From Candidatus Planktophila lacus (lineage in GTDB: Bacteria; Actinomycetota; Actinomycetes; Nanopelagicales; Nanopelagicaceae): a stretch of DNA of 64,000 nucleotides. A program made the position numbers and the translations under genes. Below the pieces are notes generated by a model. That model was not told where the DNA came from, did not search any database, and saw nothing but the letters and a program-made list of their open reading frames with translations. The stretch is from assembly GCF_002288325.1 (NCBI RefSeq), contig NZ_CP016780.1, positions 682,001 to 746,000 of the forward strand, in the 5' to 3' direction. Positions 1-64,000 of the stretch are shown here, piece after piece. The number at the start of each line of letters is the position of its first letter. The stretch's first letter is position 1.

Positions 1-2251
1 TACCGATATCGTGAACATCGCCCTTAACCGTGGCCAGCAGCATTGTGCCGCGACCTTCGTCATCGGTCTTCTCCATATGCGGCTCAAGATAAGCAACTGC
101 CGTCTTCATAACTTCGGCGCTCTGAAGTACGAAAGGAAGTTGCATCTCGCCTTTACCGAAGAGTTCACCCACGACCTTCATGCCCTCAAGAAGATAGTCA
201 TTAATAATTGTCAGTGGCTTGATGCCTTCGGCCATCGCAGTATCAAGATCATCGCTGAGGCCGACTTTTTCACCATCAATGATGCGGCGTTGTAGTCGTT
301 CAGTAAGCGGCAAAGCGGCTAGTTCCGAGGCTCGTACATTTCGTGATGCGGCTAGTTCAACGCCTTCAAAGAGTTGTAAGAATTCGGTTAGCGGATCATA
401 GATACAGGTCTCACCGTCGTACTTGCGGCGGTCATAAACTAAATCGAGAGCAACTTCCTTATGGCGTTCTTCAATGCGCGCAAGAGGTGTGATCTTTGAA
501 GGATGCACGATTGCTGAATCAAGTCCGGCTGCCACGCATTCGTGCAAGAAAACAGAGTTAAGAACAACACGAGCCGCTGGGTTTAAACCGAATGAGACGT
601 TGGAAACGCCTAGAGTTGTTTGAACATCTGGATATTCGGCTTTAAGTGAGCGAATAGCCTCGATTGTCTCAATTCCGTCACGACGGGTTTCTTCTTGGCC
701 GGTTGCGATAGGAAAAGTAAGGGCGTCGATCAAGATATCGCCGGTCTTCATCTGCCAGTTATTTGTGAGATCTTCAATAAGTCGACGCGCAACTCGTAAC
801 TTCCATTCGGCGGTACGAGCTTGACCTTCTTCATCGATAGTGAGTGCAACTACTGCAGCACCATGTTCTCTGACCAAAGGCATGATTCGCGCAAAGCGAG
901 ATGTGGGACCGTCACCATCTTCGTAATTAACGGAGTTAATTACGCAACGACCGCCAAGTGCTTCAAGTCCGGCTTTGAGAACATTAGGTTCGGTCGAATC
1001 AAGCACAATTGGCAGAGTTGATGCAGTTGCAAAGCGAGATGCAATCTCGTACATATCTTTTGCGCCATCACGACCGACATAGTCGACTGAAAGATCGAGC
1101 ATATGAGCACCGTCGCGGATCTGATCGCGTGCGATTTCCACGCACTTCTCCCAATCTTCAGCTACCAGTGCATCACGAAATGCTCGCGAACCATTGGCGT
1201 TGGTCTTCTCTCCAATAGCCATATAAGTATTGTCTTGGCGGAATGGAACATATTGATAGAGCGATGATGCACCCGGATCGAGCGCTGCACCACGGTTTTT
1301 AAATGGCTTGCTCGACATCTTCTCCACAACTGCGGCCAGATGCTCAGGGGTTGTTCCGCAGCATCCACCAATCAAACCAATGCCGTAATCCCCGACAAAT
1401 GTTTCAAGCGCATCCGCTAACTCTTTCGGTCCAAGCGGATACTCCGCGCCCTTTGCTCCAAGAATTGGCAGGCCAGCGTTGGGCATTACCGAGATCGCAC
1501 AGTTAGCGAACTTTGATAGGTAACGTAGATGCTCAGACATTTCGGCAGGACCTGTCGCGCAGTTAAGCCCGATTAGGTCAATCTCTAGAGGTTCAAGTGC
1601 ATTTAAAGCCGCGCCGATTTCGGAGCCCAGCAACATGGTTCCAGTTGTTTCAACTGTTACTTGGGCAATTAAAACGACGTCGAAATCGACTTCCTCGATC
1701 GCTTGGCGGCAACCATTAACTGCTGCTTTTGCCTGTAATAAATCTTGCGTTGTTTCGACTAAGAGCGCATCTGACTTTGCATCAAGCAGACCCTTTGCCG
1801 CTGTGTAGTACGCATCTTTCAATTTTTGATAAGTAGTATGTCCGAGCGAAGGTAGCTTCGTTCCGGGACCGAGTGAGCCAAGAACAAAGCGCGGTTTCTC
1901 TTTTGTGCTCGCAGCATCTGCCGCCTCGCGCGCGATCTTGGCTCCAGCGAAAGCAAGTTCGTAAATTCGATCTTCAATTCCGTACTCGGCTAAATTCGCC
2001 CAGTTCGCGCCAAAGGTATTGGTCTCAATTGCATCAACGCCGACCGCCAAATACTTATCGTGTACTCCGCGCACAATATCTGGTCGGGAGACGTTAAGAA
2101 TTTCGTTGCAACCTTCGTGGCCTTGGAAATCCTCGAGCGTTGGATCGGCCTCTTGCAACATAGTGCCCATCGCGCCATCGGCGATTACCGTGCGCGATGC
2201 CAGGGCTTGGCGGAGTAATCCCGCGGGTCTCTGGCGATTAGGGCTCGTCAC
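1..2251 (-). CDS. metH: Methionine synthase MetH, cobalamin-dependent (partial, N-terminal ~750 residues)
   Basis: Transfers a methyl group from 5-methyltetrahydrofolate through methylcobalamin to homocysteine, giving methionine in the cytosol. Seen in order: a homocysteine methyltransferase domain opening with the VIADGAMGTML motif and ending with the zinc motif GGCCGTTP near residue 295; a pterin-binding domain from about residue 340 (AIGEKTNANGS); a B12 cap region; and the cobalamin motif GDVHDIG, where the gene leaves the left edge of the window. The rest of the B12 domain and any reactivation domain are out of view. The GTG start at 2251 is preferred because a TGA lies in frame 24 bases further upstream and no ATG lies between. 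The gene is divergent from the PAC2 gene, with only about 20-30 bases between start codons. It is not a stand-alone MetE, which lacks these domains. Confidence 0.95.
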   Translation of the reverse strand, partial: MTSPNRQRPAGLLRQALASRTVIADGAMGTMLQEADPTLEDFQGHEGCNEILNVSRPDIVRGVHDKYLAVGVDAIETNTFGANWANLAEYGIEDRIYELAFAGAKIAREAADAASTKEKPRFVLGSLGPGTKLPSLGHTTYQKLKDAYYTAAKGLLDAKSDALLVETTQDLLQAKAAVNGCRQAIEEVDFDVVLIAQVTVETTGTMLLGSEIGAALNALEPLEIDLIGLNCATGPAEMSEHLRYLSKFANCAISVMPNAGLPILGAKGAEYPLGPKELADALETFVGDYGIGLIGGCCGTTPEHLAAVVEKMSSKPFKNRGAALDPGASSLYQYVPFRQDNTYMAIGEKTNANGSRAFRDALVAEDWEKCVEIARDQIRDGAHMLDLSVDYVGRDGAKDMYEIASRFATASTLPIVLDSTEPNVLKAGLEALGGRCVINSVNYEDGDGPTSRFARIMPLVREHGAAVVALTIDEEGQARTAEWKLRVARRLIEDLTNNWQMKTGDILIDALTFPIATGQEETRRDGIETIEAIRSLKAEYPDVQTTLGVSNVSFGLNPAARVVLNSVFLHECVAAGLDSAIVHPSKITPLARIEERHKEVALDLVYDRRKYDGETCIYDPLTEFLQLFEGVELAASRNVRASELAALPLTERLQRRIIDGEKVGLSDDLDTAMAEGIKPLTIINDYLLEGMKVVGELFGKGEMQLPFVLQSAEVMKTAVAYLEPHMEKTDDEGRGTMLLATVKGDVHDIG

Positions 2252-2262
2252 TTGGCAGAGGT

Positions 2263-2269
2263 TACCGTA
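2263..2269. promoter_or_regulatory. Shared, near-symmetric -10 element between metH and the PAC2 gene
   Basis: The 9-base sequence TTACCGTAA at 2262-2270 reads TACCGT on the plus strand (2263-2268) and TACGGT on the minus strand (2269-2264). Both fit the TANNNT pattern. They lie 12 bases before the GTG of the PAC2 gene at 2281 and 12 bases before the GTG of metH at 2251. No other room exists for two separate promoters. This is a prediction from sequence only; no -35 boxes are convincing. Confidence 0.45.
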
Positions 2270-2280
2270 AGGTGCTCAAT

Positions 2281-3165
2281 GTGGAGATTCATAAGATACC
2301 TGCGCTGCGCTCACCAATCATGGTTATCGCATTCTCTGGTTGGAACGATGCTGCAGAAGCCGCAACTGGCGCTGTATCTCACCTCTTAGGTATCTGGAGT
2401 GAAATTGCAGATGTAGATAATCCAAAGGCAACAGATCTGATTCCAGAGCTAATCGCCGATGTTGATTCTGAAGATTATTACGATTTCCAAGTAAATCGCC
2501 CAATGATTGAGATCGATGGTTCGCATGTCAGATCTCTCATCTGGCCAGGAACCCAAGTCTTTGGTCTCTCCACACCTCAATTTGCCAACGATTTCGTAAT
2601 CGTTCGCGGCGTTGAGCCATCGATGAAATGGCGCACATTTACGCATCAATTATTAGATCTCGCCGATGACTTAGAAGTATCAACCATCATTACCTTGGGT
2701 TCAATGCTCGCTGATGCTCCACACAGTCGTCCTATAACTGTTACGGGATCTGGTGCGCACCCCGACATAGCAAAGCGATTAGGGATTGAAGTCAGTCGTT
2801 ATGAAGGTCCAACCGGAATTCTCGGTGTCATACAAGATGCATGTCTGCGACGTGGAATCGATGCGATTTCACTCTGGGCTGCCGTTCCTCACTATGCGAG
2901 TAGCTCACCATCTCCGAAGGCAACTCTCGCATTGATAAACGCTTTAGAGGATTTTCTAGAGATCGAATTCCCATTGGGTGAGTTAAATGATCACGCCCAA
3001 GAATGGGAGAAGGAAGTTGATGAGTTAACGCAGGAAGATAGTGAGATCGGAGACTACGTTAAAGCGCTGGAAGAGAGTAAAGATAGTGCCGCCTTCTCCG
3101 ATGTATCCGGCGATGAGATTGCCCGTGAACTTGAGAAATTCTTAAGAAGACAAGAAGGAAGTTAG
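2281..3165 (+). CDS. PAC2 family protein (proteasome-assembly-chaperone-like)
   Basis: A soluble protein of about 294 residues of the PAC2 family (COG2047-like), common in Actinobacteria beside metH and mshC. The family shares the fold of eukaryotic and archaeal proteasome assembly chaperones; its role in bacteria is not settled. Visible are the conserved N-terminal region with MVIAFSGWNDAAEAA, the central LGSMLADAPHSRP segment, and an acidic, probably helical C-terminal tail from about residue 235. GTG at 2281 is preferred over GTG at 2272 because an AAGG box lies 8 bases upstream and the start then falls just past the predicted transcription start. The 3' end overlaps the convergent mshC by 4 bases. 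No proteasome gene lies in this window, so a proteasome link cannot be tested here. Confidence 0.88.
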   Translation: MEIHKIPALRSPIMVIAFSGWNDAAEAATGAVSHLLGIWSEIADVDNPKATDLIPELIADVDSEDYYDFQVNRPMIEIDGSHVRSLIWPGTQVFGLSTPQFANDFVIVRGVEPSMKWRTFTHQLLDLADDLEVSTIITLGSMLADAPHSRPITVTGSGAHPDIAKRLGIEVSRYEGPTGILGVIQDACLRRGIDAISLWAAVPHYASSSPSPKATLALINALEDFLEIEFPLGELNDHAQEWEKEVDELTQEDSEIGDYVKALEESKDSAAFSDVSGDEIARELEKFLRRQEGS

Positions 3166-4403
3166 AAAGCGATACCGAGCAAGGTATCGATTGCGCGTGA
3201 TAGTTCGCCTGGGCTTCCCCCAACTTGTCCCGCGTAAGTGGCTTCAAGCCATCCGCGCAAAGCTTTGATTGCTTTAGGCGTATCTAGATCATCTGCAAGG
3301 GCCGCAATAATTTCGGTGATAGTTGAATCAGTTGGTGCAACTTCCATGCGCGAGAGTGCGATGCGCATCTCGTTAAGGAGTTGTTCTGCTTCAACTAGAT
3401 CACTATTGGTCCACATATGATCGTTGCGGTAGTGATGGCTTAACAAAGCCAAGCGAATCGCCATCGCATCGCGACCTTCTTTGAGCAAATTAGAGACCAG
3501 AACGAGGTTTCCCTTTGATTTACTCATCTTGTCGCCATCAAGTCCGATCATTCCTGCGTGAACATAATGCGTTGCAAACTCACGTCCGTTAATCATCTTT
3601 GATTGTGCCGCGGACATTTCGTGATGCGGAAAAATTAAATCACTTCCGCCACCTTGGATATCTATCGAGGTGGAATCGCCATCTGCGATATCTAAATAAT
3701 TGAGCGCAATGGCGCAGCATTCAATATGCCAACCGGGACGACCGGCACCGAACTCAGAGTTCCAACCTGGTTCATTGGGACGTTGTGCGAGCCATAGAAG
3801 AGCATCAAGTGGATCTTTCTTGCCATGCTTTAACGGATCTCCCCCACGTTGTGCGAATATATCAAGCATTTCAATTTGAGATAAATTAGAACGGCGTCCA
3901 AAGTCTGAATCACTTCTAACTTCAAAGTAGAGATCTTGTTCGACGTTATAGACCGTGCCTTTTTCTTGAAGCGCTTTAATCGCATCTATAACTTGCGGAA
4001 TCGCCTCAACTGCCCCAATGTAATGAGCAGGTGGGATCACATGTAAAGCGACCATATCTGACTTAAAAAGTTCGATCTGTGAATGAGCAAGATCTTCCCA
4101 GTCAATGCCATCGCGCGCTGCTCGTTCCAGAAGTGGATCATCGATATCGGTAATGTTCTCAACGAAATTTACTTGAGCTCCAGTTGCCCGTAAGTATCTA
4201 TTTACTAGGTCGAAAGCCAGATAAGTATTGGCATGGCCCAGGTGAGTTGCATCGTAAGGAGTAATTCCACAAACATAGATTCGGTAGATGCTCTTTCGAG
4301 CAAGAGGTTTTACCGAATTAGTTGCCGTGTCATGAAGTGAGAGATCTGCCAAGGAAAAGCGCGCATCAAGCGGCGGAATATAGAGATCTGACCAGGCCTT
4401 CAT
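3162..4403 (-). CDS. mshC: L-cysteine:1D-myo-inositol 2-amino-2-deoxy-alpha-D-glucopyranoside ligase MshC
   Basis: Joins cysteine to GlcN-inositol using ATP, the penultimate step of mycothiol synthesis. It is a paralogue of cysteinyl-tRNA synthetase. At 413 residues it has the MshC length, shorter than CysS (about 460 or more), and lacks the tRNA anticodon-binding tail. Seen: zinc ligand Cys45 in YVCGITPYD, the HIGH-like box HLGHA (54-58), GWHIECC (224-230) supplying another zinc ligand, and KMSKSKGN (292-299). The flanking genes are the usual actinobacterial set (PAC2 gene and TIGR03843/DUF3090 genes), which supports MshC over CysS. It starts with ATG 9 bases after the stop of the upstream gene and is probably in an operon with the three genes at 4413-6387. 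Confidence 0.95.
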   Translation of the reverse strand: MKAWSDLYIPPLDARFSLADLSLHDTATNSVKPLARKSIYRIYVCGITPYDATHLGHANTYLAFDLVNRYLRATGAQVNFVENITDIDDPLLERAARDGIDWEDLAHSQIELFKSDMVALHVIPPAHYIGAVEAIPQVIDAIKALQEKGTVYNVEQDLYFEVRSDSDFGRRSNLSQIEMLDIFAQRGGDPLKHGKKDPLDALLWLAQRPNEPGWNSEFGAGRPGWHIECCAIALNYLDIADGDSTSIDIQGGGSDLIFPHHEMSAAQSKMINGREFATHYVHAGMIGLDGDKMSKSKGNLVLVSNLLKEGRDAMAIRLALLSHHYRNDHMWTNSDLVEAEQLLNEMRIALSRMEVAPTDSTITEIIAALADDLDTPKAIKALRGWLEATYAGQVGGSPGELSRAIDTLLGIAF

Positions 4404-4412
4404 GCGCTCATC

Positions 4413-5141
4413 CTAGAACGGTGGCCACGGAACCGCTGGCCAATCTGGGTTGGGTTCCGGAAAACACTTCTGTGAAAGGGCTCTTTCGATTCGATCTACA
4501 GTCGCGTTTAACTCTTCCTCTTCAATGAGTCCAAGTACAACATCTCGTTTCTCAGTTGCAATCAACATCTTTGCTAACTGCAATATCTCCAGTTCATCGC
4601 TTGAGAATGGCTGCTTCGCCCACTGCCAAAGAACTGTTCGCAACTTATCTTCCTCATGAAAGGTAACTCCATGATCGCAGCCATAGACCGCGCCTTCTGG
4701 CGTAGGAATCAAATGTCCGATTTTTCGATCTGTGTTGTTTGTTATCAAATCTAGAAGCGCGATCTTGCGAAGTTCGGCATTATCTTCTTTAAAGAACTCC
4801 ATCAGATCAACGCTCTCATCAATATCTATCCAGAGTTGAACCATTCCAGTTCCGTAAGGACCATCACGTAGAACTGTCGGTGGCACAAGATGTAAACCTA
4901 ACCAATGGCTTACTAAAAAAGTCAGGTATTCACGATTAGCTAAGGTGCCATCGGGGAAATCCCAAAGCGGACGTTCGCCTGCAATTGGTTTGTAGATACA
5001 AATTAAAGTTCTTTCCTTAACTTCACATGAGGCGTACAAAGTTGCATTAGATGCATCAACTAGCCGTCCAGTAACTGATAGATCTCCGTGGCTCAGATCT
5101 CTCAGATACTCTTCAATTTCCTGTGCGCTCAAACCGCTCAT
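4413..5141 (-). CDS. TIGR03843 / SCO1664-like family protein, PI3/4-kinase-like fold
   Basis: A conserved actinobacterial protein of 242 residues with no established function. The sequence has remote features of the PI3/4-kinase-like fold: a candidate ATP-binding lysine in CIYKPIAGERP (Lys51), a catalytic-loop-like NNTDRKIGH (135-143) and a metal-loop-like CDHG (155-158). These make an ATP-dependent phosphotransferase plausible, but the substrate is unknown. It overlaps the upstream DUF3090 gene by 4 bases and sits 9 bases before mshC, so it is almost certainly co-transcribed and may be translationally coupled. Conservation of this neighbourhood across Actinobacteria suggests a link to mycothiol or to a small housekeeping pathway, but that is inference. 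Confidence 0.85.
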   Translation of the reverse strand: MSGLSAQEIEEYLRDLSHGDLSVTGRLVDASNATLYASCEVKERTLICIYKPIAGERPLWDFPDGTLANREYLTFLVSHWLGLHLVPPTVLRDGPYGTGMVQLWIDIDESVDLMEFFKEDNAELRKIALLDLITNNTDRKIGHLIPTPEGAVYGCDHGVTFHEEDKLRTVLWQWAKQPFSSDELEILQLAKMLIATEKRDVVLGLIEEEELNATVDRIERALSQKCFPEPNPDWPAVPWPPF

Positions 5142-5686
5142 CTTCGGTATCCATTAGCGCGCGGACAGAGATGACCACTTGGATCAATAGGACCACCGCA
5201 GAATGGGCAAGGTGCGCGACCCGCGCCAACAACAGCGATCGCACGTTTTGCAAAACTTTCCGCATAACCCAATGGAATTAAGACGCGCAAGATATCTTGG
5301 CTATCCGATAACTCCATCAACAACTCTTCATCCTCAGGAGATTGGCTATCGGCGATCGCTTGGAGATCAATCTCAATCATCTTGCGATCTGAAAGATAGG
5401 CAAGGCCTATAACTCCGACGCGAAACTCTTCATCTATTGGCGTCTCTAAAGGTTGATCATCTCGTTCAACGCGTTCAAATACAGTTAAAGGTTCCGAAGA
5501 TCTCACTTCTCGTAAAATCTGTTGAGTTCGCTCGGCTAGCGCTGCAACCTGGGCCTTCTCTAGCGAAACCGAAATCAATCGAGAACCGCTCCGTGCTTGA
5601 AGAAAGAAGGTGCGCTCCCCCGGAACGCCGACGGTTCCTGCTACAAAACGATCGGCGGGATCGAAGAGAAAGATCTGTCCGCTCAT
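5138..5686 (-). CDS. DUF3090 family protein with C-terminal zinc ribbon
   Basis: A 182-residue protein of the actinobacterial DUF3090 (TIGR03847) family. The family opening is visible in the first 40 residues (IFLFDPADRFVAGTVG). The C-terminus carries the diagnostic cysteine-rich end CPFCGGPIDPSGHLCPR, which probably binds one zinc ion. Function is unknown. It overlaps the histidine phosphatase gene upstream and the TIGR03843 gene downstream by 4 bases each, so the three are very likely made together. The pairing of DUF3090 with TIGR03843 is widely conserved, which suggests that the two proteins act in one pathway or complex. Confidence 0.9.
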   Translation of the reverse strand: MSGQIFLFDPADRFVAGTVGVPGERTFFLQARSGSRLISVSLEKAQVAALAERTQQILREVRSSEPLTVFERVERDDQPLETPIDEEFRVGVIGLAYLSDRKMIEIDLQAIADSQSPEDEELLMELSDSQDILRVLIPLGYAESFAKRAIAVVGAGRAPCPFCGGPIDPSGHLCPRANGYRR

Positions 5687-6387
5687 CCTTTGCCTTTACG
5701 CCCAGATCCCCCACCAAGCAGCGCAGTAACACCCTTCTTCTTGGAAACTTCTTTCTTTAGGAAGGCCGAGATTGGAGCGGTGGTGCTGTTCAAAGTTAGA
5801 ACGCGATAATCAACGCCGTTGAAATCAAGAACCGTTAACGATGCAGGATCGATGACAATTTTCTGGAAGTGATCTAAATGTGTACCCAAGACGCTGGCCA
5901 CGATTGATTTGATGACATCACCATGACTTACGAGAAGCTTTGCACCTTTACCTGGCGTATTTGCTGCGCTATTTAACGCGCGCATGGCCCGAGCTTGAAC
6001 ATCTAATAACCCTTCACCACCCGGAAAATACATCGCGCTCGGAGTATTTTGCACAACCTTCCAGGCCTTGTCCCTTGAAAGAATTGCGAGCTTTCGCCCT
6101 GTCCATTTACCGTAGTCCACTTCAACGAGATCGCTTTCGACTTCAACGATCGGCTCGGCTTCACGGTTCTTCGATAATTGCGCCAATAAAGGTTCGATAG
6201 TTTGAGCACAACGTTCCATGGGACTAACTCTGATCAGCGAAAAATTAATCTCTTTCAATCGCTTTGCAATATCTTGCGCTTCTTTACGACCGCGGTCTGA
6301 GAGATCTACACCTGGCGCTCTTCCGGCAAGAATCGCTTTGGCATTGGCCGATGAATGTGCATGGCGTAACAAAACTATCCGTGTCAT
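5683..6387 (-). CDS. Histidine phosphatase superfamily protein (MSMEG_4193-type phosphomutase-like)
   Basis: A 234-residue member of the phosphoglycerate mutase-like histidine phosphatase superfamily, of the type found beside DUF3090 genes in Actinobacteria (TIGR03848). The phosphohistidine motif LLRHAHS is at residues 6-12, with RHA in place of the usual RHG, and the second catalytic histidine lies in LVSHGDVIKS. It therefore probably hydrolyses or transfers a phosphate; the substrate is unknown. The C-terminal 25 residues are lysine- and glycine-rich and look unstructured. It is the first gene of the minus-strand set running to mshC. A TANNNT box 6 bases before its ATG suggests a leaderless transcript. 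Confidence 0.88.
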   Translation of the reverse strand: MTRIVLLRHAHSSANAKAILAGRAPGVDLSDRGRKEAQDIAKRLKEINFSLIRVSPMERCAQTIEPLLAQLSKNREAEPIVEVESDLVEVDYGKWTGRKLAILSRDKAWKVVQNTPSAMYFPGGEGLLDVQARAMRALNSAANTPGKGAKLLVSHGDVIKSIVASVLGTHLDHFQKIVIDPASLTVLDFNGVDYRVLTLNSTTAPISAFLKKEVSKKKGVTALLGGGSGRKGKG

Positions 6388-6393
6388 GTTAGA

Positions 6394-6399
6394 AGGTTA
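6394..6399 (-). promoter_or_regulatory. Candidate -10 box for the histidine phosphatase operon
   Basis: On the minus strand this reads TAACCT and ends 6 bases before the ATG at 6387. The spacing leaves almost no 5' leader. Confidence 0.4.
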
Positions 6400-6424
6400 T
6401 CCGCAAAATTCATTTGCGTCTTGC

Positions 6425-6430
6425 TAGGGT
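6425..6430 (+). promoter_or_regulatory. Candidate extended -10 box for the aldo/keto reductase gene
   Basis: TAGGGT preceded by TGC, forming the TGNTANNNT pattern, 7 bases before the ATG at 6438. The position argues for a leaderless mRNA and for ATG 6438 over the TTG at 6414, which would lie upstream of the box. Confidence 0.45.
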
Positions 6431-6437
6431 GGCCGCC

Positions 6438-7388
6438 ATGGAACTTCGTCGTGCGGGAAGATCAGGGCTCTCCCTTTCTCGCCTTGCCCTAGGCACAATG
6501 ACCTGGGGACGCGACACCGATACCCATGAAGCTGCCGATCAAGCACGCGCTTTTATCGAAGCCGGCGGAAACTATTTTGACTCAGCCAGTCACTACGGCG
6601 ATGGAGATTCAGAACGGGTAATCGGCGGCCTGATCGGGACGCTATTCAAACGAGAAGATGTTGTCATCTCAACCAAAGCGGGATCTTCCTATATTGATGG
6701 CGCACTAGTCACAGATAACTCTCGTACCTCATTGATGAGTTCGCTGGATAAATCACTTACTCGTTTGGGAACAAACTATGTTGATATCTGGATGATCCAG
6801 AGTTGGGATACGGCAGCGCAATTAGAGGATGCGCTGTCGGCTCTTGATTGGGCATATACCTCTGGTCGCGCCAGATATGTAGGAATTTCAAACTTCAACG
6901 GTTGGCAGAGCGCACGAGCTATCTCGTTACAGGAAGCCAATAGCAGCAAGGCTCCTATTGCAGTTATGCAGAATGAATTTTCACTTCTAAATCGAAGAGT
7001 GGAAGAAGATTCGTTGCAATGCTCTCGCAATCTGGAAACCGGATTTATCGCATGGTCTCCGCTAGGTCGCGGTGTTCTAACCGGTAAATATCGCAATGGA
7101 ATTCCTGCCGATTCTCGCGCTGCTACTCCGCACTTCGCGCCCTTTATTGAACCTTACTTAAATGATCGTTCACGTCGCATAGTTGAGGCTGTCTCTGTTG
7201 CTGCTCAAGGTCTCGGCTATTCACCACTAGAGGTGGCCTTAGCTTGGGTACGTGATTTTCCCGGCGTAACCAGTTCAGTTGTCGGCGCACGTACCGCCGC
7301 GCAGTTGCAAGGCATCTTGGCTAGCGAAGAGATTGAACTTCCTGAAGTTGTACGTAACGCGTTAAACGAAGTTTCAGCAACTCTCTAA
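6438..7388 (+). CDS. Aldo/keto reductase family oxidoreductase
   Basis: A cytosolic NADPH-dependent (alpha/beta)8-barrel oxidoreductase of 316 residues, closest in style to the large YajO/Tas-like group; substrate unknown. Three of the four classic catalytic residues are visible: Asp48 (YFDSA), Tyr53 (SHYGDG) and Lys80 (VISTKAG). The fourth, usually histidine in a segment like YQIHxWD, is glutamine here (WMIQSWD, Gln121). The C-terminal cofactor loop is present (SSVVGARTAAQ). ATG 6438 is chosen because it follows a -10-like box and gives the usual N-terminus. The 3' end overlaps the convergent M20 peptidase gene by 15 bases. Confidence 0.88.
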   Translation: MELRRAGRSGLSLSRLALGTMTWGRDTDTHEAADQARAFIEAGGNYFDSASHYGDGDSERVIGGLIGTLFKREDVVISTKAGSSYIDGALVTDNSRTSLMSSLDKSLTRLGTNYVDIWMIQSWDTAAQLEDALSALDWAYTSGRARYVGISNFNGWQSARAISLQEANSSKAPIAVMQNEFSLLNRRVEEDSLQCSRNLETGFIAWSPLGRGVLTGKYRNGIPADSRAATPHFAPFIEPYLNDRSRRIVEAVSVAAQGLGYSPLEVALAWVRDFPGVTSSVVGARTAAQLQGILASEEIELPEVVRNALNEVSATL

Positions 7389-8681
7389 AAAGTCGTTAAG
7401 TACTCGTACTCCAAAGCGCAGACCATCAATTGGAACTCGTTCATCTACTCCATGAAATAGCGACATAAAGTCGAGATCTGCTGGCAGGCGCAGTGGAGAA
7501 AAACCGTAACCAACAATTCCAATTTCAGAGAGCGCTTTATTATCTGTTCCACCGCTCATCAGATAAGGAACTGGAATTCCCTCTGGGTCGTGGGCAAGAA
7601 TTGCAGCCTTCATCGCATCAACCAGCGGCGCATCAAAATCGACTTCTAAGGCGATGTCGTGTGAAACAGTTTCAATCAAGATATCTGGACCGACGATCGC
7701 TCGGACAGTTTCGTTTAACTCGTCCTCATAACCAGGTAAGAAGCGACCATCAATAACCGCACTTGCAGTTCCTGGAATTACATTTGCCTTATAGCCTGCT
7801 TCCAACATCGTTGGATTTGCAGTGTTCTGCAACGTTGCTCCAATCATTCGCGCAGTTGAACCAATCTCCTTCAAAAGTGGCCGTAGATCCTTCTCGTCAT
7901 AGGCTTTTCCAGTCACGCGAGCAACTTCTTTAAACAAATCTTTTACCGTCTTGGTGTAACGCTGTGGCCACTCGTAGCGACCAATTTTGGCGACTGCTTC
8001 AGTTAGCGCCGTTAACGCATTTTCATCGTTCATCATCGAGCCATGGCCGGCGCGACCTTGGGCGGTTAACTTCATCCAATGAATACCCTTTTGTGCTGCT
8101 TCAATAAAGTAGAGACGCTTGCCATCGGCAACGGTTACGGAGAAACCACCAACTTCTGAAATCGCTTCTGAACAACCAGCGAATACTTCTGGATGGTTTG
8201 CCGTCATCCAACGAGAACCAAAGGTCATTCCTGCTTCTTCATCCGCGAAGAAGGCGAGAACAATGTCGCGTTCTGGAACATAACCGCGCTGCGCCCAATC
8301 TCGCACGATGGCCAAGATCATTGCATCCACATTCTTCATATCAACTGCGCCACGACCCCAGATACATCCATCTTTAATCTCGCCGGCGAAAGGTTCGACT
8401 GACCATTCAGCAGCGTTTGCTGGAACGACATCGATGTGTCCATGAACTACTAAGCCTGGTTTATCTGGATTACTTCCTTTTATACGAGCAATCACATTGC
8501 AACGTTTTGGCGCAGATTCATAAATTCTTGCTTCAATTCCAACTTCAGCGAGTGAGGCCACAATGTAGTTAGCAACCGCTTCTTCGTCTCCGCGCCCTTC
8601 GCCAAAGTTCACACTGGGAATTCGGATTAAATCTTGGCAGATACGAATTGCTTCATCTTCAAAATTTCTTATCTCGCTCAT
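7374..8681 (-). CDS. M20/M25/M40 family metallo-hydrolase
   Basis: A 435-residue zinc aminoacylase/carboxypeptidase-like enzyme that probably cleaves an acyl or peptide bond in a small substrate. The metal-site motifs are in family order: VVHGHIDVVP (His and Asp), GRGAVDMKN (bridging Asp), FADEEAG (catalytic and metal Glu pair) and a final FHGVDE histidine. A dimerisation domain lies between about residues 190 and 310. ATG 8681 is preferred to GTG 8699 because GGGGAG lies 9-10 bases upstream of the ATG. Actinobacterial relatives sit in the same general neighbourhood as mshC. The exact substrate (dipeptide, acetylated amino acid or succinyl-diaminopimelate) cannot be read from sequence. Confidence 0.9.
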   Translation of the reverse strand: MSEIRNFEDEAIRICQDLIRIPSVNFGEGRGDEEAVANYIVASLAEVGIEARIYESAPKRCNVIARIKGSNPDKPGLVVHGHIDVVPANAAEWSVEPFAGEIKDGCIWGRGAVDMKNVDAMILAIVRDWAQRGYVPERDIVLAFFADEEAGMTFGSRWMTANHPEVFAGCSEAISEVGGFSVTVADGKRLYFIEAAQKGIHWMKLTAQGRAGHGSMMNDENALTALTEAVAKIGRYEWPQRYTKTVKDLFKEVARVTGKAYDEKDLRPLLKEIGSTARMIGATLQNTANPTMLEAGYKANVIPGTASAVIDGRFLPGYEDELNETVRAIVGPDILIETVSHDIALEVDFDAPLVDAMKAAILAHDPEGIPVPYLMSGGTDNKALSEIGIVGYGFSPLRLPADLDFMSLFHGVDERVPIDGLRFGVRVLNDFLESC

Positions 8682-8723
8682 GCCGTCATTCTCCCCCACA
8701 ATCGCTCGAAAAAGGACCTGCTT

Positions 8724-8752
8724 TTGCGTGGTTGCTTCAGCGTTGCTATCGT
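8724..8752 (+). promoter_or_regulatory. Promoter for tRNA-Leu
   Basis: A -35-like TTGCGT (8724-8729), 17 bases of spacer, then TATCGT (8747-8752) preceded by TGC, giving an extended -10. The predicted start is a few bases before the mature tRNA end at 8766. Confidence 0.5.
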
Positions 8753-8765
8753 TTGCAGCGCACTG

Positions 8766-8849
8766 GTCCGGGTGGCGGAATTGGCAGACGCGCTAGCTTG
8801 AGGTGTTAGTGCCCGCAAGGGCTTGAGGGTTCAACTCCCTTCCCGGACA
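8766..8849 (+). tRNA. tRNA-Leu (anticodon GAG)
   Basis: The acceptor stem pairs GTCCGGG (8766-8772) with CCCGGAC (8842-8848), followed by discriminator A at 8849; CCA is not encoded. The anticodon stem CTAGC/GTTAG encloses the loop TTGAGGT, with anticodon GAG at 8800-8802. A long variable arm and a T loop (GGTTCAACTCC) are present, as expected for a class II leucine tRNA. It reads CUC and, by wobble, CUU codons. Confidence 0.97.
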
Positions 8850-8876
8850 CGTTTAATGTGGTGGAATTGGATCGTT

Positions 8877-9404
8877 ATGAAGTTAGCAGACGCCCTCTCC
8901 CTGATCAGAGATATTCCAGATTACCCAAAACCTGGCATCCTCTTTAAAGATATAACACCGCTACTGGCCGATCCAACTGCTTACTCAACTGTAATCAAAG
9001 CCTTCGCGTCTCAGATCGACGACGTAGATGTAATTGCTGGCATTGAAGCTCGTGGATTTATCTTTGCTGCAGCGATTGCCTTAGAGAAGAACGCTGGTTT
9101 CGTGCCCTTTAGAAAAAGTGGAAAACTCCCTTTCGAAACTATCGGCGCGAAATACGGTCTGGAATATGGCGAAGATGAGATAGAAGTTCATATCGATGCA
9201 TTTGCCAATGGAAAAACGGTAGTGATTATTGACGACGTCCTCGCAACAGGCGGAACGATCGCTGCCGCGCTCGAACTCGCTGAACGCACTGGGGCGGTCG
9301 TCAAATCCGTTCAGGTTCTCTTTGAAATTTCTGGACTCGGTGGCCGGGAGTTAATCGCCAAGCGTTTTCCCAAGATCGAGATTAAATCGTTGGTAACTTC
9401 TTGA
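8877..9404 (+). CDS. apt: Adenine phosphoribosyltransferase
   Basis: Salvages adenine by converting adenine and PRPP to AMP in the cytosol. It has 175 residues, the usual size. The family N-terminus is clear (IRDIPDYPKPGILFKDITPLL is residues 10-30), and the PRPP-binding loop VVIIDDVLATGGT lies at 115-127. The ATG at 8877 starts a standard Apt; the same frame stays open back into the tRNA gene, but that cannot be coding. It begins 27 bases after tRNA-Leu and may be transcribed with it; a TTTAAT box between them (8852-8857) could be its own -10. In many Actinobacteria apt lies between secF and relA; here it does not. Its stop overlaps the next start by 4 bases. Confidence 0.95.
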   Translation: MKLADALSLIRDIPDYPKPGILFKDITPLLADPTAYSTVIKAFASQIDDVDVIAGIEARGFIFAAAIALEKNAGFVPFRKSGKLPFETIGAKYGLEYGEDEIEVHIDAFANGKTVVIIDDVLATGGTIAAALELAERTGAVVKSVQVLFEISGLGGRELIAKRFPKIEIKSLVTS

Positions 9405-11272
9405 GTTCTAAAGTTCGCATCCACCAGATCCAAGCGCTGCGTGCCGTCGCTGCGACGTTGGTTGTTCTCTTCCATGCCAAGTTAGCACCCGGTGGGTTCA
9501 TTGGCGTAGATATCTTCTATGTGATCTCTGGATATCTAATAACTGGCATCATCGTTAAAGAGATAACGCTGAGTGGCGCCTTTAACTACCGAAACTTCTT
9601 TTTGCGGCGAGCCAAGCGGTTACTGCCTGCCTCAATAAGCGTTCTGATACTTACCGCATTCGGGGCCTGGCTTTTTCTTCCACCAACTATTCGATCATCT
9701 CTGGGTCAGGATATCTTCGCCGCTTCCATCTATATTTCCAATTACCTTTTTGCTTGGTGGCAGAACGATTATCAGAATCTAAACGCGACGCCATCGCCAG
9801 TAATTCACTACTGGTCGCTCGCCGTAGAGGAGCAGTTCTATCTTCTCTGGCCACTGATAATTTTCACACTCTGGAAGATTGGTCGCCAACGCTTAGTCTT
9901 TCGCGGCGTTCTCGGTATCACCATCCTCTCTTTTCTATTCTCGCTCTTCCTAACTAACGCAGCACCGATCTGGGCTTTCTACAGTCTTCCAACTCGCGCT
10001 TGGGAACTCGGCGTTGGTGCTCTACTACTCTTCATACCGAAAGAGCTTCTTGAAAAGAAATCTGTTTCTCGAACGCTGATTGTTTGGTTATCTGCACTAA
10101 CACTTCCGTACGGCGTAATTCGATTCAGTGACAACACGCCGTTCCCAGGTACTGCAGCTCTGTATCCGGTTTTGGCTACTGCGCTACTGATTGCATTCAT
10201 ACATTCGTGGCCGCCAATACTCAATGATTTTTCACGCCTGCGCTTTGTTCAATGGTTAGGTGAAATCTCCTATCCTTTCTATCTCTGGCACTGGCCTCTA
10301 CTAGTAATTCCAAGTACCCGCTTCGGTCGCCCCTTAACTTTGCTTGAAAGATTTCTCTTAATTGCCCTAACCGCTCTGGCCGCTGATTTAACTCATAGAT
10401 TTATTGAAAAACCGTTCTCCCGAAGGAAGTTATCAAATCGCCAGACTACGAAGTTCGCATTAGCGGCAACTCTCTCCGGCGTTATGGTGGCAAGTGCAAT
10501 ATTGCTCACCACAAAAGATGACATCTCTCTACCGAATGGTCGCTCTGTATCAATAGCGGCAGTGATGCAGAAGCCTAAGATCTATGACGATGGATGTCAT
10601 GCAAATTATGGCAACAAAAACTCTCCAGAATGTCTCTACGGAGACGTTAATTCGAAGCGGAAGATAGTTCTCTACGGGGATTCACATGCAGCGCAATGGT
10701 TTCCGGCCCTGGAAAAAATCGCAATCGATGAGGGATTTGCGCTAATCAGTCTTACCAAATCCGCCTGTCCTGCCGTTGAAGTCGATCGTGTTAATTCAGG
10801 TGCCTTTAAAAACTCCGACTGTAACGCTTGGCGAGATAACTCGATACAGCGAATCAAGCAGTTAAAGCCTGAAGCGGTGATCATGAGTGGATTCCAGCAC
10901 TTCGCCTACCCAACGCGTTACTCATCGCGTGATGCTTGGTGGTTGGAAGGACAGCGTTCTCTCTATGCCAAGGTTTTAAATAGCTCTCCAAATTTAATTT
11001 ACATCTCCGATACGCCAAAGCCGCAGCGCGATATCCCTAGTTGCTTAGCAACGGCAAAGGCCGACGAATGCGACGCTAATGAGAAATCAGATCCTCGCGT
11101 CGCAGGTGGATTTATCGCGCTAGACCCAACTCCGTGGCTATGTACAGATTCCTGCCCGGCTATTGTCAATGGGATAGTCGCATATCGTGACGCCTCGCAC
11201 ATCAGCGTTGATATGAGCGCCGCACTTTCCAACAATTTACGCGATTTCTTAAGGAGCAATGGCGTTATATGA
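9401..11272 (+). CDS. Acyltransferase-3 / SGNH hydrolase fusion (OafA/YrhL-like)
   Basis: A 623-residue membrane protein. The N-terminal part (about 1-365) is an acyltransferase-3 domain with roughly ten hydrophobic segments, the early catalytic histidine region VVLFHAKLAPGGFIGVD and a FYLWHWPLL motif. The C-terminal extracytoplasmic part (about 415-615) is an SGNH hydrolase-like domain with GDSH near residue 427 and a late DASH motif (about 596-599) supplying the Asp/His pair. Such fusions O-acetylate surface polysaccharide or peptidoglycan. It starts with TTG overlapping the apt stop (TTGA), so coupling to apt is likely although the functions look unrelated. Genes of this type vary between strains, so recent acquisition is possible, but nothing in the sequence proves it. 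Confidence 0.88.
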   Translation: MSSKVRIHQIQALRAVAATLVVLFHAKLAPGGFIGVDIFYVISGYLITGIIVKEITLSGAFNYRNFFLRRAKRLLPASISVLILTAFGAWLFLPPTIRSSLGQDIFAASIYISNYLFAWWQNDYQNLNATPSPVIHYWSLAVEEQFYLLWPLIIFTLWKIGRQRLVFRGVLGITILSFLFSLFLTNAAPIWAFYSLPTRAWELGVGALLLFIPKELLEKKSVSRTLIVWLSALTLPYGVIRFSDNTPFPGTAALYPVLATALLIAFIHSWPPILNDFSRLRFVQWLGEISYPFYLWHWPLLVIPSTRFGRPLTLLERFLLIALTALAADLTHRFIEKPFSRRKLSNRQTTKFALAATLSGVMVASAILLTTKDDISLPNGRSVSIAAVMQKPKIYDDGCHANYGNKNSPECLYGDVNSKRKIVLYGDSHAAQWFPALEKIAIDEGFALISLTKSACPAVEVDRVNSGAFKNSDCNAWRDNSIQRIKQLKPEAVIMSGFQHFAYPTRYSSRDAWWLEGQRSLYAKVLNSSPNLIYISDTPKPQRDIPSCLATAKADECDANEKSDPRVAGGFIALDPTPWLCTDSCPAIVNGIVAYRDASHISVDMSAALSNNLRDFLRSNGVI

Positions 11273-11308
11273 AGTTACTATCGCCAATTTCCTTAATTAG
11301 ATGCAAAG

Positions 11309-11968
11309 ATGCACCCCGTGGCTGAACTTATTTATTACTGCGGAACGATGGATAGTGGTAAATCCACGCTTGCACTGCAGACCGCCCACAATCATAAGAG
11401 CCGCGGACGTTCGGGTTTAATTTTCACAAGTAAAGATCGCGCCGGTTCTGGAGTTATCTCATCTCGTCTTGGATTACAGAGCGCAGCAATCGAAGTTGAT
11501 CCAGGATTAGATCTCCACAAGTTAGTTGTGGAACGCCTGTCTGTTGGAGATCGCATTGATTACATAATCTGCGATGAGGCCCAGTTCTATCAGGCAGAAC
11601 AAATTGAACAACTCGCCAAGATAGTTGATGGTTTGGGGATTGATGTCTTCGCCTTCGGAATCTTGGCAGATTTTCGCACCAAACTTTTCCCAGGTTCCGC
11701 ACGATTGGTAGAACTTGCTGATCGAGTAAATACGCTTCAAGTTGAGGCTCTTTGCTGGTGTGGTTCAAGAGCAACTCACAATGCCAGAACTCTCGGCGGA
11801 GTAATGGTTACCGAAGGTGAACAAGTCGTTGTCGGAGATGTTGCACCAGGTGCGGAAGTCGCCTACGAAGTCTTGTGTCGACGCCACCACATGCGTCGCG
11901 TTACTGCGCGTGCATCTCGAGCAGGACATACTTCTCCATTACCTTTACCATTTACAGAGAACGAATAA
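11309..11968 (+). CDS. tdk: Thymidine kinase (type II)
   Basis: Phosphorylates thymidine (and deoxyuridine) with ATP for dTTP salvage. It has 219 residues, typical of the tetrameric, zinc-binding bacterial/human TK1 class. Seen: the P-loop GTMDSGKST (12-20), the catalytic DEAQF motif near residue 90, the lasso region, and a zinc site formed by CWCG (about 149-152) and CRRHH near residue 191. The start ATG follows a 36-base gap after the acyltransferase gene. With apt and the purine permease downstream it fits a nucleoside and nucleobase salvage role, useful in organic-poor water. Confidence 0.94.
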   Translation: MHPVAELIYYCGTMDSGKSTLALQTAHNHKSRGRSGLIFTSKDRAGSGVISSRLGLQSAAIEVDPGLDLHKLVVERLSVGDRIDYIICDEAQFYQAEQIEQLAKIVDGLGIDVFAFGILADFRTKLFPGSARLVELADRVNTLQVEALCWCGSRATHNARTLGGVMVTEGEQVVVGDVAPGAEVAYEVLCRRHHMRRVTARASRAGHTSPLPLPFTENE

Positions 11969-12004
11969 AGAGCGCTAACTAGTCAATCAATCAGGGAGAG
12001 AAAA

Positions 12005-13045
12005 ATGAAAGTACGTGGATACGCTGCAATGACCGCTAAGGCCCCGCTTGCTCCTTGGGAGTTTGAGCGTCGCGATCTTGGCGCACACGATGTCGCCTTA
12101 GATATTAAGTACTCAGGCATCTGTCATTCAGATATTCATCAAGCTCGCGAAGAATGGGGTCCTGCCATATTTCCTATGGTTCCCGGCCATGAGATCGCGG
12201 GTGTCGTGACAAGTATTGGCTCTGCAGTATCAAAATTTAAAGTTGGAGATCTAATCGGCGTTGGCGTATTCGTTGACTCATGTCGCGTATGCGAGCCTTG
12301 CAAAAACGGAACGCAGCAATACTGCATCGAAGGAATGACTGGTACTTATAACCAATTAGAACGTGATGGAAAGACTCCTGCAATGGGAGGCTATGCAAAT
12401 GTAATGGTCATTAATGAAGATTACGCCGTCACTATTCCTGCAAATCTTTCTCTAGATGGTGTGGCTCCCCTGCTCTGTGCTGGAATTACTTTGTATTCGC
12501 CAATTAAGCATTGGAAAGCCGGCCCTGGCAAGAAAGTTGCGGTGATGGGTCTGGGCGGTCTCGGCCATATGGGAGTCAAGTTTGCAGCTGCGATGGGAGC
12601 TGAAGTAACTGTCTTTTCGCATTCTCCTTCGAAGGAAGCAGATGCAAAGGCGATGGGCGCACATCACTTTGTTTCAACAAAGTCTGAAGGTTTCCACACT
12701 AAGTACAGCAAACACTTTGACCTAATCTTGAATACAGTCAGCGCTGAACTAGATATCAATATCTATCTCTCAATGCTCGGTGTCGACGGAACCCTCGTGG
12801 TTATTGGACTTCCTGGAAAGCCGTACTCGGTTGAAGCCGGTTCATTACTACCTGCACGTCGTTCGCTCTCTGGATCAATGATCGGTGGTATCCCTGAGAT
12901 GCAAGAGATGCTTGATTTCTGTGGAAAACATAACATTGTCAGCGACGTTGAAGTTATTCAGGCTGATTACATCAACGAAGCTTACGAACGCACCGTTGCC
13001 AGCGATGTTAAGTATCGCTTCGTAATTGACGCAACTTCCTTCTAG
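12005..13045 (+). CDS. Zinc-dependent alcohol dehydrogenase (CAD/YahK-like MDR family)
   Basis: A cytosolic NAD(P)H-dependent medium-chain dehydrogenase/reductase of 346 residues that probably interconverts aldehydes and primary alcohols. Catalytic zinc ligands are Cys40 (SGICHSD), His62-Glu63 (PGHE) and Cys158 (PLLCAG). Structural zinc ligands are Cys93, Cys96, Cys99 and Cys107. The Rossmann motif GLGGLG is at 182-187. These signatures match the cinnamyl-alcohol-dehydrogenase-like group represented by E. coli YahK; the physiological substrate is open. A strong Shine-Dalgarno (AGGGAGAG) precedes the ATG. It ends 8 bases from the convergent DUF554 gene without a terminator. Confidence 0.9.
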   Translation: MKVRGYAAMTAKAPLAPWEFERRDLGAHDVALDIKYSGICHSDIHQAREEWGPAIFPMVPGHEIAGVVTSIGSAVSKFKVGDLIGVGVFVDSCRVCEPCKNGTQQYCIEGMTGTYNQLERDGKTPAMGGYANVMVINEDYAVTIPANLSLDGVAPLLCAGITLYSPIKHWKAGPGKKVAVMGLGGLGHMGVKFAAAMGAEVTVFSHSPSKEADAKAMGAHHFVSTKSEGFHTKYSKHFDLILNTVSAELDINIYLSMLGVDGTLVVIGLPGKPYSVEAGSLLPARRSLSGSMIGGIPEMQEMLDFCGKHNIVSDVEVIQADYINEAYERTVASDVKYRFVIDATSF

Positions 13046-13053
13046 CTAAACTT

Positions 13054-13788
13054 CTAAAGGAAGTTATTGAGCACAAGAACAAAGATAGGTGCGATAAAAA
13101 GCGCTGGTAACAAATTACCAACGGCGATATCTTTAATCTTGAGTAGTCGCAGACCGATGCATACCAACATCACTCCGCCTGTGACTGTCATCGCATCAAC
13201 CTGATATCCCTCAAGGATGCTTCCCAGTCCTAGCCCAATAACTGTCCAAACTCCCTGGTAGATACCGACCGGAATCGCCGAGACCGCTACTCCCCAACCA
13301 AGGCTTGCCGCGAAAGCAATAGCGGCGAAAAAGTCGAGACTCGATTTGAGAAGAAGTTGATCAATACCGGTAGACATTCCATCGCTAATGGAACCGAGTA
13401 TCGCAAGCGGTCCTATCGCAAATAGCAGCGCTGCTGAAACGAATCCTTCAATAAAGGTGCTCTCTTTGTGGGCACCGAATTTAACCCGCAGCGTTTCGCC
13501 CAATCCTTCGAGTCGAGACTCGAGAGAGAGCGCTGAACCTATTCCGCCGCCGATTAATAACGATCCTAAAATTGCCAAGAGCGTCCAACCCTTTGGAATC
13601 GAGTTAATGTAGCGATCACTCCACATTGGAGCTAACGCACTAACCGCGCCAAGAATTGTGATGAGCCCAAGTACTTCTGTAATCAACAGCCTTGTGCGAG
13701 CAAGCATGCGAGTGCCTACAAGAACACCGATTGCTGCTCCCCCGATAATTGTGGTGATATTAATTAAGGTACCGAGGCCGACGAACAT
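13054..13788 (-). CDS. DUF554 family membrane protein
   Basis: A 244-residue integral membrane protein of the DUF554 (YdfK-like) family. It has about seven hydrophobic segments and the glycine-rich family signatures: GTLINITTIIGGAAIGVLVG at the start, an internal LIGGGIGSALSLESRLE-like repeat, and the conserved LDFFAAIAFAASLGWGV stretch. The function of the family is unknown; a transporter role is often supposed. It is divergent from a YczE-like membrane protein across 50 bases. A TATCCT box lies 6 bases before its ATG. Confidence 0.9.
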   Translation of the reverse strand: MFVGLGTLINITTIIGGAAIGVLVGTRMLARTRLLITEVLGLITILGAVSALAPMWSDRYINSIPKGWTLLAILGSLLIGGGIGSALSLESRLEGLGETLRVKFGAHKESTFIEGFVSAALLFAIGPLAILGSISDGMSTGIDQLLLKSSLDFFAAIAFAASLGWGVAVSAIPVGIYQGVWTVIGLGLGSILEGYQVDAMTVTGGVMLVCIGLRLLKIKDIAVGNLLPALFIAPIFVLVLNNFL

Positions 13789-13794
13789 TCGATA

Positions 13795-13800
13795 AGGATA
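13795..13800 (-). promoter_or_regulatory. Candidate -10 box for the DUF554 gene
   Basis: TATCCT on the minus strand, 6 bases before the ATG at 13788; suggests a leaderless transcript. Confidence 0.4.
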
Positions 13801-13826
13801 CGGCCTATAAACACGTTTACTTGCGT

Positions 13827-13832
13827 TAAACT
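13827..13832 (+). promoter_or_regulatory. Candidate -10 box for the YczE-like gene
   Basis: TAAACT, 6 bases before the ATG at 13839; suggests a leaderless transcript. Confidence 0.4.
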
Positions 13833-13838
13833 CTCGAA

Positions 13839-14510
13839 ATGAGTTTTATGAGTAAGTTTTCGGCATTCCTAAAACCCCACAAGACAGTGCCAATCACACC
13901 TTGGCGTGCGAATTCTCGTTGGGATCTCTCATTTTCTCGCGTTGCTATTCTTTTCTTTGGGCTTGCAATTTTTGGTTTAGGTGATGCGCTAGTAGTTCAA
14001 TCAAATCTCGGCAACGCACCTTGGACCGTATTTGCACAAGGCCTTAGCTTGAAATCTGGTCTTTCACTTGGCTGGGCTACCTTCGTTACTGGATGCTTTG
14101 TTCTACTTATCTGGATTCCACTTCGCGAACGACCAGGTTTTGGAACGCTAGCTAATATCGTGATTATTTCTGCTGCTATCGAATTCGGCGTTTCAGTATT
14201 TCCATTGCAGGAAACGTTAGTCGGTGGGCTTGCCTCCGCTCTAATCGGTATTGCCCTAGTTGGTCTAGGTTCTGCTCTCTATATAACTTGCGGGCTTGGA
14301 CCCGGACCGCGCGATGGCGCGATGACAGGTATTCATCAACGTACCGGCGTTCGCGTTGGAAGAGTTCGCATGGGAATTGAAGTAACCGTACTCATTGTGG
14401 GTGCTCTCCTTGGCGGCAAACTAGGGCTGGGCACCGCCCTATTTGCCCTCTTAATCGGCCAATCTGTCGCTATTTCTTTCGGCATAGTCGCGCGTCTAAC
14501 CTCAAAGTAA
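13839..14510 (+). CDS. YczE/YyaS/YitT-like membrane protein (COG2364)
   Basis: A 223-residue integral membrane protein with about five hydrophobic segments. Family features are the GLGDALVVQSNLGNAPWTVF segment after the first membrane helix and the GLGPGPRDGAMTG motif near residue 155. Members such as Bacillus YczE are conserved but not understood at the molecular level. The start at 13839 follows a -10-like box by 6 bases; ATG at 13848 is an alternative. It has a 100-base gap before the purine permease and could be transcribed separately from it. Confidence 0.85.
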   Translation: MSFMSKFSAFLKPHKTVPITPWRANSRWDLSFSRVAILFFGLAIFGLGDALVVQSNLGNAPWTVFAQGLSLKSGLSLGWATFVTGCFVLLIWIPLRERPGFGTLANIVIISAAIEFGVSVFPLQETLVGGLASALIGIALVGLGSALYITCGLGPGPRDGAMTGIHQRTGVRVGRVRMGIEVTVLIVGALLGGKLGLGTALFALLIGQSVAISFGIVARLTSK

Positions 14511-14565
14511 CCGCACACTTAGGTTTAAATCCTCTTATCCCTCGGTCTGTGAGCCGTCATTTCAC

Positions 14566-14587
14566 ACGGGGTCGCAAACACCCCCGT
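14566..14587 (+). promoter_or_regulatory. Hairpin in the leader of the purine permease gene
   Basis: ACGGGG (14566-14571) can pair with CCCCGT (14582-14587). The ACGG half can alternatively pair with CCGT at 14554-14557, so two exclusive folds are possible. No U-run follows, and a Shine-Dalgarno (AGAAAGG, 14598-14604) comes just after. It may be a regulatory leader or a chance structure; it does not match the purine riboswitch core that I know. Confidence 0.35.
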
Positions 14588-14610
14588 TAACAAAATTAGA
14601 AAGGTTCGTC

Positions 14611-16047
14611 ATGCTCGATAGCTATTTCAAAATATCGGAACGTGGCTCAACTGTAGCTCGGGAAGTACGTGGCGGCATCGTCACCTTCTTCACAATGGCA
14701 TACATAGTCGCTCTCAATCCACTAATCATCGGTCTTGCAAAAGATGCTGATGGAAAATATATCGGCGGTGGAGATGCTCCTAATCTCGCTCTAGTTGCCG
14801 CGATGACTGCGCTAATGGCCGGTGTATTAACAATCCTGATGGGCGTAGTTGGAAACTATCCACTTGCACTCGCAACAGGTCTTGGCCTTAATACCTTCGT
14901 TGCAGTTGGTATCGCATCGAAAATGACATGGGCAGATGCTATGGGCCTTGTTGTCATCGAAGGAATTATCATCACCATCTTGGTTCTTACCGGCTTTAGA
15001 ACCGCGGTCTTTAGAGCAGTTCCTGCGCAATTGAAGATCGCAATCTCAGTAGGTATTGGTTTATTCATTGCGCTCATAGGCCTTGTTGATGCTGGATTCG
15101 TTCGACGCACAGGCGCAGGTCCGGTTCCAGTAACTCTAGGTGATGGTGGAACTCTCGTTGGCTGGCCAGTAATCATCTTCGCACTTGGACTCTTCCTAAC
15201 TATCGCTCTAATGGTCAAGAAGGTAAAGGGTGCGATCCTTATCGGAATAATCGTGGCAACAATCGCAGCGGTTATCGTCGAGACAACTCTAAAAATTGGA
15301 CCGCTATTTAATGGTGCCACCGGTGAAGTAAATCCAAAGGGATGGAACTTAAACGTTCCTGCAGTACCTGAAAAGATAGCCGCAACACCAGATTTCAGCC
15401 TCTTTGGAGATTTCAATCTTCTTGGCTCATTCGACCGCCTTCCTTTGGTCACAGTCATTCTCTTGATCTTCACCTTGTTGCTCTCAGACTTCTTCGACAC
15501 TGTCGGAACAGTTACAGCGATCGGACATGAGTCTGGGCTGATCGATAAAGATGGAAACGTTCCAAATAACGATCGTATTCTTCTTGTCGACTCACTAGCT
15601 GCAGTTGCAGGTGGCGCTGGAAGTATCTCTTCCAATACCAGCTACATTGAATCTGCATCTGGCGTTGGAGAAGGTGCGCGAACTGGTCTTGCATCTGTTG
15701 TAACAGGGGCCTGCTTCCTGCTTACAACATTCCTGGCTCCACTAGTTGCGATTATTCCTTACGAGGCTGCAACTCCTGCACTCATCATCGTTGGCTTCTT
15801 GATGATGACTCAGATCAAAGCTATTGACTGGGAAGATTACGGAATCGCAATTCCAGCGTTTCTCACAATCATCTTGATGCCATTTACCTACAACATCTCA
15901 GTTGGTATCGGCGCTGGCTTCGTTACTCACGTAGTAATCCGCTACATCCAAGGCCGTCGCAAGGAAGTACATCCACTACTTCTCTTGGTCTCTGGCCTCT
16001 TTATGATCTACTTCTTATCTTCACCAATCAATACCTGGGTTGGATAA
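14611..16047 (+). CDS. NCS2 family purine permease (AzgA-type, adenine/guanine/hypoxanthine)
   Basis: A 478-residue inner-membrane transporter of the AzgA branch of the NCS2 family, which imports adenine, guanine or hypoxanthine by proton symport. Seen: the N-terminal helix entry GGIVTFFTMAYIVALNP, a GLGLNTFV-type half-helix motif near residue 93, the second signature LLLSDFFDTVGT (about 289-300) and about 12-14 membrane segments. The length is close to other AzgA proteins. It has a clear Shine-Dalgarno 6 bases upstream and a 100-base leader with a hairpin. It is followed by a 19-bp terminator. With apt it would provide an uptake-plus-salvage route for adenine. Confidence 0.92.
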   Translation: MLDSYFKISERGSTVAREVRGGIVTFFTMAYIVALNPLIIGLAKDADGKYIGGGDAPNLALVAAMTALMAGVLTILMGVVGNYPLALATGLGLNTFVAVGIASKMTWADAMGLVVIEGIIITILVLTGFRTAVFRAVPAQLKIAISVGIGLFIALIGLVDAGFVRRTGAGPVPVTLGDGGTLVGWPVIIFALGLFLTIALMVKKVKGAILIGIIVATIAAVIVETTLKIGPLFNGATGEVNPKGWNLNVPAVPEKIAATPDFSLFGDFNLLGSFDRLPLVTVILLIFTLLLSDFFDTVGTVTAIGHESGLIDKDGNVPNNDRILLVDSLAAVAGGAGSISSNTSYIESASGVGEGARTGLASVVTGACFLLTTFLAPLVAIIPYEAATPALIIVGFLMMTQIKAIDWEDYGIAIPAFLTIILMPFTYNISVGIGAGFVTHVVIRYIQGRRKEVHPLLLLVSGLFMIYFLSSPINTWVG

Positions 16048-16060
16048 GCAAGTAATTAGT

Positions 16061-16104
16061 AAGTAGAAAGCCCCCGGTTGTTGTTAACCGGGGGCTTTCT
16101 ACTT
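16061..16104. terminator. Strong bidirectional terminator between the purine permease and ung
   Basis: A perfect 19-bp stem (16061-16079 paired with 16086-16104) with a 6-base loop, GC-rich in the middle and closing with A-rich and T-rich ends, so it can stop transcription from either side. It is the strongest hairpin in the window, and the last base of its right arm is the last base of the ung stop codon. Confidence 0.92.
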
Positions 16105-16751
16105 TAAATGGACCAGTCGATGGGTTGGCGCCCCTTGCCAACCAATACTTGATTAGCCCTACTAAATGGTTTTGAACCGAAGAAACCGCGGTAGGCCGAT
16201 AGCGGACTGGGATGAACGCTAATAATGCAATCTGATTTAGGAAAAAGATCTTTGACCTCTTGCGCGTTAGCGCCCCACAGAATTGCAACGACACCTTGCT
16301 GGGCGAGAACTGATACAACCTGATCCGTAAAAACTCTCCAACCTAGATCTTTATGTGAATTGCTTTCGCCTTCCGCACATGTGAGGCTTCGATTTAAAAG
16401 AATAACTCCCCGTTTGCACCAAGGAGATAGATCTCCAGAAGTTGGATGAGACACACCTAAGTCATCAACCAACTCCCGATAAATATTCTTTAGTGAAGCG
16501 GGCAACTTTCCGTCATTTCGCGCCGTTGAGAAAGCAAGGCCCATCGCATCAACCGCGCTTGGGTAAGGATCTTGACCAAGAATTAAAACTCTTGCCTGTG
16601 CCGGATCAAAACTTAAGGACTTCATAACATCTTTATGTGCCGGCAGATAGGCGTCTGCCTGAAGTTTACTTTCAATCTCATCTAGGAGATCCAGTGCGCC
16701 CTTAAGCAGTTCGCGCCAGCCGGCATGTAACTGATCCTTAAAACTAGTCAT
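16104..16751 (-). CDS. ung: Uracil-DNA glycosylase (family 1)
   Basis: Removes uracil from DNA to start base-excision repair. At 215 residues it has the standard length. The water-activating motif GQDPYPSAVDAMGLAF places catalytic Asp61, and the minor-groove/His motif HPSPLSAYRGFFG places His180. The uracil-recognition segment LLNRSLTCAEG is also present. The gene overlaps the upstream ABC ATPase gene by 4 bases and ends inside the strong terminator. Confidence 0.95.
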   Translation of the reverse strand: MTSFKDQLHAGWRELLKGALDLLDEIESKLQADAYLPAHKDVMKSLSFDPAQARVLILGQDPYPSAVDAMGLAFSTARNDGKLPASLKNIYRELVDDLGVSHPTSGDLSPWCKRGVILLNRSLTCAEGESNSHKDLGWRVFTDQVVSVLAQQGVVAILWGANAQEVKDLFPKSDCIISVHPSPLSAYRGFFGSKPFSRANQVLVGKGRQPIDWSI

Positions 16752-17545
16752 CTACTTCTAGCGAAAAAGCGTGAACCATCTGTTGTTACATCAATTGCGA
16801 TACCGAAGACTGCGCTCATATGTTCCGAGGTGATTACTTCCGCGATCGGACCAGATATAGCAATCACGCCATCTTTGATAATCAGCGCATGCGTTGTTCC
16901 GGCTGGAATCTCTTCAATGTGATGAGTAACTATGATGCTAGATGGCGCTAACGGATCTAATGAGAACTCTGAGAAGCGGCGTAACAGATCCTCGCGACCC
17001 CCGAGATCAAGACCGGCAGTAGGTTCGTCTAGAAGGAGAAGCTCGGGATCGGCCATAAGTGCACGAGCGATCTGAACTCGCTTCTTCTCGCCATCACTTA
17101 AGGTGTAGTAGCGACGATCAGCAAACTCGCGAACTCCAAAGGTCGTTAACAGCGCCACCGCTCGTGACTCATCCCAGAGATCATAAACTTCATTCCATCT
17201 GCCAATCACTGCATAGGCGGCAGTTAGAACAACATCGCGAACGAATTCATCATCTGGAATATCTTCAGCAAGAAGTGAAGCACAGATTCCGATTCGGGTT
17301 CGGAGTTCTGAGAGATCTACCTTCCCCATTTGTTTATCGAGAATTGAAACCGTTCCTGACGTTGGAAATATTCGCGTAGCCAGAATATTGAGAAGTGTCG
17401 ATTTACCTGCGCCATTTGGTCCGAGAATGACCCAGCGTTCACCGCTTTGGATTCGGAAATCTATCGGTCCGAGAATACGTTTAGCGCCGCGGGTAACGCT
17501 GACACCTTGCATAGCAAGGACAACTTGGCTCGGTGCGGCGTTCAT
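16748..17545 (-). CDS. ABC transporter ATP-binding protein (ModF/YlmA-like)
   Basis: A 265-residue ABC ATPase. Walker A LGPNGAGKST is at 41-50, signature LSDGEKKR at 149-156, Walker B LLLLDEPTAG ending near 178, and an H-loop in VTHHIEE. No permease or solute-binding gene is adjacent, so it either serves a transporter encoded elsewhere or acts without one. A similar ATPase lies next to serB in mycobacteria, so the pairing is old. It is divergent from serB across an 83-base gap holding an inverted repeat. A TATCTT box lies 8 bases before its ATG. Confidence 0.9.
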   Translation of the reverse strand: MNAAPSQVVLAMQGVSVTRGAKRILGPIDFRIQSGERWVILGPNGAGKSTLLNILATRIFPTSGTVSILDKQMGKVDLSELRTRIGICASLLAEDIPDDEFVRDVVLTAAYAVIGRWNEVYDLWDESRAVALLTTFGVREFADRRYYTLSDGEKKRVQIARALMADPELLLLDEPTAGLDLGGREDLLRRFSEFSLDPLAPSSIIVTHHIEEIPAGTTHALIIKDGVIAISGPIAEVITSEHMSAVFGIAIDVTTDGSRFFARSR

Positions 17546-17553
17546 AGATGAAA

Positions 17554-17559
17554 AAGATA
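17554..17559 (-). promoter_or_regulatory. Candidate -10 box for the ABC ATPase gene
   Basis: TATCTT on the minus strand, 8 bases before the ATG at 17545. Confidence 0.35.
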
Positions 17560-17572
17560 GCGGTAAAGGTGA

Positions 17573-17611
17573 TGAATCACTTGCAATTGCGCCATGCGCT
17601 GATGTGATTCA
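17573..17611. repeat. Inverted repeat in the ABC ATPase/serB divergent gap
   Basis: TGAATCAC (17573-17580) is repeated inverted as GTGATTCA (17604-17611), and GCGC-CAT-GCGC (17589-17599) sits inside. It lies just upstream of the serB -10-like box. It may be an operator for a dimeric regulator or a cruciform; no known regulator motif is recognised. Confidence 0.45.
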
Positions 17612-17614
17612 CGA

Positions 17615-17620
17615 TAATCT
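17615..17620 (+). promoter_or_regulatory. Candidate -10 box for serB
   Basis: TAATCT, 8 bases before the serB ATG at 17629; suggests a leaderless or near-leaderless mRNA. Confidence 0.4.
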
Positions 17621-17628
17621 TCTCCATT

Positions 17629-18828
17629 ATGGAGTCAAAAAACGGTGTTTCTGAGCAACAGTTCACCGGCCTTATCTTGGTCTCCGGCGTTGATAGCCCT
17701 GGAATAACCGAAGCGCTCTTCGAAGCGCTCTCTCCATTCGCCGTAACAATTCTCGATATTCAGCAAGTCGTCATTCGTGGTCGATTGATTTTGACGGTTT
17801 TAATCTCGCTTTCACCCGCGCATGCAAAATCTATTGAGGAAGACCTTGAAGAGTGCGCCACTAAGTTGGGCGTAGATATCGCAACCGCATTTGAAAGTAG
17901 CGACCAGAAGACAATTGCGCCTAAGAAATCTCTTCTTCATGTAGTTGTACTTTCTCAATCACTAAAGCCTGCTGCGATAAATGCCATCGCCGCAGTGATT
18001 TCTGAAGACGGCGGAAATATTGAACGAATCAACCGCACCGCGAGTTATCCCGTTACCGCTATTGAGTTGACGGTATCTGGCGCCGATTTAGCAACGCTGC
18101 GAAGCGCGCTTGCAACAACTGGTAGCGAACTCGGAGTTGATATCGCAGTCTCCCCCGGTGGTCTCATGCGTTTTGCTACCAAGTTGGTAGTAATGGATGT
18201 TGATTCAACGCTTATTCAACAAGAAGTAATTGAGCTTCTTGGTGCTAAGGCGGGCGTGCAGAGCGAGATCGCAAAAATCACCGAGTCGGCTATGAGAGGT
18301 GAACTCGACTTTGAGGCGAGCCTTCGTGCGCGTGTTGCCTTATTGAAAGGTCTTCCTGCCAGCGTTCTAGAGGATGTTCAATCTGAAATAACTCTGACTC
18401 CAGGTGCGCGCACACTGGTTAGAACTCTGAAGAAACTCGGTCACCATATCGCGCTAGTCTCAGGTGGTTTTGAACCCGTAATTGCTCCTTTGGCTACGGA
18501 GTTGGGGATTGACCATATGCGTGCAAATAATCTTGAGATTGCAGACGGGAAGTTAACCGGAGAACTTGTTGGGCCAGTTATTGATCGCGCAGGCAAAGCT
18601 ACCGCTCTGCGTGATTTCGCTGCAGAACATAGCGTTGATTTAGATCAAACAATTGCAATCGGAGACGGAGCAAATGATCTAGATATGATCGCTATTGCAG
18701 GTATGGGAATTGCATTTAATGCTAAACCTGCCGTTAAGGCCGCTGCCGACAGTTCCGTGTCAGCCCCATATCTAGACTCTGTTCTCTATCTAATGGGAAT
18801 CTCTCGCGAAGAGGTTGAAGAGGCTTAA
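17629..18828 (+). CDS. serB: Phosphoserine phosphatase SerB with N-terminal ACT domains
   Basis: Hydrolyses phosphoserine to serine, the last step of serine synthesis. It has 399 residues: an ACT-type regulatory region (about 10-85), a second ACT-like region (about 100-170) and a HAD phosphatase domain. The HAD nucleophile motif is DVDSTL with Asp190 and Asp192, and motif III GDGANDLDM is near residue 345. The two-ACT layout matches mycobacterial SerB2, whose activity responds to serine; feedback control is therefore likely here but is inference. The start ATG follows a TAATCT box. Only one base separates its stop from the convergent hisG. Confidence 0.94.
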   Translation: MESKNGVSEQQFTGLILVSGVDSPGITEALFEALSPFAVTILDIQQVVIRGRLILTVLISLSPAHAKSIEEDLEECATKLGVDIATAFESSDQKTIAPKKSLLHVVVLSQSLKPAAINAIAAVISEDGGNIERINRTASYPVTAIELTVSGADLATLRSALATTGSELGVDIAVSPGGLMRFATKLVVMDVDSTLIQQEVIELLGAKAGVQSEIAKITESAMRGELDFEASLRARVALLKGLPASVLEDVQSEITLTPGARTLVRTLKKLGHHIALVSGGFEPVIAPLATELGIDHMRANNLEIADGKLTGELVGPVIDRAGKATALRDFAAEHSVDLDQTIAIGDGANDLDMIAIAGMGIAFNAKPAVKAAADSSVSAPYLDSVLYLMGISREEVEEA

Positions 18829-18829
18829 T

Positions 18830-19675
18830 TTAAAGTCGGCAGGCGTGAATATCTGTTACCAAGATTCCACGTGCGCCCAGGGACCAGAGTTCATCCATCA
18901 GACGATTTGTATCTTTGCGAAGCACCATCGCTCGTACCGCTACCCAATCCTCTTTCTGCAAAGGTGAGATTGTTGGAGATTCAAGCCCTGGTGTAATAGC
19001 ACACGCTTTATCAACGCTTACCTTCGGAATGTCATAGTCAAGTAGAACGTACTCGCGAGCTGTTACCACGCCCTGTAAACGGCGCTGTAGAACTTCTAGT
19101 CCGGCTGGCACAGCTGCACCGCCGCGAGTGATTAATACTGCTTCACTAACCAAGATCGCATCGCCGAATATTGCAAGACCCGCTTGGCGAAGTGTGTTGC
19201 CCGTACTAACAACATCAGCGATTACATCGGCAACGCCTAGACGCACGCTGCTTTCAACTGCGCCATCTAAGCGCACTACCTCGGCCTTGATCGATTTCTG
19301 AGCAAGGTAGTTTTGGACTAGCCCCGGGTATGCAGTAGCAATTCTCTTGCCGTTGAGATCTGAGATGGATAGTTTCTGCGCTGCAGGACCTGCGAATCTA
19401 AATGTTGATCCACCAAAACCCAACGCCAGAACTTCGGTCGCAGCCGCCCCGGAATCGATGAGTAAATCACGTCCGGTAACGCCGGCTTCAAGTTCGCCAG
19501 ATCCAACATATAAGGCGATATCTCGCGGACGTAGGTAATAAAACTCGACGTTATTCTCGGTATCAACCAGAACTAGATCACGGGAATCGCTTCTCTGGCG
19601 ATAGCCCGCCTCTTTGAGAATCTCGATAGACGAATCAGCGAGTGAGCCCTTATTTGGAATTGCAATCTTTAACAT
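18830..19675 (-). CDS. hisG: ATP phosphoribosyltransferase (long form)
   Basis: The first step of histidine synthesis: ATP plus PRPP gives phosphoribosyl-ATP. At 281 residues it is the long, hexameric HisG with a C-terminal regulatory domain (about 210-281) that binds histidine in characterised relatives, so no separate HisZ is needed. Seen: the N-terminus LKIAIPNKGSL and the central ADVIADVVSTGNTLRQAGL phosphate-binding region. It follows hisE by 13 bases and is the last gene of the minus-strand run from def. Confidence 0.95.
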   Translation of the reverse strand: MLKIAIPNKGSLADSSIEILKEAGYRQRSDSRDLVLVDTENNVEFYYLRPRDIALYVGSGELEAGVTGRDLLIDSGAAATEVLALGFGGSTFRFAGPAAQKLSISDLNGKRIATAYPGLVQNYLAQKSIKAEVVRLDGAVESSVRLGVADVIADVVSTGNTLRQAGLAIFGDAILVSEAVLITRGGAAVPAGLEVLQRRLQGVVTAREYVLLDYDIPKVSVDKACAITPGLESPTISPLQKEDWVAVRAMVLRKDTNRLMDELWSLGARGILVTDIHACRL

Positions 19676-19688
19676 TTACTACCAATCT

Positions 19689-19952
19689 CTAGAGGAACTT
19701 GTAGATATCTGCTGGTTGCAAACCGCGCGCTAACATCAAAACTTGTAAATGGTAGATAAGTTGGCTGATCTCCTCGGCCAGAGCTTCATCGCTCTCGTGC
19801 TCTGCAGCAAGCCAGACTTCGCCCGCCTCTTCGAGAATCTTCTTTCCGATTGAGTGAACTCCCGCATCGATCGCAGCAACTGTTCCTGAACCTGGTTCGC
19901 GGCTCGCCAATTTCGCAGTGAGTTCATCAAATAATTGATCAAAAGATTTCAT
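19689..19952 (-). CDS. hisE: Phosphoribosyl-ATP pyrophosphatase
   Basis: Hydrolyses phosphoribosyl-ATP to phosphoribosyl-AMP, the second step of histidine synthesis. It is an 87-residue single-domain all-alpha MazG-like protein, the normal actinobacterial size. The metal-binding signature is visible: [18 protein letters not shown] near the middle, followed by [14 protein letters not shown]. It lies between rpe (12-base gap) and hisG (13-base gap), so HisE and HisG, the first two steps, are made together. Confidence 0.95.
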
Positions 19953-19964
19953 TGTCAGAGTTTA

Positions 19965-20627
19965 CTAGACGGCGCTTGCGCGATGACGGAGCATTTCAAC
20001 CATGACCGAAGGTTCAGGAGAGTTAAAGACCGCAGATCCGGCGACAAAGGTATCTGCGCCCGCCTCACGTGCGATAGCGATGGTATCGATCGAGATACCA
20101 CCATCGACTTGCAGCCAGATTGGTCGATCTCCTATCGATTTACGGGTTAGGCGCACCTTCTCCATCATCTCTGACATGAACTTCTGGCCACCAAATCCAG
20201 GCTCTACCGTCATGATCAAAAACATATCTACTAGATCAGAGAATTCTAAATAGTTTTCAATTGGAGTTCCGGGTTTCACTGCAAGGCCAGCCCTTGCACC
20301 ATGTGATCTGATACCTCGCAAAGTCTTATTGATATCCAGCGCTGCTTCAGCATGGATTGTGACGCTTCCCGAACCAGCAATTGCATACTCAATCGCTAAG
20401 GTGTCAACGTCCTCAACCATTAAGTGAGCATCAATGAGGGTAGGTGACGCAGAGATAATCGCTTGCGCCTCTACCAAGTTCCAAGTTTGATTTGGTACAA
20501 AACGATTATCCATAATGTCGAGATGGATTAGATCCGAAACTTCAGCAATCTTGGCAATCTCGTTCACGATATTTTCGCGATCAGCGCTGAGAATACTTGG
20601 CGTTATTCGAATATGTTGATCGCTCAT
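19965..20627 (-). CDS. rpe: Ribulose-phosphate 3-epimerase
   Basis: Interconverts ribulose 5-phosphate and xylulose 5-phosphate in the pentose phosphate pathway, using a metal-bound TIM barrel. It has 220 residues, the family norm. Signatures: ITPSILSADREN at the start, HLDIMDNRFVPNQTW (metal His and catalytic Asp), LIDAHLMVED, MTVEPGFGGQKF, and QVDGGIS (second catalytic Asp). It is 9 bases downstream of rsmB and 12 bases upstream of hisE. The link to PRPP supply for histidine may be incidental. Confidence 0.96.
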   Translation of the reverse strand: MSDQHIRITPSILSADRENIVNEIAKIAEVSDLIHLDIMDNRFVPNQTWNLVEAQAIISASPTLIDAHLMVEDVDTLAIEYAIAGSGSVTIHAEAALDINKTLRGIRSHGARAGLAVKPGTPIENYLEFSDLVDMFLIMTVEPGFGGQKFMSEMMEKVRLTRKSIGDRPIWLQVDGGISIDTIAIAREAGADTFVAGSAVFNSPEPSVMVEMLRHRASAV

Positions 20628-20636
20628 AGAAATACC

Positions 20637-22007
20637 TTATTTGCCTTTCTTACGAAATGCCGCCATAAACATGGAGTCGCTCTGATGTCTGTGGGTCCAT
20701 AAGGAAAGCGACTTACCGCGCATCGCGCCGTTTAGTCCATCTGGAAGAAACGGCGACAAATCAATCTGTTCCAACTCAGGATGGGCTTTCAAAATATCAG
20801 CAACCGCGACAGTGGTTTCGGCGAAGTGCGGAGAGCAGGTTGCGTAGGCAAAGAGTCCACCATCTGCCAACACTGATACTGCGCTATCGGATAACTCACG
20901 TTGTAGCGCTGTTAGTGCACGTAGATCAGTAACGGTTCTTCGCCAACGAACTTCGGGGCGACGGCGTAGTGCGCCAAGCCCAGTGCAAGGAACGTCGGCA
21001 AGAATGGCATCGAAGAATTCACCGTGTGAAGCGACTTCGCGCCCATCGCCTACCCAAACTCTCGCGCTTCCAACTACTTGTCTAACTAACTCTGCTCTCG
21101 GCTGACTTACTTCGTTAGCTGTAAATTCCTTTTCGTGCTCTTGTGCGATTGCCGAAAGTAGTGCGGCTTTTCCACCAGGGCCGGCACATAAATCCAACCA
21201 GCGTTGTGATGAGGCCGCAGCGTTGGAAAAGATTTGCGCAACAAGTTGCGAGCCTTCATCCTGCACGCCAGCTCTACGGCGTCTCACTGGCTCCAAAGTA
21301 TTCGGAATTCCATCGAATTTGATTCCGTATTGCGAATACTCAGTAGGAACTCCGCCGAGATCAACCAACTCTTCTTGCGATGAACGCCCCGGCCACCAAA
21401 CTAAAGTTGGCGATGCCGGAATATTGTTGGCAATTAACGCAGATTCAACTTCAGAGAAATCCTTTAATAGGTCAAAGTAGGCCGAAACTATCCATTCTGG
21501 GTGCGAATGGATAATCGCTAAACGTTCGACATCATCCTTGATCTGATTTACCGGCTCCATCCACTGATCTAACGTTTGCGCGCTCATCTTGCGCAGCATC
21601 GCATTAACGAAGGAAGCCTTCGACTCCCCCAAAACTTTACGCGCGAGTTCTACTGTCTCAGAAACTGCTGCGTGAGTGGCGACTCGCATCTCAAAGAGTT
21701 GATGTGCGCCAAGACGGATTACATCTACGATGCCGTTGTCTACTTCGTTCCAAGGTCTATCTGAAATCTGCGCGGCGATGTAATCATGGCGACCTTGCAT
21801 GCGCAGAGTTCCGTAGAGAAGCTCTGTCGCAAAGCCTTTATCTCGCTGCTCAAATTTAGAATCAGTTAGCGCACTTGGTAGCAATAAATTTGAATATCCT
21901 CCGCGCTGGTTAACTTCTTGCAAGATATCAAAGACCAATAAGCGAATAGGGTCCGGTTTAGGCGAATTAAAGGTATTACGGCGAGCCGGCGTCGCCTTAT
22001 CGCTCAT
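20637..22007 (-). CDS. rsmB: 16S rRNA (cytosine-967-C5)-methyltransferase RsmB
   Basis: Methylates C967 (E. coli numbering) of 16S rRNA using S-adenosylmethionine. It has 456 residues: an N-terminal NusB-like RNA-binding domain (about 18-150), then a Rossmann methyltransferase domain with the SAM motif DLCAGPGGKAALLSA and two catalytic cysteines, in ADVPCTGLGALRRRPEVRW and in ATCSPHFAET. The order def-fmt-rsmB is the classic bacterial arrangement. It overlaps fmt by 4 bases. Confidence 0.95.
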   Translation of the reverse strand: MSDKATPARRNTFNSPKPDPIRLLVFDILQEVNQRGGYSNLLLPSALTDSKFEQRDKGFATELLYGTLRMQGRHDYIAAQISDRPWNEVDNGIVDVIRLGAHQLFEMRVATHAAVSETVELARKVLGESKASFVNAMLRKMSAQTLDQWMEPVNQIKDDVERLAIIHSHPEWIVSAYFDLLKDFSEVESALIANNIPASPTLVWWPGRSSQEELVDLGGVPTEYSQYGIKFDGIPNTLEPVRRRRAGVQDEGSQLVAQIFSNAAASSQRWLDLCAGPGGKAALLSAIAQEHEKEFTANEVSQPRAELVRQVVGSARVWVGDGREVASHGEFFDAILADVPCTGLGALRRRPEVRWRRTVTDLRALTALQRELSDSAVSVLADGGLFAYATCSPHFAETTVAVADILKAHPELEQIDLSPFLPDGLNGAMRGKSLSLWTHRHQSDSMFMAAFRKKGK

Positions 22008-22912
22008 ATAAATCGCTCGTGTTGCTCGATGCGGGCGCCGTTAATCCAAGAAATAGCATCCATGCTCGCCTTACCTGCCGGTTTCACTGAGAGGATCTTT
22101 AGCGAACCTTCAGCAGTAGTTACAAACAACTCTCTACCTTCCATGGAGATTTCACCTGGCAGGCCTGCCTTCATTTCGCCTGCCCTAGCGGATTCAATTT
22201 TGATCGCTTCATCTCGAAAAGTTGTCCATGCTCCAGGTGCCGGATAGAAAGCACGAATTTTTCGCTCGATATTGAATGATGCATCTTGCCAATTGATACG
22301 GGCTTCATCCTTCGATAACTTGTCGGCGCGTGATGCACCATCTACAGATTGGATAACAGGAAGCTCGGTGGCTTCAATAGCGCTGATCGCATCTAATACG
22401 ACTGGCGCTCCGACTACCGCAAGATCTTGCAAAAGAGATTCAGTAGTTGCTTGGTGCGGCATTGCTATCTCTTTTTGGCGATAGATCGGACCGGTATCCA
22501 TTCCCTTATCGAGTTTGAATACAGTGACCCCAGTGATTTGATCACCGGCTTCAATAGCGCGTTGCACTGGTGCTGCTCCTCGCCACTTTGGCAGAAGAGA
22601 GAAATGGAGATTAATAAATCCATGCTTAGGTAAATTCAGAATCTCTTCTTTTATGATCACGCCGAAACCAATAGTGATCACCAGATCTATATCTGACACT
22701 GCTAGCTTGAGGTCTTCCTGGTCGACTGGTTTTCGAACGCTGATTCCACGATCTTTTGCCCATATCGCAACTGGTGATTCCTTTAGCGAAAGCCCACGAC
22801 CTGCTGGCCTGTCAGGCTGTGTGATCACTGAGACAAGATCGTGTTCGCTCTTTAAGAGAGCTTCAAGGGTGGGTAGAGCGACTTCTGGTGTTGCGGCAAC
22901 TGCGATCTGCAC
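22004..22912 (-). CDS. fmt: Methionyl-tRNA formyltransferase
   Basis: Formylates initiator Met-tRNA with 10-formyltetrahydrofolate. It has 302 residues, the standard length. The catalytic segment is FINLHFSLLPKWRGAAP, with the Asn and His of the active site, and Asp follows in DKGMDTGPIY. A C-terminal OB-like tRNA-binding domain fills residues about 205-302. Its start overlaps the def stop by one base and its stop overlaps rsmB by 4, so the three are coupled. Confidence 0.96.
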   Translation of the reverse strand: MQIAVAATPEVALPTLEALLKSEHDLVSVITQPDRPAGRGLSLKESPVAIWAKDRGISVRKPVDQEDLKLAVSDIDLVITIGFGVIIKEEILNLPKHGFINLHFSLLPKWRGAAPVQRAIEAGDQITGVTVFKLDKGMDTGPIYRQKEIAMPHQATTESLLQDLAVVGAPVVLDAISAIEATELPVIQSVDGASRADKLSKDEARINWQDASFNIERKIRAFYPAPGAWTTFRDEAIKIESARAGEMKAGLPGEISMEGRELFVTTAEGSLKILSVKPAGKASMDAISWINGARIEQHERFI

Positions 22913-23472
22913 TAAATGCTCTTCCCAAACATGTTGTGCGGTGAAGTTTTAATGACTGGGTTATTCCCGACGTCTAAAGCGGTGCCGAACCATTCTGATT
23001 CGCGGATCTCTTTCATCGCCAATTTACGATCTTGAGCAGAAAGGCGATCGATAAAGACGATTCCATCTAAATGATCGGTTTCGTGCTGAAGTGCGCGAGC
23101 CAATAACTCTGTTCCTTCAACAGTAATTGGTTCGCCGTACATATTAAATCCCTTAGCAACTGCGCGATAGGCACGCGGTGTCTCATAACTCAACGCCGGG
23201 AAAGAGAGACAACCTTCTTCGCCATCTTGCAGTTCTGCGCTTAAATCTAAAGTTGGATTGATCAGATGGCCAATCGCTTCATCTACATCCCATACAAATA
23301 CGCGAAGCGGTACACCTATTTGTGGCGCTGCTAGACCTGCACCCGGTGCTTCCAGCATGGTGTCCGTTAAATCTTCAACCAGAGTTCGTAGTTCTTTATC
23401 AAAGTCGATAACCGCAGCTGCCGGAGTGGTCAGCACTGGATCGCCAAAGAGGCGGATCGGTTGAATGGACAT
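22912..23472 (-). CDS. def: Peptide deformylase
   Basis: Removes the formyl group from nascent proteins; a cytosolic metal hydrolase. It has 186 residues. All three family motifs are present: GAGLAAPQIG (45-53 region), EEGCLSFP with metal ligand Cys88, and QHETDHLDG with His130, Glu131 and His134. It heads the def-fmt-rsmB-rpe-hisE-hisG run. A TAGACT box lies 6 bases before the ATG, so the mRNA is probably leaderless. The gap to priA is only 58 bases. Confidence 0.96.
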   Translation of the reverse strand: MSIQPIRLFGDPVLTTPAAAVIDFDKELRTLVEDLTDTMLEAPGAGLAAPQIGVPLRVFVWDVDEAIGHLINPTLDLSAELQDGEEGCLSFPALSYETPRAYRAVAKGFNMYGEPITVEGTELLARALQHETDHLDGIVFIDRLSAQDRKLAMKEIRESEWFGTALDVGNNPVIKTSPHNMFGKSI

Positions 23473-23478
23473 GTGCGA

Positions 23479-23484
23479 AGTCTA
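23479..23484 (-). promoter_or_regulatory. Candidate -10 box for def
   Basis: TAGACT on the minus strand, 6 bases before the ATG at 23472. Confidence 0.4.
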
Positions 23485-23530
23485 TCTCAGCGCAGTAGTG
23501 AAAGAACTTATTAGCGCCTAGCAAGCTTTG

Positions 23531-25414
23531 TTAAGAGAGTGAATATGGGTCGATTCGCACTTGTATCGCCTCTTTCTTGGCGATAGTGCGATGTTTTACA
23601 AACTCACCTACAAAATGTGTTAGATCGGCGAAGTCAAATTCCGACGCCGTCAAAATAATTCTCGCCTTATCTCCGCCTCGCATCGATGGCCCTAAAACTT
23701 TTGTTGACGCAGGTATGCGCGAGTCAAGAAGAGCCTTCTTAAATCCTTCTGCGACCGTGCTCGCCTCAGAGGTAGCTAAATCGACAGTCAAAGATCGCCT
23801 AAATGGTGGAAGATCTAAAGATTCAAGATCGGCAAGTTCACGTTTATACATATGCGCTGGATTCCAACTAGCCAGAGCAGCATTTATTGGGTGGCTACTA
23901 TCGATCGCAACCAGGACCGGCGCTCCAATTTTTACCTGTCCCGCCGCCTCAAAGAAAGCTTCGCGAGATCGTTCCTGACCTCGCAGGTCAGAGTACGAAA
24001 AGAAAGAACCTCCTTCAAGTAGCACCGCTGCCGAATATCCACCTTCACATCTTGGCGCCATTCCTTGCGTTGCGATCACTAGTGAACTCTTGCCCGTAAC
24101 ATTTTTTACTGGGGTATCGGCATCCGAATTTATTACGGGGAAACCTGGAAAAGCTCTTCCGATTTCTTCACCATGACGGATCGCTCCCCTGCCAAGCAAA
24201 ACCAACTTGTCCTCGTTACACCATTTGCATTTCCATGTCGAGAAAGTCGTTGAACAATGTACGCAAGCAGGCGGAGCGCTCTGGTTCGAGCGCGAGAGTT
24301 TTCCACCACAAGAACAGATCGCTAAATTGCGACACTTCTTGCACATTAAAGCGCTGGCATAACCCTTCTTCGGAACTAAGAAAAGTACTGACCCCGTCTT
24401 TAAAGCACTTCGGATGGGAGAAAAGATTCGCTCTGGAAGTAGCTCTGAACCGCTCTGCGGGAATGTAGAAATTTGTAGACGGGCCTGCTTGCTTAAGAAA
24501 TTAATTGCGCCGGATTCGATAGATCGCGCCATCTCCAGCGATGGTGAATAGCCAACAAAGTAAAGGTTTAACTTCTCCTCACCTTGACGCAGTAGCGCTA
24601 TATCTCGCACATTCCAGCCTGGATGACGTGGTTCATAATGGCTCTGTGAATTTTCACGATAAACAATCAGCGTAGTTAAATCAGGCGGAGTCAAAAAGAT
24701 CGCACTACGGGTACCGATAATAATCTGGCCCGATTTGTTAATCGAAGTGAGGTAATTTGAATAGCGCTGAGTACGAGAGAGCGACGATGAGAGAATAAGA
24801 GCGCCTGGGATTTCTAGTTTGAGAAGTTCCAACTCACGATCTTCTGGAACGATAATCAGAACGGAACCTTTCTCTTTAGCTTTCTGAGCGAATTCACTTA
24901 AGCGCTTTAAGGGATCTTCATGCGGCGCTAGATGTAGATAGGTAACTTCCCCTTTTCCTTTGTTCGCCGAATCTTTCGCCGTCGAACTTCTGGTTTCAGT
25001 GGCAAAGGTTTTATCAACGCTAGCCACCCGCGCCGGTATGGCGCTTCTAATTACATCGAATGGATTGCAGATCCAACGCTTAGAGATTGCTGAAATCAGA
25101 GTTATCAAAGTTGGGTTTGCAACTACCTCCTCTGAAATTACAGATGAGATGAACTTTAGATTGGTGATATCGCTCTTATCAGATCGCTCCAGCACTAGCG
25201 CTTCAACATCGCGACCAGCAAATGGAACACCGACGCGAATTCCAGGCTTTACCGATTGTGACAGCCGTTCGGGAACCAAGTAGTCGTAAGTGCCATCTAA
25301 ATGGCTTACTGAAGTATCAACCCAAACTCGTACGTAGGCATCGCGCAGTGCTTGTGCGCTATCGACTCGCTTTGCTTCTTCTCGCTTTAAGCGAAGTGGA
25401 CGCGCCGTAGCCAC
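23531..25414 (-). CDS. priA: PriA-like primosomal protein N' lacking helicase motifs
   Basis: A 627-residue actinobacterial PriA homologue. The N-terminal DNA-binding domain (YDYLVPERL, PGIRVGVPFAGR) and a cysteine-rich zinc region (CKKCRNLAICSCGG followed by CVHCS and CKWC) are present. The central helicase region is degenerate: no Walker A GxGKT is visible, and the place of the DEEH box reads VYRENSQSHYE. It should therefore bind forked DNA without unwinding it. This loss is known for actinobacterial PriA proteins, so it is a lineage trait and not local decay. It starts with GTG after an AAAGAGAAG Shine-Dalgarno, 14 bases after metK. Confidence 0.9.
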   Translation of the reverse strand: MATARPLRLKREEAKRVDSAQALRDAYVRVWVDTSVSHLDGTYDYLVPERLSQSVKPGIRVGVPFAGRDVEALVLERSDKSDITNLKFISSVISEEVVANPTLITLISAISKRWICNPFDVIRSAIPARVASVDKTFATETRSSTAKDSANKGKGEVTYLHLAPHEDPLKRLSEFAQKAKEKGSVLIIVPEDRELELLKLEIPGALILSSSLSRTQRYSNYLTSINKSGQIIIGTRSAIFLTPPDLTTLIVYRENSQSHYEPRHPGWNVRDIALLRQGEEKLNLYFVGYSPSLEMARSIESGAINFLSKQARLQISTFPQSGSELLPERIFSPIRSALKTGSVLFLVPKKGYASALMCKKCRNLAICSCGGKLSRSNQSAPPACVHCSTTFSTWKCKWCNEDKLVLLGRGAIRHGEEIGRAFPGFPVINSDADTPVKNVTGKSSLVIATQGMAPRCEGGYSAAVLLEGGSFFSYSDLRGQERSREAFFEAAGQVKIGAPVLVAIDSSHPINAALASWNPAHMYKRELADLESLDLPPFRRSLTVDLATSEASTVAEGFKKALLDSRIPASTKVLGPSMRGGDKARIILTASEFDFADLTHFVGEFVKHRTIAKKEAIQVRIDPYSLS

Positions 25415-25428
25415 GGCGTTACTTCTCT

Positions 25429-26619
25429 TTAGTTAACAGCAGCGCGTAGCGCATCGACTCGCGAAGTTGATTCCCATGTGAAGTTAGGGAGTTCGCGACC
25501 AAAGTGGCCGTACGCAGCAGTTTGTGAATAGATTGGACGAAGCAGATTTAGATCGCGAATAATCGCAGCAGGACGTAGATCAAAGACCGTTGTTACAGCA
25601 TCTTGAATCTTCTGAACAGGAACAGTCTCAGTTCCAAAAGTTTCAACAAAGACGCCAACTGGTTGTGCTTTACCAATTGCGTAGGCAACCTGTACTTCGC
25701 AGCGACGTGCCAGTCCTGCGGCAACGACGTTCTTTGCTACCCAACGCATTGCATATGCAGCGGAACGGTCAACCTTCGAAGGATCTTTGCCGGAGAACGC
25801 CCCTCCGCCATGGCGAGCCATTCCACCATAAGTATCAACGATGATCTTGCGCCCAGTTAGTCCTGCATCTCCCATTGGACCGCCGATTACGAAACGTCCC
25901 GTTGGGTTGATCAAAGTGCGCATTTCTTTACGTGGCAGATCAATCTTAGAAAGCACAGGTTCAATAACGTGTTCAATAATTTCAGGGGTTAACTTCTTTG
26001 CAACATCTACCTCTTCAGCATGCTGACTTGAGATAACAACTGTGTCTAGGGCAACCGCTTTATCGCCATCGTATTCAATGGTTACTTGGGTCTTCCCATC
26101 AGGGCGTAGATATCCCAGAGCACCTGATTTGCGAACCTTGGAAAGTTGTTGTGCAAGTTCGTGAGCCAACCAAATTGGAAGCGGCATCAACTCTTTAGTG
26201 TCATCACAGGCATAACCGAACATCAAACCCTGATCTCCAGCGCCTTGCAGATCTAAAGGATCGGCAGAAGATGCGACGCGATTTTCGTAAGCGTCATCTA
26301 CGCCCTGGGCGATATCTTGCGATTGCTGACCAATGGAAATAGAGACACCACAACTGTTGCCATCAAAACCCTTAACTGAAGAGTCGTATCCAATGCCAAT
26401 TACAGTGTCGCGAACGATGCCCATGACATCTGCATATCCGTTAGTTGTTACTTCACCAGCAACATGTACTTGACCTGTAGTGATAAGAGTTTCTACCGCA
26501 ACGCGACTTGAAGGATCTTGAGAGAGAAGTGAATCTAAGATTGCATCCGAGATTTGATCGGCGATCTTATCTGGATGGCCTTCCGTGACAGATTCGGAGG
26601 TAAATAGACGCTTTGACAT
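25429..26619 (-). CDS. metK: S-adenosylmethionine synthetase
   Basis: Makes S-adenosylmethionine from methionine and ATP. It has 396 residues, the normal length. Signatures: [18 protein letters not shown] near the N-terminus, [16 protein letters not shown] (about 125-140), and the glycine-rich phosphate loop [19 protein letters not shown] (about 270-290). It starts 4 bases after coaBC, so both are one unit, and runs on towards priA. Together with metH at the left edge it covers part of the methyl cycle, although the two are far apart. No SAM riboswitch is visible upstream. Confidence 0.97.
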
Positions 26620-26623
26620 GGGC

Positions 26624-27820
26624 TTAACCTAACTGAATAAGGGCTTGGTCGAGGAGAAGTTCGGCCAGCGAGTCCTTGCTTGAAGTTGGTACTTCAATTT
26701 GAGCGCCATTGCTCGTTAAAACAATTCCTTGAGTCTCAGTAGCGCCGAATATGGCGCCTTCTGAAACATCGTTGAGATAGAGAATATTAGCGCCTTTAGC
26801 CACTAACTTTGCTTTAGCGATCTCAATATTCAGCGATGTCTCTGCGGCAAAGGCAACAACTATCTGTTTATCCCTTAGGCGAGCGATTGATTTCAGTAGA
26901 TCTGGATTCTCTGATAACTCGATCTGTTGCAGATCGCCCTTCTTTATCTTGCCTTCGGAATACTGCGAAGGTCTAGCATCTGCAACCGCGGCGCTCATGA
27001 CCAATACATCTGTCTTTGGAAATTCTTCTTCCAAAAATTGGTGCATTTCAATAGCGGTTTCAACAGGTATAACTCGCACACCCTGCAGAGTTCGAGACTC
27101 TTCTTCAGTTAACTGTGAATTAGCCATAATCAAAGTAACTTCAGCGCCACGATTAAGCGCAGCGTTAGCAACTGCCGCGCCTTGTCGGCCACTGGAACGG
27201 TTTCCGATATAGCGAACCGGATCGATCGACTCACGAGTTCCACCAGCGGTAACCAGAACTTTGCGACCTAAGTAATCCTTCTTTGCGCCGATTGCTTCTT
27301 CAAATTTTTCAATGATTGCTGCTGTTTCCGGAAATCTACCCGGACCGATGTCATCGCCAGTAAGTCGACCTACCTCAGGCTCCATAACTTTAAATCCGCG
27401 CGATCTAAGGGTTGCTACATTTGCGACAGTGGCGGGATCTAGCCACATCTGCGGATGCATGGCGGGCACGACCAGAATTGGTACATCGATTGCGAGTATT
27501 AGATTTGTTAATAGATCGTCCGCTCGACCAGCTGCGATGCGCGCGATGAGGTCAGCGGTAGCTGGAGCGATGATTGCGCAATCCGCATCTTTGGCAAGTG
27601 AGATATGGCGAACTTCATCAACGCGTTCCCAAACCTGCGTAGTGACCGGTCTGCCAGAGAGCGCTTCCCAGGTAGCTGCACCAACGAAGTTAAGGCTTGA
27701 TGGAGTTGGAACAACAGTTACGAGATAGCCGCGATCCTGCAGACGACGAAGGAGATCGCAAGATTTATAGGCAGCGATGCCTCCGCCAACTCCGAGAATT
27801 ACTTCTCGAGCGCGCGCCAT
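26624..27820 (-). CDS. coaBC: Bifunctional phosphopantothenoylcysteine decarboxylase / phosphopantothenate-cysteine ligase
   Basis: Two successive steps of coenzyme A synthesis in one 398-residue protein. The N-terminal CoaC part (about 1-180) is a flavoprotein with [19 protein letters not shown] and PAMHPQMW. The C-terminal CoaB part (about 190-398) has the nucleotide-binding start [24 protein letters not shown] and the AAVADARP and KIKKGD motifs typical of bacterial type I CoaB. It lies between rpoZ and metK as in most Actinobacteria. Confidence 0.95.
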
Positions 27821-27844
27821 GACTTAAACCTAATTAAAGGTTAA

Positions 27845-28093
27845 TTAAGCAGTTGGCTCGAGGTTTTCGATGGTCAAGAGACCTTCGTTGATTTCGCGTA
27901 GCGCGATTGAGAGAGGCTTCTCGTGAACGTGGGTCTCAACTAGCGGACCAACATATTCAAGTAAGCCTTCTCCGAGTTGTGAATAGTAAGCGTTGATCTG
28001 ACGTGCACGCTTTGCCGCATATAGAACGAGGCTGTACTTAGAACCGCTCTTCTCGAGAAGTTCGTCGATTGGTGGATTAGTGATGCCGTCCAT
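27845..28093 (-). CDS. rpoZ: RNA polymerase omega subunit
   Basis: The small assembly subunit of RNA polymerase, 82 residues. The omega signature is visible: [20 protein letters not shown] followed by [18 protein letters not shown]. Start ATG has a good Shine-Dalgarno (CTGGAGG) 7-8 bases upstream. The order gmk-rpoZ-coaBC-metK is standard for the phylum. The 74 bases between gmk and rpoZ hold a small palindrome and inverted GCTTCT/AGAAGC arms. Confidence 0.93.
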
Positions 28094-28142
28094 TTTGAGC
28101 CTCCAGTAATAATTGCTAACTGCTTCTAAAAGTAATTTGTTC

Positions 28143-28162
28143 GGAAAACTGTTAAATAACAG
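28143..28162 (-). terminator. Weak hairpin after gmk
   Basis: The 14-base palindrome CTGTTAAATAACAG (28149-28162) is followed on the minus strand by TTTTCC. It may attenuate transcription between gmk and rpoZ; the stem is short and AT-rich. GCTTCT at 28122-28127 and AGAAGC at 28161-28166 could form an enclosing stem. Confidence 0.3.
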
Positions 28163-28167
28163 AAGCC

Positions 28168-29046
28168 CTAGCGTTGAGTCACCAATGATATCAGGTGAGC
28201 GACGACCTCTTCTACTCGCTCATTTACCAAGGAAATATCGAAAAAACCAGCCTGGGCTAGCTCTTCTTGCGCCAACTCTAAACGCGCCGCCCGTCGCTCT
28301 GGTGAATCAGTACCGCGTCCTTCTAACCGTGAAACTAACTCTTCCCATGATGGCGGCTCGAGAAATACAAGTACCGCTTCAGGGGCACGTTCTTTAACTT
28401 GCTTGGCGCCAGCAATTTCAATTTCAAGAAGAACGCTCTTTCCATCGCGGAGTGCATCTTCAACCGGCTTGCGAGGAGTTCCGTAACGAGCGCCCGCAAA
28501 GTTTGCCCATTCTAAGAAGAGCGCACTTTTAACTGCGTTATCAAATTCTTCATCGGTGTAGAAGAAGTAGTCCACGCCATCTACTTCGTTGTGGCGAGCA
28601 GTTCTTGTAGTTGCGGAGATGCTAACCCAGAATTCTCCGGACTCTCGTAAAACCTTTGCGACAGTGCTCTTTCCGACTCCCCCAGGCCCAGAGAGAACCA
28701 GAAGTTTGCCGCGTTGTGCAGCTGCTACACGATCAGGAAATTCTTTCAATAAGTTCTCGCGCTGTGAAACTCCCAATCCTTGAATTCTTCTAGTTGGGGA
28801 AATATTCAACTTCTCTAGTATTGCTAGAGCGCGAACCTTGCCAACACCTGCGAAAGATTCGAGAAGTTCGGCTACACGCATCTTGGCGATCGCTTCATCA
28901 TTTACTGCAAGGGTCAGAATTGCAGAGAGAGAAAGTTCGCCTGCCTTTACTCGCGCTTTGATCGCCGCTCTCACCTGACGAGCCGCAGTCGATTTGGCCA
29001 GCGCCGCTGATCTCTGTGCGGGAGTTAACTGTGGAGGCGTTGGCAT
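28168..29046 (-). CDS. gmk: Fusion protein: mycobacterial-type integration host factor (mIHF) + guanylate kinase
   Basis: A 292-residue protein with two domains. Residues 1-103 align over their full length with actinobacterial m[22 protein letters not shown] at the start, the helix-two-turns-helix part [19 protein letters not shown] (66-84), and [18 protein letters not shown] at the end, where free mIHF normally stops. Residues from about 113 are guanylate kinase, with P-loop [10 protein letters not shown] (119-128), [13 protein letters not shown] for GMP binding and the lid region beyond. Gmk makes GDP from GMP; mIHF binds and bends DNA. In mycobacteria these are separate neighbouring genes. 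No stop or good ribosome site separates them here. ATG 29046 is chosen over 29082 because it removes the overlap with pyrF (10-base gap) and gives the mIHF N-terminus. Confidence 0.92.
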
Positions 29047-29056
29047 ATGTGAAAGT

Positions 29057-29761
29057 CTAGTTACTGAGAATTTCACTAGCAATCGCCGCGGCTTTACCGC
29101 GCAACGCCTGTGGACCTTGGCTCCAGGCTGAAGTTATTGGACGACCAATCACAACATAATTTGCACCTTGCGCAATAGCATCTGCCGGAGTCATTGTTCG
29201 CTTCTGATCGTCTGAGCCAACTTCGGTAAGTGGACGCACCCCAGGCGTAATAATTATTGGCTCTGTGCCCACTGCACTGCGAATCGCTGCTGTCTCAAGC
29301 GGTGAACAAACCAAAGACTTTGCTCCAGCTGACACTGCCATCTTTGCTAAGGCGACCGCGCTTTCTAAGGCCGGACTTGCAAAACCTACTTCGAAAAGAT
29401 CTTCTTCAGATAGAGAAGTCAAAATGGTTACTGCGGTAACGCTAACCTGCGGAACTGCAGCCGCTGCAGCTTTAACCATCTCGCGTCCACCGCTTGCATG
29501 GACCGTTAAAAACTTAGGCGATAAGTGAGCGATCGCCTTCGCTGCCCCTGCAACAGTGTGAGGAATATCGTGCAATTTGAGATCGAGAAAGATCTCGGCG
29601 CCAGTCTCTTCGATAATTCGCGCAACCCCAGAACTACCGAAGTTTAGATAGAACTCGAGCCCCAACTTATAGACCGATACCGATTCCTTAGTGTTATCGA
29701 TCCACGCTAGAGCAGTATCGAAATCAGAGGTATCAACCGCCAGAATTATCGGGGCTTTCAT
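29057..29761 (-). CDS. pyrF: Orotidine 5'-phosphate decarboxylase
   Basis: The last step of UMP synthesis. It has 234 residues and is the short type 1 form, unlike the longer mycobacterial type. The catalytic array is intact: Asp10 in AVDTSDFD, then FLDLKLHDIPHTV with Asp60, Lys62 and Asp65, and the phosphate motif IITPGVRP near residue 190. Its ATG overlaps the pyrD stop by 4 bases, and the mIHF-gmk gene starts 10 bases after its stop. Confidence 0.96.
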   Translation of the reverse strand: MKAPIILAVDTSDFDTALAWIDNTKESVSVYKLGLEFYLNFGSSGVARIIEETGAEIFLDLKLHDIPHTVAGAAKAIAHLSPKFLTVHASGGREMVKAAAAAVPQVSVTAVTILTSLSEEDLFEVGFASPALESAVALAKMAVSAGAKSLVCSPLETAAIRSAVGTEPIIITPGVRPLTEVGSDDQKRTMTPADAIAQGANYVVIGRPITSAWSQGPQALRGKAAAIASEILSN

Positions 29762-30711
29762 GGCACATCCGTTCTGTGTGCGTACCCGATGGCAGATTTC
29801 AAAGATTTAAAACCCTTATCTATCAAAATCTGTTGCAACTGGTTTTGAATATCAATAAGCGCATGTGGATTTCCAAAACTTGCTGTTCCTACGGAAACTC
29901 CAGATGCACCAGCAAGGATTAGTTCAAAGGCATCGCGCCCGGTTGTTACGCCACCCATTCCTAGAATTGGAACGTTCGGCAGCGCTTGATGTACCTGATA
30001 AATAGCGCGGACCGCCACTGGACGAATCGCTGGACCAGATAGACCGCCTGTTTTTCCACCGAGGTGCGGACGCATGGAGTCAACGTTGATAACCATTCCA
30101 AGAACGGTGTTGATCAAAGCAAGTGCATCCGCTCCGGATTCAATAACTCCTGCTGCAATCGATGGAAGGTCAGTTACATCTGGAGATAGCTTTGCGATGA
30201 TCGGAAGGTCTCCCCCAATAATTCTGCGCACACCGTCGATAACGCGGCGTGAAGCTTCCGGATCGCAGGCAAAGACTAAACCGCGATTTTCAACATTTGG
30301 ACAAGAGATATTTACTTCCAAAGCGCTGATCCCTGCAACTGAGCGAACCTTGCGCGCCAAGGTTGCATACTCTTCAATTGTTTCTCCCGCGATCGAAACA
30401 ATCACTCGCGCCTTTTCTTCAACGAGCCATGGAACGTCATTGGCAAGAAAAGCATCAATTCCTGGACCTTGTAAACCGATTGAGTTAAGCATTCCTGAAG
30501 GAGTCTCGGCCATACGCGGCGTTGGTCGCCCGTGACGCGGTTTATTCATGACCGACTTCGTTACGACCGCACCGATCTGGTTTAGTGGAAAGAACTGGGC
30601 CAATTCTTTACCTGAACTGGCACAACCACTCGCGGTAAAAATAGGCGACGCGAAATAAGCATTTCCAAGAGTTGTCGAAAAGTCGAAGTTTTCTCCATTA
30701 ATTAAGGTCAT
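29758..30711 (-). CDS. pyrD: Dihydroorotate dehydrogenase, class 1B catalytic subunit
   Basis: Oxidises dihydroorotate to orotate with FMN. It has 317 residues from ATG 30711. The catalytic base is cysteine (NISCPNVEN, Cys137), which marks class 1, and the adjacent pyrK marks class 1B, a soluble NAD-linked heterotetramer, in contrast to the membrane-bound quinone-linked class 2 enzyme of mycobacteria. FMN contacts are visible in SGCASSGKEL and in GMGGVTTGRDA. The start is set by the ATGA overlap with the pyrK stop; the in-frame GTG/ATG candidates upstream would lie inside pyrK. Confidence 0.95.
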   Translation of the reverse strand: MTLINGENFDFSTTLGNAYFASPIFTASGCASSGKELAQFFPLNQIGAVVTKSVMNKPRHGRPTPRMAETPSGMLNSIGLQGPGIDAFLANDVPWLVEEKARVIVSIAGETIEEYATLARKVRSVAGISALEVNISCPNVENRGLVFACDPEASRRVIDGVRRIIGGDLPIIAKLSPDVTDLPSIAAGVIESGADALALINTVLGMVINVDSMRPHLGGKTGGLSGPAIRPVAVRAIYQVHQALPNVPILGMGGVTTGRDAFELILAGASGVSVGTASFGNPHALIDIQNQLQQILIDKGFKSLKSAIGYAHRTDVP

Positions 30712-31556
30712 TCCTGCACCTGCGGAGTCTGTCCAACCAAGTGCCATTGCACGTCAGCGCCATCCATTACCGGACCATCAATACAAGAACGCAACATGGA
30801 AACTTGTCCATCGCTGCCCTTTACCGGCAAGACACAGGTCATGCAAATACCAATGCCACAAGCCATCGCTTCTTCAACCGCGCACTGATGAACAACATCG
30901 GTTCCTTCGGTGAGTTTAGATATGGCAGATAGCATTCCCATAGGGCCACATGAATAAATGACGTCAACGCTGCCAGCCTTTATCAAATCAACGATTGGCT
31001 CGGTAACTCTTCCCGTCTGACCCATGGTTCCATCTTCGGTATAAATCTTTAGCGAGTTAACCGAACGCTTGCCCTCCATCGGTGCGTAAATCTTTCCTCC
31101 GGTAGATGCACCTAGCAACATATCCACCTTGCAGCCACGAGATTTCAAAACTTCTGCAAGCCCGAAGAGCGGCGCTGACCCATAACCACCGCCAACTAGG
31201 AGCGCGTTGACAGGAGATGTAGGAATGCCGAAGGCGGTTCCAAGTGGCGCGACAATATCTATTTCAGAACCTTCTGGTTGGGAACATAACCATTGAGAAC
31301 CGCTACCGTGAGGAGCTGCAATTAACTCCATCGTTCCACCAAATGAAGTGCTTTCTGCAACGCGTGAAATTGCGAATGCGCGACGAAGAATCATTCGTGA
31401 ACTGTCTCCGCCAACCTTGATCGCTACAAAGTTTCCCGGTTTACAAACTTTTACTAGGTCGCCAACACCGAGGAGTATCTGATGGTATTGACCGACGCGT
31501 TTATTTGATAGCACTGTTGCGAATGCGTGTGTCGCACCACGATTTATAGACGTCAT
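30708..31556 (-). CDS. pyrK: Dihydroorotate dehydrogenase electron-transfer subunit
   Basis: Passes electrons from PyrD to NAD+ through FAD and a [2Fe-2S] cluster. It has 282 residues from ATG 31556. The FAD domain (about 1-100) includes RMILRRAFAIS, the NAD domain starts with LLVGGGYGSAPLFGLAE, and the C-terminal cysteine-rich cluster motif reads CAVEEAMACGIGICMTC with one more cysteine in LRSC. The start overlaps the carB stop by one base (TAATG); the GTG at 31571 is less likely. It is coupled to pyrD by a 4-base overlap. Confidence 0.94.
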   Translation of the reverse strand: MTSINRGATHAFATVLSNKRVGQYHQILLGVGDLVKVCKPGNFVAIKVGGDSSRMILRRAFAISRVAESTSFGGTMELIAAPHGSGSQWLCSQPEGSEIDIVAPLGTAFGIPTSPVNALLVGGGYGSAPLFGLAEVLKSRGCKVDMLLGASTGGKIYAPMEGKRSVNSLKIYTEDGTMGQTGRVTEPIVDLIKAGSVDVIYSCGPMGMLSAISKLTEGTDVVHQCAVEEAMACGIGICMTCVLPVKGSDGQVSMLRSCIDGPVMDGADVQWHLVGQTPQVQE

Positions 31557-34500
31557 TATTTCTTTAACCACTCTTGGATCGGCAATACCGATAATTCACC
31601 GCGTTGCAACGCCTTAATTCCCTCGACAGCGGCGCTAAATCCTGCCGTTGTTGTGATGCATGGAATAGATCTTTGAACTGCTGCCGTGCGTATCGCCCAA
31701 CCGTCGGCTCTCGTTCCGCGACCAACTGGCGTATTGATAACAAGATCAATCTCACCGCTATTGAGTAGTTCAACAATAGTTTTTTCACCAAGTGGACCTG
31801 TTCCTTCAGAATTCTTACGAACCTTCTGGGCGAGAATGTTATTAACCGCAAAGAAATCGGCGGTGCCGCCAGTTGCAATCAGCTTGAAACCCAGTTGCAG
31901 AAGAGCGCGCGCCGGAGCAAGACCTGCTTCCTTATCTTTATCCGCGAGTGAAACGAATACCGAACCTGTTTTTGGTAGAGGGCCAAATGCTGAGATTTGA
32001 CTCTTGGCATAACTCTCGCCAAATGTCTCAGCTATTCCCATAACTTCGCCGGTAGAGCGCATCTCTGGCCCGAGAACTGCATCAACTCCCCGACCATCAG
32101 TACGACGGAATCGGTTCCATGGAAGTACCGCTTCTTTAACAGATATTCCCTTGGCAACTCCATCTCCACTTGCTGGAAGCAGACCTTCGCTTCGCAGCTC
32201 TGAAATCTTTGTGCCCATCGAAATACGCGCCGCCGCCTTCGCTAACGCAACGCCGGTTGCTTTACTGACAAAAGGAACTGTGCGCGATGCGCGCGGATTG
32301 GCTTCGAGTACATAGAGAATCTCATCAGCCATAGCGAATTGAATATTAATTAAGCCGAGTACGCCAACACCTTGTGCGATCTTTATCGTTGCTTCGCGAA
32401 TTGCCTTCTGCTGCGAAGGGGTAATGGTCATCGCAGGTAAAACACAAGCGCTATCTCCCGAGTGAATACCCGCTTCCTCAATGTGTTCCATGATGCCACC
32501 TAGGAAGAGTTCTTCACCGTCAAAGAGGGCGTCAACATCTAATTCAATAGCGCTATCTAGGAACCGGTCTACCAAGACAGGGTGATCTGGAGTTATATCG
32601 GTAGCCCTTGAGATGAAGCCCGCCAGCGCTGCATCGTCGTAAACAATCTCCATACCGCGGCCACCTAGAACAAATGAAGGGCGCACAAGAACTGGATAAC
32701 CGATACGTGTAGCGATGGATTGAGCCTCTTGTTGAGAAGCAGCCATTCCAAATTCTGGAGCAAGCAGTGATTGTTCTGCAAGAACTTGACCAAATGCGCC
32801 GCGTTCTTCTGCCAAGTTGATCGCCTCTGGTGATGTTCCAAGAATAGTTACGCCTGCCGCTTTTAAACCTGCCGCTAGCCCAAGAGGAGTCTGCCCGCCT
32901 AATTGAGTAATCACGCCAAGGACAGGACCGGCCAGCGTTTCAGCATGAACAACCTCTAAAACATCTTCCAAAGTTAGAGGTTCAAAGTACAGGCGATCTG
33001 ATGTGTCGTAATCAGTCGAAACTGTCTCTGGATTGCAGTTGATCATTACAGTTTCAAAGCCCGCTTCACGTAATGTAAATGATGCGTGTACGCATGAATA
33101 ATCGAATTCAATTCCTTGGCCAATTCGGTTGGGCCCGCTACCTAAGATGATTACCGCTGGTTTGGTGCGTGGTCGAACTTCGGTCTCTTCTTCATAACTT
33201 GAATAGTGATACGGGGTAAAAGCTTCAAACTCAGCAGCACAAGTGTCAACAGTCTTGTAAACCGGTCTGACGCCTAAGTGGTAACGAGCCTTGCGAATAT
33301 CTTCATCTGTCACGCCACGCAGCGCCGCGATTTGGAGATCGGAGAAGCCCATCTCTTTAGCGCTACGTAAGAACTCTTCGCTAATTTCGCCAGGCTGTGC
33401 GATCTCACGTGCTCGTTCATTAATCAGTTGTAGTTGATGTAAGAACCAGCAATCAATCTTGGTCGCAGCAAATACATCCTCCATTTTAGCGCCCGCCCAA
33501 AGCGCGAGCTGCACTTGCTGAAGACGGTATTCGGTTGGAATAACCATCGCCCTTAGCAGATGTGGAAGATCGATCTTAGAAATATCACTCGGGAATGTGA
33601 AGATCGCTTCTTTACGTTCTAGGGATCGTAAGGCTTTCATTAAAGCTTCTGGGAAAGAGCGACCAATGGCCATCGCTTCGCCAACGCTCTTCATCGTCGT
33701 AGTTAGTCGCGGGTCGGCATCCGCAAATTTTTCAAAAGCAAAACGAGGAGCTTTAACGACTATGTAATCAAGGGTTGGCTCAAAAGAAGCCGGCGTAACT
33801 TGGGTTATGTCATTTTTAATTTCATCGAGGGTGTAACCAATCGCCAATTTAGTTGCGATCTTGGCGATAGGAAAACCTGTTGCCTTAGATGCAAGAGCGC
33901 TTGACCTTGAAACGCGTGGGTTCATCTCAATCACAATAATGCGACCGTTATCTGGATTAACCGCGAATTGGATATTGCAACCACCAGTTGCGACGCCAAC
34001 TTCGCGAATAATATCTATCGAAAGATTACGCAGTTTTTGAAACTCGACATCTGTCAGAGTTAGTGCTGGAGCCACAGTTATCGAATCACCAGTGTGAACG
34101 CCCATCGGGTCGATATTCTCGATGCTACAGACGATAACCACGTTATCTGACTTATCGCGCATTACTTCGAGTTCGTACTCTTTCCAGCCAAGGATTGATT
34201 CTTCAAGGAGAACTTCAGTGGTTGGGCTATGGCGAAGACCAGCGCCTGCAATCTGCCGCAAACTTTCCTCTTCGAATGCGATTCCAGATCCGAGTCCACC
34301 CATCGTAAAAGAAGGACGTACAACAACCGGATAATTGAGAATTGCAGCGCCTGCAATTACCTCTTCCATCGTGTGACAGATGATCGACTTAGCCGACTCT
34401 CCCCCAATTTTCTCAACGATAGTGCGGAAGATTTCACGATTTTCACCGCGTTCAATCGCATCGACATCGGCGCCGATTAACTGTGCACCGTAACGTTGCA

Positions 34501-34822
34501 GCGTCCCGGCCTTATGAAGACCGATTGCTGCATTAAGAGCTGTTTGTCCGCCGAGCGTTGCAAGAACAGCGTCAGGGCGTTCTTTAGCAATAATGCGTTC
34601 GATAAATTCTGGGGTGATTGGTTCGATATACGTCGCATCGGCAAACTCAGGATCGGTCATGATCGTTGCCGGATTCGAGTTAACTAGGACAACGCGGATA
34701 CCTTCGGCGCGCAGCACGCGACAAGCTTGAGTTCCTGAATAATCAAATTCGCAGGCCTGTCCAATAACAATTGGTCCGGAACCAATTACTAGTACGCTCT
34801 TGATTGAGGTATCGCGCGGCAT
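31556..34822 (-). CDS. carB: Carbamoyl-phosphate synthase large subunit
   Basis: Makes carbamoyl phosphate from bicarbonate, ammonia and ATP; feeds both pyrimidine and arginine synthesis. It has 1088 residues in the usual plan: ATP-grasp half 1 (about 1-400, [20 protein letters not shown] at the start), oligomerisation domain (400-550), ATP-grasp half 2 (550-930, with a second [17 protein letters not shown] motif) and an allosteric MGS domain (930-1088). One base of overlap joins it to carA and one to pyrK. Confidence 0.97.
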
Positions 34823-35949
34823 TAGATCGCCACCTTTGCTCGTGGATAGCGCAGCATTAACTCAATGAAGCGATCAAATAAGTAAGCAGCATCATGCGGG
34901 CCAGCTGCTGCTTCAGGGTGATACTGAACGCTAAATGCACCGCGTTCTAGTAGTTGCAAACCCTCAACGACTCCATCATTAAGGCCGAGGTGTGTTACTT
35001 CGCCGGCGCCAAATACGGTATTGAAGGTTCCCTCTGTCGGAGCTTTAATTGCGAATCCATGGTTATGCGCAGTGATTTCGACCTTTCCGGTTCGCTTATC
35101 AATTACCGGTTGATTGATACCGCGGTGACCAAATTGCAATTTATACGTTTCAAAACCAAGTGCGCGGCCGAGAATTTGATGGCCAAAACAAATTCCAAAG
35201 ATCGGTATCTGCTCCAGCAAAATATCTCTAACTAGATCAACTGCATCGTTCATTGTTGAGGGATCACCTGGACCATTGGATAAGAAAACACCGTCCGGTG
35301 AGATAGCCATGATCTGCTCAAGGGTTGAGTTGTAAGGCATGACATGGACTTCTACCCCACGTTGGGCAAGGGCGCGCGGGGTTGCTCCCTTAATTCCGAG
35401 ATCAAGTGCTGCAACGGTAAATTTCTTTTCACCAATTGCGGGGACGATGTAGGTCTCTTTGGTGGAGACATCCTCGCTCAAGTAAGCACCGCTCATCTGA
35501 GAAGTCTTACGAACTTCGACAACCATCTCTTCTTTACTCAACTCTTCACCGGAGAAAATTCCAACTCGCATCGCACCGCGATCCCGTAAATGGCGGGTTA
35601 AAGCGCGTGTATCAATCCCCTGAATTCCTACAATATTCTGATCGATTAACTCTGCTTCCAGAACTTTCTCACTGCGCCAGTTGCTAGTTAAAGTAGATGG
35701 ATTCCTTACAACGAAACCAGCTACCCAAATCTTCTTTGATTCATTATCGGTTGAGTTAACGCCAGTATTTCCAATATGAGGTGATGTCATCACCACAACC
35801 TGTCGGTGGTAACTAGGATCGGTAAGAGTCTCTTGGTAACCGGTCATTCCAGTTTGAAAAACTGCTTCACCGAAAGTTCTTCCTGGTGCGGCCCAAGATT
35901 TACCTTCAAAGATCCGTCCATCATCTAAAACCAGGTAGGCCTTACTCAT
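34822..35949 (-). CDS. carA: Carbamoyl-phosphate synthase small subunit
   Basis: The glutaminase subunit that supplies ammonia to CarB through a tunnel. It has 375 residues. The N-terminal CarA domain starts [16 protein letters not shown], and the class I glutamine amidotransferase domain has [14 protein letters not shown] with the nucleophilic cysteine near residue 258 and the His-Glu pair in [10 protein letters not shown] near the C-terminus. It overlaps pyrC by 4 bases and carB by one. Confidence 0.97.
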
Positions 35950-37297
35950 CTAGAGCTACCTCCCTGCGCTTCTGAATTTGAACCGTTGCTATGTATCGAT
36001 GTTAGTTGTCCAGCCAAATAGGTCGGAATACCTCGGAAGAAAGTTCCCTGAATTACTCCAGAGAGTTCCATTCCATGGAAGGGAGTATTGCGACTTCGAG
36101 AGGCAACTAGGTCGCGATCCACGCGGTAAGTCTGGGTCGGGTTAATCACAGTCAGATGTGCGAGTGCGCCAACCTCTATCTTGCCACCATGGTTTTCATA
36201 ACCTGCGATGCGAGAAGGAGCGCGGCTCATACGATCTGCCACGCCCTCCCAATTTAAGAGGCCGGTTTGAACCATTGTTTGGTTAACGATCGAGAGCGCG
36301 CTCTCCAAGCCCAGCATTCCAAATGCAGCTTCTTGCCACTCGCACTCTTTCGCTTCTGCTGGATGTGGTGCGTGATCAGTTGCGACGATATCGATAGTGC
36401 CATCTGCTAAACCTTCACGAAGCGCTTCTACATCTCGTTGGGTACGTAGCGGTGGGTTAACTTTAAAAATCGGATCATAACTATTTGCATAGTCATCGGT
36501 CAGAAGTAAGTGATGAGGCGTAACTTCTGCGGTCACATTGATTCCGCGGGCTTTTGCCCATCGAATAATGTCGACGCCACCAGCAGTTGTTAGGTGGCAG
36601 ATATGTAGCCTTGATTGGACATGATCTGCAAGTAAGACATCTCTGGCAATAATCGCTTCTTCGGCAACTGCTGGCCACCCCTTCAAACCTAAGCGAGAAG
36701 AGTTAACTCCTTCATTCATCTGCGAACCGATTGTTAGCGCTGGCTCTTGCGCATGTTGGGCGATCACGCCATTAAATTTCTTTACATACTCCAGAGCCCG
36801 GCGCATAACTAATGGATCATGAACACAATTACCGTCATCGCTAAATACTCGAACTCGCGCATTTGAGTCCGCCATGGCGCCGATCTCAGAGAGCGTTTGT
36901 CCATTTAAGCCTTGCGTGACAGCGCCAATTGGAAAAACATCGACAAAGCCAGCGCTCTGGCCAAGTGCATAAACCTGTTCCACGACTCCTGCAGTATCAG
37001 CAACTGGTGAGGTATTGGCCATCGCAGATATCGCAACGAAACCACCTTTTGCCGCTGCCATCGAACCAGATAAAACTGTTTCAGCATCTTCCTTACCTGG
37101 TTCTCGCAAATGTGTATGAAGGTCAACTAAACCAGGAAGCACTACCGAACCCTTGAAGTCAATAACTTGGTCAGCAGATTGCTTAGGAAGAGATTTTCCA
37201 ACTGCGGTGATAACTCCATCTGCAATCTGAATGTCACTAGTTGTTCCATCTGGAAGAGTTAACCCTGAAAGGAGATAGTTTGAATTCGATGCGCTCA

Positions 37298-37298
<1 letters not shown>
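35946..37298 (-). CDS. pyrC: Dihydroorotase (class I)
   Basis: Cyclises carbamoyl-aspartate to dihydroorotate. It has 450 residues, the long class I type. Metal ligands are visible: [10 protein letters not shown] with His61 and His63, then a histidine in IAQHAQE, HICHLTT, and the catalytic aspartate in ATDHAPHP. Starts with ATG that overlaps the pyrB stop by one base. The C-terminus overlaps carA by 4 bases. No inactive PyrC paralogue is seen next to pyrB. Confidence 0.96.
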
Positions 37299-39437
<2,139 letters not shown>

Positions 39438-39441
<4 letters not shown>

Positions 39442-39860
39442 AGGGCGAGGCCATCTTTAAGAGAGGCGATACGACCCAAAACTCCATGGATATATCCGGC
39501 AGATTCATCGGTAGAAAGTTCCTTAGCTAGCGAAAGCGCTTCATCTATTGCAATCGCATCATCTAAATTCGGTAACCAGAGAATTTCAAAGAGAGCAAGG
39601 CGCATAATGTTTCGATCTACCGCTGGCAAGCGATCCATATCCCAACCTTGCGCGTAGGTAGCAATTAACTCATCTATCTTTCGGCGGTGCTCAGCAACGC
39701 CAGTAATTATCTCGCGGGTGTATTCACGAATCGGACGGGCATCTGGGCCTTCCTCGGTAACATCTCGAGATGCCAAAATATCAAGCGGCAGAGTTCCGCG
39801 GATATCTGCCTCAAAGAGAATATCCAGACTCTGTTTACGCGCTTTACTGCGGGCTGACAC
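39438..39860 (-). CDS. nusB: Transcription antitermination factor NusB
   Basis: Binds boxA RNA with NusE/S10 to support transcription of rRNA operons. It has 140 residues, all-helical, with the family start SARSKARKQSLDILFEADIRG and the end ESAGYIHGVLGRI. It starts with GTG overlapping the efp stop by one base (TAGTG). The order efp-nusB is standard. Confidence 0.95.
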
Positions 39861-40420
39861 TAGTTAGCGCGACCTTGGTATGACCCATCGCGAGTATCTA
39901 CCAATACCTTCTCATCCTGCTTAATGAAAAGTGGGACCTGAATCTCGATTCCAGTTTCAACCGTTGCAGGCTTTGTTCCACCCGAAGAGCGATCGCCCTG
40001 TAGACCTGGCTCAGTGTAGGTAACGGTAAGTACAACCGATGCTGGGAGTTCGATGTAGAGCGGGTTGTTCTCATTGATAGCAACTATCGCTTCAGTATTC
40101 TCGAGCATGTAATTAGCAGCATCTCCGACGATTGCAGCTGAGATATTCATCTGATCGAAAGTCTTGTTATCCATAAAGACGAAATCTTCGCCCTCTTTGT
40201 AAAGGAAGTTCATCTCGCGCTTTTCAAGAATAGCAACTTCGACTTTGACGCCAGCATTAAAGGTCTTATCGACAACCTTGCCGGTCAGAACTTGCTTTAA
40301 CTTTGTACGAACAAAAGCTGGACCTTTGCCTGGCTTCACATGCTGAAACTCAACGACCGTCCATAGCTGGCCTTCAATATCTAAAGTCATACCATTTTTG
40401 AGATCATTTGTTGTTGCCAC
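39860..40420 (-). CDS. efp: Elongation factor P
   Basis: Rescues ribosomes stalled at polyproline stretches. It has 186 residues in three beta-barrel domains. The tip loop is [17 protein letters not shown] with Lys32, the position that is modified in E. coli or left bare in many Actinobacteria. No EpmA or EarP modifier is in the window. The GTG start at 40420 follows CTGGAG. Upstream is a 122-base gap with a promoter and a hairpin, so efp-nusB is probably a separate transcript from the aro genes. Confidence 0.96.
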
Positions 40421-40446
40421 AAGAAACTCCAGTTCACGTCCGTTGA

Positions 40447-40475
40447 CGTATAAATTTCAACCATCAGCGAACCAA
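40447..40475 (-). promoter_or_regulatory. Candidate promoter for efp-nusB
   Basis: On the minus strand TTGGTT (40475-40470), a 17-base spacer and TATACG (40452-40447). A small ACGTC-AACG-GACGT hairpin follows just before the Shine-Dalgarno. Confidence 0.4.
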
Positions 40476-40499
40476 AGAGCCTTTGATCTAGTGCGGTTG

Positions 40500-40518
40500 G
40501 CCTTCGATCCTCGAAGGC
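40500..40518. repeat. 8-bp hairpin between aroQ and efp
   Basis: GCCTTCGA (40500-40507) pairs perfectly with TCGAAGGC (40511-40518) around a 3-base loop. There is no U-run, so it is either a U-less terminator for the aro operon or a protein-binding palindrome upstream of the efp promoter. Confidence 0.45.
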
Positions 40519-40542
40519 GAATAGTTAAGTTTACCTGAACTT

Positions 40543-40974
40543 TTAGGCTAGCAACGCCTTCAGCGCGATCAGTGCAAGTACATATGAGTTCGGACCAAAT
40601 CCCCCGATGGTTCCGTTGGCTACTCCTGAAATTACTGAAGTATGACGGAATTCCTCGCGAGCCAATGGATTTGAGAGGTGAACTTCAATCACTGGAGATT
40701 TCACCAATTCAACCGCGTCGCGTATTGCATATGAATAATGTGTATAGGCCGCTGGATTGATTATGACCGGCAACTCCTTATCTGCCGCCTCGTGTAACCA
40801 GCCAATAATTGTGGCTTCATCATCACTTTGGCGTACTTCCGCTTTAAAACCTTGCGACTGTGCAGCGTTTTCTATGTGGGCGATCAACTGAGGGTAAGTC
40901 ATATCGCCATAGATTGCAGAATCTCTGATATCTAAACGCGCAAGATTTGGGCCGTTGATTACCAATACGTTCAT
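40543..40974 (-). CDS. aroQ: 3-dehydroquinate dehydratase, type II
   Basis: The third step of the shikimate pathway. It is a 143-residue dodecameric type II enzyme. The start NVLVINGPNLARLDIRDSAIYG places catalytic Tyr22; here LARLDIRDS replaces the common NLLGxREP wording. INPAAYTHYS and VHLSNPLAREEFRHTS, with the active-site histidine, follow. It overlaps aroB by 4 bases. Confidence 0.94.
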   Translation of the reverse strand: MNVLVINGPNLARLDIRDSAIYGDMTYPQLIAHIENAAQSQGFKAEVRQSDDEATIIGWLHEAADKELPVIINPAAYTHYSYAIRDAVELVKSPVIEVHLSNPLAREEFRHTSVISGVANGTIGGFGPNSYVLALIALKALLA

Positions 40975-42026
40975 GAACTCACCTTTTCGTATGCGGCGTA
41001 AAGCGTTTTAGGATCAGGGTTTTCTAGCCTGTCTGTCTTACCGATCTCGCTAATAGTAACGAATCGCAGGCTATTTCCGCGGGACTTTTTATCAACTGCC
41101 ATATGAGCCAGCAACTTAGGCCAACTTTCGCGCTTGTATTTAATCGGTAAATCTAAATCTTGCAATATCTGCAAATGGTCTGATGCTAACTCTTTACCGA
41201 TTAACCCTAAATCCAATTGGAGATTAGCCATGAAGGCCAACCCAATTGAAACACACTCGCCGTGGCGCAAGGTAAATCCGCAATCAAGTTCAACTGCGTG
41301 GCCTAAGGTGTGGCCATAATTCAACGCCTCACGTGCAAAGCTCTCTTTAAAGTCCTGCGATACAACCTCGCCCTTAACCTTTACTGAGCGTTCTACTAAC
41401 TCCTTTACGAGCGATAGATCTTTTCGGATCTCGGAGGTTTTCTTTCCTCGCAAGAGATCCAAGATTTTCCCGTCAGCGATAAAACCACATTTAACTACCT
41501 CTGCTAAGCCCGCTGCGAAATCACGATCGGAGAGAGTGATAAACCAATCAAGATCAATAATCACCTTGATCGGACTGTGAAATGCTCCAATTAAATTCTT
41601 TCCGTAATCGCTATTGATCGCAGTTTTGCCACCGATTGCAGCATCAACTGCTCCAGCAACTGTCGTCGGAATTGCGATCCAATCAAGGCCACGCAGCCAA
41701 CTGGCCGCGGCAAAACCTGCAAAGTCGGTAACTGCTCCCCCGCCAATTCCAACAATTAAATCACTTCGTGTAAATCCGGCCGCACCGAGCCAATCCCAAA
41801 TCTTGAGCAAGGTGATGGATGATTTACCAGCTTCGCCATCAGGTATTGCAAAGGTAAAAATCTCTACGCTGCCCAGATCTAAGCCCTGAACTCTCGAAGT
41901 TAACGATTCTGAAACTATAAGTGCAACACGAGATCGACCTTGCACGCTCTCGGACAACGAGCTTCTCCAAGATTGGGAAATTAGAACGCTGTAATCGCGT
42001 TCAGATCTCACCATTATCTCGCTCAT
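40971..42026 (-). CDS. aroB: 3-dehydroquinate synthase
   Basis: Makes 3-dehydroquinate from DAHP using NAD+ and zinc. It has 351 residues. Seen: the nucleotide site GIGGGAVTDFAGFAA, the active-site run TTVAGAVDAAIGGKTAIN, and the metal-binding LNYGHTLGHAVE. One base of overlap with aroK and four with aroQ imply tight coupling of the three enzymes. Confidence 0.95.
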   Translation of the reverse strand: MSEIMVRSERDYSVLISQSWRSSLSESVQGRSRVALIVSESLTSRVQGLDLGSVEIFTFAIPDGEAGKSSITLLKIWDWLGAAGFTRSDLIVGIGGGAVTDFAGFAAASWLRGLDWIAIPTTVAGAVDAAIGGKTAINSDYGKNLIGAFHSPIKVIIDLDWFITLSDRDFAAGLAEVVKCGFIADGKILDLLRGKKTSEIRKDLSLVKELVERSVKVKGEVVSQDFKESFAREALNYGHTLGHAVELDCGFTLRHGECVSIGLAFMANLQLDLGLIGKELASDHLQILQDLDLPIKYKRESWPKLLAHMAVDKKSRGNSLRFVTISEIGKTDRLENPDPKTLYAAYEKVSS

Positions 42027-42574
42027 TACTTAACTCCATCCGTTGCCGTTTTAACGCTCTTCTTGCCCGTGATGATCTCGTCGACGATTTCTCTAGGAGT
42101 TAGGTTATCTACTAGGACTACTTGGGTAGCTAAAGAAAGATAAGTTGGACGGCGTTTCTCCATTAACTCTTGCCATGCCGCTCGCGGATTGCTGAGCAGT
42201 AACGGACGATCACGATTAAATCCCACGCGAGGGGCAGCTGCTGATAACGAGATATCTAGATAAACAACGTTAGCACCAGATTCTTTGATCGCCTTCTGCG
42301 CAATCTCAGATAAAGGTGCACCACCGCCCAGAGAAAGCACTCCAGAGAGTTGAGCTATCTCGCGCGCCACAATTCGTGCTTCAACTTCACGGAACCAAGG
42401 CTCGCCTTTATCAATAAAGATCTGCGAAATGGAAGTACCCACTTCAGATTCAATCAAAGCATCAGTGTCAGATAACTTGAAACTAAGGGCCTTTGATAGC
42501 GCTCTACCAATTGTGCTCTTTCCTGAACCCGGCGGGCCGATGAGGATGTAGTTCTGCTTTCTAGAATCGCTCAT
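42026..42574 (-). CDS. aroK: Shikimate kinase
   Basis: Phosphorylates shikimate with ATP. It has 182 residues. The P-loop GPPGSGKST is at 13-21, with DTDALIE for metal and shikimate binding, and the SLGGGAPLS motif in the middle. The lid arginine region is NRDRPLL. It lies 5 bases after aroC and overlaps aroB by one base. Confidence 0.95.
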   Translation of the reverse strand: MSDSRKQNYILIGPPGSGKSTIGRALSKALSFKLSDTDALIESEVGTSISQIFIDKGEPWFREVEARIVAREIAQLSGVLSLGGGAPLSEIAQKAIKESGANVVYLDISLSAAAPRVGFNRDRPLLLSNPRAAWQELMEKRRPTYLSLATQVVLVDNLTPREIVDEIITGKKSVKTATDGVK

Positions 42575-42579
42575 ATCGC

Positions 42580-43767
42580 CTACTTAAAACGTAGGTTGCT
42601 CATATAGTTTTCGAAGTTGCGACGGGTTTCACTTACATTATCGCCGCCAAATTTTTCGAGGACCGCCTCTGCCAGAACAAGCGCTGCCATCGCTTCTGCA
42701 ACGACTCCCGCAGCAGGAACAGCACAAACATCTGATCGTTGATTAATAGCTTTTGCAGCCTCACCAGTCTTAACATCGATGGTGTCCAACGCCTTTGGCA
42801 CAGTTGAAATCGGTTTCATTGCAACGCTAACGCGAAGGATCTCACCATTAGACATACCGCCTTCGGTACCACCGGCGCGATCGGTGCGTCGCTTTATTAA
42901 TCCATCTGAACCGCGCTCAATTTCATCATGGGCAACTGAACCTCGACGAGTAGCCGTTTGGAAACCATCACCGATTTCCACACCTTTGATTGCTTGAATT
43001 CCCATCATGGCTCCAGCCAAGCGTGCATCTAAGCGGCGATCCCAATGAACATGTGAACCAAGACCGGGCGGCAAGTTGTAAGCAAGAACTTCACAAACGC
43101 CACCAAGTGTGTCTCCATCCGAGTGTGCAGCTTCAATCTCCGCGATCATTTTGACGCTAGTTGCAGGATCTGCACATCTGACTTGATCTTGATCAATTCT
43201 CGCCATATCTGTTTTCTCTGGAAGTTTTGTACCGTCAGGAATTCTTACCGAACCGATAGAGACAACGTGGCTCAATATTGTGACTCCGACGCTCTGTTCC
43301 AGAAATGCTCGAGCAACTGCACCAAGTGCAACCCGAGCTGCAGTTTCGCGCGCGCTGGCACGTTCGAGAATTGGTCGCGCGTCATCTAAGTCGTACTTCT
43401 GCATTCCAACTAAATCTGCATGTCCTGGACGTGGTCTAGTCAGCGGTGCGTTTCGAGCCAAGTCTTTGATTTCCTCATCAGGAATCGGATCAGCCGACAT
43501 AACCTTTTCCCATTTTGGCCATTCTGAGTTTCCAACCTGAATTGAAATTGGACCACCTTGTGTTAAGCCAAGACGGATTCCACCAAGGATCGAAATTTTA
43601 TCGGCCTCGAAATTCTGTCTAGCACCGCGACCAAAACCTAAACGACGTCTAGCTAAATGAAAATCAATATCTTTAGATGAAATCTCAACACTTGCCGGAA
43701 TGCCCTCAATAATCGCCGAGAGGGCCGGGCCATGAGATTCACCTGCTGTTAACCAACGCACTCGCAT
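42580..43767 (-). CDS. aroC: Chorismate synthase
   Basis: Makes chorismate from EPSP using reduced FMN. It has 395 residues. Signatures: [19 protein letters not shown] at the start, [36 protein letters not shown] and the [13 protein letters not shown]-type loop (here [13 protein letters not shown]). It heads aroC-aroK-aroB-aroQ. Confidence 0.96.
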
Positions 43768-43786
43768 ATTGTGTCAGATAAGCGCG

Positions 43787-44185
43787 TCATCTCGCGCACC
43801 ATATAAAAGCGGCGCAGATTGCTGGCGCCAACGCTATTGGATCGGCTAACGATCTCCTTGAAATGAGATGTCCAATCAGAAGTAACACCCCTCCCAAGAT
43901 AAAGCCCTCGATGAAATCACTCCATCTCGATATTTCCAAAGGCAGAAAGAATAGAGCGAGCAGGGCCGCTAACTTCACATCGCCAGCGCCCAAACCAAAG
44001 AACATCGCAATAAAACCAATTGAGAAAATGGCTAGTGAACTAGCGAGATGAATCTGCCCCTTAGTTACCAATGTGGTTGCAGCAAAAATCGAAGCGGTGA
44101 AGATCAGAGTTCGATTTCTAACCTTATGGGTAGTGATATCGACGATCGAGATATAGAGCGATGAGATGAGAAGGAGTGCAAACAC
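43787..44185 (-). CDS. Short A24 family prepilin peptidase (TadV/CpaA-like)
   Basis: A 132-residue membrane protein with about four hydrophobic segments. It has the two catalytic aspartates of the A24 family: Asp16 in SIVDITTHKVRN and Asp69 in the GAGDVKLA motif. It lacks the N-terminal cysteine/methyltransferase domain of full-length PilD, as in TadV/CpaA-type enzymes. It would cleave type IV or Flp-type prepilin leaders at the inner membrane. No pilin or tad gene is in the window. Its place between aroE and aroC is common in Actinobacteria. Confidence 0.82.
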   Translation of the reverse strand: MFALLLISSLYISIVDITTHKVRNRTLIFTASIFAATTLVTKGQIHLASSLAIFSIGFIAMFFGLGAGDVKLAALLALFFLPLEISRWSDFIEGFILGGVLLLIGHLISRRSLADPIALAPAICAAFIWCAR

Positions 44186-44241
44186 AGCGCGACGCTAATG
44201 GCTATATAACCCGAATTTACATCTTTCGCAGAATCTGTGAA

Positions 44242-45069
44242 TTACTTCGATGCGTTGGTTAGCGCCAGTCTAAGCTCGCTATCGATAATCTTTTGTCCAA
44301 ATGGATAAACAGCGTTGATCTGGTCGATACCCTGATAGAGAAGTAGCTCTAGACCGCTGATCACCTTTCCCCCACCATCAGACCAACGTCGTGCAATCAG
44401 AGTCGGCCAAGGTTTATAGAGAACATCGAAGAGCAGGCCTTCGACCTTAGAAGGAATATTATCGGCAACTAAATCCGCCGCACCTGAAGGAGTTGTGTTT
44501 ACTACTAGATCGAAATTGCGAAGATCAATTTGATCATCCCAAGCAATAAACTCCGGCGCTAATTTTCTAAAGCAAGCCGCTATTCCAACATTTCGCCTAA
44601 CGCTTCTTCCCATAATTGCGACGCTGTCTGCGATCTCATCGAGGGCTCCCGCAACTGCTCGAGCGGTTCCACCGGCTCCTAATATCAAAACCGAATTGAA
44701 ATGATCGTATCCAGCATTGGCAAGTGCTTTAACAAATCCTGAGCCGTCTGTACTGGTCGCACTCCAACCCGAACCATTTCGAATCAGCGTATTTACCGAT
44801 TGAATCTGCAGCGCAAGTGCGTCAACTTCAATTTCCGAACTTTCGGCGATAACCAATACTTCTTCCTTTAAAGGCATAGTCAGCGAGAGGTAGTCATAGT
44901 TTGCGCCTTGGCTTTTTAGAAAATCAGCCAAGCCGCCACTTGCTACTTCAATGGCTTCATAGCTTCCTGCGATACCAAGCAAATCGAAGGCTTTGGTATG
45001 CAATACGGGCGAGAGAGAGTGCGCAATTGGAAAGCCAAGTACGGCAGCTTTTAAACTCTTATCTGACAT
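44242..45069 (-). CDS. aroE: Shikimate dehydrogenase
   Basis: Reduces 3-dehydroshikimate with NADPH. It has 275 residues. Seen: the substrate loop GFPIAHSLSPVLHTKAFDLLG, catalytic Lys68 in SLTMPLKEEV, STDGSGFVKAL and the NADP motif LGAGGTARAVAGAL. The pathway enzymes AroE, AroQ, AroB, AroK and AroC all lie within 40.5-45.1 kb; the DAHP synthase and EPSP synthase do not. It begins 7 bases after mltG. Confidence 0.94.
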   Translation of the reverse strand: MSDKSLKAAVLGFPIAHSLSPVLHTKAFDLLGIAGSYEAIEVASGGLADFLKSQGANYDYLSLTMPLKEEVLVIAESSEIEVDALALQIQSVNTLIRNGSGWSATSTDGSGFVKALANAGYDHFNSVLILGAGGTARAVAGALDEIADSVAIMGRSVRRNVGIAACFRKLAPEFIAWDDQIDLRNFDLVVNTTPSGAADLVADNIPSKVEGLLFDVLYKPWPTLIARRWSDGGGKVISGLELLLYQGIDQINAVYPFGQKIIDSELRLALTNASK

Positions 45070-45076
45070 GTCCTAA

Positions 45077-46129
45077 TCACTCCTTACTCTCAAATTGCCC
45101 AGCTCGTAAATTTTTCTTATACTCAACTTTCCATAAGCCAAACTCTTCAAATGATGAGGTAAATCTAGTGTCATTTGGTGCAACGGTGATGAAGTAAATC
45201 CAGTCCCCCGGTTCAGGATTTACGGCAGCCAACAAGGCTTGCTTACCCGGGTTTCCTATCGGACCAGGAGGAAGGCCATATTTTCTATAGGTGTTATATG
45301 GCGAATTCAACAAAGTCGATTTAGTGCTCAAGAAGATATTGCCCCGCAACTTCTGCACATAATGAATTGTTGAATCCATCTGCAGAGGCATTCCCTTCTC
45401 TAAGCGATTTCGAATAACTCGCGATACTTTTGTGAAATCGGCCAGACCGCCTTCAGCCTGAATAATCGAAGCGATTGTTAAAAGTTCTTGCGCGTTGAAT
45501 TTTCCTGGAGCTTCTGAAATCCCAGCGCTCTTCATTTCAGTCTGAGCCCGCTCGACCATAGTTGCAATTGCAACGGATGCAGTCGTTCCCTTGGCAAATG
45601 AGTACTGCGCAGGAAAGAGAAGTCCTTCAAGTGATTTGAACCCCGCCGGCAACTTCAATTGAGCGAGGGCTTCTTTTATCTCAGAACGTGAGTATCCAGC
45701 TTTAACCATATCTTCAAAGACTTCAGAGTTCCATTCACCTTCAACGATATTGATTAGCCCCGCGATTCGCTTGCTTTCTAGAAGTTGCTCGAGGGCATCC
45801 TTTGCGCAAAGTTCGGGCGAGATCATGTGTAAACCTGGTGCAATTTTGGCGGCACGAGCATCTCCAACTGCCACACCGAAGAAAGCCCTTGATGATTTAA
45901 CGACGCCTTTCTCAAAAAGTTGAGCCGCAATATCAGATCCAGTCGCACCTGCGCCGATCTCTATCGCAATATCTGCCTCCGTTATCACTTTTGTTACGGC
46001 TGTTCCGTCGGAGCAAGCGAAATCAGTAGCCGCTGACGTCTTGCGAAGTTCGTGAACTCCCCCAGTAAAGACGCATACAAATGCGAGAGCTAGAGCAACG
46101 CGAATAAGCGCTTTTCTATCTTTTTTCAA
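45077..46129 (-). CDS. mltG: Endolytic transglycosylase MltG
   Basis: An inner-membrane enzyme that cuts nascent peptidoglycan strands and helps set glycan length. It has about 350 residues: a short basic cytoplasmic end, one membrane segment (ALIRVALALAFVCVFTGGV), then a LysM-like region and the YceG/MltG catalytic domain with the conserved glutamate in IIQAEGGLAD. The TTG at 46129 is preferred because CAAGGG lies 7 bases upstream and the overlap with ruvX drops to 14 bases; the frame is open to 46174. Confidence 0.9.
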   Translation of the reverse strand: MKKDRKALIRVALALAFVCVFTGGVHELRKTSAATDFACSDGTAVTKVITEADIAIEIGAGATGSDIAAQLFEKGVVKSSRAFFGVAVGDARAAKIAPGLHMISPELCAKDALEQLLESKRIAGLINIVEGEWNSEVFEDMVKAGYSRSEIKEALAQLKLPAGFKSLEGLLFPAQYSFAKGTTASVAIATMVERAQTEMKSAGISEAPGKFNAQELLTIASIIQAEGGLADFTKVSRVIRNRLEKGMPLQMDSTIHYVQKLRGNIFLSTKSTLLNSPYNTYRKYGLPPGPIGNPGKQALLAAVNPEPGDWIYFITVAPNDTRFTSSFEEFGLWKVEYKKNLRAGQFESKE

Positions 46130-46538
46130 GTGCCAACCCTTGTTCAAGAATCGCAACTGCGGCAGCACAATCAATCAGGGTCTTTGCGTTTTTGGCATCG
46201 ATTCCGGCATCTCGTAACTGTCGACTTGCAGAAACGGTAGATAAACGCTCATCAACCATTGATATCTCAATGTCGAACTTGGCGCTCAGGCTTTCGGCAA
46301 ACTTCAAAGCTTTCTCCGCTGAAAGTGAATCAGCGCCGCTAAGTTGCTTCGGCTCTCCCACATAAAACTTAACTGGCTCATATTCTTGAACAAGTTCGTT
46401 GATTTTGACTAACAAATTGGGGTCTTTACTCTGTAGAACTTCTAACGGCGTCGCCAATAAACCATCAGGATCACAGATTGCTACACCGATACGGACATCG
46501 CCATAATCAAATGCGATCCTCCGGCCTAGCCTTGCCAT
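46116..46538 (-). CDS. ruvX: RuvX/YqgF family putative pre-16S rRNA nuclease
   Basis: A 140-residue RNase H-like protein, thought to trim 16S rRNA precursors and once proposed as a Holliday-junction resolvase. It has the metal-binding aspartate in AFDYGDVRIGVAI (Asp11), VDERLSTVSAS and a late aspartate in LIDCAAA. It overlaps alaS by one base and precedes mltG, the usual actinobacterial order alaS-ruvX-mltG-aroE. Confidence 0.93.
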   Translation of the reverse strand: MARLGRRIAFDYGDVRIGVAICDPDGLLATPLEVLQSKDPNLLVKINELVQEYEPVKFYVGEPKQLSGADSLSAEKALKFAESLSAKFDIEISMVDERLSTVSASRQLRDAGIDAKNAKTLIDCAAAVAILEQGLALEKR

Positions 46539-49213
46539 TACTTCCCGCTTATTGCGAGTTCAATCGCTTGCAGCGCTTTATCAATCGCAGAAACATCAGT
46601 TCCGCCACCTTGTGCGAAATCATCTTTGCCGCCGCCGCCACCGCCCAGAACGGTTGAACCGATCTTGACCAGTGCACCTGCTTTTACTCCACGTGCCCGA
46701 GCGGCATCGCTTGCAGCAACGACTAGAACGGGTTTTCCATCAACGACACTTACTAAGGCTACGACGCTATCGGATTCACGATTGCGAAGTTCAAGTGCAA
46801 TCTTGCGAAGATCATCAACCGCTATGCCATCTGGAATCCGATTAGCAATCAACGTTGCGCCACCAATCTTCTTTGCACCCGCAGCGAACTTTGAAATATC
46901 AGCCATTGCCGCAGCGGATCTAACCTGCGCTAGCTCTTTCTCGATCTCTTTAAACTTAGCCAGAAGTTCTGAAATTCGTTCCGGAAGTTCCTCTGCACGC
47001 GAGCCTTTGATCAGCGATGTTAACGAATTGAGCAAGATATGTTCGCGCGCTAGAAAGCGATAAGCATCCACGCCAACTAGGGCTTCGACGCGACGTACAC
47101 CAGCACCGATTGAGGATTCACTTAACAGCTTTACAACACCTAATTGCCCAGAGCGCTGAACATGTGTTCCTCCGCAGAGTTCGCGGGCCCAATCTCCAAC
47201 GGAAACTACTCGAACGCGATCTCCATATTTTTCACCGAAGAGCGCCATCGCGCCTAACTTCTTCGCTTCATCTTGCGACATTACTTCCGCGCTTACTTCA
47301 AGGTTATCCAATAGAAGCGTATTTACGCGCGCTTCAACATCATTTAGTACGCCTTCAGAGACCGCACCTGTTGAAGGGAAGTCGAAACGAAAACGTCCTG
47401 GTGAGTTCTCCGATCCTGCTTGAGTTGCAGTCTCCCCTAATATTTCACGGAATGCTTTATGGACCATATGAGTTGCAGTGTGTGCGCGAGAGATTCCATC
47501 TCGACGCTCTTGATCGATTGTCGCTAGACCCTTATCCCCTACTCCAACTTCACCCGATATAACTCGACCGCGATGAACAGATAATCCGGTAACAGGTGCT
47601 TGCACATCTTCAATTTCAATAACTGCGCCATTACTTAAGACAATACGTCCACCATCGGCTAACTGTCCACCGCCTTCAGCGTAGAAGGGGGTGCGATCTA
47701 GAACTATCTCGACATCGCTTCCCGATTGCGCAGATGTTACGGATATGCCGTCAACCAAAATTCCACTGACTTGAGATTCAGTCTCGGTCTTTGTATAACC
47801 GAGGAATTCTGATGCGCCCTTACTGTCGGCGATCTTCTTGTACTCACTCAGATCAGTGTGGCCGCTCTTCTTCGCCTTAGCGTCGGCCTTAGCGCGATCA
47901 CGTTGTTCTTTCATTAGGCGTGTGAAACCAGCCTCATCAACTTCTAAGCCTTCTTCGCGCGCCATTTCAAGAGTGAGATCAAAAGGGAATCCATAAGTGT
48001 CGTGCAATTTAAAGACTTCTTCGCCAGGCAGTACCGATTTCTTAAACTTCTTTAGTTCAGTTGAAGCCATATCAAAGATCTGGGTTCCGCTCTTTAGCGT
48101 CTGCAGGAATGACTCTTCCTCTGAGACTGAAACCGACAAGATTCGTTTCTTATCTGTAACTAGCTCTGGATACTGCGGCCCCATTGCGCCGATGGCTGCA
48201 ACGGTGAGCTCAGACATGATCGGATCATTGGTACCCAACAAGCGCATATTTCTAATTGTGCGACGCATCATGCGACGCAGGACATAGCCACGACCTTCAT
48301 TGCCAGGAGTTACTCCATCGCCAATCAACATCGCAGATGTTCGAGCATGGTCAGCAATAACACGAAGTGCAACATCAGATTTCTCAGATGAGCCGTATTT
48401 GACACCCGTTAGCTCCATCGCTTTATTCAAAATCTGCATGGTCGTGTCAATTTCGTAGATATTTTCTACGCCTTGCAATAGCGCAGCTGTGCGTTCTAGC
48501 CCAAGGCCCGTATCAATGCTCTTTGCAGGAAGCTCGCCCAAAATTGGATAACTATCTTTACCGCCACCGGCTCCGCGTTCATTCTGCATGAAAACAAGGT
48601 TCCAAATTTCTAAGTAACGATTTTCATCCGCGATTGGGCCGCCATCTTTTCCGTAGGCAGGACCGCGGTCGAAGTAAATCTCTGAACATGGTCCGCAAGG
48701 CCCTGGAACTCCCATCGACCAGAAGTTATCTGCCATATCGCGGCGTTGAATTCGCTCTTTAGGTATGCCGATCTTTTTATGCCAGATATCGGCAGCTTCA
48801 TCATCGGTTAGATAAACGGTTACCCACAATTTATCTTCAGGAAAACCATAACCACCATCTGAAATCGGCCGGGTTAAAAGATCCCAAGCAAGGGCGATCG
48901 CACCCTCTTTGAAATAATCACCAAATGAGAAGTTTCCACACATCTGGAAAAAAGATGCATGGCGAGTTGTCTTTCCAACTTCATCGATATCTAGAGTACG
49001 TACACATTTTTGGACCGAGGTTGCACGCTTAAAGGGAGGAGTTACCTCGCCGAGAAAATAGGGCTTAAATGGAACCATTCCTGCATTTACAAGTAAGAGA
49101 TTTGGATCATCGGCAATTAAAGATGCTGATGGAACAACGGTGTGAGTTAAACCTTCGCGGTTACCGCTTTCAAAAAAGCGCAGCCAGCGTGAACGTATCT
49201 CGGCGGATTCCAC
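46538..49213 (-). CDS. alaS: Alanyl-tRNA synthetase
   Basis: Charges tRNA-Ala and edits mischarged serine or glycine. It has 891 residues. Domains: class II catalytic core (about 1-250; [20 protein letters not shown]), tRNA recognition, editing domain ([12 protein letters not shown] and CGGTH for zinc), and a C-terminal DHHA1 domain with [16 protein letters not shown]. Intact, normal length. Confidence 0.97.
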
Positions 49214-49222
49214 GTTTGGAGA

Positions 49223-49594
49223 TCACTCAGCCTTCTTCTTCTTTTTAGAGCGAGATTTACTCATTCCGGCCGCGCTAATTAGCGCGCCAGCGACTTTAAC
49301 CGCAGGACCACTCTTATCCATGAATCCTGTCGTTGCATCAGCAACTTTTGTAGTTACATCTTCTACGTTCTTAGTTATGCGCGCAAAGCTTTCAAGGGGG
49401 CTATTTACTAGTTCTACAGTGCGAGTTGACTCGTGAATTAACGGTGCAGTCTCATCTGTAAGAACTTTAAGTGAGGCTCTTGCCTCATCTACGAGGCGGC
49501 CGATGCGGATTACTGCGTAAGAAATTGCTATGGCGATAACAAGTAGTGAGCATGCCGCAATAATCGTTGCTACTCCGCCTGGACCGGTAACCAT
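49223..49594 (-). CDS. DUF948 family membrane-anchored protein
   Basis: A 123-residue protein with one N-terminal membrane segment (VATIIAACSLLVIAIAISYA), a helical, probably coiled-coil middle, and a lysine-rich tail ending KSRSKKKKKAE. The DUF948 family is widespread beside alaS in Actinobacteria; function unknown. ATG 49594 is preferred over 49600 and GTG 49606 because GTGAGG lies 6 bases upstream. The gene normally next to it (DUF6167) is not visible. Confidence 0.8.
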   Translation of the reverse strand: MVTGPGGVATIIAACSLLVIAIAISYAVIRIGRLVDEARASLKVLTDETAPLIHESTRTVELVNSPLESFARITKNVEDVTTKVADATTGFMDKSGPAVKVAGALISAAGMSKSRSKKKKKAE

Positions 49595-49658
49595 TTCCAT
49601 CCTCACTTAATTTGCACTAATAATCGGCTTAATATCGTTAGCCTACCTGAGATAGCCC

Positions 49659-51407
49659 TTACTTCTGGCTATCTACCTTTGTAACTCCATCAATTCCACT
49701 CTCTTTACGCTGTGCTGGAGTAATTGGCGTTGGCGCCCCAGTAAGCGGATCTCCCCCGCTTGCCGTCTTTGGAAAGGCGATAACTTCACGGATTGAGTCG
49801 CTTCCGGTTAGTAGTGCGCAAACGCGATCTAAGCCAAGTGCGATTCCGCCATGTGGTGGTGGACCGTAATTAAATGCTTCAAGTAAGAAACCAAATTTGC
49901 TCATCGCTTCTTCATCGCTTAACCCAATGACAGAGAAGACATCTTTTTGAATCTGGCGATCATGGATACGAATCGATCCGCCACCGAGTTCGGTTCCGTT
50001 AAGAACTATGTCATATGCATATGCCAAAGCGTTGGCAGGATCAGATGCGAATGTTTTTGCAAACTCTGGCTTTGGACCAGTGAATGGGTGGTGCACTGCA
50101 GTCCATCCACCATTATCCGTTGGTTCGAACATTGGAGCATCCACTACCCATAGGAATTCCCATGCGCCTTCAGAGATTAAATTACAGCGCTTGCCGATTT
50201 CTAGACGAACTGCGCCGAGAAGTGAAAGGGATGCTGAACGCTCACCAGCGGCGAAGAAGATTGCATCGCCTGACTTCGCGCCAGCAGCTGCAACAATTCC
50301 GGCAGTCTCTTTCTCAGAAATATTCTTTGAGACGGGGCCACCTAGAGTTCCATCTTCATTTACAAGGATGTATGCAAGGCCTTTTGCACCGCGCGCCTTT
50401 GCCCAATCCTGCCAAGCATCGAGTTCGCGACGTGGTGATGATGCGCCACCTGGCATCACGACGCTACCAACGTATGGCGCTTGGAAGACACGGAACTCGG
50501 TATCTTTAAAGAATTCAGTCTGCTCGACTAACTGCAGGCCAAAACGAAGGTCTGGTTTATCTGAACCATAGTTCTGCATTGCATCGGCATAAGTCATATG
50601 GCGAATCGGAGTTGGAATATCGTAACCAACCGCTTCTTTCCAGATCTTAACCAAGAGCTTTTCAGCAACTGCCAAGATATCTGCTTGATCAATAAAAGAC
50701 ATCTCTATATCTAATTGCGTAAATTCTGGCTGGCGATCAGCACGGAAATCTTCATCGCGGAAACAGCGCGCAATTTGGTAATAACGTTCCATGCCGGCAA
50801 CCATCAAGAGTTGCTTAAACAACTGTGGAGATTGAGGGAGTGCATACCAACTTCCGGGTTGCAGACGAACCGGAACTAAGAAGTCGCGTGCACCTTCTGG
50901 AGTGCTACGAGTCAAGTAAGGAGTTTCAATCTCTAGAAAATCGAGATCTTCCATAACACGACGAATTGTTGAAGTTACCTTTGAGCGTAGGCGCATATTT
51001 GCGGCCGGCTTTTCGCGACGCAGATCTAAGTAGCGGTACTTAAGGCGAACTTCTTCAGAAATTTCAGAATCATTTCCGCTATCAACTGGAAAGGGAAGCG
51101 CGGCGCTCTCACTAAGAACGACTATGTCATCGCCCATGACTTCAATTGCTCCGGTTGGGTTTGAAGTATTGGCATTGCCATCAGGGCGCAGAACAACTTC
51201 GCCCTTTATCTGCAGACACCATTCGGCGCGAAGAGATCCAGCTAGAGCTTCGTCGCGAATGACTACCTGAACTGAACCTGTGGCATCACGTAAGTCGATA
51301 AAGGCAACGCCACCGTGATCGCGGCGGCGCGCAACCCAACCTGCCAGGCTTACCGTCTGACCAGCATCGCTTGCGCGCAGAGCGCCAGCATCGTGAGTAC
51401 GTAACAT
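49659..51407 (-). CDS. aspS: Aspartyl-tRNA synthetase
   Basis: Charges tRNA-Asp (possibly also tRNA-Asn, depending on whether gatCAB exists elsewhere). It has 582 residues: an OB-fold anticodon domain (about 1-105), the class II core with [16 protein letters not shown] and [20 protein letters not shown], and the bacterial GAD insertion (about 285-420). The GxGxGxxR motif 3 appears as [16 protein letters not shown] 35-base gap separates it from hisS. Confidence 0.96.
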
Positions 51408-51442
51408 TTAAAAAGCCGCCTTTAATATTTGTAAAACGTTGG

Positions 51443-52705
51443 TCAGAGATCCCCGAGAAGAACGCTCTGTAATTGGTCAATCTTAACCGATCTCGTGCTG
51501 CCATCGCTCATGCGTTTGAGTTCAACGCTCCCTGAGGCTACTTCGCTATCACCAAGAACGATTACATAGCGAGATCCACTTTTATCGGCAGCCTTCATCG
51601 CACCCTTTAGGGCGCGATCACCAAAGGCGATCTCCGTGCGAATCCCCGCTTCACGCAATTTCGCTGCAATAGATAAGGATGCGCTCTTTTGATTATCGCC
51701 CAAAGGAATGATGAATAGATCTGATGAGAATTGATTTTCAACTAAAACGCCTTCTGCTTGTGCTGCAAGAAGTGCTCGATCCACGCCCAGACCAAAACCG
51801 ATTCCAGAAAGTGCTTGACCGCCAAGAATCTCCATCAGGCCGTCGTAACGTCCACCGCCACCAATTCCTGATTGCGCCCCAAGTCCTTCATGAATGAACT
51901 CAAAAGTAGTGCCGGTGTAATAATCCAATCCGCGGACCATTCGGGGATTTACTACATATGAAATACCAAGTGAATCTAGATAACTCTTTACCTGCTTAAA
52001 GTTCTCCGCAGAGTCAGCCGAGAGATAGTCAAGCAAGAGAGGTGCCTTTGCCATCGCCTCTTTCATCTCTGGTCGTTTATCGTCAAATAAACGAAGTGGA
52101 TTTATCGCAGCGCGAGTCGCGGTTGCTTCATCCAGATCCAACTTCGATATAAATTGCAGTAAATCAACGCGATGAGCAGCGCGAGATTGGGCATCTCCAA
52201 GTGAAGTGATATCTAAGCGGTAATTCTTTAAACCTAAAGATTTAAATCCTTGATCTGCGATGGCAATCACTTCAGCATCTATCGCTGGATCATCTAGACC
52301 AATCGCTTCAATTCCAACTTGATAGAACTGGCGATAGCGCCCTGCTTGTGGGCGTTCGGCGCGGAAGAATGCTCCGGAGTACCAGACCTTTACGGGAAGT
52401 TGCCCGCGATCTAAACCCTTTTCGATTACTGCACGCATAACACCAGCAGTGCCTTCGGGGCGCAAAGTTATAGAACGCCCACCGCGATCTTCGAAGGTGT
52501 ACATCTCCTTCGATACAACATCAGTTGACTCGCCTACTCCACGAGAAAATAGTGAAGTGTCTTCAAATACCGGGAGCTCCATTAGTTGATATCCAGCTAA
52601 CTTGGCGGGAGCGATCAGAGATTCACGGACCCATTCAAAGGCAGCCGAAAGTGGGGGTGCGTATTCGCTTACCCCTTTTGGCGCTTGAATCTTTTCGTAC
52701 TTCAT
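51443..52705 (-). CDS. hisS: Histidyl-tRNA synthetase
   Basis: Charges tRNA-His. It has 420 residues, standard for bacteria. Seen: class II motif 2 with [19 protein letters not shown], the histidine-A motif [26 protein letters not shown], motif 3 [14 protein letters not shown] and an anticodon-binding C-terminal domain (from about 325). It overlaps the MBL hydrolase gene by 4 bases. Confidence 0.96.
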
Positions 52706-53358
52706 GCCTGTAATTCTTTCAGATATGGATTATTTTTTCGCTCGAATTTAATTGTTGTCTCTGGACCGTGTCCTGGCAACACTCGCAAGCCATCATTCAA
52801 GGGAAGTACTCTTGTTTTTAGGGTCTTTTGCATCGCTTCATGCGATCCTGAAGGCAAATCAGTGCGTCCGATCGACCCTGCAAATAGAACATCTCCAGTA
52901 ATCAACAACTCGTCATTGATTGTAAACATAGTGCTCCCCCGCGTATGGCCCGGAGCATGAATCGCGGTGATCTTCATATCTAATAGATCGATCTCATCGC
53001 CATGTCGTAAGTTTTTAACTTCATTTGGTTCTTCAAACTTCATGGCATCAAGCGTTTGAATAAATTCAGCGCCATGTGCACCTTGTGGTTTTAGAAGTAA
53101 ATCTCGATCTTCGGTGTGAATATAAGAGGAAATTCCATATCCATCGGCAAGTGGCTTTACTGAGAATGTGTGATCAAGATGGCCGTGGGTGATTAAAGCT
53201 GCAACTGGTTTCAAACCATGTTCAGAAATGAGAGCCTCAATCTCATCTGAAATATCTGGCATACCTGGATCGACGATGATGCACTCTTGGCCAGGTCCTG
53301 CAGCGATCACCCAACAGTTTGTGGCAAACATAGGGGCTACAAAAGAGGTAACTAACAT
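52702..53358 (-). CDS. MBL-fold metallo-hydrolase (glyoxalase II-like)
   Basis: A 218-residue metallo-beta-lactamase-fold enzyme. The zinc-site motif [10 protein letters not shown] carries His58, His60, Asp62 and His63; [10 protein letters not shown] and the late [14 protein letters not shown] and LPGHGPET motifs complete the site. Actinobacteria usually have this gene between relA and hisS. It may hydrolyse a thioester, perhaps a mycothiol adduct, but this is inference. Confidence 0.88.
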
Positions 53359-53500
53359 CGCCTCACCCCCTAATTTTCGCGCGCAAATAGGCGCAAACTT
53401 TCCCCAATAAGTAAGACAGGGTACCTTTTATCTCCGCAAGACCTCATCTGCACACTCAAACAACGAAGGCGAAATCGCCGACGCGCTGAAAGGGAACACT

Positions 53501-54820
53501 ATGACCGAGCAAATCAATCCAGGATCAATCAACATCACACCAGCCAATGCAAGTGCAGCATCTGCGCTAATTGGAGATCCATCAAAGTTCGGTCGAGTCG
53601 CAGAAGATGGCACGGTTTATGTTCGTACTCCAGAAGGCGAAAAGGCCGTTGGTTCATATCCCGGAAAAACTGCTGAAGAAGCGTTGCAATATTTTGTAAG
53701 AAAATTTGAAGCTCTAGCATCCGAGGTCGCGCTGACCGCAGCCCGCATCACAAGCGGCGCCATGGTTCCAGATGATGCGTATGAAGCAGTCAAGAAGTTA
53801 CGTCAGCAAGTCCGCGAGTTAAATGGTGTTGGCGATCTCGCAGCACTCGCTGCCTCAGTTGATCAGATTGAGCCACTAATCGAAGGTCACCGCGAAGCAT
53901 ATGAAGCCAAGAAGGTTGCAGAAGCTGCGGTAAAAGCTGCGCGTCGCGAACAAGTAATGGTTGAGAAAGAGAAGATAGTTTCTGAAGCTGAATCGCTAGC
54001 GCTCTCTGAAAATTGGAAGGTAACCGGAGATCGCTTAAAAACACTGCTCGAAGAGTGGAAGTCAGCTCCTCGGCTAGATAAGAAAGTAGATGGAGAACTT
54101 TGGAAGCGTTTTTCTGCATCACGCAATAAGTTTGATAAGCGTCGTAGAACTCATTTTGCAACTCTAGAAGAGACAACGGCAAAGGTATCTGCGGCTAAGA
54201 AAGCACTTGTTGAGCAGGCTTCTAAACTTGCTACATCAACGGATTGGGTTGCCACCGCGCGCGCTTTCAAAACTCTGATGGATCAGTGGAAGGCTGCCGG
54301 TCGCGGTAAGCCAAGTGAAGATGCCAAGCTTTGGGCTAAGTTCAAAGCGTCACAAGATCATTTCTTCACCGCAAAGAACGCTGATCTTGAAAAGCGCGAA
54401 GTTTCAATGGTTGCAAACCTAGCCAAGCGCGAAGAGTTGATAGTTCAGATTGAGGCGCTAGTGCCATTTACTGATGTAAAAGCCGCGAAGAACTCGTTCC
54501 GCGAACTTTCTCGCTCTTGGGAGAAGATCGGCATTACTCATCGTGACAAGCGAGCAGCAATGGATGCGCGAGTAGCTAAAGTCGAAGAAGCGATAAAAAG
54601 TGCTGAGGCTGAGATCTGGCGTAAGACAGATCCAGCTGCAAAGGCTCGTGCTGCCGATGTGGTTAAGCAGCTGTCTGATTCAATCGCTAACTACGAGAAG
54701 ATTGCGGCGAAATCAACCTCTGCCGGAAATGCGAAGAAGGCACAAGAAGCCCTTGATTCAGCTGCTGCTCGTAAGGTCTGGTTGGCCGAGGCTGAAAAGT
54801 CTCTCGCTGAATTTAACTAA
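53501..54820 (+). CDS. DUF349 domain-containing protein
   Basis: A 439-residue, highly charged, largely helical protein with several DUF349 repeats. The repeat signature of tryptophan-spaced helices (LLEEWKSAPRLDKKVDGELW, LMDQWKAAGRGKPSEDAKLW and LSRSWEKIGITHRDKRA) is seen at about residues 185, 265 and 345. The first 30 residues are disordered-looking. Function unknown; the family often lies near relA. Start ATG has the Shine-Dalgarno AAAGGGAA. The 142-base upstream gap shows no gene; a weak promoter may lie in it. Confidence 0.88.
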   Translation: MTEQINPGSINITPANASAASALIGDPSKFGRVAEDGTVYVRTPEGEKAVGSYPGKTAEEALQYFVRKFEALASEVALTAARITSGAMVPDDAYEAVKKLRQQVRELNGVGDLAALAASVDQIEPLIEGHREAYEAKKVAEAAVKAARREQVMVEKEKIVSEAESLALSENWKVTGDRLKTLLEEWKSAPRLDKKVDGELWKRFSASRNKFDKRRRTHFATLEETTAKVSAAKKALVEQASKLATSTDWVATARAFKTLMDQWKAAGRGKPSEDAKLWAKFKASQDHFFTAKNADLEKREVSMVANLAKREELIVQIEALVPFTDVKAAKNSFRELSRSWEKIGITHRDKRAAMDARVAKVEEAIKSAEAEIWRKTDPAAKARAADVVKQLSDSIANYEKIAAKSTSAGNAKKAQEALDSAAARKVWLAEAEKSLAEFN

Positions 54821-54845
54821 ACTTTACTTTCTTAAAACTATCGAG

Positions 54846-56999
54846 TTAGTTGCGATAGACGTCGTAGACGCCTTCAACGGCGCGTACTGCAGCTAAGACT
54901 GAGTCGAGATGCGTCGCATCTGCCATTTCAAAGGTGAACTTGCTGATCGCGGTTCGATCCTTTGAGGTATTCACTGCAGCGCTTAAAATATTTACATGCT
55001 GTTCAGATAGCGCTCTCGTTACATCTGCCAACAAACGTGATCGATCTAGCGCCTCTACTTGGATATTTACTAGGAATACGCTTCCGGCTCCATCGAGCCA
55101 GCGCACCTTTGCAATTCGTTCGCCTTGATTTAACTGCAAGTCAGCAGCGTTGATGCAATCATCGCGATGGACTGAGATGCCACTTCCTTTGGTGATAAAT
55201 CCGATAATTCCATCTCCAGGAACTGGCGTACAGCAGCGGGCTAGCTTCACTAGCACATCGCCCACGCCTTCAACTTCGATTGCGCTACTTGAACGTCTAA
55301 TTGAGTGGGATCCGGTTGGAATAACATCGATAGTTGGTTCAGGGTGCGAATCTTCCACGCCTAGCGAAACAACTAATTTTTCAATAATGGAAGCTGCAGA
55401 AACATGCCCATCTCCTACAGCGCTATAGAGCGCAGAGATATCGGGATAGCGCAGTTCGTGTGCCAGCTCCAGTAAAGAATGTCCTGCAAAGATTTTCTGA
55501 AGTGGTAGTCCTGCTTTACGCATTTGACGCGCAATAGATTCGCGCCCAGCATCAATCGCTTCCTCGCGACGCTCTTTGCTGAAGTGCGCTTTGATCTTCG
55601 ATCTGGCTCGAGGAGATTTAACAAAGTTAAGCCAATCGCGTGATGGCCCTGCGTTTTCGCTCTTATTGGTAACTATCTCGATCACATCACCATTAACTAA
55701 GCGGGTATCAAGTGGAACTAAGCGACCATTTACTTTTGCGCCAGCGCATTTGCTACCGACATCTGTATGCACTGAGTATGCGAAGTCGACAGGTGTAGAT
55801 CCACCAGGAAGAGCAATCACGCTCCCCTTTGGAGTAAATACGAAGACTTCGGGACTGCCTAAATCAAAACGGAGCGCTTCGAGGAATTCTGAAGGATCCT
55901 CAGTCTCTTTCTGCCACTCGTGCAACTGGCGTAGCCAAAGCATCTCTGGTGAGGAGTTCTTTGACTCATTGCCTTGCTTGTACTTCCAATGCGCTGCGAT
56001 ACCGAACTCAGCACGGGAATGCATCTCAAAAGTTCTAATCTGGATTTCTATCGCCTTGCCGTTTGGCCCAATCACCGTTGTATGCAATGACTGGTATAGA
56101 TTGAATTTTGGCATTGCGATGTAATCTTTAAATCGTCCTGGCACAGGCGACCAGCGAGCGTGAATCGAACCAAGAACTGCGTAGCAATCCTTGACGTCAT
56201 TTACCAAGACGCGAATACCGACTAAGTCATAGATATCGTTGAAATCGCGTCCTCGCACCACCATCTTCTGATAGACGCTGAAATAATGTTTTTTGCGCCC
56301 TGTAACTGTCGCAGTGATCGCATCTCGATCTAGATCACTTTGCACCGCATCAATTACCTCTTGTGACAGCGCATCGCGGGAAGGCGAACGCTCGGCAACT
56401 AACCGGGAAATCTCTTCAAACTTCTTAGGTTCCAGAACCTCGAAGGAGAGGTCTTCCAGCTCCCATTTAATTGCATTCATACCTAAGCGGTGCGCTAGAG
56501 GGGCATAAATATCTAAAGTTTCACGTGCTTTTCGCTCAGCGCTCTCAGTGCTAACAAACTTCCAAGTGCGCGCATTATGTAATCGATCTGCAAGTTTTAT
56601 CACCAGAACTCGAATGTCGCGCGACATGGCAACGACCATCTTGCGAACCGTCTCAGCCTCAGCGGTCGGACCGTAAGTTAATTTATCTAACTTGGTGACT
56701 CCATCAACTAAGTTAGCAATCTCGTCGCCGAAATCAGAACGTAATTGAGTGAGCGAATAAGGCGTATCTTCAACGGTGTCGTGCAGAAGGGAGGCGATTA
56801 TTGTTGTGTCATTTAAACCAAGTTCAGCCAGAATCTGCGAAACCGCGACGGGATGAGTTATGTACTCTTCACCGGATTTACGCATTTGCCCTACATGGGC
56901 CTGCTTTGCGATTTCAAAAGCGCGCTCAACTTCAGAGAGCCGACTTGTTGGGTGGCTCTCTTTAAGTGTTGCTAATAGTGGTGCAACTAGAGCGTTCAA
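54846..56999 (-). CDS. relA: Bifunctional (p)ppGpp synthetase/hydrolase Rel
   Basis: The stringent-response enzyme: makes and degrades (p)ppGpp. It has 717 residues from the TTG at 56999. Domains: HD hydrolase with His35, His49, His73 and Asp74 plus the Glu77-Asp78 pair; synthetase with YQSLHTTVIGPNGKAIEIQI; TGS (VFVFTPKGSVIALPGGST); a zinc-finger/helical part with CCTPVPGD; and a C-terminal ACT domain. Both active sites are intact, so it is a true bifunctional Rel. TTG 56999 is preferred because the frame upstream overlaps secF by over 80 bases and TAAGG sits 8 bases before it. It follows secF directly; apt, often between them, is elsewhere. Confidence 0.95.
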   Translation of the reverse strand: MNALVAPLLATLKESHPTSRLSEVERAFEIAKQAHVGQMRKSGEEYITHPVAVSQILAELGLNDTTIIASLLHDTVEDTPYSLTQLRSDFGDEIANLVDGVTKLDKLTYGPTAEAETVRKMVVAMSRDIRVLVIKLADRLHNARTWKFVSTESAERKARETLDIYAPLAHRLGMNAIKWELEDLSFEVLEPKKFEEISRLVAERSPSRDALSQEVIDAVQSDLDRDAITATVTGRKKHYFSVYQKMVVRGRDFNDIYDLVGIRVLVNDVKDCYAVLGSIHARWSPVPGRFKDYIAMPKFNLYQSLHTTVIGPNGKAIEIQIRTFEMHSRAEFGIAAHWKYKQGNESKNSSPEMLWLRQLHEWQKETEDPSEFLEALRFDLGSPEVFVFTPKGSVIALPGGSTPVDFAYSVHTDVGSKCAGAKVNGRLVPLDTRLVNGDVIEIVTNKSENAGPSRDWLNFVKSPRARSKIKAHFSKERREEAIDAGRESIARQMRKAGLPLQKIFAGHSLLELAHELRYPDISALYSAVGDGHVSAASIIEKLVVSLGVEDSHPEPTIDVIPTGSHSIRRSSSAIEVEGVGDVLVKLARCCTPVPGDGIIGFITKGSGISVHRDDCINAADLQLNQGERIAKVRWLDGAGSVFLVNIQVEALDRSRLLADVTRALSEQHVNILSAAVNTSKDRTAISKFTFEMADATHLDSVLAAVRAVEGVYDVYRN

Positions 57000-57009
57000 A
57001 GGCTGCGCC

Positions 57010-58080
57010 TTACTTGCGACCCTTGCGCTTTGGTTGATTGCGAGGTCCGCGACCAACACTTGGGCGTATCGCTGCTCTCTCACTATTTGCACTCACTGAT
57101 GCTGAGACTGGCTCTGCTCCCCCGCGCGAGGCAACTCGCTTTGCAAGTGCTTGCATCGCTGGTTCCTTCTCGCGAAGTGATGCCAGGAATGGTGGAGCGA
57201 TAAAGATTGAAGAGTAAGTACCAACTGCAAGCCCGATAAACAAAGCAAGGGATAGATCCTTGAGAGTTCCGGCGCCAAGTAAGCCAGCACCTACAAAGAG
57301 GATCGCACCAACTGGAAGAAGTGCAATCAAAGAAGTGTTAGCAGAACGCACGATTGTCTGATTAACTGCCAAGTTTGCCGCTTGTGAATATGTAACTTTG
57401 CCCACTGCAGCAACAGATTTGGTGTTCTCGCGAACCTTATCGAATACAACAACGGTGTCATACAGCGAATAACCAAGGATCGTTAAGAATCCGATCACAG
57501 TTGCGGGGGTAACATCGAACCCGACGAGTGCATAGATTCCAACTGTAATAAAGACGTCATGCACAACGGCCACGATCGCAGAAACTGCCATCTTGGGTTC
57601 AAAGATCATCGTCAAGAAGATCATAATTACGATTAAGAATGCGATAAGTCCGTAGAGCGCCTTCTTAGTAATTTCCTTACCCCATGAAGGTCCGATCAAC
57701 TGAGTGTCGATTGATTCAAGCGGTACGTTAAAGGCGATAGTCAAAGCTTTTTCAACTGCCGCTGACTGTGCCGCAGAAAGCGCACCAGTCTGAACCTTTA
57801 CTTTGTCATCACCGATCTTCTGAACAATGATTTCTCCAGGAATATCAACATCTGCAACAGCAGCGCGCGCTTGTTCAACTGTCGTGCCCGCCTTATTTAC
57901 TGTGTAAGAAGAACCACCCTTAAATTCGATTCCAAGGTGAAGACCTTGAATCAAGAGGGCACCTATTGATAGCAAGATGAAAATTGCTGAGATTGAGTAC
58001 CAACGACGGCGATTACCAACGATGTTAAATGAAGTTTCGCCAGAGTAAAGACGACCGCCAAGACCTGAGAGTTTTACCAT
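57010..58080 (-). CDS. secF: Protein translocase subunit SecF
   Basis: A six-helix membrane protein that with SecD uses the proton gradient to finish protein export. It has 356 residues: helix 1 (about 28-47), a periplasmic domain starting GIEFKGGSSYTV, and a C-terminal membrane block with YSLYDTVVVFDKVREN. The tail is basic. Starts 3 bases after secD and precedes relA by about 10 bases. Confidence 0.96.
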   Translation of the reverse strand: MVKLSGLGGRLYSGETSFNIVGNRRRWYSISAIFILLSIGALLIQGLHLGIEFKGGSSYTVNKAGTTVEQARAAVADVDIPGEIIVQKIGDDKVKVQTGALSAAQSAAVEKALTIAFNVPLESIDTQLIGPSWGKEITKKALYGLIAFLIVIMIFLTMIFEPKMAVSAIVAVVHDVFITVGIYALVGFDVTPATVIGFLTILGYSLYDTVVVFDKVRENTKSVAAVGKVTYSQAANLAVNQTIVRSANTSLIALLPVGAILFVGAGLLGAGTLKDLSLALFIGLAVGTYSSIFIAPPFLASLREKEPAMQALAKRVASRGGAEPVSASVSANSERAAIRPSVGRGPRNQPKRKGRK

Positions 58081-58083
58081 GGC

Positions 58084-59658
58084 TTATGCCTCCAATGTTG
58101 AAACAGACTGGGTAGAAACAGTTTTGGTTGAATCAGTTGTGATCGATGCAGTTCTATAATTCTTCATACCGATGCTCTTAGGCGATAGCCCCGAAAGCGG
58201 ATGACCGGAAGAGAAGAATTTAACTCCGGCCAAGATGCTCACCATTGGCTTGGTGAAGAAGAAGACGATAATTAAATCGACAAGTGTTGTGAGACCTAGA
58301 GTGAAAGCAAAGCCACGTACGCCACCAACTGCGAAGAAGTAGAGCAAAGCAGCAGCAATCAGAGAAACAGCATCTGCAACCAAAATCGTGTGACGCGCCT
58401 TAGCCCAACCACTTTCAACCGCCGAGCGGATTGAACGGCCTTCACGCGCTTCATCGCGGATGCGTTCGAAGAAGACGATAAATGAGTCTGCGGTAACACC
58501 GATCGCCACAATGGCACCAGCGATACCTGCCAAGGTGAGAGTAAATCCAATCGTTTCACCGAGTACTAGGAAGAGCAGGTAAACAATTGCAGCTGCTAGC
58601 GCAAGTGAACCAACTACTACGAGACCGAGTCCGCGATAGTAAAGAAGTGAATAGATAAGAACTAAACCAAGTCCCAACGCGCCAGCCAAAAGGCCAGCGC
58701 TTAACTGGTCAGCGCCCAGGGTTGGTGATACTTGCTGCACCTCACCGCGGTCGAATGCCAACGGCAAAGCTCCGTATTTAAGAACATTTGCAAGATCTTG
58801 CGCTTCAACTTGTGAGAAAGACCCAGTGATCTGAGCATTTCCTGATGGAATCGCTTCATTAATTCTTGGTGCAGAAACAACTAAACCATCGAGAACAATC
58901 GCAACTTGATTGAGCGGTGATTGCAGCGAAGTTACGCGGTTAGTTAGTGCGCCAAATGCCTTTGTGCCATCGCCATTGAAGGTTAGAGAAACAAACCAAG
59001 CAAGGCCTTGTGATGGGTCATATCCAGCCTCGGCGGAAGAGACTTGAGTTCCGAGAACTTCAGCTGGAGCGAGAATGTACTTTGCACCGCCATCGCGAGA
59101 ACAAGAAACAATTGTGTCGGCCGGACTATCAGCGCCAGTACCTTCACGACTAGCAGGATCGGTGCAATCAAGTGCGGCGTACTTCGCATTGAGATCAGCG
59201 TTAACGCCGGCTGCAGGTGTTGCAGCAGTTGAAGTGTCAGCAGGATTTGATATGCCAGAACCTTCTGCTAGTACCTGACGAAAACGAAGCTCTGCAGTTT
59301 GGCCAACAAGATCCACAACGCGACGTCCGCTATCTCCTGGAACAGAGATAACGATCTGTCGATTGGTTCCGCTTCCTTGAGCAGTTACTTCACTTTCTGC
59401 TACACCAATTGAGTCAACGCGCTGGCGAATAATTGAGACTGCTTGATCTATCGCCTCAGAAGTTACCTTGTTGGAGTCATTTGACGCTCGGGGTTGCAGC
59501 GTCACGCTGGTTCCGCCTCGAAGATCGAGACCTAGCTTGACCGAAGAAACACCTTGGATAAAGGTGGTTGCAAGTAGACCGAAGATAATGAGCGCCAGAA
59601 TCAAAAGGGCGCGGCCAGAGCGGGCAGGGCTCTTCACAGTTTTATTTGGTGTGGACAT
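58084..59658 (-). CDS. secD: Protein translocase subunit SecD
   Basis: The partner of SecF in protein export. It has 524 residues from the ATG at 59658. The signature KLGLDLRGGTSVTLQP follows helix 1, a large periplasmic domain has Ala/Ser-rich insert segments (about 135-190), and the membrane block holds GVTADSFIVFFERIRDEARE. ATG 59658 is chosen since it lies 11 bases after the ruvB stop; the longer frame would overlap ruvB by over 70 bases. yajC, usually between ruvB and secD, is absent. Confidence 0.95.
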   Translation of the reverse strand: MSTPNKTVKSPARSGRALLILALIIFGLLATTFIQGVSSVKLGLDLRGGTSVTLQPRASNDSNKVTSEAIDQAVSIIRQRVDSIGVAESEVTAQGSGTNRQIVISVPGDSGRRVVDLVGQTAELRFRQVLAEGSGISNPADTSTAATPAAGVNADLNAKYAALDCTDPASREGTGADSPADTIVSCSRDGGAKYILAPAEVLGTQVSSAEAGYDPSQGLAWFVSLTFNGDGTKAFGALTNRVTSLQSPLNQVAIVLDGLVVSAPRINEAIPSGNAQITGSFSQVEAQDLANVLKYGALPLAFDRGEVQQVSPTLGADQLSAGLLAGALGLGLVLIYSLLYYRGLGLVVVGSLALAAAIVYLLFLVLGETIGFTLTLAGIAGAIVAIGVTADSFIVFFERIRDEAREGRSIRSAVESGWAKARHTILVADAVSLIAAALLYFFAVGGVRGFAFTLGLTTLVDLIIVFFFTKPMVSILAGVKFFSSGHPLSGLSPKSIGMKNYRTASITTDSTKTVSTQSVSTLEA

Positions 59659-59669
59659 AAGAGCAGAGT

Positions 59670-60734
59670 CTATGCGTTGGGCGCGGGCGTGTCGAAAAGG
59701 GTTGCGATCCCAGCAGGAGGGGTTCGCCCTAAATGGCGCCACCCGAGTTCGGTGGCGATACGACCCCGCGGAGTGCGGGCCATAAAACCATTTCTTACCA
59801 AGAATGGCTCAGCCACGGCTTCGACCGTTTCCGTCTCTTCACCCACTGCAATCGCCAGCGTTGAAAGACCAACCGGTCCCCCATTAAATCGCTCGATAAG
59901 TGCGGTCAGCACTGAACGATCTAGTCGATCCAAACCTTTCTCATCTACTTCATACATTTCAAGCGCGGCCATCGCATCTGAGTGAGTGAGGGCATTTGCA
60001 GCTTTAGCGCTGGCTCCACCACTTGTGCGAACTTGGGCATAGTCGCGGACGCGACGCAATAAACGATTGGCGATACGTGGTGTGCCGCGAGACCTGCCAG
60101 CAACTTCAAGTACCGCCTCTTCTTCAATTGTCAGTTGCAGTAAAGCAGCGCTGCGACGAATTACTTCAGCGAGTTCAGTGGACTCATAGAAATCAAGATG
60201 TGCAGTAAAGCCGAAGCGATCCCTTAGCGGACTAGGAAGTAATCCTGCGCGTGTAGTTGCCCCAACTAATGTAAAGCGCGGCAGTTGTAATGGAATCGCA
60301 GTTGCTCCCGGTCCTTTACCTACGACAACATCAACGCGGAAATCCTCCATTGCAAGGTAGAGAAGTTCTTCAGCAGGTCTTGGCAAACGGTGAATCTCAT
60401 CCAAGAAGAGAATCTCTCCTTCAACTAGTGAAGATAAAATCGCCGCTAAATCTCCAGCGTGAGTGATCGCAGGACCGCTAGTTATACGAATCGGTGTTTG
60501 CATTTCGCTAGCTAAAATCAAAGCAAGAGTTGTCTTTCCGAGTCCGGGTGGACCGCTAAGCAGGATGTGATCGGCGGCCGAGCCGCGTGAACGTGCTGCT
60601 GATAACAAGACATCAATCTGATCTCGAACGCGATGCTGCCCAATGAAATCATCGAGAGTCTTTGGACGTAGCGCGTGTTCGGCAGCTGAGTCATCCTGAC
60701 TAAATTCTGGCGCTACTAAACGATCATCGCTCAT
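59670..60734 (-). CDS. ruvB: Holliday junction branch-migration helicase RuvB
   Basis: The hexameric AAA+ motor that drives branch migration of Holliday junctions with RuvA. It has 354 residues. Walker [10 protein letters not shown] is at 61-69, Walker [11 protein letters not shown] near 107, sensor 1 [12 protein letters not shown], then a C-terminal winged-helix domain. ATG 60734 lies 13 bases after the ruvA stop and is preferred over GTG 60758. Intact ruvC-ruvA-ruvB order. Confidence 0.96.
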
Positions 60735-60747
60735 ATCGTTAGCCACT

Positions 60748-61353
60748 TTAACGTCCACCCTGCGAAAGTGCGCGCTTTAAGAGATCGGAGAGTTCAAGAG
60801 TTTGCGCATCGACGCCATCTTCAGAAAGCCGCGCTACTACTTGTGAAATTGCCGCATCTGAATCTTTAGCGCTAAATCCGAGCGAGACAAGTGCGCTAGT
60901 TAATTGTTCACGCCAAACTGGTTGATGGCGATCACTCTTCGAGGAGGTTCCAAAATCAGTTAACTTGCCCTTTAACTCAAGGATTAAACGCTGTGCACCC
61001 TTGCGGCCAATTCCAGGAACCTTTTCAATAGCAGAGATATCTTCTTGGGCTACAGCAACGGCTAACTGCGATGGTGATAGCGCCGAAACAATGGAGAGCG
61101 CAACCTTTGGACCAATTCCACTAACTGTCTGAACTAATTCGAAAAGCGCGCGATCTCCGTCCTCAAGAAATCCATAAAGCGTTAGCGCATCTTCGCGGAC
61201 AACCAACGTTGTAAACAGCTGCGCTTGCACGCCAATATTAAGTTGGGCAGAAGTCTTTTGAGTAACCGCAAGGGATAAGCCGACTCCACCGACTTCAACT
61301 ATTACCTTATCTAGCGAAATAGAGCGGACAACGCCGTTAACAAGTGAAATCAT
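60748..61353 (-). CDS. ruvA: Holliday junction DNA helicase subunit RuvA
   Basis: Tetrameric junction-binding protein. It has 201 residues: an OB-fold (about 1-62), a helix-hairpin-helix domain with [18 protein letters not shown] and [19 protein letters not shown], and a C-terminal UBA-like domain that contacts RuvB. Overlaps ruvC by 4 bases. Confidence 0.95.
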
Positions 61354-61904
61354 TTGCGCACCAACTTGGCTAGCCGTGATTTTTCAGCAGCAAGTGCGGC
61401 TTCAATTTTGCTGTTTCCACCACCGCGCCAAATATGGCAGATCGCAAGTGCCAAGGCATCGGTGCTATCAACTGGTTTAGGAATCTCGGTCAAGGAAAGC
61501 AACCTTTTAACCATCTCGGCGACTTGTACCTTATTAGCTCGACCTGAACCAGTTACGGCAGCCTTGACTTCACTCGGTGTGTGCATGACAACTGGAATAC
61601 CTGCTCTTGCAGCTACTAGTAGTGCAATACCCGCAGCTTGTCCGGTGCCCATCACGGTACGAACATTGTGCTGCGAAAAAACTCTTTCAACTGCGATCCG
61701 ATCTGGTTGATATTTGCTTACCCAATTAGTGATCTCTTCTTCGAGCTGCAAGAGACGCTGTTCTAGCGGGTTATCGCTGGGAGTCTTGATCACTCCCACG
61801 CTAATCAACTTAAGTTGTGATCCGGGTAGGCCTTCAATAACGCCTATGCCGCAGCGCGTAAGGCCCGGGTCGATACCCAAAACTCTCAGCGTTGCTTGGC
61901 TCAT
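61350..61904 (-). CDS. ruvC: Crossover junction endodeoxyribonuclease RuvC
   Basis: Cuts Holliday junctions symmetrically. It has 184 residues and the RNase H-like acidic set: Asp12 in [11 protein letters not shown], a glutamate in IAVERVFSQ, and a late Asp pair in [13 protein letters not shown]. Overlaps ruvA by 4 bases and starts 33 bases after yebC. Confidence 0.95.
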
Positions 61905-61937
61905 AACTTCAAAGCCTATGTCCGAGTCCGCAAAGAG

Positions 61938-62690
61938 CTAGGAAAGGCTCGCCATAACCTCGTCGGAGACATCGAAGTTGCTGTAAACATTCTGCACATC
62001 ATCCAACTCTTCAATGGCATCAATTAGTTCGAAGACCTTGGTGGCGCCTTCTGCATCCAAGGGAATGGACATCGATGGCAAGAATGATGAATCGGCGGAT
62101 TCGTAATCAAGGCCTGAGTTCTGCAACGCTGTGCGAACTGCAACCAGATCGCTAGCCTCACAGACAACCTCAAAAGATTCACCTAAATCGTTTACTTCTT
62201 CGGCTCCGGCTTCAAGCACAGATTCGAGAATTTTCTCTTCTGTTACCGACTCCGCCTTAGCAATGATGATTACACCTTTGCGATTAAAGAGATAGGAAAC
62301 TGATCCAGGATCTGCCATCGAACCACCGTTGCGAGTTACGGCTACGCGAACTTCTGAAGCTGCGCGATTTCGGTTATCTGATAAACATTCAATCATGATC
62401 GCAACGCCATTTGGTCCGTAACCTTCGTACATAATTGTCTGCCAGTCAGATCCGCCGGATTCGAGTCCAGCGCCACGCTTTACCGCTCTTTCGATGTTAT
62501 CGGCGGGCATCGAGTTTTTCTTTGCCTTTGCGATCGCATCAAAGAGAGTTGGATTGCCATCAACATCTGGCCCACCATTACGTGATGCAACTTCAATAGC
62601 CTTAATGAGTTTTGCAAAGTTCTTTGCACGGCGGCTATCGATTACCGCTTTCTTATGCTTTGTCGTTGCCCATTTGGAATGGCCTGACAT
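61938..62690 (-). CDS. yebC: YebC/PmpR family protein (TACO1-like)
   Basis: A 250-residue family member related to mitochondrial TACO1; bacterial members act as transcription regulators or ease translation of proline-rich stretches. Seen: the invariant start [54 protein letters not shown] and [15 protein letters not shown]. Starts ATG with GAGG 7 bases before. Lies between pdxT and ruvC as in other Actinobacteria. Confidence 0.94.
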
Positions 62691-62720
62691 GGCGTGACCT
62701 CAAACTTTCACTCTCGTTGA

Positions 62721-62736
62721 GCGGTATCTAAACCGC
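62721..62736 (-). repeat. Small hairpin between pdxT and yebC
   Basis: GCGGT (62721-62725) pairs with ACCGC (62732-62736) around a 6-base loop in a 60-base gap. No U-run; a role in ending the pdxS-pdxT transcript is possible but weakly supported. Confidence 0.25.
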
Positions 62737-62750
62737 GTAATTCACTTCGC

Positions 62751-63341
62751 TTACTTTATCGCGCCTGTACAGACTTGATCAAAGAAGTAGCGATGTACGC
62801 GTAAATCTCCAGTTAACTCGGGATGGAATGAGGTTGCCAAGAGCCTTCCTTGTCGAACAGCTACCGCGTGCGATCCCTTCGCAGTTTTCACTGTTGCTAG
62901 GACCTCAACCGTTGCGCCGACTTCTTCTACCCAAGGCGCACGAATGAAGACTGCGTGCAGATTGACGCCTTGAAAATCAAGATCGCTTTCAAAGGAATCA
63001 ACTTGGCGACCAAAGGCATTTCTTCGCACGGTCATATCAATGCCACCGAAAGTTTCTTGCCCATCCGATCCATCGATAATTCGATCAGCTAAAAGAATCA
63101 TTCCAGCGCATGATCCATAGACCGGCATACCTGATTTGATTCGATCTCTTATCGGTTGCATCAAGTTAAAGGTACTTGCAAGATGTGCAATCGTTGTTGA
63201 TTCTCCCCCAGGAAGAATGAGCGCATCTACTTCAGCAAGCTCTTCTGGGCGACGGACCGTTAGCGCAGCATGGCCAGCGCTCTTTGCTGCAACTAGGTGC
63301 TCGCGAAAATCACCTTGAAGAGCAAGAACGCCAATCTTCAT
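62751..63341 (-). CDS. pdxT: Pyridoxal 5'-phosphate synthase glutaminase subunit PdxT
   Basis: Releases ammonia from glutamine for PdxS in the DXP-independent vitamin B6 route. It has 196 residues. The glutaminase triad is intact: Cys78 in [10 protein letters not shown], and the His-Glu pair in SFHPELTGD near residue 172; the [11 protein letters not shown] motif is at 44-54. It lies 11 bases after pdxS. Confidence 0.96.
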
Positions 63342-63352
63342 TTTCTAATTAA

Positions 63353-64000
63353 CTACCAGCCGCGTTCAGCTAAGCGGTGTGGTGCAGGAAGATCAGCAAC
63401 ATTGATTCCAACCATCGCTTCACCAAGACCACGTGAGGCATCGGCAATTACTTTTGCATCCTCGAAGAATGTGGTTGCTTTAACGCAAGCAGCTGCGCGA
63501 GTTGCAGGATCGCCTGACTTGAAGATTCCTGAGCCAATGAATACGCCGTCAGCGCCCATCTGCATCATTAAAGCCGCATCGGCAGGAGTTGCGATACCAC
63601 CAGCAGTAAATAGGACGACAGGAAGTTTTCCGGTCTCAGCTACTTCTTTAACAAGTGCGTAAGGAGCTTGTAACTCTTTTGCGGCAACATAGAGTTCATC
63701 TTCGCGCATGGAAGATAGGCGACGGATTTCTGCCCCGATCTTGCGCATATGCATCATGGCGTTGGAAACATCTCCAGTACCTGCCTCGCCCTTTGAGCGA
63801 ATCATTGCGGCGCCTTCATTAATCCGACGGAGCGCTTCACCTAAGTTTGTTGCTCCGCACACGAAAGGAACTTTGAAATCCCACTTATCAATATGGTTTT
63901 CAAAATCTGCTGGAGTTAAAACTTCTGATTCGTCGATGTAATCAACGCCTAGAGATTCGAGAATGCGAGCTTCGACGAAGTGACCGATACGAGCCTTAGC
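63353..64000 (-). CDS. pdxS: Pyridoxal 5'-phosphate synthase lyase subunit PdxS (partial)
   Basis: Makes pyridoxal 5'-phosphate from ribose 5-phosphate, glyceraldehyde 3-phosphate and ammonia from PdxT. About 215 C-terminal residues are in view; the N-terminus is off the right edge. Seen: [20 protein letters not shown] at the edge, [20 protein letters not shown], and the phosphate-site [20 protein letters not shown] and [12 protein letters not shown]. The frame is open to base 64000, so the internal ATG at 63862 is not the start. With PdxT it forms a 24-subunit complex. Confidence 0.96.

Follow-up and report, generated by a model that had tools for sequence, protein, structure and literature searches.

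The guanylate kinase of Candidatus Planktophila lacus is encoded together with the nucleoid protein mIHF in one uninterrupted gene. In the window, as the whole analysed stretch of 64,000 nucleotides is called here, a single open frame of 292 codons on the minus strand encodes an mIHF domain followed by a guanylate kinase (Gmk) domain (Table 1). The N-terminal half is an mIHF domain and not a free-standing small mIHF, as there is no stop between the domains. The gene probably gives rise to one bifunctional polypeptide of 292 residues and 31.8 kDa (computed from the sequence), in which a working mIHF and a working guanylate kinase would be joined by a short linker through the loss of a stop codon.

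Table 1 Positions of the fused gene, its parts and its operon neighbours in the window. SD, Shine-Dalgarno sequence.
Feature	Position	Strand	Remarks
Fused mIHF-guanylate kinase gene	28168..29046	(-)	ATG 29046-29044, stop 28170-28168, 292 aa
mIHF domain, residues 1-103	28738..29046	(-)	NF041260, Pfam H2TH_5, PDB 6tob/4itq by sequence
Linker, residues 104-112, about 9 residues	28711..28737	(-)	Low-confidence joint in model
Guanylate kinase domain, residues 113-292	28171..28710	(-)	TIGR03263, Foldseek, invariant columns
TTG at residue 100, candidate internal start	28747..28749	(-)	Weak SD, -3.0 kcal/mol
pyrF	29057..29761	(-)	Operon neighbour; its end lies 10 bases upstream of the fused gene
rpoZ	27845..28093	(-)	Next gene downstream of the fused gene

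Domain structure of the fused protein

The NCBIfam model NF041260 (actino_IHF), which is of the 'equivalog_domain' type, matches residues 5–103 over model positions 3–101 of 102 with a score of 117.9 bits against a cut-off of 60, and the Pfam H2TH_5 match covers residues 33–103. The guanylate kinase model TIGR03263 matches residues 113–290 over model positions 1–179 of 180 with 207.7 bits against a cut-off of 160.45. With both domains above the curated cut-offs, the assignment made in a preliminary description of this DNA, a single frame with mIHF at residues 1–103 and Gmk from about residue 113, is borne out. The same description had read a linker of about ten residues in place of the mIHF stop; the linker is indeed present and comprises about nine.

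The mIHF domain is made up of an N-terminal helix and an H2TH core. The structures of mIHF (PDB accession number 6tob) and sIHF (4itq) align with it by sequence from residue 4 or 5 to residue 104, and Gmk structures align by sequence from about residue 109. The Gmk half contains the P-loop and the GMP-binding residues S144, R148, R151, Y160, E179 and Y188. These P-loop and GMP-site residues are invariant or nearly so among 48 fused proteins and line up with S. aureus Gmk. The mIHF half is strongly basic, with a pI of 10.9, whereas the Gmk half is acidic, with a pI of 5.0.

A structure model built using 48 fused relatives has a mean pLDDT of 93.6, with values over 90 in most blocks of the mIHF part; the only weak stretches are approximately residues 101–110 and the C-terminus. 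The pTM of 0.66 is what would be expected of two rigid domains that the model does not orient firmly relative to each other. The best Foldseek match of the Gmk part is M. tuberculosis Gmk (1s4q), with a TM-score of 0.88 on the target and 47% amino acid sequence identity.

Conservation and copy number

A 100% identical gene is present in an independent complete genome, that of Candidatus Planktophila lacus MMS-21-148 (NZ_CP016769.1), and the frame is uninterrupted in relatives at 60–97% identity. A sequencing error hiding a stop or frameshift near position 28740, named earlier as a way in which the fusion could prove false, is ruled out by these open identical and homologous genes. Chance as an explanation was rejected on the profile scores and the conservation.

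The genome (1.4 Mb, 99.97% complete) holds one mIHF match and one Gmk match, and a search of the whole of it for a second, free mIHF or Gmk found none; one HU-like gene is present. Thirteen mIHF residues that are conserved in 36 free mIHF proteins (R12, R23, R26, K30, M56, V58, G69, I82, R86, R87, G90, G92 and Q95) are conserved to about the same degree in 48 fused copies. Comparison of the window gene with six Planktophila relatives yielded, where computable, dN/dS values of ~ 0.01–0.15 for the mIHF part and 0.03–0.07 for the Gmk part, with dS near saturation for several of the pairs. As judged from these sequence comparisons, both halves are maintained under purifying selection.

Operon context

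The operon order is pyrR-pyrB-pyrC-carA-carB-pyrK-pyrD-pyrF-[mIHF-gmk]-rpoZ-coaBC-metK-priA, with the gene names other than mIHF and gmk assigned by reading of the proteins. The fused gene begins 10 bases past the pyrF stop without an SD (29044–29065, minus strand), which suggests that its translation is coupled to that of pyrF. The sole RelA/SpoT domain protein of the genome, a Rel-type protein with a frame of 748 codons, is encoded at ~ 55968–56300 (minus strand), ~ 27 kb from the fused gene.

Distribution and origins of the fusion

The order sample comprised 151 genomes, all of one family (f1), two of which gave no match. The two genes are fused in 127 of the 149 genomes with a match, a count that includes two contig-end fragments spanning the junction, and separate in 22, among which three in-frame but stopped cases were counted. 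All genomes in this sample that belong to the window's genus carry the fusion, and the separate genes occur in genera g13, g15, g16, g19, g21 and g23. Nearly all members of family f31 in the class sample carry the fusion. A Microbacterium protein (WP_223172673.1, 298 aa) with the same two domains is 76% identical to an f31 member, which identifies the family, by sequence, as Microbacteriaceae or something very near. Further fusions were found in genus g87 of family f29, in two f29 genomes of genus g100, the third sampled member of which has separate genes, and in one f33 genome. Outside the class Actinomycetes, no fusion was found among 150 genomes sampled from the phylum. A survey of actinobacterial Gmk proteins for an N-terminal mIHF, as had been proposed, thus locates it in most of family f1, in Microbacteriaceae and in three small lineages.

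Two metagenome-assembled genomes deposited as Bifidobacterium breve (L131 and L133) carry a Planktophila-type fused gene at ~ 80% identity and are mislabelled freshwater actinobacteria. A Microbacterium record labelled as a plasmid (L246; NZ_CP072877.1, 438220–442104) contains pyrF, gmk and rpoZ, with pyrF split into two annotated frames, and is probably a mislabelled chromosomal contig with a frameshift.

In the 150-genome phylum sample, mIHF and gmk lie next to each other, and in many cases they share one frame and are divided by a single stop, so that the loss of one stop codon suffices for fusion. The statement that the genes are separate and adjacent in mycobacteria agrees with this arrangement of separate neighbours elsewhere. 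Taken together, the order, class and phylum samples point to a pairing that is ancient and a fusion that is recent and repeated.

A tree was calculated from seven flanking proteins (carB, pyrK, pyrD, pyrF, rpoZ, coaBC and metK), with mIHF and Gmk left out. The genera with separate genes g16/g23 and g13/g21 are placed at the base of family f1 and the fused genera in its crown; g15 and g19, with separate genes, are nested inside the fused crown. The tree contains five state changes, three in the family, one in Microbacteriaceae and one in f29. The support of the deep crown is weak (52–83), and the tree therefore does not discriminate, within the family, between a single gain followed by reversals and multiple gains. 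When g100 and f33 are added, at least five origins in the class Actinomycetes are likely on these sequences.

Genome streamlining had been suggested as possibly the only cause of the fusion. This does not hold: the Microbacteriaceae that carry it have genomes of 2.8–4.3 Mb, which are not streamlined, and since the fusion occurs in them and in a few other lineages as well, streamlining alone is insufficient.

Formation and function of the fused protein

The fusion would have formed by loss of the stop codon that had divided two neighboring, co-oriented genes of the pyr-mihF-gmk-rpoZ-coaBC-metK operon. Guanylate kinase is an essential enzyme that makes GDP. Both domains have most likely retained their ancestral functions, mIHF that of binding and bending DNA non-specifically and Gmk that of converting GMP to GDP. 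As a consequence, the two halves would occur in a fixed 1:1 ratio and Gmk would reside on the nucleoid part of the time; the window's lineage is predicted to have neither a separate Gmk nor a separate mIHF. The tolerance of mIHF to fusion may derive from its binding DNA, as is thought, as a monomer and accepting C-terminal cargo. In M. smegmatis, mIHF tagged with EGFP, mNeonGreen or HaloTag replaces the essential native mIHF, and joining mIHF to Gmk should thus be physically easy; the binding of mIHF is reportedly transient and presumably that of a monomer (PMC10028186). However, recombinant mIHF was a homodimer in solution in an earlier study (PMC3724605). mIHF is essential in mycobacteria, and deletion of mihF in M. 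tuberculosis needed gmk and rpoZ in trans owing to polar effects (PMC6155035).

The adjacency of the genes and the repeated origin of the fusion fit a selected fusion and a tolerated one equally. There is about an even chance that the fusion has no regulatory meaning, having arisen harmlessly from stop loss within a tight operon and become fixed by drift. In-frame neighbours one stop apart are common, the fusion has several origins, and the linker sequence varies among the fused relatives; the approximately three state changes in the family fit either one gain with reversals in g15 and g19 or several gains. On the other hand, the fusion has been kept across whole families over long divergence, and the spacer length is conserved between genera. 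Fixation by drift is compatible with a bifunctional polypeptide formed by stop loss and differs from it only in the reason for fixation.

It is unlikely, though conceivable, that the two activities are functionally coupled, such that GDP synthesis, possibly inhibited by (p)ppGpp, takes place on the nucleoid, or that Gmk dimers turn the protein into a two-handed DNA bridge. The recurrence of the same pairing would agree with coupling, but operon adjacency alone predicts repeated fusion. The RelA/SpoT protein is encoded 27 kb away, and Gmk forms dimers, with oligomeric contacts determining its (p)ppGpp sensitivity, a property that differs between phyla (PMC6783271); M. tuberculosis Gmk, however, is reportedly regulated differently (PMC6892785). 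An mIHF that acts as a monomer (PMC10028186) would also agree with coupling, whereas the homodimer seen with recombinant protein (PMC3724605) and the unfixed domain orientation of the model (pTM of 0.66) speak against it. The (p)ppGpp-sensitive nucleotide step on the chromosome, which the preliminary description had put forward and which would require a sensitive Gmk, stays a guess because of this variation between phyla and the different behavior of the M. tuberculosis enzyme, and it is not readable from the window sequence.

Internal start sites before the Gmk domain

An internal start was sought in 40 fused genes of genera g11, g12, g14 and g17 (L090–L106 and L138–L164), with statistics that treat related genomes as independent. 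At position −10, ten codons before the first Gmk strand, ATG, GTG or TTG occurs in 29 of the 40 genes, whereas the amino acids and codon usage would predict 10.8 (p below 5e-5); no other position tested came near this excess. Eight of the other eleven genes have an ATG one codon later (−9). A start codon is thus found at −10 or −9 in 37 of the 40 genes and never at both (Fisher p 2e-6). The glutamate at −13 is encoded by GAG in 37 of 40 genes versus 53% elsewhere (p 8e-8), and this GAG completes an SD-like stretch. Pairing with the anti-SD goes beyond a synonymous-codon null with z of approximately −4 in g11 and g12 and −2.2 in g14; in g17 the start codon is present and no SD excess over the synonymous null was detected. 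These codon patterns indicate that free Gmk is probably made alongside the fusion in the four genera.

The same signal was searched for at the junction in Planktophila and g10 and was absent, as it is in Microbacteriaceae, and several relatives and several Microbacteriaceae have no start codon anywhere in the linker. Residues 104–112 of the window gene likewise contain no ATG, GTG or TTG codon, and near the junction there are only weak TTG codons, at residues 91 and 100, which most near relatives do not share. A strong SD accompanies 29% of gene starts in this genome versus 7% of internal ATGs. Since the genome uses SDs at its starts, the missing internal SD is informative, with the caveat that no SD precedes the start of the fused gene itself either. 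The window's clade and Microbacteriaceae therefore differ from the four genera in that they probably make only the fusion, as far as their junction sequences indicate. The objection that a second internal start could produce free Gmk thus probably applies to the sister genera but not to the window's clade.

It is improbable that the window gene also produces free Gmk from an internal start, as the sister genera probably do, with their strong start and SD signal in g11, g12 and g14 and the start codon alone in g17. An ATG is present at −11 in 33 of 74 Planktophila copies, about 45%, and the window has its TTG at residue 100. However, the SD before −11 in Planktophila does not exceed the synonymous null (z of +1.4) and the other positions are flat, the nearest relatives of the window (L023, L002, L003 and L025) have no start codon there, and the absence of an SD counts in a genome that uses it. 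Separate products could also come from initiation at the TTG at residue 100 or from proteolytic cleavage of the linker; this TTG, which has a weak SD and is present in the 97% relative but missing from most other near relatives, was judged not to be a functional internal start.

A single fused product is the preferred reading for the window. The series from separate genes through fusion with an internal start to fusion without one makes a clear case of operon neighbors merging. A more speculative extension, to which we give little credence, is that Gmk dimerization forms the two-handed bridge, that GMP, GDP or (p)ppGpp tunes nucleoid compaction, and that the sister genera balance this with free Gmk. 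If so, a single gene would supply those genera with nucleoid-bound and free Gmk in tunable proportions.

Comparison with known proteins

A literature search, which covered gene fusion more broadly, found no paper describing an mIHF-guanylate kinase fusion. The domain pairing itself is already in RefSeq as guanylate kinase; what is new is how far it extends, that it arose repeatedly and that an internal start is probable in the sister genera. Genomes annotated without mihF may hide the gene inside gmk.

The free mIHF of M. tuberculosis (Rv1388, 6tob) and sIHF (SCO1480, 4itq) share the same domain over their whole length, with the same conserved basic residues. They differ from the window protein in that they are free proteins of ~ 105 residues, with mihF followed by a separate gmk (PMC6155035). 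M. tuberculosis Gmk (Rv1389; 1s4q and 1znw) has the same fold as the Gmk part of the window protein, to which it is 47% identical, but is a free enzyme without a nucleoid-protein domain. The gene order around the fusion is the mihF-gmk-rpoZ-coaBC order of other actinobacteria.

The closest counterparts are Microbacteriaceae Gmk proteins, for example WP_223172673.1 (Microbacterium sp., NZ_CP072877.1), in which a single open reading frame encodes mIHF and then Gmk (NF041260 match at residues 11–103, above the cut-off; Gmk at residues 120–296). Their genes occupy the same place in the operon, after pyrF and before rpoZ, and are annotated in RefSeq only as 'guanylate kinase'. The Microbacteriaceae copies are ~ 45% identical to the window protein and would be of independent origin according to the flanking-gene tree. 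In freshwater actinobacteria as well as in Microbacteriaceae, a single molecule must serve as nucleoid protein and as essential nucleotide kinase, and the cultivable Microbacterium species make the question of an enzyme-carrying nucleoid protein directly testable.
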